Origin: Siphonodentalium dalli
Lineage: Eukaryota > Mollusca > Scaphopoda > Gadilida > Siphonodentaliidae
Reading direction: 5' to 3'
DNA: 64,000 nucleotides
Assembly: GCA_032622095.1 (NCBI GenBank)
Contig: CP136065.1
Location: 40,489,503-40,553,502, forward strand
In this document: positions 1-64,000 of the stretch, piece by piece
Layout: each line of letters starts with the position of its first letter
Position numbering within the stretch: position 1 is the first letter of the stretch
Program-made: the position numbers and the translations under genes
Notes under the pieces: generated by a model
The model's database searches: none
Seen by the model: only the letters and a program-made list of their open reading frames with translations
Told to the model about the DNA's origin: nothing

Positions 1-20
1 TAACCCTAAACCTAAACCTG
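1..20. repeat. short telomere-like CCCTAA array
   Basis: About three degenerate CCCTAA units (taaccctaaacctaaacc) sit at the first bases of the window. This is the C-rich strand of the animal TTAGGG telomere repeat. It is too short to show that the window starts at a chromosome end. A similar array at 11598-11636 lies beside the same repeat family. Confidence 0.6.
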
Positions 21-229
21 TTGACCGACAAATGTAGGAATAAAAGCTCGAACAAAAAAAGTCGGACAGAAGTCATAATCGCAGGTGCACAGGTTCCCAT
101 GATGGTTGATGCCTGTGCCAAGTTTTACGGAAAATGATTAAAGAACGACTGAGAAAAACTCCGGACATATTTGTGTCCACGGACAGACGATGGACAGAAA
201 AGCTGATTGAGCATACCCCCCCCCCCCCC
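21..229. repeat. dispersed ~168-bp repeat unit (copy 1), ending in a C14 run
   Basis: The block contains the signature words gtcggacag, cataatcgcaggtgcacagg and ccacggacagacga. The same words recur at 8513-8560, 9480-9870 and 11637-12142. It ends in a short GACA/GACG stretch and a run of 14 C at 216-229. Small open frames across it on the minus strand are chance frames through the repeat. Confidence 0.7.
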
Positions 230-619
230 ACAACTTTGTTGCTGGGGGTATGATTAAATCTACTTAAATTTATATATAGCCTCATAGCAAAGTGACGAGC
301 AACAGATTGATATCTCATTTGTGCCAATAGTTTTATCAATATTTAAAATTTAAGTGATTTTGGAAGTTATTCTTTGCACGAGTATACAAACAAAGTTTAG
401 TGTGAGCGGCGACCAAGGAAGACAGGAATTGGCCAGTACATGTGCATTGTTTTTGTAAACCTACATACCAAGAACTAAAGTTATCATCCATAAATGAAAA
501 ATGTACCGACAGATGGCCCGACAACCATATGGATGGACAGAAAGACAGACAGACAGCAATAACATGGTCAGACCAAAAAAATACGTAGGTCGTACATAAA
601 GCCAGACATTTGCTTATGT
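230..619. other. unassigned AT-rich stretch
   Basis: No gene or clear repeat boundary is visible. A short gacagaaagacagacagacag microsatellite lies around 535-556. The minus-strand open frame at 336-524 has no recognisable domain. Confidence 0.5.
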
Positions 620-1095
620 TGAATTGGTCATTCTCACCAGTTTATTTGTGATAAAGTTACCCAGATTGGGGAGAATTGTGATAAGTTACCCAGGTTAGAG
701 AGAATTGTGATAAAGTTACCCAAATTAAAATGACAGTCTCCATTTAATACTAATATTTATAATTTTACGATCAATAGGGATAATCACTTGGCAAAACTGT
801 ATATTTCCATCAGCCATTTTAAAATCCCGTTCATATTGTTGATCTGAAAAACACATGGGTAACGTTTATCACAATTTTCCCACCCTGGGTCCCTTATCAC
901 AATTTTCCCCACACTGAGTACCTACCTCACAATCTACCCCACACTGAGTATCTTTATCACAATTACCCCCACCTTGAGTAGCTTTATCACAATTTCCCCC
1001 ACCCTGAGTAGCTTTATCACAATTTATCTTTTTTTAATAAATCTACCTTGAGTAGCTTTTAATATCACAGAAAACTGGTGTGAACGACCAATTCA
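620..1095. mobile_element. foldback-like element with tandem-repeat arms
   Basis: Outer inverted repeats of about 25 bp (tgaattggtcattctcacca and its complement) lie at 620-645 and 1071-1095. Just inside, the left arm has three copies of a ~33-bp unit containing gtgataaagttaccca. The right arm has about seven copies of the same unit in reverse complement (tttatcacaatttccccca). An AT-rich core of ~130 bp separates the arms. Long inverted repeats built from short tandem units are the hallmark of foldback elements. No transposase is present and no target duplication was found. Confidence 0.6.
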
Positions 1096-1344
1096 GCCTT
1101 GCTTACAAACCTGCAATGAACCACGCAAGCACGAAACAGTGTATGGTGGTTTCGACAATTCTTAATCTTGGGTCAGTTTGTGTCTCTTCTTCTCCTTCTT
1201 GCTTTAAGAACCTCTTTATTAACGAGTGGATGTTTATTAATAGGCCGAACACTCCAGCTACTATGAGGTAGATTGGTATATAATGCTGGACTGGACAGTC
1301 ATTGATGTATACCGAACCTGCAAATACAAAACAAACTTATTTAA

Positions 1345-1552
1345 CCCTTCCATGACTGAAGCTTCCTGAAATTTCGCGACGACCCTTTGCCAATGGATTC
1401 TCTTACATATAATGGCCTAACAATATTTACCTTGACCTCGTAAACCAGTGAATTCTCTTATATATGCGAGGCTCCCTAAGGAAAACTCACATATAAAAAT
1501 GAATGCATATGATCTTTAATGCTACACCAGTGCAGCTCCCATCATAAAAGGG
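1345..1552. mobile_element. TTAA-type palindromic MITE, copy A (degenerate)
   Basis: The left end is TTAA followed by cccttccatgactg. The right end is cataaaaggg followed by ctaa, a decayed TTAA. Inside are broken copies of the family's nested hairpins (ccaatgcattctcttatatatgcgag and its complement) and the linker caatatttaccttgacc. The intact copy is at 46318-46583. Confidence 0.7.
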
Positions 1553-1795
1553 CTAAATTATCAGTATTTGTATTTGTGTTATGTGTAATATCTGCCGATA
1601 ACCTGACTTTTACATGTATAACTTGGGATCTGACAATAGCATATTGCATAATCACTGTAAATATAAATACATATTTCAACCATCATCATTGCACGTTCTT
1701 GTTTGTTTTATGGAATGCTGAGATGCAATATATTAGCAGTTGAGTAGTTAGCATCTTTTAATGTCACCGTACCTTCTAGGGGCCTGTGAATCGAG

Positions 1796-1885
1796 TGCTT
1801 TCATTTCGAATCGAATCTCGAATCGAATCAGGCAAACGATTCGATATCGAATCGAATCTCGAATCGAATCATTTTACTGATCCAA
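1796..1885. repeat. gaatcgaatc repeat cluster
   Basis: The segment is built from repeated cgaatcgaat words, which form short palindromes. A diverged copy lies at 17215-17305 and a fragment near 3540-3595, so this is a dispersed family rather than a simple microsatellite. Confidence 0.55.
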
Positions 1886-2340
1886 TCGAAGTAGTGCAAT
1901 ATGTGCAGATTTTGCACTTATCTACACACCTGTATGCATTTTCTGTGTCTAAGCAATAGCTGAGTACACATATAAAGAGCATACTAGTACATACATGAGA
2001 GAACAAATGTCGACGTAAATACGGACAAGCGTACCGCGTGATGCCTATTTCATTTCGTTGAATAGCGCAGTATTTTTTTCTACACGTACACTCAAGACGA
2101 TTGTGTTGTCTGTCGCTTGAATTGACAGACTTACCAGACAATGTTTACAAAAATACTCAGGACTTAGATTCAGACTCGCATTTAAGCAAATCAAACAAAG
2201 ACCTAAAATCTGGCATATTATACGTGTGTTATGGAATTGCCATGATTCCTGGAACGACACTAGCACACAGCCTTGTATGGCAATCGTTTTGTTTACTTAT
2301 GTCATTCGTACAGATTGGTTCAATTCGTTATAGATTAGTT

Positions 2341-2493
2341 AAGAAATAGCTCTTGTTTTGATTAAGGTTATGGAGTTATAACAGAAAAGTTTGATGATAA
2401 ATTATATAGCGCGCATAGTGCCATTCTAGTAAATTTATCTTCAAACTTTTCGGTTATAACTCATAACATTAATCGAAACAAGAGTTTTTTCTT
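2341..2493. mobile_element. small inverted-repeat MITE (153 bp)
   Basis: The two halves are inverted copies of about 55 bp, starting aagaaatagctcttgttt and ending aacaagagttttttctt, around a short AT-rich centre. It has no coding capacity. The target duplication is not clear. Confidence 0.65.
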
Positions 2494-3680
2494 ATAATTG
2501 AATCCACCAGTTCACAAGAGAACCACTATAATCAGGTGTAAGTATAAAAGAAGCGTAAAACTTTGAGATTATTGCCGTCGAAAAGACGCACACCAAAGTT
2601 GAAATAAGGATTAACTGTCATGTGGACTGTTTTTATGGAGATGTAACCGTGAGGTAAGTGGACATAACTTGTGTAAAACTTTCGGTTATTAAGTCAATCC
2701 TGCGCGAGTCCAAATGCGCCTAAAACATTACGCGTTCGTCTTTCCAAACCCAATGACGTATCGATGGTGTTATGAGCTTGGTGTTATGAGCCGTTGCGCA
2801 TTCACCGAGAAATAACTGCAACTAGCCACGTGGGCGCCGACCAATCAGAATGCTGGAATTAGTTATGACAACACTTAGTATGTAAATATATTAATATGAA
2901 CGCTGTCAATCTATAATCCAATTATCAGTGATCAAGTGGTGTCACGAATTTGTCGCTTTTGATTGGCTAGTGAACAGTGTACACGCATTGATCAATGATC
3001 GTTTCACTGTCGCAGAAGGTGTTCCAGAAATATTTCGCATGTACTGTGACACGAGTTGTTAGTTTCTTAAACTACATTTCTTTGCAAATGTTAGCTCCAT
3101 CGAGTCTTGTTGATTTTTCTATGTACTTATGCACCTATATACTGGTTGTAATTTGCAGTAAATGTAATGGCAGAGCAGTACTACCTGAAGGAATTTGTAT
3201 GCAGCATCGGAATCCCCGTTTATACTGCAAAAAGTATCAAATAGTTTCCATGTACATTTTAGGCTGGCACGATGCTGCTATGAGTGCTGTCATTTCAATA
3301 GAAGAAGTAATCAAGAAATTTAGGTTGTCGAGAAATAACTTTAATAGCAAAATGTGTGACAACCAATGGTTTTATAGTATTATGTGGATTGAGAGCTTAT
3401 GATTAAATTATTTGGTGACAACATTACATGTCCTGGCATCGGACATAACGGTATATGTGCCTACGTTTATGTCGTATACTACATGTTATTATAGTAAATT
3501 GTGGTCTGTAGAAAGCATGGATATTCATCTGTCACCAAAGATTCGACAAACTACGAATCACGGTAGCCGATTTCGAATCAGACGAACGATTTCACTAGTA
3601 CCTTCTCTTAACCCTTTGGCGGGTAGACCGACATTTATGTTGCTGTACAGTTGGTGGTGGAACGATATTTATGTCGTTTA
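2494..3680. other. unassigned stretch, no supported gene
   Basis: The longest open frame is 135 codons on the plus strand (2995-3402). Its product has hydrophobic patches but no domain I recognise, and nothing around it looks like a gene, so it is not called. A gaatcgaat-family fragment lies near 3540-3595. Confidence 0.5.
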
Positions 3681-4860
3681 GGGCGCGTACACATGGCGGG
3701 CAAGAAAATATCAGGTATACCCCATGTGACTTACTTGACCAATCAAATAAATAATACCGGAAAATATCCGACGAAGGCAGCGCGCTGATATTTTATCGCC
3801 AGTTGGTGATATGTGTTCACATTGATTGGTGGCCATCGGTATCCGTTAACCAATCTCTATAAGGGACACGATGGTAACCGTTCACGCACTCCAGTTATGA
3901 TCCATCAATATTATCGCCTGTTTCAACAATTGACTTCATAATTCCATTTTGGATTGTTTGACATAATCGCTGAGCTATTATATGGATATGTGTGGGGACA
4001 TATATATCTTTTGAGGGTTTCCGCTGACGGAGGATATCCATGGATTTCCTATATGGATTTCTTGAATCGGGCCAAAGACCCAATATCACATAATTGAATT
4101 GGCACACCTCCCATCGTCTTTGAATTTCCCATATGGTACCTCACATACCTTGAATTTTGACTGGACACCGGGGAGGGAGGGGCCTAGACGAAATTCCAAA
4201 CCAATAATTTGACCAAAGTAGGACAAATGCAAATGTTGGTCTAAAACCACGAATTCCACATACATTAATGGTTGAAAAATCAGACTACAAGAACAATTTC
4301 AAACCATTGTTGGTGTGAAATTTCCAACTAATATTGTTTCCAAGTTGGCGGGGGTCTCATGTCCCCACATGCACCCATGTAAGTTCGGTAACGTAATGTA
4401 CACCACAGCCCCATGCACCAAGCAACAATCTCCTGAAAACTTCATATGGGGTCTCAATGGGGGCCACAAAACCATAATAACATTTGTCACCCCACATATA
4501 CATGCACTGTGAAATTATAACATTTCCAAATTTCCAAATAACGTGACCACTTTCTCATTATGCAGACGGTCTTTGTGCATGAGATCAGCAACGTTGCTAA
4601 TCGCACCCGACTTCGGTAATACATGTCAACAGTTGGAAATTTCAAAAAGCTATGAATTGCCAAAATGGACTATAGGTTATTTACCGGACGCAATTCACTT
4701 GGACCAGCATTATTAATACTGTTCTGATTGAGCTCAATCAACGCCGTCTAAACCGCCGCGTTCTCACGGGCGTAATATTTGCAGCAAGAAAATATCAGTG
4801 TGCAGATTTACCTGATATTTTCTTGCAGATATTTTCTTGCAGCTTCATGTGTACGCGCCC
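3681..4860. mobile_element. Harbinger-like non-autonomous DNA element (1.18 kb)
   Basis: The ends are inverted: gggcgcgtacacatg at the left and catgtgtacgcgccc at the right. Each is followed inward by the word caagaaaatatc, duplicated on the right. The flanks carry TTA directly before and after, matching the 3-bp TWA target duplication of PIF/Harbinger elements. No transposase or Myb-like gene is visible inside; the open frames are short and unrecognised. It looks like an internally deleted or unrelated-core element moved in trans. Confidence 0.65.
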
Positions 4861-5504
4861 TTACGGTAGTTTTCGGGTAATATTCTGTTATCATTTACAA
4901 GTACATAACTTTAAAAAAAACTGTCTTCTAAACGGATTTTTTTTCATGGATATCATGCTGATGGATATTTCTTATATTATTAATATTAACTTGTGCTTTT
5001 AATAATGTTCTTTGTATGATTTATTTGTTACAACATTCCTCAGATTATTTGCAAAATTATATTCCCCCATGGATATGACATCATATTTGACAAACTAGCT
5101 AAAGGGTTAAGGTGGTCAGAAAATAATGTTTGCAGTGGCATTTATTTCAGAAATTAACAGACACATGTTGTCTTTGTTTGTCTTCGCATTTCAGAAAGAT
5201 TCCATAACTTCGATTTATCAGCCGAAAACCAATAAAATTAATAAAAACCAAGTCAAATAGGACCCTGTTGCATAATACACCTGTTGGCCCATAAGTATGG
5301 TGAGAATAATTTAATAAACCCCGGATTCAAGCACCTCAGAGCCAATTCACATAACAAATATTGATGGTAATCAACTGGGCCAAACTGCAGTTATGACGAA
5401 GGAAACGAAGAAAATCAAACTCTCAAAGTTGAAAAAGGTCCCATTTTTAAAACGGCATATCAAAATCCAGGAATTGTACAGCATATTACCAATGTAGTTT
5501 CAGG
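4861..5504. other. unassigned AT-rich stretch
   Basis: No gene, RNA gene or repeat boundary could be supported. Confidence 0.45.
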
Positions 5505-5750
5505 GCCTAACAATATTTACCTTGTAAGCCAGTGCATTCTCTAATATATGTCTCCCAAAGCGAGCCTCGCATATATGAGAATGCATTAGCCTAACAATAT
5601 TTACTTTGTAAGCCAATGCATTCTCTTACATATGCGAACATCGCATATGTAAGAGAATGCTATGGCCTAATAATATTTACCTTGATCTTGTAGCCGGTGC
5701 ATTCTCTTCCATAACGAGTCTTGCATATATAAAAGAATATCAAGTATGAC
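5505..5750. mobile_element. TTAA-type palindromic MITE, copy B (rearranged)
   Basis: Three successive hairpin modules of the family are present, each with a cattctctta...taagagaatg core. They are separated by the linker cctaacaatatttacctt. Terminal TTAA boxes are not recognisable, so this is a rearranged or partial copy. Confidence 0.6.
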
Positions 5751-6222
5751 TATTGACCAAGGCTGCAGTCGGAGTTTGTTTTATTATCAATGACACAATC
5801 ATTTTTCCCCTCATGCCAATGGTGACGTCAGCAGGTGGGCAATAGTTTGAAGACTATAGCGCGGATGATAATTTGCTTGCTGGGCAATGGTCAAATCTAT
5901 TATGTGACATGTGATCGCGCTTTGTCCAATCAAAACACAATATGGCTCTCTGTGAATTCCATGCATATAATATTTTTTTTCTATTCCACCCCGAGGCAGT
6001 CAATAAGTGCATACTGTTCTTGTACACTTTAGTGGGCATGGAATGGAACTTGGATAATTATCAGCATCTATAGCCAATTAGATGACAATAGAAATTTGGT
6101 CTATGCGATATAATACTCACCGATTACTATCATCGCCACGGGTATGGCAAAGAAGATGCCAATTAAAATGGTAAAACCAACTGTAAAAAATATAAGATTT
6201 CATTATACAATGTATACTCGAC

Positions 6223-6470
6223 ATTTAGCGCTCCCATCTGATGTTGCAGCATTAAATAACCAGTGCCAGTGCATTCTCTATATACATGTATGCAAGTCTC
6301 CCATATGGAGCATCGCATATATAACAGAATGCACTGGCTTACAAGGTCAAGGTAAATATAGTTAGGCCAGTGTATTCTCTTATATATGCGAGGCTCCCTA
6401 TGGGAGACTCGCATATATAAGAAAATACATTGGCACGGGGTTTTCAGGAAGCTCGTCATGGAGGCTTGAA
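6223..6470. mobile_element. TTAA-type palindromic MITE, copy C
   Basis: Two consecutive hairpins (6265-6335 and 6365-6435) are joined by a linker containing aaggtcaaggtaaatat. They are flanked by the family's outer words gcgctcccat and aggaagctcgtcatgg. This copy is in the opposite orientation to copy A. Confidence 0.7.
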
Positions 6471-6474
6471 TGAA

Positions 6475-7149
6475 TAAAGTCTCAATAGCTATTAAGTCAT
6501 TCTTGTATCACATTCCTACACCGTTCTATGAATCAAATTATCACGTCAAAAATAGGTGCCATATTTATAGACTCTATGTGCCTCAAATACACTTATTGTA
6601 TCATAGAGAGTACCACATGGAGACAAATAAGGGGCTCATTTTACTACAGTCACTGTTTGCATGTACAGGCAGAAGCGGGACCATCCGACCCAGGGACAAC
6701 CAGACACAAGCATATTTTGGGTTATCCAAATTTTCAGGCTTGTTTTTTGTCCAATGTTCTATGATAAAATATTTTTGTCGTATTTACAATGTTTTCTTCA
6801 TATTTTCTTCTAACTGTTAAATTCATGTTTTAAAACACTATTAAATTGCTTTATTTATTTAAGTGTTGGCGCTAAATATGCACTTTTTCAGATATGTGAT
6901 TTTTCTGGTTATATACTAGTATTGGTATATTTTATATCTATATTGTTCTCCAAATATAATAGAGTAGGACGGCACAATTACACATGAGTACCTGTATAAA
7001 TATTTCTACCCATGGCCACATTTTAATTCCAAGAACACATCATTGGATTTTAAAGCATTATATCAACTTATCCAATTAAAGTGACACATTCTGTCAAACC
7101 TTACAATCTAATCAACCAACATCAGTCTTTATGGCTCTAATTTACCCTA
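6475..7149. other. unassigned AT-rich stretch
   Basis: Two overlapping plus-strand frames (6470-6820 and 6528-6764) encode no recognisable domain. No repeat boundary was identified. Confidence 0.45.
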
Positions 7150-7760
7150 TAAATTTTTTAATTCCTAAGGAAGATCTGAGCATTACTGTTCAAGTTATGA
7201 CCTGAACAGACATCGGACGGACCAAAAAAGCCAACATTTCCAGATAAACAAAGATGAATAACTCTAGAATGGAAAACCCAAACAAAACAATTGAACCTTC
7301 TACTGACTGGCCCATAGTAGTGAACATCTATACAACATTTTATTGCGAACCGAGGACTACTGTTCAAGTTATGACCTGAACAGACATCGGACGGACCAAA
7401 AAGCCAACATGAACAAAATGATGGAACCCTCAGTTGAATGTCCTCATAGTGTTGAACATCCATACCAAACTTCATTGAGATCCCAGCGAAACTGTTGAAG
7501 TTATGACATGAACAGCCACCAGACGGACCAAAAAGCCAACATTTCCAGATAAACAAAGATGAATAACTCTAGAATGGAAAATCCGAACAAAACGATGGAT
7601 CACAAATTTAATGTCCTCATAGTAGTGAACATTCATACCAAATTTCATTGAGATCTGAGCACTTTTGTTCAAGATATGACATGAACATACATCGTACAGA
7701 CAGATGCACTGGTAGCTGTTTTGCACGGACGGACAGGTGCAAAACAGTATAAAAAAGAGC
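7150..7760. repeat. tandem array, 130-175-bp units (3-4 copies)
   Basis: The word ggaccaaaaagccaacat recurs near 7220, 7395 and 7525. Between copies are conserved words such as gataaacaaagatgaataac and tcaagttatgac. Minus-strand open frames simply read through the repeat and share repeated peptide words, so they are not genes. The array grades into a GACA-rich tail. Confidence 0.7.
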
Positions 7761-7879
7761 ATCGATAGGGCGTGGCAAAATACGCCCTTTAGCCATTTCG
7801 AATTGTACTATCACAAAATAAGATAATAATTTGAGCTTACATTTGAAGAAAATCTGATATACCCCTAATTGCAATGTCA

Positions 7880-8460
7880 AATGTGGTCAAATTCTAAGTC
7901 GTAAAATGGCCAAAACTCATGTAAAAATAATTAGACAGAACCTATATTCAAACTTGGCCTGTAGTTTTAGCTGGGAAATACACATACCAGCTTTGGTTCA
8001 GCTCAAATAATAAGAACTGGAGTTATCGATCGGAAACCAAAATGTTATGAAATTGGTCAAATTCTAAGTTGAAAAAAGGGCCGTAACTCATGTAACAATA
8101 ACTGGACGGAACCCATATTCGAACTTGGCCTGTATCTTTAGCTGGGAAATACACATACCAACTTTGGTTCAGCTCAAATAATCCAAACTGGAGTTATCTG
8201 TCGGAAACCAAAACTGTTAACAGACAGTCAAATTCTAAGTCGACAAAGGGCCGTAACTCATGTAAAAATAATTGGACTGAACCCATATTCGAACTTGGCC
8301 TGTATCTTTAGCTGGGAAATATACACACCAAATTTGGTTCAGATCAAATAATCCAAACTGGAGTTATCGATCGGAAACCAAAAATGTTATCGGACGGACA
8401 GACGGCTAGACAGACAGGAGGACAGTTAGACGGACGGACGGACGGACAGACTGATTACAT
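7880..8460. repeat. 169-bp tandem array (3 units) with GACG microsatellite tail
   Basis: The word aactcatgtaaaaataatt starts near 7914, 8083 and 8252, giving a 169-bp period. Each unit also carries cgaacttggcctgta and ggagttatcgatcggaaacc. The array ends at about 8395-8455 in gacggacggacggacagac microsatellite. Confidence 0.75.
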
Positions 8461-8921
8461 AATACGACCTTTTTTTCAAACAGGGCGTATAAAAATGGGG
8501 CTAAATCCACACACAAAATTCGAACAGACATCATAATCGCAGGTGCACAGGTTACAGCATCAGATAGCTTATGTCTATGTCTGGATGCAAAGTATTAATA
8601 ATTTCTAAACTGATCAACTGATCGATACCAAAAACTATAAAGGTGAGGAATGTGTCATCATAAACATGCACATAAAATTTGAACACGATCCGAAGAAAAA
8701 AATATTTGACTAATCGAATCGCATAGCAAGTGTCTACGGACGGACATACGGACGGACGAACGACGGATGTAATATTTTGCGCAGATACATGTACATGTAT
8801 GTTATAACACGTTCACTGCCGAAAAACTAATGGGGATTAAATTCCATCCCATAACCCAACATGGGATTGCATGTTTTGCCGATAGTAGTTGATATTTTAT
8901 GTATGTACATGTAGGAGTAAT

Positions 8922-9322
8922 GGTTCAACCAATATCGGGTTATATTATGCTGAAATATGTCATAAGGCTACTTACTACAAGATAACTCGTAGTCGGAAAC
9001 TGTGACGGAATTTACCAGTGTTTCATCGCTGGTGCTACATGTAGCTATGAGTTATATTATAGGCAAATATATATTACATTTTCGATGACTTCTATGATGT
9101 AGAGTGCCCTACAGGTGCAAGCATATTGTATATAAGGCATGGTAAATAAATTTATATATGAACACTGATAAACTCTTTGTCGTCTAAGATGTCGCAAACA
9201 TAATATTGATACCAGTAAATTCTGTTCCATGTGCCGACTACGAGTTATCTCGAAGGATAACTCGTAGTGGCTTTATAACATGTTTCAGCATCGTACATGT
9301 ATAACCTGATTTTGGTCAACTA
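8922..9322. mobile_element. inverted-repeat MITE with ~80-bp ends
   Basis: The left arm at about 8922-9005 (tatcgggttatattatgctg, ataactcgtagtcgg) pairs with the right arm at 9232-9322 in reverse complement. The right arm carries an extra copy of the ataactcgtagt motif. The centre has no coding capacity. No target duplication could be fixed. Confidence 0.6.
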
Positions 9323-9479
9323 TAATTGTATATTAAAGACCCGATAAATGAATTTATAGACACACACTTGTACACCCATTGCCATGGAACTGAACTTGCA
9401 TGTATGGATAAACAAGCCATACGTATTCGCTTGCGCATTCACTTGATGTACATGTAGGGCTAGCTCAAGTCCAAAAAAG

Positions 9480-9870
9480 GGAGATAACTCCACCAAAAAA
9501 TGTCGGAAAGAAGTCATAATCGGAGGTGCACAGCTTCCCATGGTACTAAATATCTGTGCCAAGTTAAAAATTGGTCTAAAAATGTAGGAATAAAAGCTCG
9601 GACAAAATTATAAATGTTGTGAAAATTTTCCAAGTCGAAAAATGGGGGGATAACTCCTCCAAAAAAAGTCCGACAGACGTCATAATCGTAGGTGCACAGG
9701 TTCCCATGGTGGTTGATGTCTGCGCCAAGTTTCACGGAAATTGATAAAAAAAAAAACGACTGAGAAAAACTCCTGACAAATTTGTGTCCACGGACAGATG
9801 GCTCGACGGACGGACAGACGGTACGACAGACGGACGAACAAGCGGGGGTATAAAAATCGATATCTGATCA
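9480..9870. repeat. dispersed ~168-bp repeat, two tandem units with GACG tail
   Basis: The family signature (gacgtcataatcg, aggtgcacaggttccc) occurs near 9525 and 9690. It is followed by cgactgagaaaaactcc and a gacggacggacagacgg tail. The copy at 11637-12142 has the same order of parts. Confidence 0.7.
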
Positions 9871-10169
9871 CTCTGAACTTTGATGGTGGGTTCCTCGACT
9901 CGACTGAAGCCAAGGAAATAGTAATTTGCAAGCATTAATTCGGATCATACAAATTTAAGATTTTTTGTCAGGCTAGCGAAAATTTCAATGATCCTCTCTC
10001 AGAAAGCATCTATGCTTCCATCGCACAAAAGCAGTAGATAATAAAAAGCATTCTGAAGTGTAACCTTTTGTGATTGTTTTTGAGGTATAACTTATGGATG
10101 ATTACGTGGATTTTCGTAAACATTATATGAATGATGAGGATTTCAAGCTTTTTTTCATTTGCACTGTAA

Positions 10170-10623
10170 CAAGCCTGAGTTTGTGTGCCTGTCATTTGCA
10201 GAATGAGGTCCACAGAGTGTGAATTTAATGACGCTATCCAACATTGCAGGCTAGCATCGCCAAATTCACCCTGTGGGGACCTCATTCTGCTTAGTCCTCT
10301 TCTTCTCTGGAAAGTTTCTTTATTATAAAATTTCTATACAAACTTCTTCACAGATTATATTCTATTTTAGTTTAGTTTCTCTATATCGTCAAATTGGCAG
10401 ATGACGTATTGCATAATCGAGGTTCCCAATGGGTGTACATCACAATATTCACCATTTGGAACTTCAATGTGAGTCAATATATCCCAAAGCAGATAAGGCC
10501 ATGCAGAATGAGGTCCACAGAGGGTGAATTTGGTGATGCTAGCCCGCTATGTGGGATACCGTCACTAAATTCACCCTCTGTGGACCTCATTCTGCAAATG
10601 ACAGGCACACAAACTCAGTCTTG
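10170..10623. mobile_element. hAT-like non-autonomous element (454 bp)
   Basis: Inverted ends of about 100 bp begin caagcctgagtttgtgtgcc at the left and end ggcacacaaactcagtcttg at the right. Flanking 8-mers cactgtaa (10162-10169) and caccgtaa (10624-10631) differ at one base, as expected for an old 8-bp duplication. hAT elements make 8-bp duplications and often begin CA(A/G)G. There is no transposase. A second copy with inverted core orientation is at 60745-61135. Confidence 0.7.
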
Positions 10624-10631
10624 CACCGTAA

Positions 10632-11597
10632 GCTGAAAATTGGTCTAGGGAATTTAGTTAAATTTGGTATCAAATTGGACTGGACATCTTCAATCAGATA
10701 TATAAATCAATGATTTTGTTTAATCAATCATGAAATCTGATAATCATGAGAGTTCTAAAACTGGATAACAACACTTAACCCCAGCAACTATAGTTTAACA
10801 AAGCACAAACCTGTTTCACTGAGGATTGAGAAGAATTTTTTTAAGAAGTCTGGTAATCCACTGGACTCAGCTTTGGCAGATTTCACCCGCCCGTAAAGGG
10901 AGTCGTAAGAAGGTGGCCGATCTGTTAAGAGAAGATAACAAATGTAATATTTTATTATATGCTTCCCCATTAAATAGTGGGAAATTTCTGCAACCCAAAT
11001 ATCATATCTATAGAATAATCTATTGATTGAACTGGTGACGTGAAAGCAGGGACTATTTTCTGTTTGTACAACGTCCCTGCCTTTCATGAATTATTTCACG
11101 TTAATCTTGAAGAAATTATTCTCTATTTAAATTGGTTTAGACACTCTAGTAGAGTGTTTAAATGCAGATAATGAATCATGATGCCCAAAATGTTACATTT
11201 ATTTTCATCTTCATACATTTTACTGCTAAGTTGACAGTTGTTCATGAATAAAAAACACACCCATTTACTCATACTGGCAGAATAATTTCTGTATATTTAT
11301 TTGAACATATCAGTGAGAGTGAATGACTAAATATTCATGTTGTTTCAACTTGTAAATAGTATAAGATATATCACTTCAGATGTGACTGGACATTTTGGTC
11401 AATTGTTACATTCTGGCGCTGGGCAATCATGTAAAACTGTTCAGACTATGCACTAAAATGTTAGCTTGAAACATTGAAATCACTAGAGATGGGCTTGTCC
11501 CAGATGGGACGAAGTAATACCCCCGTATTCAAAATGTTATTTGAGTGAAGTAGCCATTACTATTTTTTGGGCACTGAAATTATGTCAACAGGTATCC
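10632..11597. other. unassigned stretch
   Basis: Overlapping small open frames on both strands (10788-11087 minus, 10826-11026 plus) have no recognisable products. No repeat boundary was identified. Confidence 0.45.
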
Positions 11598-11636
11598 TTA
11601 ACCCTAAACCCCCTAACCCTAACCCCTAACCCTAAT
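11598..11636. repeat. interstitial telomeric repeat
   Basis: About six imperfect CCCTAA units, some with extra C (ccctaacccctaaccctaa), lie inside the window well away from any end. The array directly abuts a copy of the ~168-bp dispersed repeat, as does the one at position 1. Confidence 0.8.
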
Positions 11637-12142
11637 CATAACTCCACAAAACAAGTCGGACAGACATAATAGCAGGTGTACAGGTTCCCATGGTACTAAA
11701 TATCAGTGCCAAGATTAAAATACATTGACGTAGAAATGTAGAAATAAAAGCTGCGACAAAATTATGCATGTTGCAAAAAAGTTTCTAAGTCGAATAGGGA
11801 GATAACTCCACCAAAAAATGTCGGACAGACGTCATAATCGCAGGTGCACAGGTTCCAATGGTACTAAATATCTGTGCCAAGTTTTGAAACAATTGACCTA
11901 AAAATGTAGGAATAAAAGCTCGGACAAAAGTATGCATGTTGTGAAAATTGTCTAAGTCGAAAAAGGGGGGATACCTCCTCCAAAAAAAGTCCGACAGACA
12001 TCATAATCGCAGGTGCACAGGTTCCCATGGTGGTTGATGTCCGTGTCAAGTTTCACGGAAATCGATAGAAAAACGACTGAGAAAAACTCCAGACAAATTT
12101 GTGTCCACGGACGGACGGACGGACAGACGGACGGACAGCCAA
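11637..12142. repeat. dispersed ~168-bp repeat, three tandem units with GACG tail
   Basis: Units are marked by aggtgcacaggttcc near 11668, 11841 and 12009 (spacings about 173 and 168 bp). The block ends in cggacggacggacagacgg near 12110-12135. It is the longest copy of the family seen at 21-229 and 9480-9870. Confidence 0.75.
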
Positions 12143-12281
12143 TCTGATACTAGTATACTACAATTCTAGGAAATTGAATTGAAACCAAATATCAAATCAA
12201 AACACGAAAAATATTAGCAAATCAAATAACGAATTTAATACTTGTAACAGGATTTTGGATAAGCTAAGATTTCAACATTCA

Positions 12282-12545
12282 ACCTTTTCATGACGGGAGC
12301 TGCGCTGATGTTGTACTGTATTAAAGACCCTGTGCCAGTGCATTCTCTTATATATGCGAGTCTCCCATATGGAACCTCGCATATATAAGATAATGCACTG
12401 TATACATACAAGGTCAAGGTAAATATTATGAGGCCAATGCATTCTCTTATATATGCGAGGCTCCCTATGGGAGACTCACATATTTTAGAGAATGCATTGG
12501 CACAGGGTTTTCGCAAACTTTCAGGGAGCTCCAGTCATAGAAGGG
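12282..12545. mobile_element. TTAA-type palindromic MITE, copy D
   Basis: Two large hairpins (about 12328-12400 and 12432-12503) are separated by the linker acaaggtcaaggtaaatat. Outer words are accttttcatgacgggagct on the left and agctccagtcatagaaggg on the right. The right flank is TTAA; the left is a mutated ttca. Confidence 0.75.
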
Positions 12546-12990
12546 TTAAATGAGGTACAGTATAGTTTGTTGGGACTTAGGCCAAATAAAATAGTACCTT
12601 CATTTCCGGTAACGGAGGGCAAAATAATTATGATAGGGAGGGGGATAAACCTCTTTTTTTCTGATTTTTTTTTAATTCCGATAATGCACAAGGCAATAAC
12701 AACCCTTAATGTATTATATATACAGATATACTATGTAATAATCTATATAGTCTATCTAGATATAATATTGTAATGAACTTGCAAGGCACTTTATTTTATA
12801 TTCTTTTATTTAAGTTTGTATTTATCATATGGCCTGGCAATAACAGGAGTCAGACTGCTCTTTGTACAAATCTCGCATGCACCACACCACTGCCTTCCCC
12901 ACATTGGACACAAAAATACTAAGTCAATACCTCTATAAAACTGATATAGACTTTATTCTAGTAGTTGAAATTATTATTTACAAATTATAT

Positions 12991-15722
12991 GCTGGTGGCG
13001 GTGCATTACTCACCCAGTGGGTTTGTGATAGAAGGAGTTCCTAGGTATGCTGGTGTCGTGAATTACTCACCCAGTGGGTTTGTGATAGAAGTGGTTCCTA
13101 TCTATGTCGGTGGTGGTGCATTACTCACACAGTGCGTTGGTGATATACGTGGTTCCTGGGTATAATAGTGGCGGTGCATTACCCACCCAGATGGTTTGAG
13201 ATAAAATCAGTTTCTGAGTACATTGGTGGCGGTGCATTACTCACCCAAATGGTTTGTGATAGAAGTGGTTCCTGTGTATACTTGTGGCGGTGCATTACTG
13301 GCCCAGATTGCTTGAGATAACATTTCTGTGTACACTGTTTACACTGGTGGCGGTGCATTACTCACCCAGTGGGTTGGTGATAGAAGTGGTTCCTGGGTAT
13401 ACTGATGGCGGTGCATTACTCACACAGATGGTTTGAGATAAAATCAGTTTCTGGGTACACTGGTGGCGGTGCATTACTCACTCAGAGGGTTGGTGATAGA
13501 AGTGGTTCCTAGGTATACTGGTGGCTGTGCATTACTCACCCAAAGGGTTTGTGATAGAAGTGGTTCCTATGTATGCCGGTGGTGTTGCATCACTCACCCA
13601 GTGGGTTTGTGATAGAAGTGGTTCCTATGTATGCCGGTGGTGGTGCATCACTCACCCAGTGGGTTTGTGATAGAAGTGGTTCCTATGTATGCCGGTGGTG
13701 GTGCATTACTCACCCAGTGGGTTTGTGATAGAAGTGGTTCCTATGTATGCCGGTGGTGGTGCATTACTCACCCAGTGGGTTTGTGATAGAAGTGGTTCCT
13801 ATATATGCTGGTGGTGGTGCATTACTCACACAGTGTGTTGGTGATATAAGTGGTTCCTAGGTATGCCGGTGGTGGTGCATTATTCACCCAGTGGGTTTGT
13901 GATAGAAGTGGTTCCTATGTATGCCGGTGGTGGTGCATCACTCACACAGTGTGTTGGTGATAGAATTGGTTCCTGTGTATAATGGTGGCGGTGCATTACC
14001 CACCCAGATGGTTTAAGATAAAATCAGTTTATGGGTACATTGGTGGCGGTGCATTACTCACCCAAATGGTTTGTGATAGAAGTGGTTCCTGTGTATACTG
14101 ATGGCGGTGCATTACTGGCCCAGATTGTTTGAGATAACATTTCTGGGTACACTGGTGGCGGTGCATTACTCACCCAGTGGGTTTGTGATAGAAGTGGTTC
14201 CTATGTATGCTGGTGGTGGTAGCTTACTCACCCAGTGGGTTGGTGATAGAAGTGGTTCCTGGGTATACTGATGGCGGTGCATTACTCACCCAAATGGTTT
14301 GTGATAGAAGTGGTTCCTGGGTATACTTGTGGCGGTGCATTACTGGCCCAGATTGTTTGAGATAACATTTCTGGGTACACTGGTGGCGGTACATTACTCA
14401 CTCAGAGGGTTGGTGATAGAAGTGGTTCCTATGTATAATGGTGGTGGTGCATTACTCACACAGTGTGTTGGTGATATAAGTGGTTCCTAGGTATACTGGT
14501 GGCGGTGTATTACTTACTGGGGGTTTGTGATAGAATTTCTTCCTGTTATACTGGTGGCTGTGCATTACTCACCCAAAGGGTTTGTGATAGAAGTGGTTCC
14601 TGGGTATACTGGTGGCGGTGTATTACTCACCCACAGGGTGTGTGATAGAAGTGGTTTCTGGGTATACTGGTGGTGGTGTAGTACTCACCCACAGGGTGTG
14701 TGATAGAAATGGCGCCTGTGTATGCTGGTGGTGGTGTATTACTCACCCACAGGGTGTGTGATAGAAATGGCGCCTGTGTATGCTGGTGGTGGTGTATTAC
14801 TCACCCACAGGGTGTGTGATAGAAATGGCGCCTGTGTATACTGGTGGCGGTGTATTACTCACCCACAGGGTGTGTGATAGAAATGGCGCCTGTGTATGCT
14901 GGTGGTGGTGTATTACTCACCCACAGGGTGTGTGATAGAAATGGCGCCTGTGTATGCTGGTGGTGGTGTATTACTCACCCACAGGGTGTGTGATAGAAAT
15001 GGCGCCTGTGTATGCTGGTGGTGGTGTATTACTCACCCACAGGGTGTGTGATAGAAATGGCGCCTGTGTATACTGGTGGCGGTGTATTACTCACCCACAG
15101 GGTGTGTGATAGAAATGGCGCCTGTGTATGCTGGTGGTGGTGTATTACTCACCCACATGGTGTGTGATAGAAATGGCGCCTGTGTATACTGGTGGCGGTG
15201 TATTACTCACCCACAGGGTGTGTGATAGAAATGGCCCCTGTGTATACTGGTGGTGGTGTATTACTCACACACAGGGTGTGTGATAGAAATTGCGCCTGTG
15301 TATACTGGTGGCGGTGTATTACTCACCCACAGGGTGTGTGATAGAAATGGCCCCTGTGTATACTGGTGGCGGTGTATTACTCACCCACAGGGTGTGTGGT
15401 AGAAATGGCCCCTGTGTATACTGGTGGTGGTGTATTACTCACCCACAGGGTGTGTGATAGAAGTGGTTCCTGGGTATACTGGTGGCGGTGTATTACTCAC
15501 CCACAGGGTATGTGATAGAAATGGCGCCTGGGTATACTGGTGGCGGTGTATTACTCACCCACAGGGTATGTGATAGAAATGGCGCCTGGGTATACTGGTG
15601 GCGGTGTATTACTCACCCACAGGGTGTGTGATAGAAATGGCGCCTGGGTATACTGGTGGCGGTGTATTACTCACCCACAGGGTGTGTGATAGAAATGGCG
15701 CCTGTGTATGCTGGTGGTGGTG
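12991..15722. repeat. 58-bp minisatellite, about 47 units
   Basis: The repeat unit runs from ctggtggcggtgcattactc through tgtgatagaagtggttcc. At 58 bp it is not a multiple of three, so it cannot keep one reading frame. Two subfamilies are spatially separated. Type A (acccagtgggtttgtgatag, agtggttcc) fills about 12991-14600. Type B (acccacagggtgtgtgatag, aatggcgcc) fills about 14600-15722 and is far more uniform. A three-unit block with ggtttgagataaaatcagtt and attactggcccagatt recurs about 810 bp (14 units) apart, showing a higher-order duplication. Confidence 0.95.
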
Positions 15723-15939
15723 CGTCTGCAGCTTTGTGCACAGCCTCATCTTCTGGTATTATGTAGATTTTAGAAGGAGGATCCTAAATAGAAAGATAAA
15801 AAGCTGCTTGTATTTTGGCACCAGGGCTACAATGTTGAACTTACTGATATTCGCAATTTGATGCATCATCAAAATCTGATTCGCTTTACAATTCTGGGTA
15901 CATCATCTTGTGACGTAGCCGATCAGTGTTTTTCATGGT

Positions 15940-16944
15940 ATGACCAAAATCGATAGAGACGTGTAAATCACATTAATTAAATGGTAGACAAAATCCAAGA
16001 TGGCCACTGGTGACCATGTTTTTTGACAAAATGCGGAAAATAAAGTTGCCTCCCAGAACATGTCACCTGAAGATCCTTATAAATTTGGTGACGATCGGGT
16101 GAGGGATGTGGCCTTTAGGTTGTGGCGAAGGATTTAGTCATGCAAAGAGTAAAATCCATGACTGCTGCTGGCAGTAATGTTTTTCAATGAATTTCGGAAC
16201 AAAATTGATGGCCCTCATCTAGAGGTCACCCTGAAGATGCATATAAAGTTTGGTGATGATATGTAGGGTGTGCCAAAGGATTCAGTGATGCAAAGAGTAA
16301 AATACAGGATGGCTGCCAGTACCCATGTTTTTAATAAAATTTTTTTTTAATTTGATAGCTCTCATCTAGAGCTGATCCTGATCATGCCTGCAAACATTTC
16401 TTTGATATATGCAGGCTGCAGGGTGTGCCGATGGATTCAAATTTTCAAAGTCCAAGATGGCTGCTGGTGGCCATGTTTTTAAACGAATTTCAGAAATAAT
16501 TGATGGCTCCCATTTAGAGGTACCTCCAACGATCCATATGAAGTTTGATAATGATCCAATGAGGGATGTGGCCTGTAGGGTTTAGTCATGCAAAGAATAA
16601 AATTCAAGATGGCTGCCAGCGGCCATCTTTTTCATCTAAAATCACTAAAAATTTGATAGCTCCCATCTTGAGGTGACCCTAAATATGCCTGTAAATTTTC
16701 AAACATTTCTCCAATAAATGTGGGCTGCAGGGTGTTCCGATGGATTCAAATTTTAAATCCAAAATGGCTGCTGGTGACCATGTTTTTTAATGAAGTTTGG
16801 AAAAGTTTTGATGGCTCCCATCTAGAGTTCACCCCGAAGATCCATATGAAGTTTGGTGATGATCGGGAGAGGGGTGTGGCCTGTAGGGTGAGCCAAACAA
16901 AATTTTGGTGGACTGACGCACAGACAACGGATGCCAATCCATGG
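15940..16944. repeat. ~153-bp tandem array (about 6 diverged units)
   Basis: The words caagatggctgctggtggcc, tgatggctcccatctagagg and gaagtttggtgatgatc recur in order. The first falls near 15996, 16150, 16305, 16452, 16604 and 16761. Units are strongly diverged. The array ends in gacgcacagacaacggatgcc and the hairpin that follows. Confidence 0.75.
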
Positions 16945-16982
16945 CGATAGCTCAATCTTTACAGAGTAAAGTTGAGCTATAA
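16945..16982. repeat. hairpin closing the 153-bp array
   Basis: The sequence gatagctcaatctttac pairs with gtaaagttgagctat around a short loop. It sits exactly at the end of the 153-bp array and may mark the terminus of the parent element. Confidence 0.55.
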
Positions 16983-17214
16983 TAACGTGTTATGTACACA
17001 CAGTTGTAAATAACTAAATACTTCTTTACTGGTGGGACAAATTAAAAACAAAATGACAATCACTCTGACACGGTGAGCCACTACCGTACTTATAATCCAT
17101 GTATAAGATTGACATTTTGTGTCATTTGGGTAGTATATACTCGTATATTAATAATAAGAAAAACATTCTTTTGAGTTTTGACCATATAAATATATTTTAT
17201 TCATGCTAGGGTCC

Positions 17215-17305
17215 TATGAATCACAACATGTTTGTTGAATCGAACCTCGAATCAAATCAGGGAGAAGATTTCATATCGAATCAAACCTCGAATCGAATCA
17301 CCATA
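17215..17305. repeat. gaatcgaatc repeat cluster, second copy
   Basis: It shares the order of words (ggtcctatgaatc, ctcgaatc, tatcgaatc, ctcgaatcgaatca) with 1785-1885, including the preceding cctatgaatc/cctgtgaatc context. Confidence 0.55.
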
Positions 17306-17800
17306 ATAAAAAGTACAGCAACTTTAACAATATGTTTTCGTCGTGGTGATTATATAGAAATCATGATGAATAATCCATCAATTCATCATGGCCATACACT
17401 GTCATGTTTTGGCTGATAATACTGGAAAATTTAATTTATGAATGAAATTGGACTGGATGGAGGTGCTGTGAATATAGAGAGAAAGATTTTGGGGAATTAA
17501 CGCATATGTTATGACGTATCGTCGATCATAAATGTACCGTACTTTGTTGCATGTGCAGTAATTCAATGTGTTCCATTACATGTGATGCTCCAGTGCAAAG
17601 GGAAGTAATTCAAATTGCAGCTATTACTAGTACTGGTATATATATGGCAGTACTGGTCAGAAATCATTCAATAATCAGTGCGAATGTGAGTGTCATAACA
17701 TTTAACTTTAGGCATTATTTGCATGTTTTGGGATGTTCAGTAAGGATATTATTATGCAACCAATAATTCTATTGAAAAGGCCACCTTGGGGATTTCCAAC

Positions 17801-17940
17801 TGCACCCCCCCCCCCCTTGAGTCGGAATCACACCAACACAACTTTTTGCATACTTCCATTTGCACCCCCCCCCCCCCACCTTGAGTCGGAATCACACCAA
17901 CACAACTTTTTGCATAATTCCATTTGCACCCTCTTGTACC
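17801..17940. repeat. ~72-bp duplication bounded by C-runs
   Basis: Two copies of the unit ttgagtcggaatcacaccaa plus actttttgcat are each preceded by a long C run (12 and about 16 bases). The C-runs are likely polymorphic. Confidence 0.7.
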
Positions 17941-18097
17941 TCATGCTCAGGCCTAATTTCCTATATATTCATAAGCCATGCTTCTATGTTCCCAGTATGA
18001 GAACATTAAGATATTTTAACCTGAAAATTGCCCAAAAAACAACTAGTGGTCTAATTCCAGACAAATGCACACAGCTACCGACAACAGACCAGGAAAC

Positions 18098-18560
18098 ACA
18101 GGGCCGACCATGGTTGTTCGGCTCGGTGTGAGAAATTTTTGAAAATTATACAAGAAAATCGCAAATCCTAGCATCTAGACTGGCCTCAACTGAAGCTTTC
18201 CTAGTGTTGGAAATTTCAAACCTCATTCTCCCCCTCAGGTTGGAAAATCCTTCAACTGATGACCATTTATGTCTACAAGTTTGACCAAATGTAGTAAATT
18301 ATTGTTTTGCTAAACTAATTAGCAGTTTCGTATTGGCCATGTGGATGGCGCAATGACACACCGGGCCGACCATGGTTCGGCCCGGTGTGCGAAAATTTTG
18401 AAATCTGAACAAGAAAATCGCAAAATCCTAACATCTAGACTAGCCTCAAGTCTTCTTAGGGATCAGGGATCAGGACACAAGCTTTCCAAGTGTTGGAAAT
18501 TTCCAACCTGTCACCCCCCTAAGGTTGGAAAATTTCCAACTGATGACCATTTCTGTCAAA
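18098..18560. repeat. diverged direct duplication (~180-200-bp units)
   Basis: The order gccgaccatggttcggc, aagaaaatcgcaaa, catctagact, agtgttggaaatttc, ggttggaaaat and aactgatgaccattt occurs twice. The first copy is at 18098-18275 and the second at 18359-18560. Confidence 0.65.
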
Positions 18561-18723
18561 ATAAATAAACATTTATCATGGTAAAAAATGTACCACCGTT
18601 TACATTTATCATTTATCGTGGTAAGACCATCGTTTACCTTGTTAATATCGTGGTAAAATGTTGGTTATCACGGTAATTTATATATTACTATGTAAATCGA
18701 AATCATCTCATCTTATATAACTA

Positions 18724-18808
18724 CTAGCAGATTAGCCCGTCACTGGCGGGATTGGTCCCATGGCTTTGGTCGATCCATTAATTTTTGTTTTTCAATGTAA
18801 CCCCGTAC
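18724..18808 (+). repeat. dispersed repeat 5' segment (copy of 62357-62443)
   Basis: About 85 bp, from actagcagattagcccg to gtaaccccgtac, match 62357-62443 with only a few differences. Downstream sequence then differs, so this copy is truncated or fused to something else. Confidence 0.8.
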
Positions 18809-21028
18809 AGGCACGCCGACAACAAGTCGGATAAAAGTGCCATTTTTTCATATCCTGTAGGACAGCATCTCTAGTCTAGAAATTTTCTCAAGAACCAACT
18901 TTTTGACCGTCGTAGATCCGAAAATTCAAGATGGCGTCCAAGATGGCCACCGGTTTGACGGTGGTACACCTAATAGTTTTGCTACTGGCTATGAACTATT
19001 TAATTCCATTTGAGATATTTCAACCCTTACTGTCCGTTCCATAGCAAACATAATCGCGTGTTGAGTTTACATAGACTCCGATATTTATACATGCATGTGC
19101 ATGCTCCGCTGTTATACTTTTCTTAAATGTCCATCTAGATAATTATGTATACCTTGTTTACAATGATGTACAAACGGAATATACCTTAAATCCGCACCCA
19201 TTCACATGTGTGTGTGTACATATACAAATAATACAACACTATTGCAACGTTGATGCAATATGTGCACCTTGCGTGTACATGTATATGACAAATTTATACC
19301 AATATCGACGTTCGTTCGTCCATTCGTCCACATTCCGTACTAGCTTCTAATATTACTTTATTTTATTATATTTGTGATACTTCAAGCTATAACGCAGTCT
19401 CACTTGCGCGTGGAGAATGAACAACTAGGGCATTTATATGTATATTATATACAAGACAATAATTAGGCACTTAGGTCATTCAAGTGTATATTTCACACCT
19501 CTTCCAGTTCATATTCCTACTCTGTTTTGTTTCCTCCTTTCCATGGGGTTACTGTTACTCCTTGGGGGAGCTGATCATTTGCTGGTGTTTGATATATAAT
19601 CGTGATTGTGTTGATCCACAAACTGTACACATTGGCAGGTTGGGGCGGCAACTCATATCGCGGTATTAAGGATTGCCTTATAACCGACCCGTATGGCCGC
19701 CCTGATCTCTAATAAGTCAAGAGAGCACACATGGATTATAATATGAAGGACTGGCATGTCACCATTCAGACTCGTCTTCTCCAATGGGTAGCAACTATAA
19801 TACTCGAAGCGCCGTTTCTGATATATTTTAAATCACGCTGCTCACCCCTTGTGAAAACATAATCGTGCGTATTAAAAACTACATTTAATTACCTGGGCAC
19901 ACACACGTATATGTATGTACGTGTGTCTTTATGTATGCGTATGTGTATATAGGTCTGTGTGTGTCTATGTAATTATATGTAAGTGTAGTTGTGTGTCTTC
20001 TTGTTCGTCTTATGAATATATCGCACTTAAATCGAACTGTTGTCCACAGAATTGCAGAAAATATACTATTTTATTTGAGATATTTCGTCCCATGTGCAAA
20101 CATAATCGCACGTGGTATATCAAGACTACATTTGATTCTTAGGACACACACACATAAGCAGTTGCATGTCTTCCAGTTGCACATAAATCGAATTGTTATG
20201 CACAGTACTGCGACCTCAAGGCTCTGGCCGTCTAACCCGAACCCCTCACTCAGCTCCGGGTACCGTAGCTAATTATGTATTACATGTAAATAATAATTAT
20301 ATATAATGATTATATTTATAACTATATCCCTTGTTGAGATTTGTAAATATTCTGATGCATATATATGTATGATACGCTCTCTTTATTATATAGGCAGACA
20401 CTCCTATTGCATGAAATAATTTCACTGAATAATCTGTTCCTGACTTACCTCATCGATCCACGTTCCCCTTCTGAATCTGTACGTCACATGAATATTTCTA
20501 CCCCCCCCCCCCCCCCACTTACCCCGTCCCCGTTAGATATAATATGAATCTCATTAAAACATATCCAAGACATGCTATCCCATCTAGTAGAATAGCGGTA
20601 TATGTCTGAAATATGAACATCTGAATATACCAGAACATATTTTTTAAAGTACATGGAAATTGAATCCATATCGCCAAAAACTATTGATTCGCCCATTTTC
20701 ATATAAGTTCCTAGATAACGATCACTCAGATAAAGATTCCGATCGGCCGGCACAACCATACTTGGTATGCATTCTATTGCTACTCACGATCTCTTTATAC
20801 TCTCTTTCACTATACTCAACTTCTCTTCTGTTCTACTCTGTTCTCTTTCCCCTACCTACTCGTCCCTACCTGGCAAACAGACTGGGTTGAAATCAAATTT
20901 AAAACACACCAACGATACGTATACATTTCTATATATTGCCAGAGTATGCTCTATTTATATGTTTGTAACTGTGCACCGAGAATGCCCAAAGCAGAATTGT
21001 TCTCAGGATTTTGACATGACTTTCGATA
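18809..21028. other. unassigned stretch with low-complexity sequence
   Basis: Diverged copies of a segment containing gcaaacataatcg occur near 19045, 19855 and 20095. CA/TG-rich microsatellite occurs around 19900-19990, and a C15 run near 20500. None of the short open frames encodes a recognisable domain. Confidence 0.5.
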
Positions 21029-21247
21029 ATGCGTGACATAATGTTACATAGGGCAAGAATCGGCGAATTTCACACTCTTGCTGTCAGACTGTCATGGAGG
21101 GTGCGTCTCCGTGTGAAACAATCAGGAACATGCTTGTTCTATATCATGCTGCGCTTGCGTGGACTGGATCTCATAACTGCCTTAAAAATGACACTGTTAG
21201 TTTTCATTTTCTTCCCGGTGGAACAATTCCGTACTCTTAAACATAAC

Positions 21248-21389
21248 ATGGCAGACACGAACATTTCGAATGCTCCAAATTCCGAAGATGAAAAGACGAA
21301 ACTGAACACTAAACTTGCGATATCACACACAACTGTATTCCTCTTCATATGCGTGACAATTCTAATAGTATTAACGGTATTTTTTAGCA
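21248..21389 (+). pseudogene. LINE leader with hydrophobic segment
   Basis: An open frame starting at the ATG at 21248 (a longer frame opens at 21029) encodes a polar N-terminus followed by a strongly hydrophobic stretch of about 19 residues (TTVFLFICVTILIVLTVFF). This resembles a signal anchor or transmembrane segment. The frame then enters a run of six T at 21380-21385. The 2A-like sequence follows immediately but one base out of register: removing one T would make the leader continuous with the 2A motif. As it stands the leader frame runs on to an arginine-rich end and a stop at 21427. Either a +1 mutation or programmed slippage would explain this; mutation is more likely in a decayed copy. 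Confidence 0.6.
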
Positions 21390-21533
21390 ATGTCTCTCTT
21401 GGTCCTAGCAGGAGACGTCGAGACTAACCCAGGCCCTTCAACCGAACAACACAGTCACTCGGTACTTGTATTGAATACACAGAGTATCATAAATAAATTA
21501 GATATACTTGCGGCCGAAACATCAAGTGGCTAG
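21390..21533 (+). pseudogene. 2A-like peptide and start of LINE ORF2
   Basis: From the ATG at 21390 the frame reads MSLLVLAGDVETNPGP, which carries the complete D-V/I-E-x-N-P-G-P signature of 2A ribosome-skipping peptides. The predicted skip is between Gly (21432-21434) and Pro (21435-21437). The sequence then runs into the endonuclease start (VLVLNTQSIINKLD) and stops at TAG 21531-21533 within what should be continuous coding sequence. In this class of element the 2A site would release the leader from the endonuclease-reverse transcriptase. That role is inferred from the family and untested here. Confidence 0.85.
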
Positions 21534-21862
21534 TACGGCGTATGTTTATTAACCGAATCATGGCTCGATCATTCTATCCCGGATTCAGAAATCCATCTTC
21601 CTGGCTACCACGATCCCGCCCGCAAAGACAGGAACGATGGTAGAAGAGGAGGGGTGTGTGTATTTACGTTCGCGACACTATACCATTAAAAATACGCGAA
21701 GATCTTGACAGTGATGAAGTAGAAAGTATCTGGATAGAGGTTACAACTAACACAAAACGTTGTCTTGTATGATGCTTTTATCGCCCTACCAACTCCCCCC
21801 AAGCATGTGGACGAAAATTAATAATAACATTTCCCTTGCGCGCAATAGCGACCTGGATGTCA
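21534..21862 (+). pseudogene. LINE AP-endonuclease domain, N-terminal part
   Basis: The conserved endonuclease motifs appear in order. First is LLTESWLD, with the catalytic Glu codon at 21555. Next is RKDRNDGRRGGVCVF (about 21618-21665), then IWIEV and YRPTNSP. The frame must be changed after VCVFT and again before the KINNNISLARNSDLDVI segment, and an in-frame TGA interrupts CLV-CFYRP. The domain continues at 23140 after the inserted DNA element. Without the insertion the two halves join exactly at the conserved IIGGDFN motif. Confidence 0.8.
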
Positions 21863-21865
21863 TAA

Positions 21866-23136
21866 AGGTACGTGCATACGCTGGCAATATTGCACTGCAA
21901 ACAGCAAAAATGCCAGCTGCAAAATTGCCAAAACGGATAAATTTCTGCCCGCTGTCAACAAATCAGCGTTAGTTGTGATCAATGAACGACAGCCGTTTTG
22001 CATGATTGATGAGCTGTTTGCAATATATTAGAACACGACGCGTGTTGGTGTTCTTAGGCCAGTCAAAATAATGTCACTTGACATGTTTGAATGTGATATC
22101 ACCACGGCCAGCTCTCTCTTGCTGGGATGCTGTTCATATATGAGTACAAAAAACGCCACCTAGACAGGAGTTGATGGGACCGCACTTGGCTCAACGAAGA
22201 TAACCGACGAATTCAAATCTTCCCGACTATCATCCCAAACTCCAAACTTGTCATTCCAATAATTTTAGTCACAAACTCGTTGGTCTTCATGTTAAGTAAC
22301 AAAAAATAAGTTAAGAAAAACGGGGGGGGGGGACGTGGTGCTGATGTTAAACAAAACAACGAAATTAAATAAATAGTAACACAAGTTAATCACAAGCACA
22401 CAATATATTGTTATTCAAATGGCATGAATAATTATATAGGCCCATATATGCTTTATCAATGCCAAAGACTAACATCCCATTATATTAGACCCCGCCCCCA
22501 CCACCACGACACAAGCAGTCACTTTTAAACCACTACAATTACATAGATATCACAGTCTGGGTAGATGGTGTTGGCACGTTTTCGAACCCCAGCTTGATCT
22601 GAATTGAGTGATATCTCAATGTGCCATTCTGATCGATACATGACCATTTCGATAACAATTGAGAATTTGTACACGCTCACTGAAGTAAGAACATTTGAAG
22701 TAATGCATGGATACTCATAGTGAGTCCTGTCACCGTCTCCCATATATAGCTCCCACATTTATGACTCGAGAAGCATCACTTTTTGTACTCTTTTTATCAC
22801 GCCATATCATCATATCCTCATATAACGGAGATCCGTACACATGTATAATTAAGTGTGTATGAGAATCACAGAGAACACACCCGATACCATTCGATCGTAT
22901 CAAAAGGACGGTACAGACACAATCAATTATTGTTAGTGGCCTTGTTTTGTGGCCACCGGCACAGAGGTATACGCCGTTATCATATATCACCGTTGATTGC
23001 TGACGATCAGCCACGACCCAGCACGACCTAGTCGGCAGCTGGCAAAAATACCAGCTAACAAAACAAAACAAAACAACCTTTGCAGCTGGCATTTTTGCAG
23101 TTTGCAGTGCAATATTGCCAGCGTATGAACGTACCC
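21866..23136. mobile_element. Harbinger-like non-autonomous element inserted in the LINE (1,271 bp)
   Basis: Inverted ends of about 58 bp (aggtacgtgcatacgctggc at the left; the right end reads gggtacgttcatacgctggc in complement) bound the element. TAA lies directly outside both ends (21863-21865 and 23137-23139), the 3-bp TWA duplication of PIF/Harbinger elements. Deleting the element plus one TAA restores the LINE reading frame through the endonuclease GGDFN motif, which fixes the boundaries independently. The interior has a G10 run and short unrecognised open frames, but no transposase. Confidence 0.9.
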
Positions 23137-23139
23137 TAA

Positions 23140-23400
23140 TAGGTGGAGATTTCAATGAAAACTATGTATACAACGGTAATGGTAAAATAAAGGGCATTTG
23201 TAGCGAACGAGGTCTGACCCAACTGGTCGCTGATAATACGCATTTTACTGAAAACTACTCATCTATTCTCGACTTGCTCACGACCAGCAGCCCTGATCTT
23301 GTTGATTCCCCGTGTGTTCTTAGCAACATATTCGACAACATAGTAAGGACAATGGTATCACTGTCCAGTTACTGCTCGGATAAAACTTTTGAAAAATAAA
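23140..23400 (+). pseudogene. LINE AP-endonuclease domain, C-terminal part
   Basis: The sequence resumes with IGGDFNENY (GGDFN at 23142-23156, with the metal-binding Asp and Asn of the fold). It continues through a variable segment to SILDLLTTSSPDLVD, the Ser-x-Leu-Asp-Leu motif near the end of LINE endonucleases. It closes with a VLSNIFDNI-like segment where the catalytic Asp-His region (S.H.) would be expected; the usual SDH is not visible. The frame closes at about 23399. Confidence 0.75.
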
Positions 23401-24125
23401 TCGGCTATAACCCTTACTAGACGTGTATGGAATTATAATCTGGCTGACTTCGATACCATGAACGAAGAATTCTCGAGCTGGAACTATGATGATAATACAC
23501 CATTTGAACTATCAATTCATGCAGACAACTTGACTGCAAACATTGTGAAGGTATGCAGTGAAACATCCCCAATAAGATAGTACTGATCCGGAAAGGTAGT
23601 CCCCAATTGCTTACGTGTAACGTACGGAAACTGTGAGGCAACGAAATCGATTACATAGGATAGCTAAAAAGCAAAACACACCACAAACATGGGCGAACTT
23701 TCGATAGAAAAAGCAAACGTGATTACGACACCAAGAACGAAAATACATCGAATAGCCCATCAAATGACCAGTCCTCTTGGTGGAAAACCCTCCAAAAAAT
23801 AGTATTTGCAACCAGTGATCGATCAATACCCCCTTGAACATAAACGGCGACTTCCTGATCTCACAACTGAAAAAGCAAGTGCTTTCAATTCGTATTTTTG
23901 TAATATTTCATCAGTTGATGACATCGGGAAACGCCTACCAGTGCTCGATCCGGATAACTCCATATACACATTAAGCGATATAAAAATCACAGCCCCTGAC
24001 ATTTACAAAGCGTTTAAAAGTCTAAAAATATATAAGTCAAGTGGGCCCGACGGAATAAGTGCGAAAGTTCTGAAAAGTTGTGCCTCCTCGCTCTGTGAAC
24101 CTCTTGAATTCTATTTTAGAATATT
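23389..24125 (+). pseudogene. LINE linker and N-terminal reverse transcriptase, truncated
   Basis: The linker (TRRVWNYNLADFDTMNEEFS) is typical of the region between endonuclease and reverse transcriptase. After stops and frame changes (23580-23800) the frame resumes with WWKTLQKI and ends AFKSLKIYKSSGPDGISAKVL (about 24010-24070). SSGPDGI is the conserved entry motif of LINE reverse transcriptases. The palm motifs, including YxDD, are absent because the element is cut at about 24125 by an inverted-repeat element and does not resume beyond it. Confidence 0.8.
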
Positions 24126-24569
24126 TGTGACCAGCCATATCAAATTCAGTCGTAAGTCGGGATTTTTTACCCTGTGCCAATGCATTCTCTTATATATGCG
24201 AGTCGACCATAGGTCCCCTCGCATATATAAGAGAATGCATTGGCCTAACAATTCTTTACAATTTTAATAATTTTTTCTTGTATTCTTTAACAATTTTGTA
24301 ATTTCACCCATACAGAGCCCCAGACAAACATGAGCAGACGACACTCTTCTATATGCTTCTATATATGTGTGGGGCTCCCTGCAGGGTAATGGATGTTTTT
24401 ATTTTATGTCCTAAAAATTGTTAGAAACATTTTTATTTTAAAAAAATGATAAAAAATTGTTAGACCAATGCATTCTCTTATATATGCGAGGCGACCTATG
24501 GTCGACTCGTATATATAAGAGAATGCATTGGCACAGGGTAAAAATCCCGATTTGATATGGCGGGTCACA
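24126..24569. mobile_element. inverted-repeat element with TTAA-MITE-type hairpin in each arm
   Basis: The ends read tgtgaccagccatatcaaat at the left and its near-complement atttgatatggcgggtcaca at the right. Each arm then carries cgggatttttaccctgtgcc and a complete hairpin of the ccaatgcattctcttatata family (about 24176-24243 and 24465-24534). It looks like an inverted duplication of one hairpin module with new ends. The AT-rich centre is non-coding. It marks the 3' limit of the LINE. Confidence 0.7.
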
Positions 24570-25765
24570 TTTACAGAAAACAGCTACTACCCACCCCCAG
24601 TGGAAGCGTTCCCGGGCCATTCTCATTTAAAGTACATACTTACCCCAATACTATTCATAAAAAATAAAATGTGTCAGATCAAGTTTAATTTAGTTCTATT
24701 ATACAACTTTGGTTGCTATCGATTAAAAAACGACCACGGGGCCCTTTCGGACCACCCATTTTAGTTCTACTGGGTCAATCAATAGAGATGTGTCAACTTT
24801 GAATTTTGGCTGATTGTAAGATACGTTACCAGGATACTTACCCAAAGGTGCAACCATAACGTCAATATGCGTGCATGAATTCCATAGCCGTCTTCAGTTA
24901 TCAATAGGCTGAGTATATAGTAACTTATTAAATTTAAATATAAAAGCCCTTTCTTCGAATAACCCCATAGTTAAGAACAGTTTTGTGAATCTTTGGTCTC
25001 AATTCACCTTTTGTGCAATAATATATTTCGCATTTCTTATAAAAACTCAACGAGATGCCTACACATGTATATGATAAAATTACTTTAAAACGGATAATGA
25101 CTAGCTCTGTTCGTAAAGATATAGTTATGAGAACAGCAATCCGGTTGTAAATGTATGGCGAAGGGACGTTTTTTGGACGATGACCGATGGTAACGTATCT
25201 TACACCTGGTTTACGGAAATTTCCGTTGCCCGAGATTTGATATTTTCGTCTCTTGCAACACTACGTATACCAATAACCATGTCGGGCAACTCTGAAATCA
25301 GTCTTAATCACATTATAGTACTGTAACTTCTCAAAAGAGACATGTGATCGTATGAAGTAACGTATCTTACATGTGAAATGGTCAAATTATGTTCGATATA
25401 CTATTCCCACTAAAACGAAATACATTTTGCACAAAATATGCCGTTTACGTTCACGCCTGGTCGGCGATTGCTGTATATTTTGCAGACGCTTAACATTGGC
25501 CCTAAATTATATATAGTCCAAATTTAGTCCCGCGAGACTTTAACTTATATGAATCCTCAGCCCAATGTATGTACCTTTCGTACGCTCATTAGTTGTCACC
25601 GTGTTGGCTTCGGATTAAGTTATTAAGTGAGATAATTACCCTCGTGCACCTGCAACCGAATGTTCTCTATTTGGTCATTGTCGCAAACGTAACCAGAAGC
25701 CTTGTCCGAAGAAGTTAAATCATATATTACTGCATGGCAGTTGTATTTCTGTGGCGTCTTAATTA
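24570..25765. other. unassigned stretch
   Basis: The word gtaagatacgttacc (24815) recurs in complement near 25187 and 25354, suggesting old inverted copies. No gene is supported. Confidence 0.45.
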
Positions 25766-25915
25766 GGAGATAAACATACTTGTTGAGTTCGATATCGGCC
25801 CAATAGACTGCGAAACATCTATTAGAGAACGAACCTGAAAAGGCGATTTCTCAAATAGTTTTTCGCGGTCTATTTGGCCAATATCGAACGAAACGAATTA
25901 AGTGTGTTTATCTCC
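25766..25915. mobile_element. palindromic MITE (150 bp)
   Basis: The left half (ggagataaacatacttgttg, gttcgatatcggcccaatag) pairs with the right half in complement (ctatttggccaatatcgaac, gtgtttatctcc), with about 60-bp arms around a short centre. There is no coding capacity and the target duplication is unclear. Confidence 0.65.
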
Positions 25916-28900
25916 ACTGTAATTTATTCAATCAGAAAAAGCGATCAAAACCACCTAAATATGTCATTTCAAATATATTAGTTGGCAGATTGCGTCTATT
26001 GTGAAATAGAGCATGGCTCTCGACCTATCAGATTGCAGGATTTAGAATAGAACATGACAATTGAAATACAATACTATTTAAAAGTAGAAGTTGTTGTAAC
26101 AAACAAGACTTAGTCTAACATCTGTTCTGATTTAAAGTAGTCTGCATATTTATATATTCCCGAATCAATTGGGTACCATGCTATTCAGTTTGTTTTACAA
26201 TCTGTGTAATGCTCTGGATAATGTCAACAGTTCACAATTATTTATTCTCAATATAAACACACAACAGCTAAAGCGGTGTGAATACACATAGAACCATACC
26301 AACCCGTGTCATGTGCGAATACGATGATGTTGCATTATTTCCAACAGGGAAGAGCTTTACGTGCATATACTTTGCTAATGCACATGGGTTGGTTACCGGC
26401 ACATTTAGAATCTCCAAGTTTTCCGTTTGGAGTGGCACCAGAGGATCAAGAAATTGCATGAATGCATGTATATATTAAATTACATTTGTTGATGACATAT
26501 ATACCGAAAAGTAAACATTATGAAACATACCATTTAGGACGCATCGTATATCAGAACATGAACGGGGGGTTGACAAAATATAAGAAAATTCCAAACAAAA
26601 CAACAATTATAGTAACTGCATGCACATGTCCGTGAAATTAACAATTAAGTCTTATGAACCCATTGTTGCGGTCATAGTTAGCGAACCCCACAAGAAACGT
26701 GACAGTAACCACGCGTTCAATGTGTATGAATTTCGGAAAACAAACATTCAGCCATCTGTTATATTTTCACACACTTTATAGTATGTATTTAAAATAAACT
26801 TTTGTATTGAATGTTTCTCAATTTTATCAACCATTTTGTTAGTTATTATAGCTTAGCGTGACGTAGAAATGGTTGTTATACAGTCCGAAGTGACTCACGT
26901 ATGGTTGTTATACCCGAGGGGGCATAATGTTATAATAGCCACGACAGCTTTGAAACATGTCCTTTTCTAAAAGCTAAATAATAATTTAGAAAAGTATCTG
27001 TGTTAAATGTGTTTTTTATAGTTACATGTATATTTATGACTAAAACGATTGACAACACATCAGATCAAACATTATGGAAGATATTGAAAATAAACGCGCA
27101 ACGGTCGTGGCTATTAAAAGATTATACCCTGAGGGAATGGTTGTTATACAATATGAATACGAACATGTACATCATTAGTCCCGTTTGTTATTTGTGTGTT
27201 CATGGTAGAATACGCAAACATATAGGTGTGTAAATATATGAAATTTAAAAAAAATAAACAACTATATCACGTCAGCAGATAAAGTCCATGTTCTATTGCA
27301 TACTGGACCTGCATGGTTGACAATAATTAAAGAACACAAGCCAGTGGATAGTCTAACTGGTAAACCAGTCGTTGTCAAGAGTTTTTCTGGTGAATATTAG
27401 AAGCGTGTATAACAATATAGCTTATAGGGACCAGGCCAATTGCAGATTATACCTTATGACGCACATGTATACACACACAATATGTATAACCCATATTAGA
27501 AATACGCGAAACTGAGGGACGTCACAACCAGAGTTCAGTACGTACATGTATATATGCAATCAATGCCAATCATACATTCATATACGTATACGTAATGTCA
27601 CACAGCACACAGACGCATGGGCGTAGCCAGCATTTTTAAAAGGCGGGTTCGAATATTAACTTGTGGGACACAGGACCGAGGTGAAAAGCTCCGACCGCGG
27701 TGCGTGTGAAGGTGCAGGTGGGGTGTCCCTTTCCCGCAGGTGGTGGTCCGATGGGCCTCCCCGGAATTTTTTGGTTTTAAATTGAACTGCGCGAATTCAA
27801 AACTGACAACAATATTTTCCTAAAAGATTTGGATTTATTCTCAGAGATACTCAATTGAAATAGTTAAAGACATCATTGGAATAAACTCGAAAGAAGTAAA
27901 ACCACAGCCACATACCAGTCGGCTGTCTTCAGAAAAAAACAACACTTGGCTGTGGGTTGTGTTGGCATAAATAATTCAGTCTGTTTGGTCATGTTGTCAC
28001 TGCATGCGCATTGGGCCTGGCACATATATATTTCTTAATACAAGTATTTCAACACCGTCGATGTTACCATAATTTGTTGCTTTGCATAATTATGAGTAAC
28101 GATTTTTATGTTGGTCAGCCGCATGTAATATATATCCGTATAAAGCCTATATTCAGCCCAGCCTTCCGTAATGTATGTAATGATACGTAACTCATCAACA
28201 TATACATCTGCTTTCCCTGTGTTTCGCTATGAACTATTTTTCGCTCGGTTTTAAATTCACACACCGATGAGTGTGTGAAAAATAGCACTGCGCGAATTTA
28301 AATACGATTAAGGTATAAGTTTTACACTGAAAATAACTACAAAAGATTCCAACTGAGAACGCTCTTTATAACCTAACACATTTGGTCGGCGAAAATTGGA
28401 CGCTCTTTATAAGAGGCGATCATTGATTTTTTTGCCAGGCTGACAAATAAATCCAAACGGGTTAAAACTTCATGTTTCGAAAGTCGGCATATGGCTATCA
28501 AAACCTCACATCCATGGGATCTTGTGTCCGGTTTTTGTTGTGGTATGGAAAAAACAGAGGATGGTTTCATGGTGTCAAATTTGACATTGCATCTTTAAGT
28601 TTGGCTTATTTGCCAAGAAATGCCTGCATTCTATATATATACGCACTTACCATACTGCAGTGTCTCGTCTATAATGTCTCCCGAATTAGTCCATGGGTCT
28701 ACAAGCAACAACCTAGACTCGAGATAAAATTCAAAATGTTATTTGCGCTGTAGACTGCTCTCGATATATAATTCCCCGTAAGTTTAACTTCCAGCTAAAC
28801 ATCCGGGTGTCATATTTGGGTGAAATATAGGTTAAATTGGGACAATATATTATACACCGAATCTGATAATCTCGGTGATAAAATGTACGAAATTGGACAA

Positions 28901-29231
28901 ACTGCACTTACTCGTTTGACTACGACTCATGAATTATAATAACCTTTTAATGGAATATTACTTCATGCCGCTCAGTTTCTGTAAAAAAAAAAGTTTTACG
29001 TAGTGAATTAATTTTGCGTTTGAGTGTGTATATTTCAAAAGAACATGCTTCGTCATCTTTTAATTAGTCTGAGTGCTCCATGTATGTGCAATTTTTCTAC
29101 ATTTCAGTGTAATTATACTGCCATTATACTATAGATGCGTAAATATTTCCAAAAGTATAGCGTGTCGACAATAGATTATGTTTGTAGGAAATGTTTTTAA
29201 TTGTTGTTGTTGAATTTGTATTAATCTGCGC
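25916..29231. other. unassigned stretch, no supported gene
   Basis: Short open frames (26278-26478, 27000-27233, 28472-28753) have no recognisable products. The block around 27615-27800 is locally GC-rich and begins atgggcgtagccagc, a word that starts dispersed repeats in many invertebrates, so a repeat fragment is possible. The word gacgctctttata near 28400 recurs around 30659, 45770 and 62770. Confidence 0.45.
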
Positions 29232-29386
29232 ATTAATATTCAGACAGTAACTGTTGTCTCGGTATCGTGTCCACAGTGTCGCCATTGCTTTGTCAACGTT
29301 ATTGGCCCGTATCTTATATACGGAAGGCGATGGTGATGTGGTCGGATCTTGGGGCTTGATACCGAGACCACTATTTGAATATTAAT
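29232..29386. mobile_element. inverted-repeat MITE, copy 1
   Basis: The ends are attaatattcagacag and its near-complement, followed inward by gtctcggtatc and gataccgagac. The inner part cgccattgctttgtcaacg is shared with the second copy. Both flanks contain TTAA, but because the ends are palindromic this cannot be assigned as a duplication. Confidence 0.65.
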
Positions 29387-29472
29387 TTCGCATATAACCC
29401 ACATGTATGAGGAATATCGTTGAATTTGATATTCTTTATCATTTTATAGGCTATTATGTCATACTTGTGACA

Positions 29473-29622
29473 TAAATATTCAGATAGTTGTCTCGGTATC
29501 GTCTCCATATTGTCGCCATTGCTTTTTCAACGTTATTGGCACGTATCTTATATATACGGAAGGCGATGGTGACGTGGTCTGAACTTGGGGCTTGATACCG
29601 AGACCACTATTTGAATATCAAT
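29473..29622. mobile_element. inverted-repeat MITE, copy 2
   Basis: This copy has the same orientation as the one at 29232-29386 and about 90 percent identity by eye, including gtctcggtatcg, gtcgccattgctttt and ggggcttgataccgagacc. The spacing of 241 bp suggests a local duplication or repeated insertion. Confidence 0.65.
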
Positions 29623-29889
29623 GAGTTTGATATCTTTGTCATGTGTTGAGTTTGATATTGTCACGGACATGGAATTTATCCCAGTTAGGGAATTTTAGCA
29701 GACGGAATTTCAGTGGAGACAACTGAGAGCCGTCAGTGGTGAATTATTAATCGGCTTTCTCTTCACAGAGATAGCTGTCGTATATTTAGAAAATCAATAC
29801 TTTTCGGCATCTCCCATTCTGATTGGTCAATGTCGGAAATAAAAGGCAGAATTTTATGGGGCTCTGTTAGACCGGTCCGCTTTGAAATC

Positions 29890-30075
29890 GGGGGGGGGGG
29901 GCTTTGCTTCCTGCTAGGGTGGCATGTAACCCATATACTCTACAGGAAAACATCTAACGACTATTAAACTCTCACAACCAAACTCAACAAACGCTCTTCA
30001 GCGACACTATGACATTCAAACGTGGGTTGTAGGAGAGGGCTTACAGCCCTTTCAAATCTTCCGGGGGGGGGGGGC
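29890..30075. repeat. two G-runs flanking a short segment
   Basis: Runs of 10-11 G occur near 29890-29899 and 30063-30074, each next to related words (aatcggggg, cttccgggg). Similar homopolymers occur elsewhere in the window. Confidence 0.5.
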
Positions 30076-30149
30076 ATCCCAAACCCAAACCCCAAATCTA
30101 GGCTCTGGTTAGAAGTCTTCGGATTTCTCACCTGTCAAGATCAAGAGCT

Positions 30150-31240
30150 GAAATGAAGAGGCATCCCTCAGTGAAAATTGTCATGGAGCACACGGTCATC
30201 CAAATGCATTTGGTAGCCCTTACTGTCGCCTAGCAGAAGATTGAAAAGTGGTCGGAGATGTCTTTTGAAGAAAGACCAGTGGTAGGCTGGCGATATATTG
30301 GGAATCACAGGTATTTGGTGACCAATGTGTGCTTCCATGTCGTTTTCATTTGGGTTATGCAGATCGAAGATTTAAAAGAATCAGTGAGCATCCATTTCTC
30401 ATTTTGGCATACTTCTGGATGGTTGGCTATTTATAACGTCTTTGTGCGCATACTCTTTCTCAAATTGTCACACAGTGTTGGTCTGCCAGTTCAGTGGAAA
30501 CCCTTATTGTCGACCAGTGGAAGAATCAGTTCATTGGGAAGTCATATGCAGACGCTGGCGATATGTTGGGTTGACTTAGAAATTGACGACCAAATATTGT
30601 GTGCACCTTGAACGATTCTCATTGTGGTAACCCCTCGATTGGTAATTTAAATTTAATTGGCGCTCTTTTATATAGGCGACCTCTCAGTTGGATTCCTTCA
30701 TACATTAGCAATTGTGGCTTGCTAATTTTAATAGCTACTTGATCCCCGATTTTCACACCAACCTTGGACTGATATGGACAGCCACAGACGCATGCAGACG
30801 ATAGGGATGAGAAGAGGTATCCTTCAGAGAATTCACGGTCAGCCAAATACATTGGTAACCCTTACTATCGCTTGCGATATATTGAGAATCCCAGGTATTT
30901 GGTGACCAATGTGAACACCTGTTGGCGCATCTCAATGTGGCTTACTTTGAAAATTAAAAAGGATTCACTGAGATTGATCATGCTTGGATGGCCTCCCACT
31001 CATTGGGCAACCTCCATAGTCAGAGAAGTACATGGGAATACCAGAGAGCTCTTAAAGAATGATAAGGCGGTGGACTGGCTGTGGTTTATTTTTGATGGGA
31101 TGACGTTTGCAGAATTTTATCTAGGTGGATGGCTGCCCACAACTGCCCTGATGGTTGGACGACAATTGGGTCTCAAGAAAGTGGGCATTCCAGAGGAGCT
31201 GAAGTTGGGCGTCCTCACAGTGACACCACATGGTTAACAC
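30150..31240. repeat. degenerate tandem duplications of ~300 bp
   Basis: The word order cccttactgtcgc, tggcgatatattgggaatc and aggtatttggtgaccaatgt occurs near 30215-30326 and again at 30855-30912. A weaker copy lies at 30500-30570. The two long plus-strand frames here (30258-30611 and 30872-31237) start with related peptides, (Y/W)RYI.N.RYLVTNV, because they read through the repeat. No domain is recognisable, so they are not called as genes. Confidence 0.5.
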
Positions 31241-31548
31241 ACTGAGGGCTTCCCACTTCATTTAGACGACATTAATTATAGAAGACTTTTTGCACAAGTT
31301 GACATCCCTGATTCCGGGTTGGCATCTCTAAGGTCTTAGTGTAGTGGGCGCCTATTAAAGCTGTACAGACGAGATTAGCAGAAGACCGAGAGCTGTGTCC
31401 AGGCTGGATATGCCGGTATGTGTCGCCAACATGGTGGGTTGATCAAATTTAAATAGAGAAACTGCGACATGGTAACGTCTCCAGTTGTGCGCCTTTTGTT
31501 TGACAAAGATGTCAAAGTGAATAATCATGCCGTAATGCCTCGCCCGTG

Positions 31549-31692
31549 TGGTTTTGACGGTGGGATCTAGAGCTAATAATTCTAGGGCCAGGTGGGAAAT
31601 GTGGTTTCTCCCCTTAGTATGTGACAGAGCTGAGACTAGGGCCAAGACGGGAAATGTAGTTTCTCTCCCTAGTGGTCCCACTGTCAAAACAT
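31549..31692. mobile_element. small inverted-repeat element
   Basis: Ends ggttttgacggtgggat and tcccactgtcaaaac are inverted. Inside is a 2x tandem of ctagggccaggtgggaaatg plus gtttctc. A 148-codon minus-strand frame (31355-31801) crosses the whole element and is probably fortuitous. Confidence 0.45.
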
Positions 31693-31801
31693 ATAAGAAT
31701 ACAAATCTTTCGTCAAACAAAGGTTGGCGTCGCGGATTCCTTCCCTTATATGGTGGACATCTGGGCCTGAGGCGAGGCGAGGGTCCTAACCTATAGTTCA
31801 T

Positions 31802-32933
31802 GATTTATCACTATAGTGGTATTCATACTATACAACGCCCTGGACCACTTCAGTCTGGCGAATGCAGGCAATTGTTTATATGCACATGGTCAGGTTGATA
31901 GGCGATTTCGGTCATGGAAGTCAAGGGGGAAATTAAAGACAAATAAATTGGTTGACAAATCGATATTTGGCTGCTGGTGTGCAGTTGGTGTAACAGTCTA
32001 GATGTACGGCTCGAGTGTCCGTGAATTACAACCTGACTGGGTTCTGCCTCTTAAACTGTCAGTGAGGAGAGGACTTTAAAAAAGCATTTTGCTTGTTGTC
32101 CAATCCTCTTCATAAATCTATATATTTCTACATGTATATTATGTTTATGTCATATGTTTGATTTTTTAAAATAAATATTGTTTACACCAAACTGTCAGTA
32201 GACGGCACAGCCGCCCATCAGCTAAATTGTTACGTTTTATTGCACATCATACTCAGTCATGGAACATAGCAGGTTGACGGAACATTTCTTTTTTTCCGGA
32301 AGTAACGTAAAAAGGGACGCCATTTCTGGCGCACTATACCATTTGTCGGAATAATTAGTTTTCGGCTCGTGACATTGGACATGTAATGCAGTTCCGATGA
32401 ATTTGGAGAATTGGCGGTTACGTGGTCCGTATTTGAACACCCATGCGCGTTACAATATATCGTCCGATATAAGAGGATAATCGAACGCAATCTGAAAAGT
32501 GCCATCCAGCACCGAACATGAAACTGTATGCCGTATATGTTTGTTTTATTCTATGAATTTAATATCTTTACATTATTTTATGCGTTGTGATTAAATTTAT
32601 TTTATCATGTATTTCACTTTCTTAAAGGGACTCAAAAATAATCGCCACCATGTTGTTGTTGTTGAAATCAGCTGTTTACTGCCTGTTCCTAACGCTTCTA
32701 TAAACTGCATGCATGGTTTATCTCCCCTGATACAGCCTAATATGCTATAAATAGATTGGGGATATCCCTGTGTTCTGTCAAGAATGGTTTCACTGTCAGG
32801 ATATCGTTAGAAAAAGACTGAGATATATTGAGCTTAAATTGGCAAAATGCGATCAAATAAGAAGTTTTCGTAAGCCGGAAGATGCCGAAAAATTGGAAAG
32901 AGCAACGAATGGTGTGTGTCTTCCGCCGTGGTG
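31802..32933. other. unassigned stretch
   Basis: No gene is supported. A short plus-strand frame from 32770 contains CQEWFHCQ, which faintly recalls half of a PHD finger. The remaining metal ligands are missing. Confidence 0.4.
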
Positions 32934-33486
32934 GATTTTGAATGGGGATTTCCATGCAAATCTGCGGAGCAAAAGTTAAAGAGTTGCATGATATACTTCT
33001 GAGTGTGACTTGATGTGGTACTAGACAACAGGTATTTATCTGGTGGGTCCGCTTCGTAAATTATAAAATTTTGCTATAAATATATTTTTGAGAATTTTTT
33101 TCTGGAATTACATATCACTTGACCTACATAACTTATATTTGTCAGATTCGAAATATCAATATAAAATTCAAAAATAAATACAACAACATTATAATTTATA
33201 ATGGAACAAGTTCCAATTGGACCCGCCAGTCGCCAGATAAATACCCAGGGACGCCAGAGAAGGGGGACATACGGGGCACTTGCCCCCCTTGCTGGCCTGA
33301 CTCAGGTGAGGCCAGTGGGTACCCGAAAAGTGCCCTCGTGGTTGGTTTGCCCCCTTGCCCTTTGATGCTTCTGGCGTCCCTGTAAATACCTGTTGTTTTC
33401 AATACTACATCAAGTCACACTCAGAAGTATGTGCAACTCTAAATTTTGCTCTGCAGATTTGCATGGAAATCCCCATTCAAAATTGG
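32934..33486. repeat. inverted duplication, arms ~120 bp
   Basis: The left arm (about 32934-33052: attttgaatggggatttcc, tacttctgagtgtgacttga, ggtatttatctggtgggtcc) is repeated in complement at 33216-33486. The right arm is interrupted by a hAT-like element at 33246-33382. The spacer is AT-rich. Confidence 0.8.
33246..33382. mobile_element. hAT-like non-autonomous element (137 bp)
   Basis: The ends are cagggacgccaga and tctggcgtccctg, a CAGGG-type inverted repeat. The 8-mer taaatacc lies exactly on both sides (33238-33245 and 33383-33390), the duplication size made by hAT transposases. The undisturbed site is still present in the paired arm near 33030-33045. The interior is GC-rich and non-coding. 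Confidence 0.9.
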
Positions 33487-33639
33487 TCACTTGACCTCGA
33501 GATCTCTCTTAAACTCAAAGAACAGATACAGAAAAGAACATATACAGACGAGATGATGGATCAGTCACAGACATGCTGTCTGAGGTAAAGCTCCCAGAAG
33601 GAAAGAACAGCGACTGGTTAAATACCACCAAAATAGTCA

Positions 33640-33930
33640 TGGGGTTGCTCCCAGCACTTCCTAAGCCTGATTATCTAAAACACAAGGCAAATACAGGCTA
33701 CAGCCAACACAATTTGAGGACTGTACGTGTCAGTCAAAATCCGGTGGAGAAGGAGGTGTGTAACAACACAGAATCGTTCCAACTTCTGCGTACTAGCAGC
33801 TCACAATACGAAAACAGTAAACTCCTTCTTTGTTAAAACAACTGTGGAATGGAACCACCTGTAATAGTCGGTTGTTGATATCAGTGACATTGACGGTTTT
33901 CTATCTGCTCTGCGAGGGGAACAACAGTAT
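33640..33930 (+). pseudogene. LINE-type C-terminal fragment
   Basis: Two overlapping frames give pieces resembling the region after the reverse transcriptase in CR1/Jockey-like LINEs. The first is LPKPDYLKHKANTG (like P-x-YL). The second, from about 33769, is NTKTVNSFFVKTTVEWNHL (like the common NSFFPRT..WN.LP motif), followed by two stops and IDGFLSAL (like the F..L helix). The frames are shifted and stop-interrupted, so this is a relic. The match is by motif only and the clade is uncertain. Confidence 0.5.
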
Positions 33931-34243
33931 GGGGTGTTTTCAACAATGCTAACAAGGAACTATTGCTTAACTATTTATAATTTATGCTTGTTTATCATAT
34001 ATAATAAATTATTTTTCAATTATTTCGCTTGCTGCTTATATTTATACTCCAAAATCATTTGGATGGCTCAAACAACAACATTGTCATTGCATATATTAAG
34101 TACCCGGTACTATATGGGAGATCAATCTAACATGTAATGGCTGATTATGCTTAAGCGTAACTCCATTACGCTTTAAAAGCATAATTGGTTTTTATTGCCT
34201 TACAGCGTTATATGTAAAGGTAGACCTACATGTATCTAACTTA

Positions 34244-34565
34244 GTAAGGCTGAAGGGGTCACTCTCACCAAAAAAAGTGCTGAAGGATACACAGGATTTG
34301 AAAATGTGCTGAATGGTATACAGGGTTTGAAATGTCATTCTAAATGACGTATAGATTTCGTATCTGCCATGATTTCTGTTAGAAAATAATTGATTACGTT
34401 CCAATGAACAGAAAATGAACTGAAAACAAACTGCTCATGGGCGTCAGACTTTCAGAAACACAGTTTAAGTAACCGTGTTAGTGGCGATCACAAACCTTCA
34501 GCACATTTTCAAACCATGTGTACCCTTCAGCACTTTTTTTGGTGAGAGTGACCCCTTCAACCTTA
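34244..34565. mobile_element. inverted-repeat MITE with ~70-bp ends (322 bp)
   Basis: Left end taaggctgaaggggtcac; right end gtgaccccttcaacctta. The inner arms share ctcaccaaaaaaagtgctga and ttgaaaatgtgctga in complement. A TA at each end is compatible with a Tc1/mariner-type TA target. Non-coding. Confidence 0.75.
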
Positions 34566-34999
34566 GAAAGGTTTAATGTTCTGGGCGGATGGTAAGATGG
34601 TAAAAAATAGTTGTTTCCTCATAGAATCTCCACATATATATTCAGACAGACAGATGGGGAGGGGTGTTGAAAAATGCTTTGGGAAAACAATTGTAAAGAG
34701 GGAAAGAAATTGGTTGCGGGGGTGGGTGAATCGCAGAAATGGAAAAATGTAAAAAAGTATCATATGTGTCTGAATATATATTACCCCCCCCCCCCCCCCC
34801 CACCTCCAGAGCAAATTGAAATAAATTTAAATCCATATACCCTGTTTTTCTCATGGCATTTATTTTTTTGGTGTTTTGTTGAATAAAATTAACTTATGAC
34901 TGAGATTACTCCTTCAGTCTTGATACTTTTCCAAAAATGCCATTTTTTGGCATTTTTGTCTGTTTAACAAATGTTGGGGCATAAATAGAAAAAACAACC
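34566..34999. other. unassigned stretch with a long C-run
   Basis: A run of about 17 C lies at 34784-34801. No gene is supported; overlapping frames on both strands pass through the C-run. Confidence 0.5.
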
Positions 35000-35410
35000 A
35001 GTCATGCTTATGCATTCTTTTATATATATGAATCTCTCATATATACAATCTTAAATATAAGAGACTGCACTGGCTTAGAAGTTTAATATAAGTATTGTTA
35101 GCTTAATGCATTCTCTTATATATGCAAGGCATCCTATTGGAGACTCGCATATATAAGAGAATGCATTGGCACAAGTTTTCAAAAAATTTCATGAAGCTCC
35201 AATTATGGAAGGATTAATCATAAATAATGGTCTCCAATATGGCAGGTTGTAAATATAAAAGAATCCACTGGCTTGCATGGTCAAGATAAATGTTGTTAGG
35301 CCAATGAATTCTCTTAAATATGTGAGTCTGCCTATGGGAGACTGTCATATATAAGAGAATGCATTGGTACAGTGTTTTCGCTAAATTTCAGGAAGCTCGA
35401 GTCATGAAAT
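35000..35410. mobile_element. TTAA-type palindromic MITE, two adjacent copies (E, F)
   Basis: Copy E (about 35005-35213) has two hairpins and ends ggaaggattaa at 35217. Copy F (about 35243-35410) has one intact hairpin (35300-35372) and the outer words ggaagctcgagtcatg. Linkers retain aagataaatgttgttagg. Both are diverged. Confidence 0.65.
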
Positions 35411-36167
35411 GTGCAAAATTATTTAGAACACTTTCAATTGTAAAACGATAGCATCACAATGTGTTTGGAAATCCCTTCACAGTTTGTAAGTCTAACACAT
35501 AATTTGTTCAAAAATAGTTTTGTCTTCACCATAGACTAATAAGAAATCATGTTTTGTACACAATCTAGTCAGAAAATTACTAAAACTATGAAAAAGCTGT
35601 TAATTTTGTTTCTTGTTTTTGAAATACCTGACCATCATATATTGAATTTGGCTCAGTGTGATACACTCCAATTCTTGAAGACACACAACTTGAAAAACCC
35701 TTACTCTTACAGATGGATTAATCATTATCTCTTTCTATAACAAGTATTTTATAGTTTCCTGTGTATAACATAATAAATATGAATCGAAGACCCCTGTCTG
35801 GAAACACTTCTATCAATTAGTATTATAATAAGCATACAATCAATGTCCAGTATTTTAGGGTTCGTGTTTATTGGAACTTTTTCTAAAAAAAATAGGAACA
35901 AATATATATCCCACTTAATTCTCGCATTAAAAAATACATATTGATTTAAAATCAATATTAATTGATAGTAACATTTCCAGACAGGTATCTCCGACTTATT
36001 TTTATTATTTTATAACCAGTAAACTATACAACACATGTTAGAGGAAGAGATAATCCATCTTTAGTGAATTTGGAAATTTGTAAATGATTAAATTTCTTCT
36101 GTAAAGCAGGAAAATAAAATCTACAAAAGATGCAGTTGGAAGAACTTGGGAGACTCAAATATATAAT
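35411..36167. other. unassigned AT-rich stretch
   Basis: No gene, RNA gene or repeat boundary could be supported. Confidence 0.45.
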
Positions 36168-36434
36168 ATAACCATTTCTTGATGGGAGCTGCGCTAGTGG
36201 AGCATTGAATCATGTGCCAGTGCATTCCCTTATATCTCACATATATAAGAGAATGCACTGGCTTACAAGGTCAAGGTAAATATTGTTAGGCCAATGTAAT
36301 ATATTCTCTTATATATTCTAGGATCCCTACTGGAAACTATCATATATAAGAGAATGCATTAGCACAGGTTTTTTTTGCAATATTTCCAATGCTCCAATCA
36401 TGGAAGGGTGAATGCTGCTCCCATAATGAAAGGG
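36168..36434. mobile_element. TTAA-type palindromic MITE, copy G
   Basis: The outer word tgatgggagctgcgct at the left and cataatgaaaggg followed by TTAA (36435-36438) at the right frame two shortened hairpins (about 36218-36258 and 36290-36362). The linker is acaaggtcaaggtaaatatt. Confidence 0.65.
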
Positions 36435-36439
36435 TTAAT

Positions 36440-37748
36440 TGATTTTATTCCTAAATAGACAATTTTTGTTGTAATTAGTTTTAGTTCCGACCCTCCAGGT
36501 TCGATATTTTGTCTCATAAATGAACCACATAGTTTTGATTACTCTGACTACTGATGGTATACTAGCACCTCCCATAAATCCTGAATAACATAGGTGAATC
36601 ATGGGTACAAGATAAAAAATATAGGATAGAAGCCATGGTTATTTCACACTATTATAAATATGAAAATAATTACATTTGTGCTGCTGAAATATTGTCCATA
36701 ACCCCAGCTCACCAAGAAGTATGAGACTGAATTATATCTAAATATGTCATTTTGACAAAAAAATAATCAATTTGATGCTCAATGACAAACTGTGAGATAA
36801 ATCTTACAGTTTCCAGGAGATTTCACTCCATTGTCACTATACATATTTTCTTATCTGTTACCTGCTGGTAAACAGAAAAACCACCTATTTGTTATTAGTA
36901 TTCAGTATAGGAGTATGGGGTCTGCCATGAGAGGGATGGACATCATCAATATCACGAAGAGATATATTTAAGAGGACTTATATTAAATGATTTATTAATA
37001 AGGTACTTAACACATGTATGAATTTTCACTAATGAATTAAATTTACATAATTACAAGTCTGTTAATAACTGAATACCACAACTGACTGTCACTAGCTGTG
37101 ATAGACTTACAATTGAATTTATTAACTGAGTAATTGGCAATCATGAATATTTTTGTGGGAGCTTCTGGCATGATTTAGTCCTTGTTCAAATTATTGTTGA
37201 ATGTTGGGTCAAGAGCCTGGAGCTATCTTGTTGAAAATGAAGAAACCCCCTCCCCTAGATCATGTCATGAATCTTTACTCTGCTTAGCGCCTGTAGAGAT
37301 CTTATTCCATCAGTACAAAACTTGGGAATTTTGTTATGTTTTGATAATGAACTTTATAACATTGAACAAACAAGGCAGGGAACATATTTCTTTGTTTATA
37401 TTTGTTCCACCGATAATCAACTTCAAAGTATGGGGTGGTCCCAGCTCGAAAATGCATGCTTTTTGTGGCTTTAGTGAGCTGATATCACAAAAACACTGAA
37501 TTAATTACCCTGCAGAAATTCCATGATTGTAAGTGGGCATAGCAAACTCACCCATCAAGTCTGTTAAATAATGTCATCTCGAGTTGGCACTTTCACCTAC
37601 TTATGAATAAACTATTAAGCGACAGGTATTAATAAAGAAATATATTCCCCTTGTTATTTTTTCAGCTTTATAAGGTTCTCTATCAATACTTAAAAAAGTT
37701 CCCGAGGTTTTGTACTGGTAGAATATGATTTATACGGGCATTCGCCTC
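36440..37748. other. unassigned stretch, no supported gene
   Basis: The 105-codon plus-strand frame at 37182-37499 encodes no domain I recognise. No repeat boundaries were found. Confidence 0.45.
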
Positions 37749-38582
37749 TGGGAGGCCAAATTGTCATTTAATAATGAAGTGCGCTTAAGTGCAATTAATT
37801 GCACTTAAAGGGGTACTGTACGCCATTTTCAATAAATTCCCGGTGATAACAACGATCTATTATCGATACTATATAGAAATATAAGTAATTTGAGTCGAAG
37901 ATGTATTCTGTAAACGCTCAGGTTAATAAGCTATCTTAAAATTTAATAATTTAAAAGTTAATAATTTAATATAAATTGATTTTATGGCTCCAGCCATAAA
38001 ATGGCGTCTCTTAAAATTGGAATTTCCGTGTACAAAACGTAATCAAATTATAATTGAGGGATACTGGCTTAGTAAAACAATTGCACACACGATCGTTTGA
38101 AACATTATGCTTATACGGGGAGAAAACCCAAGCCACTCATTGACTAGTGACCATACACTAACTTAAATGAGTATATGGGACTACTAAGCATATAATATAA
38201 TGTTTATTTGATTCATTTGGTTGAAAACTGTACAAAAATTACTCGACAACGACAATTTGTATTTTTGCATTCCGGTAAATTTGCCATCCGTAACAATACT
38301 TCGTACTCAACAGACTTTCAAAAAATGGAAAAGTTGTTACCTTATTCTCCGACTCGGGGATTATAGAAACCAACAACAACATCTTGGGTACAGTACCCCT
38401 TTAAGCACAAATAATTACACTTAAGCACAATTAGTTGAACTTATCATTGTGCTTAAGAGCAATAAGTGCAATCGATTGTGATTAAGCATAGTGATTTGTT
38501 CTTGAAAACATAATTATTTGTGCTTAAGCGCAATCAATTTTGCTTACGCACAATCAATTGCCTAATCTTAAGCGCATTTCAT
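37749..38582. mobile_element. CTTAAG-palindrome-array element I (hosts a nested MITE)
   Basis: The left end tgggaggccaaattgtcatt leads into gcgcttaagtgcaattaatt. The right part (38401-38582) is an array of cttaagcacaa and cttaagcgcaa units ending cttaagcgcatttcat. The 592 bp between them are a separate TTAA-flanked insertion. This is a diverged member of the family seen cleanly at 39685-40176. Confidence 0.7.
37809..38400. mobile_element. piggyBac-type (TTAA) non-autonomous element nested in element I
   Basis: Ends aggggtactgtac and gtacagtacccct are inverted. TTAA lies directly outside both ends (37805-37808 and 38401-38404). The target TTAA is the centre of a CTTAAG palindrome of the host element. 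The interior is AT-rich and has no transposase. Confidence 0.8.
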
Positions 38583-39138
38583 GGTTATACATGTATGTAA
38601 CTAAACACCCCTGGTGAATAAATAGGTTTATCCATAACTCAACCTTAGCTCTTATTGACATATCACCTCTTGTTTTCATTGGTTTGCATGGGAGCAAGCC
38701 TAAGTTCTTTATCGAAATGGTAGACTCGCAATAGCATTACCTTCTGTTTTAGTTGTGGCAACTCGTGGTAGTATTAACTTCTGTATTAGTTGGGGCAACT
38801 TTGATTTTCGAGTACATATACAGGTACACCATATTAGGGAAGCAGGTCCTCAGTGACACCATATTCGCGCTACAGTATATGACCTGGAAATACTATAGAT
38901 CTGTGCAAGAGCCGCTGATTTAATCAAACTACCAGAGCTCGAGGAGTGAGACATCAAAGCTCCCGGAATGAAACACCAATTTTTGGGACAGGGATGCTGA
39001 TAATATGACAATAGGGTTTTTCACCCGATTTAAGTCAATAAGTACACCATATGAGGTAAGCAAGCCCTTATACAGTGACACCACATTATTGCTATATGAC
39101 CATAGCTATGGCCCAAATATATGCCCCAAAGTCATATT

Positions 39139-39628
39139 AGCCAAATTGACATTTAATAAATAATTGAGCTTAAGCGCAATAAGGAATCCCTTATTGCGCT
39201 TAAGCGCAATAAGAAAATTCCGTATTGCGCTTAAGAGCAATAAGAGATTCCTTATTGCGCTTAAGCGCAATAAGAGATTCTTATTGCGCTTAAGCGCAAT
39301 AAGGAATATTACATAAACTCCCTATAATTCAAATGGTTTAGTCCATGGTGCAATCAATATATATATCCCTGTTAACAGGCAATATATGATAATTCTACTA
39401 TTTGCAGAGGGGTGATCTCATGAGGGAGATAATAATTGCGCTTAAGCGCAATAAGGATGTAATTACGCTTAAGCGCAATAAGGGATGTTCTTATTGCGCT
39501 TAAGCGCATAAGGGAAGATCTAATTGCGCTTAAGCGCAATAAGAATATTCCTTAAGTGTTAAGCGCAATAAGAGATTCCTTATTGCGCTTAAGCTCAATT
39601 ATTTATTAAATGTCAATTTGGCATCCCA
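39139..39628. mobile_element. CTTAAG-palindrome-array element II
   Basis: Inverted ends agccaaattgacatttaata and tattaaatgtcaatttggc lead into arrays of gcgcttaagcgcaataag: about five copies in the left arm and six in the right, spaced 20-30 bp. The unique core (39305-39435: ccctataattcaaatgg, ccctgttaacaggca) reappears inverted in element III. Confidence 0.85.
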
Positions 39629-39684
39629 TAAGAGTAGAGATTCATGGCATGATCTACCCTCCTCCCAATATATCTAATACTGTA

Positions 39685-40176
39685 TGGGATGCCAAATTGA
39701 CATTTAATAAATAATTGAGCTTAAGCGCAATAAGGAATCTTATTAAGAACATTCCTTATTATACGCTTAACCGCAATACATCCTTATTGCGCTTAAGTGC
39801 AATTAATATCTCCCTCATGAGAAAATAGTAGAATTATCCTATATTTGCCTGTTAACAGGGATAGAATCTGATGGAATCTGAATAGGCCTACACGTGGACA
39901 GTCACCATGTGACCAATAAACTCCACCCATTGCACCATGGACTACACTATTGGAATTATAGGGAGTTTATGTAATATTCCGTATTTGCGCTTAAGTGCAA
40001 TAAGGAATATTCTTATTGCACTTAAGCCCAATAAGGAAATTCCTTATTGTGATTAAACGCAATAATGAATCTCTTATTGTGCTTAAGGGCAATTATATTT
40101 TTCCTTATTGCGCTAATAAGGGATTCCTTATTGCGCTTAAGCTCAATTATTTATTAAATGTCAATTTGGCATCCCA
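39685..40176. mobile_element. CTTAAG-palindrome-array element III (492 bp)
   Basis: It has complete inverted ends tgggatgccaaattgacatt and aatgtcaatttggcatccca. Each arm is an array of gcgcttaagcgcaataagg-like palindromes. The core is an inverted relative of element II with extra sequence (39865-39930). The word aatactg flanks both ends (after a TA on the left and a C on the right), a probable 7-bp target duplication. Non-coding. Confidence 0.85.
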
Positions 40177-41705
40177 CAATACTGGGCCACACATTTTGAA
40201 ATTAGTTATTTTAATACTACAGGTCACTGTTGGAGACTTTAATTCAATTTGAATCTGCAAGGCCTGTACTAGTGTAGGCCTACTGCGGCCAGTCCAGTTC
40301 AAAGCCATACATGTACATTTTAGTGTCAAATTGCACTTGCTACATGTACATTTTTCTGACGCTATCTACCCACACTGTTTTTTTTTAAATCTGCGTGTTT
40401 GAACGATAGGTTCTCCAAAAGTTCCCATTAATTGTGACCTGAGTCACTCTCCTGGGTCATCAGGATGAGAATTCCCGCTGTTGACAATATTCAATTATAA
40501 TGTCAACAACATAGCCTGATCTGATCACACGAACTTCAATTCGAACCGAGTTTTTGACAAGTTTTCCAGGCAATAATCGTTGATTTCATATGTGAGGACC
40601 CAACATTCCCATTCAACACAACATACACGGAGATAAAACTCTGATAATCTAACTCAAATATGCGTTCTAACTAATTAAGTTTTAATTAATTTATTTGGTC
40701 TTGAGAATGAGAGTTATTATTCTCAAAACAATCGTATCAAATTGGTGACGAAAGATCGCCGACCAATCGGATCGCGCGGATTGGAATTGTGGCTAAAAAT
40801 AGTTATCTGCGGGATTCCGCCGTATATATATATGTTATTGCTTCAGTCAATCGGGGTATACCGGGGAAGATTGTTGTGTCCCTTTAATTATTATTTCCCC
40901 AAAAATCTCAAATGATACAAAACACCCTTTTGGAAGACTAATAGTCTAGAGTCGTCAGTTAGTTAATCCGATTACCTATACCGCTAAGCACATAAGCCGC
41001 TTACACCTTTTAATTGGAGCCGGCCGTTTACACATTATAGTGTATTTCAGAAAGAAAAAGTTGTATAAAATAAACAAATTTGTGAATTTAAAAACAATTC
41101 AAACGTTATTGTATTCCATTTCCCAGCCCGGAAATGTACACCAAATTTCATTAATATCCATCGAGAAACAACAGACCAATCGCCATAAAACTCCCCGTTT
41201 ACATCTTTTATGAGGAGCCGGCCTCAGCATCGGCATACACTTTATAGTGTGTCCCCTCAAGCACACATTAGCAGTACCGTAATCTACCTGTACAGATTTT
41301 GTATTCAGACATCGACACTGTATATACAAGAAAACCATAGTCAGAAATGGTAACGCCACCAAGATTATAGTATTACATATAAATAGAAATTATAAAAAAT
41401 ACATAAAATATTTTGATAACAATTGCGTTTAAACAAGTAATCCTTCAAATTATTACTAACAAAGCAAGTAAACGACTGTGTGGTCACTCAACAGATTATA
41501 AAGACTTGGACTTAGTATACTGTAAATACTAAAATTTAAATGAAATAATTAAAAGATAAAATTTAGCAAGTAGTAAAAGTTAATTTTCTCATTTAATTTG
41601 TTTTTTTTTGGGTTAAATAAAGCAATAATTTAAATGTAACATTTGGTTTTTTAAAAATGATTGACCGTGGCTCTTCCAATAATTGCGCGACTGACCTGGT
41701 CAATT
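40177..41705. other. unassigned stretch with an old duplication
   Basis: A diverged ~80-bp segment (gccgtttacac, ggagccggcc, ttatagtgt) occurs near 40990-41050 and 41190-41260. The 35-bp word set around 41288-41322 (cctgtacagattttgtattc) also occurs at 53329-53363 in the 3' region of a minus-strand LINE. No gene is supported. Confidence 0.5.
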
Positions 41706-41945
41706 GTTCTTAAGAAGTTGTTTTGAGAATTACTATGGAGGGAAATACTGAGTTATGTCTGTGGCTTCGCAAGTAATTAACTTGGTGACGTGATGTTAAC
41801 AAATCTGAACTCCAGTAAACCAAGGACGCTCCATACCCAATATAAGGTAAATTAATAATTCTTTACAAGTTGTTTTAAGATTTACTATGGAGGGAAAGAA
41901 TTGTGGTGATGGCTTCGCAACTATTTGACCTCATTGTAACAAATA
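41706..41945. repeat. tandem duplication, ~155-bp period
   Basis: The order aagttgttttgag, tactatggagggaaa and tggcttcgcaa occurs at 41715-41780 and again at 41869-41930. Confidence 0.65.
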
Positions 41946-42366
41946 TAAATATTAGTCACTCAGGCAATAGATGTATCTATTCTGTATATTAAGTTATTGG
42001 GTCTTACGTGTCTTGAGATGTCTAAATAGTTTTCGATGGACAGATCGCACAAGGGACCCACGCCAATCTTCTGTTGGGATTCCTATTGTTGGCTTATTAA
42101 ATATGCACATATGCTTAAGATACAGTCACGCGCGAAGCACGCTCCCGTAAGTCGGGTTTTGGATCCCAGTTAATGAAAATATCATTGAAATAATCGGTTT
42201 CCCCCAATAAACATCCATATATTCAATATACATGTTTTGGAGCAGAATTAGGCAGTCCATATTGGACGCCATCATGGAATTTATTTTGTTTTGTTTTAAT
42301 TTTCACACATATTTATTAGTTATGTGGATGGAGTTCTCATTAAAACTCACATCCTTATATTGGTTA

Positions 42367-42845
42367 CAGTAATGCCCAAAGTAATTGACCACTTAACCAC
42401 ATCAGACTTATTGGTAATTTTTCAGCATTTAAAATCCTGAAAAATTACAAATAATTCTGCTCTGGTTAAGTGGTCAATTACTTTGAACATTTCTGTATGA
42501 GGATTGAGTTATCATTAAATCTCAAATCCTTATATTGGTTACAGTAATGCCCAAAGTAATTGACCACTTAACCACAGCAAAATGATGGGTATTTTTTCAG
42601 CATTTAAAATCCTGATAAATTACCCATTATTCTGCTGTGCTTAAGTGGTCAATTACTTTGAACATTACTGTATGAGGATTGAGTTATCATTAAACCTCAA
42701 ATCCTTATATTGGTTACAGTAATGCCCAAAGTAATTGACCACTTAACCACAGCATAATTATGGGTAATTTTTCAGGATTTAAAATCATGAAAAAATACCC
42801 ATAATTTTGCTGTGGTTAAGTGATCAATTACTTTGGACATTACTG
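42367..42845. repeat. 175-bp tandem array built from a TA-type MITE (3 units)
   Basis: Three 129-bp palindromic elements (42367-42495, 42542-42670, 42717-42845) start cagtaatgcccaaagtaatt and end aattactttgaacattactg. Each is bordered by TA. A 46-bp spacer (gaggattgagttatcattaa, atccttatattgg) separates them, so the period is exactly 175 bp both times. The ends and TA flanks are those of Tc1/mariner-type MITEs. Constant spacing and shared spacers show tandem amplification of element plus flank, not repeated insertion. Confidence 0.9.
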
Positions 42846-43905
42846 TATGTAGATGGAGTTAAACCTCACAACAGTGTGTTGGGGATTTGGACCTTGACTT
42901 GGGACCTTTGGTTTTTAACGCAACAAATGCGCGTACACCATATACACAAATTTCTTATGTAACCAGAGTTTTTCTTGGATAAGATGAGTTTGAAGCCTGC
43001 TAACATTTCAAAATGTTGTCAGTTTTGTATTCTCTGCAGCGGAACTCGACGCATTGAAGCAAAAGTTACAAGAGATAAAATGTGTACGTAACGAGACTAT
43101 AATACAAATGAAAAAATAAATTCAGGGAGGGGTGGGCGATACAGGGAACTAAGGGTTGAACCGATATAAATTTATAGAGCGATAATGACCAATGTTGACA
43201 TATTATGCATCTCAACTCTACTGAACATTGCAACAAGGCTATAACATAGGGGGTGTCAGAATCTTAGTCATCTCTATAGTGCCAGAATAGTCATTTATGG
43301 ACTTCTATAAGATGTTGGGTTGGTTATATGGACTCGGAGAAAAAGGAGTTTGTACCGATGAACTGACATAAAAAGTGGAGCGATGTTGCCATGTAACGTA
43401 TCGCGACTGTACTATATAAAATTGGGGGGGGGGTATGAAATTATCTCTATGTCTATAGATGGCACCAGGATTATATAGAAAGGAATAGCAATTGATATAC
43501 GTATACGGTATACTATAGTAATACCATATACATATAAGTACAAGTATCACGCGATAAAATATTACGTAACGTGACTATACCGATGAAAGAAATAAATAAA
43601 TTGGACCCGGATTAGAGGTTGGGTTGGTTATATGTGGATAATTGGATATGGAATTCATACCGATGAAACGATACAAATTAGTGGAACGATAAAGACCAAT
43701 GTTGACACTTAGTCAGGCTACGCGGGAGAAAATAGGGGTTGATACGATAGACCAAAATAAATTTGTCGGGTGATAATGACCAATGTTGATGTATAAAGTA
43801 ACGCGACTGTACTGTCGCACAATTATCAGGTGTAACCAGTCAAATGTGGACTCTAGTGCCCAATATGGAACAGCTCAGAAAATATTTGCAGGGCCCTAAA
43901 ATTTA
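42846..43905. other. unassigned stretch with degenerate repeats
   Basis: The words gataatgaccaatgttgac (43185, 43693, 43771), taacg(t)atcgcgactgtac and ataccgatgaa recur irregularly, showing old duplications of 80-100 bp. A G-run lies at 43423-43432. No gene is supported. Confidence 0.5.
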
Positions 43906-43906
43906 T

Positions 43907-44266
43907 TTAACATGGCATTTGCCATTAAAATCGATTTATGTCGATAAAACTGTCATTTTTCAAAATTTTAAGCTGAGACTTGGTGTTTGTGCGTGGGATA
44001 GTTATATGTTATATATTCCTAAAATGACAGAGTACAGCACGTAATTATGTTTTAGATGGAAGAAATGAATTTTTTTCAATGATAAAATTTAACATGGCAT
44101 TTGCCATTAAAATCGATTTATGTCGATAAAACTGTCATTTTTCAAAATTTTAAGCTGAGACTTGGTGTATGTGCGTGGGATACATATATATTCCCAAAAT
44201 GACAGAGTCCAGCGCGTAATTATGTTTTAGATGGAAGAAATTGAATTTGTTTTCGATAATAAATTT
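43907..44266. repeat. 182-bp tandem duplication (2 units)
   Basis: The segment ttaacatggcatttgccatt through tgttttagatggaagaaat starts at 43907 and again at 44089 with few differences (a small deletion near 44190). An open frame at 43844-44044 covers only one copy and is not retained in the second, so it is probably not coding. Confidence 0.85.
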
Positions 44267-44568
44267 GCAGCGTGGACTGGACGGGTCAACCCGGTCATCG
44301 AGTGCGCTTAATTTATAAACAAAGTTTTGTCAATAGTCGTTTTGGTCAAACTATCCCTTTTTAGACCGGGACAGCAGATCCGAATAGTAGCTAAGATGTA
44401 TTTAGATAGAATTATCAAAAGAATTTGACCGATTCGGGTGTAGTTTAAGAGAATCGAGTGGAGAAATCTTGGTGATAATTCCAGAAAATAAAGATGGCGG
44501 AGAATCACAATGAAACTACCCACAATTCATTTCACTACACCAGGGGGGTTCGCAATGGTTACACATTA

Positions 44569-45008
44569 TTTTCAGTCTATCAAATTATTTATATTTTCAA
44601 CAACAAGTGACTTTAAGTTTACAATTTCAGCCTATCCTGACTCTATCGATACGATTTATCATATTTTCATAAACATATTATACACCGGTGGCGTTAACTT
44701 TACAATTTCGGCATCTACGTGATTATATCGGTACGATTGAGTAATGGTACAAAACAAAATGTCCAAGAATACATTAGGGGCCCCCAATGGGTTATATATT
44801 ATTTTCAGTCTATCAAATTATTTATATTTTCAACAACATATTATTACACCGGTGACTTTAAGTTTACCATTTCAGCCTGTCCTGACTCTATCGATACGAT
44901 TTATCATATTTTCATAAACATATTATACACCGGTGGCGTTAACTTTACAATTTCGGCATCTACGTGATTCTATCGGTACGATTGAGTAAGGTACAAAAAA
45001 TCTCCAAG
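44569..45008. repeat. 243-bp tandem duplication (2 units)
   Basis: The segment from ttttcagtctatcaaattat to gtccaagaa begins at 44569 and 44812. Both copies keep a similar open frame (44510-44722 and 44719-44967) ending ILYTGGVNFTISAST. The second copy has a small in-frame insertion. The peptide has no recognisable domain. Confidence 0.85.
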
Positions 45009-45017
45009 AACTTACAG

Positions 45018-45470
45018 TTGGATGGCCGAGTGGTTAGCGTGTTCGACTACCGGCCAGAGGTTTCGCTTGGACCCCGGATCGATTCACCTCGATCCTCGAC
45101 AAATCAAAAAGTCGGGAGCTCCGAGCGTACCTATATAAAGTACCGTGAATGCCTCGCTGAGGTGTCGTGAAGCGGTAATCCTCTCCCGCCCGGTGTCATG
45201 TACAGGGATGACACTGGTTTGATCACGCCGTCCCATCGGATGGGGACGTAAATGGCTGTCCCGTGTACAACCATGTGTGCACGATAAAGATAAAGAACCC
45301 TACTGTGGGCAACGATCCACGGGTTAATGGCAAACATCTCCTGTCAAAATTCCTCCCTTCGTCAAAATACACAGGGCAAGACTTATCAATCCAAACTGTG
45401 GAGTGTGTTTTCGTTGTGTATTTTTCGCATATACCCATGGTTATATATAAACGGGCTACGAGCATCTGAC
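45018..45470 (+). mobile_element. tRNA-derived SINE
   Basis: The head (about 45018-45091) carries a pol III A box (tggccgagtggttagcg, 45023-45039) and a B box (ggatcgattcacc, 45076-45088) with tRNA-like spacing. It resembles a Leu/Ser-type tRNA but lacks a proper cloverleaf. A non-tRNA body follows with gatcacgccgtcccatcgga, tggggacgtaaatgg and gataaagataaagaaccc. A conserved central body of this kind is typical of animal superfamily SINEs, but I cannot name the family. A T-rich segment follows. The minus-strand frames across it are incidental. Confidence 0.75.
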
Positions 45471-46313
45471 TGCTGTTGTTTTTTTCTATTTCATTTGCAC
45501 CAAAACTTTTAAAATAGACAAAAACACCAAAAATGATTTTTTTTGGAAAAGAGTCAAGCCTAAACATTCATAGGGCCATATTTTAATTTTCTTCAATTTT
45601 TTTTGTAATTCTTTAACAGTTTGTTCAATCTAGTATACTTAATGTTAATATGAGAAAAGTAGAGCATATGGATATCAATTATTTAATTTTGCTCTAGCTT
45701 TTAAAATACTTTTCCAGAAAATGTGGAATTTGGCACATTCCCACGGTTTCTTTCTTTAAGTTGATAATAAACGCTCTTTATTTGTAATTATTAGTGCCTC
45801 TTTAAGTCATCTGAGGTCAATATCAACTATCCCATGACACTCCCTGTGTCAATTTATCTATGTGTGCACAAATTATCCCACATATCTTCTGAGCTGATAA
45901 CAAGCGCTCTTCGTTGATCATCTACAGTACCGGTACATGTATGTTTTTTTACTAAGTTAAAAAAACGCATTTAGTCCCTTTAAATGCAAACAATAAATAT
46001 CAGAAAATGTTCGACTTATAGCCTAGTTAGTTTGAAATATACCAGGTATGAAATTCCAAAAAAAAGGGGGTGTCTGATGGATAAACCCCACCCCTATCAC
46101 CAATTCACCACAATGTTTAGTTATAAAAGGGTTAATTCCAATGGAGTATTTAGTATTATTTACTGAAAATGAACAAGTCATTCACATTATTTACCCAAAA
46201 CTCAGTCTAGTTTGGACACAAGTGAAACAGATACATGTATGTACAATACTACAATATTGCAATTTAAATTTGTTATTATATTCCCAATATTGAGCCAATA
46301 TGGTCATTTATAA
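45471..46313. other. unassigned AT-rich stretch
   Basis: The words aaacgctctttat (45770) and aagcgctcttcgtt (45903) belong to a motif seen elsewhere. No gene is supported. Confidence 0.45.
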
Positions 46314-46317
46314 TTAA

Positions 46318-46583
46318 CCCTTCCATGACTGGGGATTCTTGAAATTTTGTGTAAACCCTGTGCCAATGCATTCTCTTACTTATATAAAGATCATGTGCCA
46401 GTGCATTCTCTTATATATGAGTCTCCCATAGGGATCCTCACATATATGAGAGAATACATTGGCCTAACAATATTTACCTCGACCTTGTAAACAAGTGTAT
46501 TCTCTTATATATGCAGGGCTCCCTATGGGAGACTCATATATAAGAGAATGCACTGTCACAGGATCTTTAATTCTACAAACGGG
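46318..46583. mobile_element. TTAA-type palindromic MITE, copy H (reference copy, 266 bp)
   Basis: TTAA lies at both borders (46314-46317 and 46584-46587). The ends begin ccc and finish ggg, as in piggyBac-type elements. Inside are two hairpins built on gtgcattctcttatatatg and its complement, separated by ggcctaacaatatttacc and the partner linker. Other copies lie near 1.3, 5.5, 6.2, 12.3, 35.0, 35.2 and 36.2 kb. Confidence 0.8.
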
Positions 46584-46874
46584 TTAATATAATTTATCTT
46601 GGCAGAATATGGACAAACTGATTATAAGTCTTCAACAAAGATGCCTCCTTCTGACATTCTCTGTACGCGGTTACATATTATACAAAGTTTGAAAGCTTTG
46701 TGCAATTAATTTGCCAGTCAATTACTAATATTATGGAGTCACACATTCGTAGCTCCATTCCTTCATCAATTCAATATTTAATACTTAAAAATAGTATGAA
46801 ACTATAATCGATGTAAACAATGTTTCATTGTGTTGACATTTGGCTCTTCAAGTTTGAAAATCTTCTGGCTTGTG

Positions 46875-46937
46875 GAACAGTTTGTTACGGGCGCTTAAGC
46901 GCAAATAAATAATAAATGTGAAAGGGCCTCCCATATG
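46875..46937. mobile_element. CTTAAG-array element, right-end fragment
   Basis: It reads gcgcttaagcgcaaataaat, then aataaatgtgaaagggcctccca. This is one terminal repeat of the type at 46996-47837 with its arm missing. Confidence 0.7.
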
Positions 46938-46995
46938 AAACAACCATTGTTGAGCCATCTATTAACTGATATTGGAGAATAAATACCAGCAACTA

Positions 46996-47837
46996 TGGGA
47001 GGCCCTTTTCACATTTATTATTTATTTTTACGCTTAAGCTCAAATCATTTGCACTTAAGCGCAAATAGATCATATTTGCGCTTAAGCGGAAATCATTTGC
47101 GCTTAAGCAGAAATCATTTGCGCTTAAACCCAAATAAAAATTAATATGCATTGACCCCCCTGAATTAATTTTAAATGGCACAGGCCTAAACACATCACTA
47201 AAGTTTATATAGCCCCACCATATGACGGAAACAATCCCCAGTAACCTCAATATATGTTGTATGACCATGGAAATGGTATAGATCTGTGCAGGATATGTCT
47301 CTTTTATAAAATATACTATATCTCTGGGATGGAGACACACATTCTTGGGGACAGGGATGCTGATATTATGAAAATAGGGGTTTATCCCCTATTTCAAGTG
47401 AATAAGTACACCATATGAGGGAAGCAAACCCCCAGTAACCCCTAATTCCCTATTTATGGCCATGGAAATGGTATATATCTGTGCAGGAGATGTCCCTTTA
47501 ATAAAATATACTTGAGCTCTGGTAGTGAGGCACCAATTTTTGGGACACCAGGGACAGAGATGCTGATATGCATATGGATTGTTTTTTCTTCAACTTTCAA
47601 CTACTATGGGCCATTATAATATAATATGAGATGGACTCAATCATTCACATCAGAGGGATGTAAGGGAGTGTTAGGTATATTCGCTTAAGCCCAAATGATT
47701 TGCGCTTAAGCGCAAATAAATTGATAGCCACATATTTGCGCTTAAGTGTAAATGATTTGCGCATTTATGATTTACGCTTAAGCACAAATATTTGCACTTA
47801 ATCGCAAATAAATAATAAATGTGAAAAGGGCCTCCCA
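46996..47837. mobile_element. CTTAAG-palindrome-array element V (842 bp)
   Basis: Inverted ends tgggaggcccttttcacatt and aatgtgaaaagggcctccca lead to arrays of gcgcttaagcgcaaat units, five in each arm, many mutated. The word agcaac occurs on both flanks (followed by TA on the left and preceded by ca on the right), a likely target duplication. The ~500-bp core (ggcacaggcctaaacacatc, gacagggatgctgatat) is shared with 48088-48672 in inverse orientation and weakly with 38820-39120. Confidence 0.85.
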
Positions 47838-48087
47838 CAAGCAACAAGTAAAATTAATAAACAATTATTTATTAATATATTAAATAATAATCAAAATTAA
47901 ATAGCTCAGCAATATCCCCTTGCTAGCCAGATATCGCCAACTGATTTTGACTTGTGAACTGCTCGTCTCATTCGCTTAATTCACGTCACTAGTCCAGACT
48001 CCAGTGCATTTATGAGAAAATATTTCAAGCCCGTAACTAATTGCAACATAATTTGTTTTTGCTGAAATAAGTACCGGCACATAAATA

Positions 48088-48672
48088 TGGGAGGCCCTTT
48101 TCACATTTATTATTTATTTGCGCTTAAGCGCAAATATTTGTGCTTAAGCGTAGTAAATCATTTACGCTTAAGCACAAATCATTTGCGCTTAAGCGCAAAT
48201 ATGTGTCTATCAATTTATTTGCGCTTAAGCGCAAATACCTAGCACTCCCTTACATCCCTCTGATGTGAATGATTGAGTCCATCTCATATTATATTATCAT
48301 GGGCCCATAAAGTTGAAGAAAAAAAATTCCATATGCATATCAGCATCTCTGTCCCTGGTGTCCCAAGAATTGGTGCCTCACTCCCAGAGCTCAAGTATGT
48401 TTTATTAAAGGGACATATCCTGCACAGATCTATACCATTTCCATGGTCATAAAACAGATCTTGGGGTTACTTGGGGATTGTTTCTCTCATATGGTGGGGA
48501 AATATAAACTTTAGTGATGTGTTTAGGCCTGTGCCATTTAAAATTAATTCAGGGGGGTTCAATGCATATTAATTTTTATTTGCGCTTTAGCGCAAATGTT
48601 AGAGGTTATTTGCGTTTAACCGCAAATATTTGAGCTTGAGCGTAAATAAATAATAAATGTGAAAAGGGCCTC
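48088..48672. mobile_element. CTTAAG-palindrome-array element VI (inverse of V)
   Basis: It has the same ends and palindrome arrays as element V. The core is reversed relative to V (ctgtccctggtgtccca, ctataccatttccatggtca, gatgtgtttaggcctgtgcc). It is shorter because part of the core is deleted. The right end is slightly damaged (cctcca). Confidence 0.85.
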
Positions 48673-50500
48673 CAATACAGAAACCCTCCATAAACAACAA
48701 ACTCAATATCAGCAAAAATCGCAAAAAAAGAAAATAGGTGAATTTTGTGATAAAAATTTGGGAAAATTTGCTGAAATCATCAATTTATGGATATTCAATA
48801 ATTCATGGATGTGTATAAAAAAATGAAATTCATATGTCATACAAATATCATGCCTATTTTGTCAAACTCAATTTGCTGAATCCAGAACTGAAAACCGTAA
48901 TTCCCAGATTCGTTAAGTATTTTTCGAATTGTATGCCTTCAAATACGTGTTTGCCTCAATTTTGCAGAATTAATTATTGTAATATTGATGATTCAATGAC
49001 TCGAATGAGCCAAATACCATATCTTATGGTTAATAATTAAAAATACTACAGCAACTTGAAACTGGGCGGTTTTTTCAGTGTTTTAGTAATGTAATTACAA
49101 CATTAGATGGAAAAAAATATATTAATATGCGCATCTGTGATTAAGAAGAAAATTATATTCTAATATAAAATTATAACAATGGTAATTGGTATGGACTTGG
49201 CCAAAATTGCCTCCGAGTCTGACACAGAAGTTCGAACTGTGTGATGAAAACGTTCAGAATCGACAATCGAATCATGATTCATATATCTCGAAACAGCACA
49301 CAACTCTATGATATTATATACTTTTTCATTTAAGTGCAATAATGCCGTTTTAGCGTTTCTAAATTTCCAAAACTGTCGAAAATGTAAATTTGTAAAACGC
49401 AAGGTAACGTAACAAAAATGTACGCAAAGTAGTCATGTGCGTATATTGAGCATGACGCTTTCTCGTTTCTATGGTGTTATAACTTCCGGCGAGTCATGCG
49501 CAGAAGTATCGCCTAATCACGGATAGCAGCTATCCTCTACCGTAAGGTGATAGACATTTCAGGTGATGGTGTAATAGAGTTATCTCTCCTCGGTAGTGAC
49601 TGGTGCCAGGGAACTTAAATAACGGGAAGGTTCACTTCCCATTGGTTCTATTGTAATGCGTACCGCCGCAGCGCCCTCTTGTGGTCGGTAGGTTAAACCG
49701 AGAAATGCGTCTATGGATACACTATAGAATTCTATAGAGTTGCTCATTTCTCCCGTCCAAAAATCATTTTAAAACAGCATTTAAACCAAATGTTCCCTAT
49801 TTTGTCGATATGTCCATAAACAATACGCATTGACCTACACTATATTGAACTTTCTGAGGAAAGTTACTACTAATGTCCAGTTAAAACGATGAAAAGCATC
49901 ACCCAAATTCGCTGTCAATCAGTCAATTTGTATACAACTGAACTTTTTTTGTTTGTATTTTTTTAGTACTATAATATATAACTACATGCGTATCTGAATT
50001 ATAATATATGGCATTGACCAGTCATTTATAGAACTTAAATCAAAATTTAGCCAAAATAGTTTTTTTTTTAATTTTATGAACCGGCCATAGGGACATATTA
50101 TAGGCCTACCAGTCAGTACCGGTACCACTACCATATTACCATTATTCATTACTAATAACTTTACTTGCAGTTCTACCATCCCAATTATCTTAAGTCCATT
50201 TACCAGGCTGGAAACTGGATAGATCAATCATGAACTAATATAATAGAGTATATATAACTAATATAGGCCTATTATTACTAGTAAGTCTATTATTAACCAA
50301 GTGCTACACTTCAAAGTCCAGCTGACACACTGGAAAACTTTTACATATCTCATGTCATTAAATTGACTCAAAAATAATTCCTCAAAATGATCTAGGTCTA
50401 GTCAGGCATTGCTCACAATGACACCATTTTAGATTATACAACATTTTATTCAATGCACATGTATGAAGATCAGAAAACCCAATTATTTTTAAGCATTTAT
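48673..50500. other. unassigned stretch, no supported gene
   Basis: Small frames (48834-49040, 49160-49402, 49982-50227) encode no recognisable domain. No repeat boundaries were found. Confidence 0.45.
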
Positions 50501-50504
50501 ATCT

Positions 50505-50635
50505 CACTTACGCTTAAGCGTATTTCAAATATGTAGGAGGCGTAATTCATATTTAATATCTTATTAATATTACGCTTAAGTGTAATTCAGATTTCCATTA
50601 CACTTAAGCCTAATGGAATTTGGCATCCCACGATT
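50505..50635. mobile_element. CTTAAG-array element remnant
   Basis: Three mutated palindromes (acgcttaagcgtattt, acgcttaagtgtaatt, acacttaagcctaat) precede the family end ggaatttggcatccca. The left end is decayed. Confidence 0.6.
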
Positions 50636-51187
50636 CCCACCACACAATTATGGATTTATAGATTTACCGTACACTATAAGTGCAAATGAAATGCACTTCT
50701 TGACTTAACCATAATTAAATTAGATTAAGTTACCACCCCCGTGTATTTTTTTTATTTATATATTATTTTTATATAAAATAATATAATAAAATTTAAAACA
50801 AAATTCCCTGATTCCTGTGATGGAATCGCGCATGTTGATTGTCATTACTGAAAATTTGAATTTTGTCTCCCATAACTCCCATTTTGCATTTTGATAATTT
50901 TTTTTACTATGAATACATGTACCGGTGCAATAGCATTACATTAAATTAAATAAGTATATTGTAAATGATGAAATACTCCCAAATGACAGATGTCAATCTA
51001 CACTTATTAAGCATACCATTATTTGAAGGGTAATTAATGCCCAATATGTCATTATATGATATATATCAATGAATTTATAGTGAAAGACTAATAGTACATA
51101 CAGAAACTAGAACAAAATGCTATAAAAAAAAACTTGATCAATACATTTTTACAAATGTCAAATTAAGTGGATTCCAAGGACCCATGC

Positions 51188-51472
51188 TGGGAAGCCAAAT
51201 TGACATTTAATAAATAATTGAGCTTAAGCACAATAAGGAATCTTCTTATTGCGCTTAAGCGCAATAAGGAATATTCTTATTGCACTTAAGCGCAATTAGA
51301 TCTTCCCTTATTGCGCTTAAGCGCAATTAGCTCTTTTTGCGCTTAAGCGCAATAAGAATATTCCTTATTGCGCTTAAGCGCAATAAGACTATAAGAGATT
51401 CCTTGCGCAATAAGAGATTCCTTATTGCGCTTAAGCTCAATTATTTATTAAATGTCAATTTGGCTTCCCATA
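51188..51472. mobile_element. CTTAAG-palindrome-array element IV (minimal, ~283 bp)
   Basis: Ends tgggaagccaaattgacatt and aatgtcaatttggcttccca enclose almost nothing but seven gcgcttaagcgcaataag-type palindromes, with no unique core. The word ccatgc flanks both sides (directly at the left, after TA at the right), a probable target duplication. This is the simplest member of the family. Confidence 0.85.
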
Positions 51473-52900
51473 CCATGCATGCCATGATAGGGCAATCATT
51501 TAAAATATTTTACATATAATAAGAGAAATTGCTGCACAACAGATCAACAGTTAATCAACTTAATCATTAATGTGTCATATGAATTAATATGTTGTGCAAA
51601 TATCAAGGTGTGAGGGGATGAATATACTGACTGAGTTACAAGATATCAAATATGACATTTCCTATTAATGCGATGCCCATGTAACAATGACAAATTTGAC
51701 TAAGTTGACCATACCGGTAGGCTGTACTGCATGAAATAATCAACATATTTTTTTTGGGGGGGGGGGGGTGGGGACATGTTCTCCAGCTGAGAATATCACC
51801 ATATAATTTGACATGGCCTAATTTTCTGATTGGACAATTGAACACATAACTTTAGAAATGCTCTATTGCAACTGCATGCAGATAATATGAATTGTGCTGA
51901 TTTGGGGAACACTACCATGTAAAAGTGGAAGATTCAGGTTGAATAAATACAAATGGAGTGCCCATCTGAATTTGATGACATTTTTTTGAGGTACAAAAAT
52001 GTCTATAACTCAAACAATAATTAGCCTATTAACTAAACTGAAAAAAAAAGGTTTTCAGATTTGTGATCCCAATAGATGAGTTCTACAAATAAGATAAAAA
52101 GTGAAAGGACGAATTTGAAATTTCCATGTACTAAACCAATAGTCACAGTACCACATATGCAGGCACACTGCGCCCACACACACGCTGACACAGACTGCAG
52201 ACAAATTTAAAGACAACGTAAAAATGTAAACAAAAATAAAAGTTAAAAACATTCTTTAAAAGTTGCAACAAAACAAAAATAACAACTGTAGTACGCAAGG
52301 ATTGAATATAAACGACGTATTTTCTCAGTTATAAAAGTGGCTGGGTAGTTTTCCTTGCTTTTGTTTGAGAATGTTGACCAAAAACGATGTACCAGTATTT
52401 CCATTCAGTCGTATTCGTCGGAATTTGACACTGACAGACCGATTAAAATAAATCAGAATAAAGTCAACAACCGTTATTAAAATGAAATAAACGTAACAAT
52501 CACCAAGATTAATACTCGGTGAATATATAGATCACTTCAGTTTACCTCTACAGGCTCTAGGTGGCCGGTGAGTCATTTGATACAAAAAACATTCATTCGA
52601 TTTCTGTATTCCTCGTGTATTTACCATTTCAAATACGGCGCCTGTCCTACCAGGAGGATCGATAACTCTACCAAGACGATTACACAAATATGATTGGGTG
52701 AGCCATCCTGTTATTTATGATCCTTGCTGGTGCTGATTAATATGTGAGTATTTGATATGTGATTATATGTACCTTCCATGTATGTAATATGTGATTATAT
52801 GTAACCTCCTATATATGAATAGGAATATTGTATTGTGTAATATGTTGATTGATAATGTATACGAGTCTCACTCGGTGTGTCTTTGAAGGCAGAACTTCAT
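51473..52900. other. unassigned stretch
   Basis: A G-run lies near 51757-51767. No gene is supported; the minus-strand frame at 51636-51845 crosses the G-run. Confidence 0.45.
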
Positions 52901-53619
52901 GATAAGATAAGATAAGATAAGATTCGCCCTGTCCACCACACAATATCAAAATCACAGAAGCTAGATACACCACATGTGGCGTAATGACATATACCGGTAT
53001 GCGACAATCATAGGGGAACAGTTACACCGTGTGCGTAACGTAACTATCACAAGTATAACGTACTCTGATAACAACTTATCGCCAAATTCATGCTTCAAAC
53101 ATTTTAAACATGTCATCTTCGGCTTCTTTTATTTTATTTTCATGAAAATAAATAGTAATTGGGGTGATAAATATGTATATAACGACACATAGAATCAAAT
53201 TAGCCATTTTCCCGTGAAACTTAGGACAGGCAAGCCAGGTACAAAAATTGGTGAAATATGAGTACGAACATCAAAGTGTTCCCCTATCGTATTGCGATAA
53301 TTGCCAACCTTAACCTACATGTACATGTACCTGTACAGATTTTGTATTCAGACATCGACACTGCATATATGACACACCGGTATGCGATAATTATGGGGAA
53401 GATGGTTACCTGTTACCTGTTACCTATCTGGAGATTCTGCCTTCAAAGGCACACCGACGGTCTGTCGTGGTTATTCGTACAGTTGAATGATATTCATAAA
53501 AACCATCACCATTGTGTATATACATAACATGTGTATATGTACATTTAAGATTGGCAGCATGCCGGTATATCAGTTCTAAGAAAACTTCTGGATAAAATAT
53601 CAGTTAAAATCTGGGGGTG
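52901..53619 (-). mobile_element. probable 3' region of a minus-strand LINE, with TTATC tail
   Basis: Reading the minus strand from the coding remnant at 53620-53961, the sequence runs to a pentanucleotide tail, five copies of gataa on the plus strand (52903-52925, ttatc on the minus strand). Short tandem tails are common at CR1/L2-like LINE 3' ends. The word gtgtgtctttgaaggcagaa (52875) recurs in complement near 53430-53455, so the region has internal inverted copies. Assignment to the LINE is inferred from order and orientation. Confidence 0.4.
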
Positions 53620-53961
53620 TCACTTCGTCTTCTTTGAAAACAGTTGAAGCTTATTATATCTCTCTCTATGTAGATTATATGTCAGTCTCCGTGAGTGGAA
53701 GTGTAAATCAGTAAGACCAGCTTTTGAAATATCGTTGGTAGCTGCACTGGGATCAATAATCAGCTGCAATAGATTTAGTTTCGAAAGGGCAGCGCTGCGT
53801 GCTCCATATAATGCATTACAGTTAATAAGGAAGTGTTCCAACGTCTCAGGTGCTTTTCGACAGAGCTGACACTCCGAATTGAGGTTGCTCATAAGTGAGT
53901 GTAAAGAAGAAGAAGTGTAAGTGTAAGTTCCGGTAAAATACAATATTGCCATCAATGCCAA
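53620..53961 (-). pseudogene. LINE C-terminal zinc-knuckle fragment
   Basis: A 113-codon minus-strand frame contains CQLCRKAPETLEHFLINC, the C-x2-C-x8-H-x4-C pattern found after the reverse transcriptase in R1/I/Jockey-like LINEs. An upstream YFTGTYTY segment resembles the usual LLTGTY motif. About 60 residues follow and include LTDLHFHSRRLTYNLHRERYNKLQ. Nothing recognisable remains upstream of 53961, so the copy is 5'-truncated. Confidence 0.7.
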
Positions 53962-54769
53962 GGTCGTTGGTACAGTAATAAGGCCAAATCCAACGCAGTG
54001 TGTTTTACGTTCTCAAGTTTTCACTAGTTGCTTTACAAAATATCGGCATGGACTCGAACGAAAAGGTCGAAATACAGGAGAAAATCCGCATACAAGGAGA
54101 ACTTGTTCGGAACATGAAACAATCTAAGGCAGCTAAAGAGAAGGTGATGCAATATTAATGTTCGGTTCTTTTTGAAAAAGCAATATTCATGATTATGTTT
54201 CCCATCAACATATTTCGTTGTGCAAAAACACAATACCATTACCACTACCAGCTGGATGATGCAACACCAGGAAGTGATATGATAATATACAATATGTATA
54301 CAATATGATAATATGGCAGAGCATGTTCTAAGTAAGGTAAATGCAAAACTGAAATTTTTGTACAGAAAAGCTAACTATCTAAATGAAAAATGCAGAAAAC
54401 TTCTAATTATTAATTAATGCTCTTAGTCTTTCTGACTCTTAGTCTTATTCAATGTCATTTTGACTACTCAAGTGGTTTTGGCATAGTATGGGATTAGATA
54501 CGACAGCGCCCAATGTTTATGTTTTGAAGTGAGAGATAACTCTAAGATGTCCGTTATTTCGTTAAATATTACTTTTACGAAATAACGGGCATTTAAAGAT
54601 TTACACCACAAAGGCTCAAACTTCGCAAAACGTATAAGAAATGATAAACTCGATCAGGGTGGGTGGGCTTGGGGGAGGCGGATGGCACTGTACAGAAGTC
54701 AGCCCAAAAAACACCTGTCGTATTTAATCCCAGATATTGCCGTGGTTTTTGGTTATCTAGTCTAGTCTG

Positions 54770-55234
54770 ACAGTAAAAACCAAAAAGCGTCTTCAAGCAT
54801 CTCAAAACAGACTTGTCAGATTTAATATCATGAAACTAGATCGCATGACTCATATTGGTTATAATGAATTTAAACATGTTAAATGGCTTCCACTAAGTTC
54901 CAGTGAGTGATACGGTAGACTTCAGAAAAATACTGATGGTACTAAAAATCTCGGAAAAGAAAGCTCCATCATATCTAGATAATAATTTTATATTATAGCT
55001 AGTACTCATTGTACATATGTAACTCGATCAGGGACCCTGAAATACTCATTACCCTCTGTAAAATCCAAGGGCATCCACAGTTTCTATTATACAGGAGCGA
55101 AACTGTGGAATGGTCTAGATAAAGTATACCATACTCGTGCCCCTTTTGATCTCAAACACTGGAAATTTTGCATTAAACAACACCTACTAGAGAAATTGAT
55201 GAAAAGAGAAGAAAATCCATTTGCCTTTTACTAG
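54770..55234 (+). pseudogene. LINE C-terminal fragment (QN..R / WLP / LWN motifs)
   Basis: Plus-strand frames give KRLQASQNRLVRF, then FKHVKWLPLSSSE, a stop and frame change, VDFRKILMVLKISEKKAPSYL, another break, and finally YVTRSGTLKYSLPSVKSKG with SFYYTGAKLWNGLDKV. The last piece ends at the TAG at 55232-55234. The order LQ..QNR, WLP, APSYL, TRS, G.KLWN.L is the classic tail of CR1/L2/Rex-type LINE reverse transcriptases. Two frame breaks show decay. Confidence 0.8.
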
Positions 55235-56013
55235 GAACAATCTATTTTATCATCTTTTAACTAGAATTTCCTCAATACAGCAGTTCAATTTATATTGTAA
55301 TGTACGATGTCGATGACAGTATTTGGCCAGTTGCATATATTGTTACTGCTGCCTGTATTTCGGGTTTCCATCTTTCGGTCATGGACAGACCAGTCCAAAG
55401 CCGGCCATACATGGCAGTGGTGCGTATATGCAGGTGGCGAAGGGCTGTTGAAGTTACATTACTTGCGTATTGACTTATTTTATTAGCTTTTCCTCTCCAT
55501 ATACTAGTAAGTCTCGTTCTGAAATGGCTTTTATTTAATTTATATTTTAAATACTTTTATACATTGTGCTCCGAAGTTTCGAACTTCACTCACTGCCCAT
55601 GTGCCGAAAGCCACCAGGGACCGCAATGGAATTAAGTTCTCATTTAGAGAACTTTTTGCGTTATCCCTGATGGTCTCAGGTCACATGAGTATTTCTATTT
55701 TTATACAGATTTCTGCCACATAATTTACCTTATATTCTGACGGCAACCTCTATAAAATAAAATGAATTAATTCTTGAGAAAATTGATATATCCTCTTACG
55801 GTATATATCAATTATTTACACAGTCTGAACTCTAACTGTCTCATCAGAACCCAACATATAACATATTTATATTTAATATAAACTATTATAATTATAATAT
55901 GTAAATACTGTTGTGTATTATATTGATTCAACTTGTAAACATACCCATAAATATATTCATGTACACATGTATAACCTGAACTATCAAAATAAAATCTAAT
56001 CTAATCTAATCTA
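55235..56013 (+). mobile_element. 3' untranslated region of the plus-strand LINE, TCTAA tail
   Basis: Sequence after the LINE stop runs to aataaaatctaatctaatct and ends in about five TCTAA units (55990-56013), a typical short-repeat LINE tail. A nested hairpin lies at 55610-55676 (ccaccagggaccgcaa pairing with ttgcgttatccctgatgg, with an inner aagttctc/gagaactt stem). Confidence 0.6.
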
Positions 56014-56241
56014 AGCAGCATTCAAAATTGGGATATAATTCCCACGCCAACATGCTGCCGTGGGTACATCACTCAGTGTCCTATAGATATATATAATTGC
56101 TCTCCATTTTATCACATCTCTCCGCTGTCGCAAGTAGGCATATAGGTAATGCCACATCTTCCGACCGATGAATAACTTCCAAAACCCCACTGATAACACT
56201 ATCATGGCTGTGTTCAACTTAAATTGAAAACATTTAAATGT

Positions 56242-57785
56242 GTCAAACAGGTTTGACACAGGTGCCAAATGAGCTAAATAGCTCATTTGTTGTTGTTGTT
56301 TTCTGTAAATCACTCTAACGTTGATTTAAAGTCTCTGGTGCTGTAATGATTTGCTTGACCCTTGGTACGTTAAACACTTGATGCTGTCCTCGGTGCTTCA
56401 TATAAAGTTAAACTGCAATATAATTAATAACTGTTGGCTTTTGGTTCAGTTTTAACCAAGTAATATCAAGAAATGATATTAAAACAGATTAGTTTCAGGA
56501 AAAGTAGGCTACTGTGGAAATTAGGATATGGTTCACAAGATGTAAGAACACCCATGATTAGATTGACTCCTTCAAGGACTCTGCAACAGTGGTTTCGAAA
56601 TAGAAGGAGCCATATAAAGGCTGTCCAGAACTTCTTCAGTTTATATTATGCAGCAGCATTATTTCATTTATGAACACTGAAAACATACTGACACAGAGTT
56701 ATTGAAGTTCAGGAAAAGAACTGTATAGTATAAAATTAGAAAGTGGGGTAAATAGATGCGGACACACCCCTGTTCATATGATTCCTTCATCGAAAGTACG
56801 AAAGTGGTTTGAAAGCATAGGGAATCCCACAAAGGCTGTCCGGCTCATTTGAGCTCACATAGGTAAATCAAGCTAAATTTTTAATGTGATATAAGTTCAT
56901 TTCCTCAGTTCAACACATGCATTAAATTATCGCATTGCGAATTTATATTCATTAGTTAGACCCCACGTCAAGCTTCATAGAAACCCCTTCCATACAAGTA
57001 ATTAAAACAGGAGTGGCGCGACCAAAGGTAATTTGATTAACACTTTTAGGAGAATGATTAAACTTCTTTTTGAACTTACTAATTGTGTTTATAAAACTGC
57101 CGCTTCTGCATATTAATTTACCTGGAATATATTTCTGAAGGTTAAGGACACAATGTTACAATGTCTTGTTTGACTGGATAAACCATTGGCATCGATTTAC
57201 AAGAAATCGTTTGCTGAACGTATACTGTTCTGCCATTAAGAGAAGAAATACGGAAGCGCGAGTGGTCAGTACATTCATATTTAACGCATTGTTTACTGTA
57301 TCTTCTATTGTATCGATGTGGTAAAAGCGTGTGGCTTTCTGTATCAGTGAAATTCAATTATAATCATGCTTGTAAACACATAGATGGAGCCTGTTTTGAG
57401 CAGCCAATCAGAACGTTTGTTTCATTTTATCTTAGGATAAGCTTAGAGAAAGTGGAGCGAATCTGATACAGCTCGATTTGCCGACTGAAAAGTCAATTTA
57501 AAACTATTTTCTCTCACGAATTTTAATGAAAACATATGGATAAAATCCTTAAGCAAATGTCACGTAAAAGCTGTCAAGACTGTTGTGAGTAGATGAGCAC
57601 AAGATATTTTTGTGAAGCTCAATATTAGGTTGGTCCAGTAGAAATAAATTCGAAATGCGATAATTTGATGCACGCGTTGAACTGAGGAAATGGACTTAAA
57701 TCACATTAAAAATTTAGCTCAATTAACTACGTGAGCTCAAATGAGCTATTTAGCTCATTTGGCACCTGTGCCCGACCTGTCAAAG
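56242..57785. mobile_element. large inverted-repeat element (~1.5 kb with insert)
   Basis: The left arm is in two pieces (56242-56289 and 56846-56950) because of an insertion. It pairs with the continuous right arm (about 57635-57785). Shared words include cacaggtgccaaatgagcta, aaatttttaatgtgat, catttcctcagttcaac and attatcgcatt. Arms are about 150 bp. The centre (56951-57634) has no recognisable gene. No target duplication was identified. Confidence 0.75.
56290..56842 (-). mobile_element. retroposed-looking insertion (553 bp)
   Basis: The 9-mer gctcatttg borders both sides (56281-56289 and 56843-56851) and the host arm reads continuously across if one copy and the insert are removed. The insert begins with ttgttgttgtt, which on the minus strand is a terminal (CAA)n tail. 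This suggests a SINE- or LINE-like insertion in minus orientation. Inside, a ~170-bp segment is duplicated (caggaaaag at the start, aaaggctgtcc at the end). Confidence 0.6.
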
Positions 57786-57971
57786 TCTCCCTCGAAATGA
57801 ATAGTACGGGTACATGCAACTGATAATGATACCATTGTCGTTCGTGGTAATATCCAATAGGTTAATGTTTAAAGTGGTCACGACTCATGGGAATTCTCAC
57901 AGTTAATTGTGTCTGTGGGGTTTCCATTTGTAATACACTGTGCGCGTGACATGCATTTTTTGTTTCTTATT

Positions 57972-58195
57972 GAGGCCCCCACCCCCACCCCCCATGGAAT
58001 ACGGAATACAACTTAACACAGATGGTGGAATACGGAATACCAGTTAACAGCCATATGGAATACATACAAATATATGAAAATTCCATTTTTTATAAGGTCG
58101 GCGTACGAATACATGTATTTTTGGAATACCGAATACCTCCTAACAGCATAACAGGGCATGGAATACGGCGTACGAAAAGAGGGGGTGGGGGCCTC
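57972..58195. mobile_element. inverted-repeat MITE with GC-rich ends
   Basis: The left end gaggcccccacccccac pairs with the right end gggggtgggggcctc. The interior repeats ggaatacggaatac four or more times in variable form. Flanks are ttatt-like on both sides, a possible duplication. Confidence 0.5.
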
Positions 58196-58216
58196 CTTAT
58201 TATATGACATCTATTT

Positions 58217-58391
58217 ATGGAATGTGAATACGTCTGAACATGGTATTTCATCAAATATGATGCTTTTATGAAGTTTAATGATTAAAGCATCATGCTGTTT
58301 GTGATCAATATAAATAATTTATATAAAATAATAGAGAATTTTATTATCACAAAATCATTCATGAATTTCGTGTTTTGAATTTTGAAAATGC
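58217..58391. repeat. 175-bp segment identical to 59597-59771
   Basis: All 175 bases, from atggaatgtgaatacg to tttgaaaatgc, are identical to the segment inside the Mutator-like element 1,380 bp downstream and in the same orientation. Flanks differ completely on both sides. No inverted ends surround this copy. Confidence 0.95.
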
Positions 58392-58535
58392 TGACCGAGT
58401 CAGCTCACTTACTAGTAGGCCTAATAAAATAATACCTTAATCTTCTAGTTTCTATTAGTTTAAGTTACTGATTTTAACTATCACAGGAGTGAAATGATAA
58501 TAAATAATAATAATAAATATATACATAATAAAGAC

Positions 58536-58850
58536 CAGGATTGCAACTACTGCTAGGGGATTAGCGATATGACCTAATGATTTTTTATTTTTAATAAATG
58601 ACTCAAAATTCAAAAAGTTGAAATGAGAATTATAGATTGATGACTATGATCTTCAGAAACATTTTTATTTGGAATAGTACAACAATCTTCCCGTGATGTA
58701 CGTACATTTAACATTGCATCATTATTTGCCTATTTTTTTCTTTTTATATTCTGAGACTGATTTCAACTTTTTGAATTTTGAGTCATTTATTAAAAATTAA
58801 AAATCATTAGGTCATATCGCTAATCCCCTAGCAGTATGACAGCAATCCTG
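58536..58850. mobile_element. inverted-repeat MITE with ~90-bp ends (315 bp)
   Basis: The left end begins caggattgc and then ctgctaggggattagcgata, tgacctaatga and atgactcaaaattcaaaaag. The right end is the near-perfect complement, finishing gcaatcctg. The target duplication is unclear. Confidence 0.8.
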
Positions 58851-59547
58851 ACATGCGAGAAACTTGTGGTACATGTAGCTCCATGTGGGGTCCTCGCCCT
58901 GCAACTGTTTTGAGAGAGAAGTGGGTGAATCTTCGCCGATGGAATAAATTGGGCTAATAATTTCAGTCTGAAAACCCAAAATGTTATGTACATGTATACT
59001 GTACTAGTACCGGTAGGTCATTCTAAAATATATTTGTTAAATGTATTTGTTAAATACGTTTAAAACTTCTGAATTTTGTTGGAATAGTACTAAGGAATTT
59101 TAAAAGGTGAATTTATTTTATATCTTGTGAGTGTACATACTCTAAACGCATTGTTATACAGAAAATTGAAACAGGAAGTGATCGGAACTGACATCGCTAG
59201 AAGCTATGCCTTTGAGGCTGGTTAGTTACGTTGTGGTTAGTACCTGGTTATGTTATGCAAAAGAGCAGTATTGTAATCGTACCTGTCATGTTTTATACTG
59301 CAAAATATACTGTTCACTTTGTAATAGAGCGAGAGAGAAATGTGGGAGTAGCCGCACCGGACATCAAGGCATCTTACCACTGCCCACAAAGAATACTCAT
59401 CGGCCAGATATGTAATCAGCCTTCTATATTTACACTGCAGCTGCTAAAATATATTCCAATTACGTTATGCATCCGAAATATCTGCTGGGTCTTCCACAGT
59501 GAGTCTTTTAACATTAACGAGCACGTTTAACTCGGGATCCAAATTAC

Positions 59548-59963
59548 GGTAGCATGGTAATGTCGCAAGAGCTATACTCGTCCTTGACCTCGATAAATGG
59601 AATGTGAATACGTCTGAACATGGTATTTCATCAAATATGATGCTTTTATGAAGTTTAATGATTAAAGCATCATGCTGTTTGTGATCAATATAAATAATTT
59701 ATATAAAATAATAGAGAATTTTATTATCACAAAATCATTCATGAATTTCGTGTTTTGAATTTTGAAAATGCGTGCCGCATCTATAATCTCAAATCGACTC
59801 CATTCCACCCGCACATCCAATTTGACTTATATATCAAGATGTTCCACCCACTTTGGTGTTATAGAAACTACCCGAAAAAGACCCGTTAATTAGTTGAATA
59901 TAACGTGACTGCAAATTCTGAGGTGAAGGTCGAGTATAGCTCTTGCGACATTACCCCTCTACC
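59548..59963. mobile_element. Mutator-like non-autonomous element (416 bp) with 9-bp target duplication
   Basis: Inverted ends of about 45 bp share ggtaatgtcgcaagagctat in complement. The outermost bases are ggtagcatgg at the left and cccctctacc at the right. The 9-mer ccaaattac lies exactly at both borders (59539-59547 and 59964-59972), the size made by Mutator/MULE transposases. The interior contains a 175-bp segment (59597-59771) identical to 58217-58391. No transposase is present. Confidence 0.85.
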
Positions 59964-59972
59964 CCAAATTAC

Positions 59973-60744
59973 TGGTGTTCTGTACTTCGTAAATTAATTT
60001 ATATCTAATAAATTTACTAGTTTTAAAGTTACAGGTACATGTATAAGGTTTGATAGCTTGGCACTTGGGCAGAAATGGAACAAAACAATCTGCCATTTCT
60101 ACTTTCACACGAATCTATTGGCCGATATAACGAAAGTAGTACAACCAGTGCTAAAACAGTCTACTTTTACCTGGATTTTTCCCCTTGACGGCTACCGGCC
60201 CCATTCCCCTACCCCCTAGCGGAAACCCTGGTAGATGCCAATATAGAATTTAATGCAATTCTAAAACAATGCCATATAACAAAAATGCCAATTTTAAGGG
60301 TTGAGATTATGCATTGGTTCAAAATAAAAACAAATAGCCAGATTTTCATCCACACTCATTCAGGTCTTTAAGGCCCACCTCAAAAAGTTTTATTATGTCA
60401 TTGTAGCCCTGTGATAAATGGAGAGCAGATTGTGTCTTACATTACGTGCATAGTAGATTACTAGGATGCCTTAAGACAAGTACTATATACTATATTAGTA
60501 TAGAGTAGATTATGCTTTATGATAAGTGTAGGATTATTTATCCCCACCAGATCACTTGCTGACAGAGAATTTTATTCTACTTTGCATATCAAATTGCCTG
60601 CTCCTGTACACTTCTTGGATTGACAACATTAAATATGGCTCTACTTTGTCGAAATTGTGCTCGCCTCATGAATTCTTGCCATGGATTGATGCTTCTGAAA
60701 CGAAATCAACGCCTCTTCTCTTCTCAATTTCAGGTAAGAATCAA
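59973..60744. other. unassigned stretch
   Basis: No gene or repeat boundary is supported. The frame at 60556-60750 encodes no recognisable domain. Confidence 0.45.
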
Positions 60745-61135
60745 GTCTGAGTTTAGTGTGCCTATCATTTGCTAGCATCACCAAATTCACCGTCTTGGGA
60801 CCTCATTCTGCATGGCCTCAAAATCTATGGGAGACATAGACTCAGATTGAAGTTCCCAAATGGTGAATATTGTGATGTAAACCCACTGGGAACCTCGATT
60901 ATGCAATTTTTCATCTGCACATTGGGGATATAGATAAACTAAATTAAAAAAGAAATAGAATATATGTGAAGAATTTCTATAGAAATTTGATAATAAACTT
61001 TCCAGAGAAGATGAGGTCTAACCCGAATGAGGGTCAATTTAGTGATGTTAGCCTGCTGTGCAGGATAGTGTCACTAAATTCACCCTCTGGAAACTCATTC
61101 TGCAAATGACAGGCACACTAAACTCAGGCTTGGAT
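60745..61135. mobile_element. hAT-like element, second copy of 10170-10623
   Basis: Ends tcaagtctgagtttagtgtg and cactaaactcaggcttg match the family ends. The core (cccaaatggtgaatattgtg, ccactgggaacctcgattat) is inverted relative to the first copy. The left arm has lost part of its repeat. No matching 8-bp duplication is visible at these borders. Confidence 0.7.
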
Positions 61136-61167
61136 CCCAGGAACATGATGGAAGCAAACAATTAATA

Positions 61168-61388
61168 CAGTAATGCCCTAAGTAATCGACTCCTTAAACA
61201 CAGCAGAATTATGTGTAACTTTTCAGGATTTAGTCGGAAATATGGCTTGTTGCCATTCATCGGAAAGCTCTCAGTGAGAGCTTTCCGATGAATGGCAACA
61301 AGCCATATATCCATATATCCGACTAAATCCTGAAAAGTTACCCATAATTCTGCTGTGTTTAAGGAGTCGATTACTTAGGGCATTACTT
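61168..61388. mobile_element. TA-type MITE with an extra near-perfect palindrome at its centre (221 bp)
   Basis: Ends cagtaatgccctaagtaat and attacttagggcattactt lie next to TA and belong to the family of the 175-bp array at 42.4 kb. In place of the usual short centre is a ~92-bp palindrome whose 40-bp arms (atggcttgttgccattcatc, ggaaagctctcag) are identical in complement. The whole element could fold into one long hairpin. Confidence 0.8.
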
Positions 61389-61911
61389 TAGTTAGTCCAA
61401 ATTTCCCTCAATGTAATCCAGTGAAATCATTATGAATAATACTTGTTTACATCAAAGTACAGTTGCATTACTTTTCAATAGCAGTGTAAATCACCTGCTC
61501 ATCTAAAATCACACAAATCCACAAGAATTATCAACTGAAAGTAGCAATTTAATGTGAAAAATATATTTGATCACAATGCTTACTTAATTTCAAAAGAATA
61601 CAAACTCAATTGACATTGTGAACTTCGTAACAGTTCGGGCATTCTCTAGACGTTAACAAACAGATCAAATGTGAGGTTACTCCAAATTACACGGCATATT
61701 CAGCACATAATTTAACACAACGTAAAATTTGTACTTTTATTATAGTACATGATTATGACCATAAGATATCATTCTTTCTGATACATGTAGCAATTTGTAT
61801 TGATTTGTATGATAACATCGATTAAAATTGACGAAAAATCCCACCACTGCATCTGGGCATAAAGTCTGCTATAGATGAGTAAGGCAGCCGTACTTTGTAA
61901 AACAGTATTAT
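61389..61911. other. unassigned AT-rich stretch
   Basis: No gene, RNA gene or repeat boundary could be supported. Confidence 0.45.
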
Positions 61912-62034
61912 CAGGGCATACATCTCATCTGAATTTCCGAGAATCCATATATACTTTTTCACGAGAATCCAGGGTAATTTGCGAGAATATTTACAAGAAT
62001 CTAGATTTGGATTCTCGCCGAAATATAAGCCCTG
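61912..62034. mobile_element. short CAGGGC-ended MITE (123 bp)
   Basis: Ends cagggcatacatctcatctg and gccgaaatataagccctg are inverted, with inner words cgagaatcc and ggattctcg. The 5-mer attat lies directly at both borders (61907-61911 and 62035-62039). The word cgagaat is repeated several times inside. Confidence 0.7.
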
Positions 62035-62356
62035 ATTATCCCTACCGATTTCACTAGCTGGTTTATGTCAATGGAAACTTGGACTAACAGTAAGTCAGTT
62101 TAATCTGAGGTATGAACATTATCAGGTTGTTTTATTGACTTCTTGATACTATGATACTAGTATACATGTATGTTACCACAGGGAAGAATCAAAAGATTTT
62201 TTGGGGACACCATTTCTGTATTTTAGGATGTCCCTATATAAATTTGGATGTTAAAATATTCCTTACTGTACACTTGATTGTGCAAATAATGGCTCTATAT
62301 CAATTAAAGAGATGATGATTTTCATTGCAATTTGTTCATTTTGTTGAATTATAGAA

Positions 62357-62990
62357 TACTAGCAGATTAGCCCGCCACTGGCGCGATTGGTCCCATGGCT
62401 TTGGTCGATCCATTAATTTTTGTTTTTCAAGGTAACCCCGTACGTCGCTGCCACCGCTGATGCCCGAAATATCGCCCAAGGTCATTTGCGGGTACCCGTG
62501 TCAAGGTCATGTTGGGTGGACAAAATAACCGGACAAAAATATTTCCTGTCCCGAGTTGACCATACATAACAAATTTCACATCGATGTCACCGCTGACTAC
62601 CGAGATATCGCCCAAGGTCATTTGTGGGTACCCGTTTCAATGTCAAGGTCACATCGGTCGGACAAACTGACCCGATGAAAATCACCCCATCCCTTGGAAC
62701 CCCTAAGTACGAAATTTCGTCTCAATATCCCCAGTTGTGACCTGCCGTATATTTTCACTAAAGTAGATAAACGCTCTTTAATAGCGACGCCTCATATACA
62801 AACGCTCATTAATTATCACACGATTAACCCATCAATCCCCATTATGGTGGCAGTTGAAGGGTGAAGGAGTGGTCGCACAGGCTCGCGAATGGTCCGATGA
62901 CACTTCCTGTGGCTTTTTACCCTTAGGTAGGAAGTTTGGGCTCAATCGGTCGAGCCATTTTCGAGTCTATAAAGGATATATACATATATA
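62357..62990 (+). mobile_element. dispersed repeat with internal ~130-bp duplication
   Basis: The 5' part (62357-62443) matches 18724-18808. Next come two diverged copies of a block with accgctgatgcccgaaatat, cgcccaaggtcatttg and cgggtacccgt. The 3' part (caatcggtcgagccatttt, cgagtctataaagg) grades into an atatacat microsatellite. That layout resembles a short non-autonomous retroelement with a microsatellite tail, but the class is not proven. Confidence 0.5.
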
Positions 62991-64000
62991 CATGTATATA
63001 CAGAAGTCTCAAAATATATGGTAGATGTCCTTGAACGTATAGAAAATTTGTCCTGAATAAATACTATCCACTTGGAATTTGGGGACATTTTGGCCTCCCA
63101 ATGTTTCAGTGCCCAAACCTGTAACAGGTATCAAAACAGCACTTGATCCTTCCATGTTTACCAGTACTAGTCCATGAATTCTGCTACTCCGTGAAAACTC
63201 CATGAATGGTTCTGAATACATACACAGAATGTGCTAGCTTTAATGCTTTATTTTGATTCAAACTGTGCTGACTGATATGGAAGTAAATATAATTATATGT
63301 GGGAGTAGCTACTGGTAGAAAAAAGTTTATCAGTGAGACATATGTTAAATTTCACATGGTGCATACTCCCCCACTGACTTATTAAGATCACCCTTGTTGT
63401 GTTGCCTGTGAAATAGTGGAATTCAATGTTTGCATGGATTGATGATCTTGCTCTGAAAGGGATTCCATATTAGTAGCCTAAGAATTACATCACGCTAAAA
63501 TTGATGATGGAAATTCAAATTGTTGGTAGTTTTGATTCTAATGAGGAACGTGTTCGAAGTCCTGTTCATAAAAGTATATCATTCAAGGTGAGAGCTTCTC
63601 ATTTCTAATGACTCCCAATTTTATTTGGCGTTTGAAAGGTGGATGTTCATTTACTTAAGGTGGGGTGGAGGTGACCAAATTTCTACCCTCGGTAAAATCT
63701 CAGTACATCATCCCTGTTAATTAGTAGAAATTTATACCTGTGCTAAAAACTAACATACATGTAGGCCAGAAATCTTTCCTCGACTAAAAAGCCTAGGAAT
63801 CGCACAGTTGCCATGTCCTACATGTACACATATAACTTCAGTTAAAAAAAATTGGAACTTGGTCGATTATCATGGCAGACTTCAGTTTGGTGTTTGCTTA
63901 AATTTGCTGAATATCAAGATAGTCCATGTTATCTCAGTAGTCTTCTTGGCATTCAACAAGGAATTTTTTCTGTCTGCAGACTTCCACAGTGCGACACTAA
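62991..64000. other. unassigned stretch to the window end
   Basis: The minus-strand frame at 63009-63221 encodes no recognisable domain. No gene or repeat boundary is supported. Confidence 0.45.

What the first reader, a model, noticed from the sequence alone, without database searches (positions are those of the whole stretch)
37749..51472. Family of elements whose arms are arrays of the palindrome GCGCTTAAGCGC
At least six elements or fragments (37749, 39139, 39685, 46996, 48088, 51188) share ends starting TGGGA(G/T/A)GCC. Both arms are arrays of 5-6 copies of a 12-bp palindrome centred on CTTAAG, spaced 20-30 bp. Two subfamilies differ in the linker (caataag versus caaat) and in terminal sequence (caaattgacatt versus cttttcacatt). 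The minimal member at 51188 is little more than ends plus seven palindromes, which suggests the array is the functional part, perhaps transposase or host-factor binding sites. Possible target duplications of 6-7 bp (aatactg, agcaac, ccatgc) lie 0-2 bases outside the ends. I cannot place it in a known superfamily.
Basis: partly seen in the sequence, partly recalled or inferred. Interest (0 to 1): 0.75.

Follow-up and report, generated by a model that had tools for sequence, protein, structure and literature searches.

The report
Transposons with palindrome-array ends
The repeats are short mobile DNA elements of a eukaryote genome whose two ends carry arrays of one 12-letter palindrome; their ends fit the IS3EU group of transposons, and some larger gene-bearing relatives in the same genome carry comparable arrays built from other palindromes.

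Summary
GCGCTTAAGCGC occurs 11,364 times in the 2.23-Gb eukaryote genome, the reversed control 33 times. Three subfamilies of ends occur 936, 1,082 and 1,904 times as exact matches, controls 0. The true termini are 5'-T(A/G)TGGGANGCC. Of 16 nearest-end pairs, 12 carry an exact 6-bp target duplication; none matches at 3-5 or 7-10 bp. One empty paralogous site exists for the copy at 39683. Such termini and 6-bp duplications are the published signature of IS3EU/GingerRoot DNA transposons. The outermost palindrome stands 37 nt from both termini in 7 of 14 elements, within 2 nt in 3 more. Four integrase-type (PF24764) gene hits lie between inverted TACGG ends 27-41 kb apart, in two families with arrays of other palindromes at about 21-bp spacing; for one 28.2-kb pair a 6-bp duplication was read. 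Best reading: non-autonomous IS3EU-type elements whose arrays are family-specific, iteron-like binding sites for the transposase. Not shown: the autonomous partner of this family, and any protein binding.

The parts
37747..38578 (+). E1: left end TCTGGGAGGCC and left palindrome array of a C-like element, interrupted by a nested TTAA element; core-like sequence continues to about 39130, right end not found in the window
37809..38400 (.). Nested element with TTAA duplication, inserted into a CTTAAG palindrome of E1 (not part of the family)
   Evidence: empty site at two other genomic places (L024/L043 and L029/L044)
39139..39630 (-). E2: subfamily A element, left end truncated in the window; intact paralogues have TSD AGAGTA
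39683..40178 (+). E3: complete subfamily A element, TATGGGATGCC..GGCATCCCACA, 6-bp TSD ATACTG; core inverted relative to E2
   Evidence: empty site
46891..46935 (-). E4: right-end fragment of subfamily B
46994..47839 (+). E5: complete subfamily B element, TSD AGCAAC, 5+5 palindromes
48086..48677 (-). E6: subfamily B element with its core inverted relative to E5; CATAAA/CAGAAA (5 of 6) beside the ends
50510..50632 (-). E7: right-end fragment ending GGCATCCCACG
51188..51472 (+). E8: minimal subfamily A element, little more than two ends and seven palindromes; CCATGC on both sides, left end lacks the outer 2 bp
39717..39800 (.). Left palindrome array of E3; first CTTAAG starts at element position 38
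39987..40144 (.). Right palindrome array of E3; last site ends 37 nt from the right end
47030..47131 (.). Left array of E5, five sites, mostly 21-bp spacing
47681..47805 (.). Right array of E5, five sites

Best explanation
The elements are non-autonomous DNA transposons of the IS3EU/GingerRoot kind. A DDE integrase-like transposase encoded elsewhere in the genome is taken to cut at T(A/G)TGGGA..TCCCA(T/C)A and insert with a 6-bp staggered cut. The subterminal arrays of the palindrome are taken to be multiple binding sites for the transposase as a dimer, through an N-terminal helix-turn-helix, or for a partner protein of the same element. They would gather many protein copies at each end, in register with the cleavage site, and give a family its specificity. 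Some related families in the genome have the same layout with their own palindromes, which suggests that site and DNA-binding domain change together. Shown: termini, 6-bp duplication, one empty site, the usual register to the terminus, arrays at both ends, and a like layout beside PF24764 genes set between inverted ends 27-41 kb apart. Inferred: binding, dimerisation, mobilisation in trans, co-evolution.
For: 12 of 16 nearest-end pairs have an exact 6-bp duplication; permuted flanks gave 0 at 6 bp. Empty site for E3. Termini and TSD match published IS3EU/GingerRoot features. First CTTAA(G) starts at nt 38 and the last ends 37 nt from the other end in 7 of 14 elements; 3 more are within 2 nt. 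Family c: inverted ends TACGG..CCGTA 28.2 kb apart, GTTTTA on both sides, a PF24764 hit near one end, and 33 copies of CTGATATATCAG at 21/22-bp spacing between that hit and the terminus. Family f: two PF24764 hits inside end pairs 40.9 and 39.5 kb apart; GCGTTTAAACGC (1,691 against 50 control) in arrays near both ends of shorter copies, mean spacing 21.3-21.4. Of 14 PF24764 hits sampled upstream, 5 show clear palindrome arrays (L087, L090, L092, L093, L098) and 2 weak ones (L091, L099). A PF24764 protein of another group has a weak N-terminal HTH_23 match.
Against: No PF24764 gene was found beside GCGCTTAAGCGC: none within the 1.5-kb flanks of the 30 loci returned and none in the short samples at 14 further hits. 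PF24764 was not compared with a named IS3EU transposase, so that link rests on termini and TSD. The 28.2-kb element was not read inside, and no duplication was read for the other three giant pairs. IS3EU is described as always TA..TA, so the TG/CA ends here fit GingerRoot better. Of the 14 sampled hits, 6 showed no array (two of them about 97% alike) and 1 a non-palindromic 23-bp array; L056/L081 have a non-palindromic 21-bp array, so dyad symmetry is not universal. Inside the family mirror positions do not covary in general: of 6 mirror pairs one is significantly positive and one significantly negative. Spacing shows no sharp helical period. The HTH match is below its curated cut-off and comes from group 1, which has no array in the stretch seen.
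Confidence: 0.7

Rival explanations
1. The elements are IS3EU-type transposons, but the palindromes bind a host factor, or act as DNA hairpins or cruciforms during replication or repair, rather than the transposase.
For: Perfect dyads up to 24 bp in the arms; host-factor sites would also stand near the ends; no binding data exist either way.
Against: Relatives in the same genome with a like layout use unrelated palindromes, which one host factor would not recognise; two families have non-palindromic arrays, which hairpins do not explain.
Confidence: 0.15
2. The arrays are satellite-like by-products of slippage or gene conversion inside the arms, without function.
For: CTTAAG number varies from 2 to 11 per element; changes within the family are mostly one-sided, as in neutral decay; 3 of 14 elements depart from the usual distance to the terminus at both or one end by more than 2 nt (L025, L026, L048 first element) and E6 does so on the right.
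Against: Same distance of the outermost site from both termini in 7 of 14 elements, within 2 nt in 3 more; arrays recur in other families. Of the first 50 genomic palindromes, 22 lie within 1.5 kb of an exact A, B or C end against 0.23 expected at random; of the other 28, three (in L001 and L054) have variant ends nearby and 25 were not examined.
Confidence: 0.1
3. A different superfamily with 6-bp duplications: hAT6, Dada (6-7 bp, recalled) or a Polinton/Maverick derivative.
For: hAT6 and Polinton also make 6-bp duplications, and Polintons are large and carry integrases (recalled).
Against: TAYGG..CCRTA termini fit IS3EU; sister giants enclose PF24764 hits; none of the 149 DNA polymerase B matches listed lies inside the four giant end pairs (only 69 of 1,596 candidates scored, so weak).
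Confidence: 0.1

Closest known systems
IS3EU / GingerRoot DNA transposons (PMC10045372, PMC12730594 and, for Styx, PMC10853768: passages seen)
   Same: TA..TA or TG..CA termini, TAYGG..CCRTA, 6-bp target duplication, integrase-like gene in sister families, non-autonomous copies
   Different: Arrays of a family-specific palindrome in both subterminal regions were not mentioned in the passages seen; gene-bearing end pairs here are 27-41 kb apart
Galileo and other Foldback-like P elements (PMC3688188, abstract seen)
   Same: Long internally repetitive ends; multiple transposase binding sites within tandem repeats of the ends, found there by footprinting and sequence
   Different: Different superfamily; THAP domain; P-type duplications of 7-8 bp (recalled) against 6 bp here
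Hermes (hAT) subterminal repeats (PMC10368747, passages seen)
   Same: Transposase DNA-binding domain recognises short subterminal repeats, cooperatively where two form a quasi-palindrome, in strict register with the TIR
   Different: Irregularly placed sites with a 4-bp core, hAT ends; no regular long arrays
Iterons of plasmid replication origins (recalled)
   Same: Arrays of about 21-22-bp spacing read by a replication protein
   Different: Replication control, not transposition; analogy only

Membership tests
IS3EU / GingerRoot | TA..TA termini (GingerRoot occasionally TG..CA) | tested here: met
   Among 19 pairs chosen for at least 5 of 6 TSD matches (some of them paralogues of E2 and E3), left ends are 17 TAT, 1 TGT, 1 TTT and right ends 16 ATA, 3 ACA. 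The TG/CA ends fit GingerRoot, not IS3EU in the strict sense
IS3EU / GingerRoot | TAYGG..CCRTA termini (reported for fungal IS3EU) | tested here: met
   TATGGGA here; TACGG in families c and f
IS3EU / GingerRoot | 6-bp target site duplication | tested here: met
   12 of 16 exact; empty site
IS3EU / GingerRoot | TIRs longer than 30 bp (reported for fungal IS3EU) | tested here: met
   Both ends of E3 match the same 51-nt query at 51 of 51 positions; the first palindrome is included
IS3EU / GingerRoot | IS3/IS481-like DDE transposase encoded by the autonomous member | tested here: inconclusive
   PF24764 hits found in sister families c and f, not for this family
IS3EU / GingerRoot | Transposase groups with IS3EU/GingerRoot in a tree | not testable with these tools
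   No named IS3EU protein was at hand
Polinton/Maverick | Protein-primed DNA polymerase B | tested here: inconclusive
   No listed PF03175 match inside four giant relatives, but only 69 of 1,596 candidates scored
Polinton/Maverick | AG..CT termini (recalled) | tested here: not met
   Termini are TAYGG
P element / Galileo | 7-8-bp duplication (recalled) | tested here: not met
   0 of 16 at 7 or 8 bp
hAT6 | hAT transposase | not tested
   No hAT model was searched

The most novel reading that the evidence does not exclude
In this eukaryote genome an iteron-like array of a family-specific dyad, spaced about two DNA turns, is a common recognition module of IS3EU-type transposons, including giants of 27-41 kb. 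Each transposase lineage would have its own palindrome, with GCGCTTAAGCGC and GCGTTTAAACGC as close variants differing by one symmetric change. That would give a natural set of paired DNA sites and DNA-binding domains.
Probability: 0.45. Interest if true: 0.75.

Novelty: new variant of a known kind. Interest (0 to 1): 0.6.

Why it matters
If arrays of family-specific palindromes are common in IS3EU-type transposons, the sites can be read directly from sequence for each family and paired with its transposase. That makes the question of how these integrase-like enzymes find and pair distant ends testable, including between ends that lie 40 kb apart.

Tried and rejected
Autonomous partner of the GCGCTTAAGCGC family: not found. 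PF24764 hits were compared with the listed places of A, B and C ends (only the first ~100 places per search are printed, all on contig C1) and by short samples upstream of 14 hits. The 21-bp-spaced array at C1:155769299 lies 13 kb from a group-1 gene and a B end at C1:167947736 lies 19 kb from another, on different sides of the gene; judged coincidence, not tested. Group 1 (21 loci compared, mostly 96-99% alike) was considered as partner and set aside: no CTTAAG array in 3.5-6.5 kb.

Strict helical phasing as a rule: rejected for the whole set (broad maximum near 11.5, none at 10.5 bp); spacings near 21 bp hold for B and for families c, d, f and g and L098.

Symmetric covariation as evidence for a dyad within the family: tested, not supported overall.

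Viral contigs: two exact end/array patterns, 0 matches. Rfam: 0 matches in the window; tRNA scan: 0. PDB: no sequence relative of the group-1 PF24764 exon at E up to 1. One regex script timed out with no output and one stopped with an error after its first locus.

Never answered, so dropped: PF13683 search, a 21-bp-spaced triple-palindrome pattern, genome count of CCTGATATATCAGG.

Literature: eight searches of the open library, several with more papers found than listed. In the listings and the passages seen I met no report of palindrome arrays in IS3EU ends; the original GingerRoot paper was not among the 9 papers found for that name, and Repbase/Dfam were not available.

Full report
What was checked. 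All six places in the finding exist. The window has 46 sites within two mismatches of GCGCTTAAGCGC against a mean of 0.45 in shuffles, and reading that list all 46 fall in eight elements or fragments. CTTAAG occurs 54 times (21.5 expected from base composition), 46 of them inside 3,730 bases of element. Genome-wide the exact palindrome occurs 11,364 times, the reversed control 33 times. Three consecutive cores at 20-22-bp spacing occur 653 times, overlaps counted, control 0.

Ends and target duplication. A blind scan for inverted repeats flanked by direct repeats returned E3 (39683-40178, ATACTG) and E5 (46994-47839, AGCAAC) with 6-bp duplications, among many rows caused by the palindromes themselves. 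This moves the ends 2 bp outwards to T(A/G)TGGGANGCC. In loci from the window and genome, pairing each left end with the nearest right end and counting each flank once gave 16 pairs; 12 have an exact 6-bp duplication, one a 2-bp match, none at 3-5 or 7-10 bp; permuted flanks gave 0 at 6 bp. Two of the four misses are pairings of neighbouring elements (37747 with the right end of E2, 48086 with that of E8), one is 5 of 6 (L049), one has no duplication (L015). The flanks of E3 joined with a single ATACTG occur once in the genome, at C8:144424481: an empty site. E2 is truncated in the window, but paralogues have AGAGTA on both sides.

Subfamilies. A (…GCCAAATTGACATTTAATAAATAATT) has 433+503 exact ends, B (…GCCCTTTTCACATTTATTATTTATTTG) 555+527, C (…GCCAAATTCACATTTAATAANNAATTG) 957+947; all controls 0. 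Over 316 neighbouring pairs of sites, spacing peaks at 30-31 bp (139), 20-21 (40) and 26-27 (34). In 14 elements measured the first CTTAA(G) starts at nt 38 and the last ends 37 nt from the other end in 7; L007, L047 and E5 are within 2 nt; E6 keeps the left distance only; L025, L026 and the first L048 element depart. E8 was measured as if its missing 2 bp were present. Cores of the E1, E5 and C copies share sequence.

Placement. IS3EU families in Repbase are described as always having TA..TA termini and usually 6-bp duplications; GingerRoot has 6-bp duplications, mostly TA..TA and occasionally TG..CA (PMC10045372, passages). Fungal IS3EU elements carrying a TET gene end with TAYGG..CCRTA and have TIRs over 30 bp (PMC12730594, passages). 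Styx, whose transposase suggests an IS3EU origin, has a 36-bp TIR and 6-bp duplications, and a copy with a non-functional integrase gene was mobilised (PMC10853768, passages). The family here has TATGGG..CCCATA, some TG/CA ends, and 6 bp. This is membership by structure; the transposase criterion is untested for this family.

Transposase-bearing relatives. PF24764 (integrase core) has 126 matches, some of them pieces of one gene; 150 of 241 candidates were scored. Upstream of the hit at C4:26602969 lie 33 copies of CTGATATATCAG at 21 or 22 bp, then …GGCCGCCGTA|GTTTTA. The inverted end TACGGCGGCCTGGAACCGCC occurs 116+122 times, control 0; the end at C4:26576442 is preceded by GTTTTA. That points to one 28.2-kb element with a 6-bp duplication; its inside was not read. 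A second end pair spans C4:60622662-60649741 (27.1 kb) with its own PF24764 hit; its flanks were not read. In family f, TACGGAAGCACTGTAGCGCC occurs 34+37 times, control 0; end pairs at C8:155464449-155505324 and C7:164195858-164235351 enclose PF24764 hits; their duplications were not read. Its arrays are of GCGTTTAAACGC (1,691, control 50), near both ends of shorter copies such as C1:44706488-44710268, spacing mean 21.3-21.4. GCGTTTAAACGC differs from GCGCTTAAGCGC by one symmetric change.

Sampling of other hits. Upstream stretches were read at 14 PF24764 hits. Five show clear palindrome arrays: L087, L090 (TCCTAATTAGGA, 21 bp), L092 (GGCGTTTAAACGCC, 21), L093 (TCGTGGCCACGA, 20) and L098 (AGTTAGCTAACT, 22). 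Two are weak: L091 (TCCC-GGGA type, irregular) and L099 (two palindromes at the edge of the sample). One, L089, shows a non-palindromic 23-bp array. Six show none (L088 with L101 and L102, L094 with L103, L095 with L105, L096 with L104, L097 with L106, L100); L088 and L100 are about 97% alike. Among the loci returned, L056 and L081 have a non-palindromic 21-bp array and group 1 none (10 of the 30 were run). Most samples are 100-111 bp, so 'none' may mean the array lies elsewhere.

Mechanism. The simplest reading is that the arrays are binding sites read as dyads by the transposase. The PF24764 protein of group 1 carries an N-terminal HTH-like stretch (HTH_23, E 3e-4, below the curated cut-off). 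Precedents for repeated subterminal transposase sites are Galileo (abstract) and Hermes (passages). Binding, dimerisation and trans-mobilisation are inferred. Against the simple version stand the non-palindromic arrays, the samples without an array, the lack of general mirror covariation within the family and the absence of a sharp helical period.

Verdict. A real, abundant, structurally unusual family, best filed as non-autonomous IS3EU/GingerRoot-type by termini and duplication, with a subterminal palindrome-array layout shared by some giant gene-bearing relatives. New variant of a known kind; the function of the array is the open, testable point.

Noticed in passing
window 37809-38400: Element with AGGGGTACTGTA ends and a TTAA duplication nested in a CTTAAG palindrome of E1; two other genomic places (L024/L043 and L029/L044) show the empty site. 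A similar element sits in the first palindrome of L045.
   Followed up: yes
window about 37062-40887: E2 and E3 with a constant 52-bp spacer recur at 9 other places among the loci fetched from C1, within a larger repeat; several copies stop at the same right boundary, 40887. What multiplies this unit is unknown.
   Followed up: partly
G000:C8:155464449-155505324 and G000:C4:26576442-26604659: IS3EU-type end pairs 41 and 28 kb apart enclosing PF24764 hits; the rest of their content was not read.
   Followed up: partly
L056 3113-3552, L081 3071-3504, L089: PF24764 genes with upstream arrays of 21-23-bp direct repeats that are not palindromes.
   Followed up: partly
   Followed up: no
L058-L080, L085: Group 1: near-identical PF24764 gene copies with split open frames (21 loci compared), repeat longer than 3.5 kb, no palindrome array seen.
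   Followed up: partly
window 12988-15723: Tandem array of a 58-bp unit, about 47 copies.
   Followed up: no
genome-wide: Many DNA polymerase B open frames of about 950 and 1,310 codons with nearly equal scores, which may mean recent self-synthesising elements.
   Followed up: no
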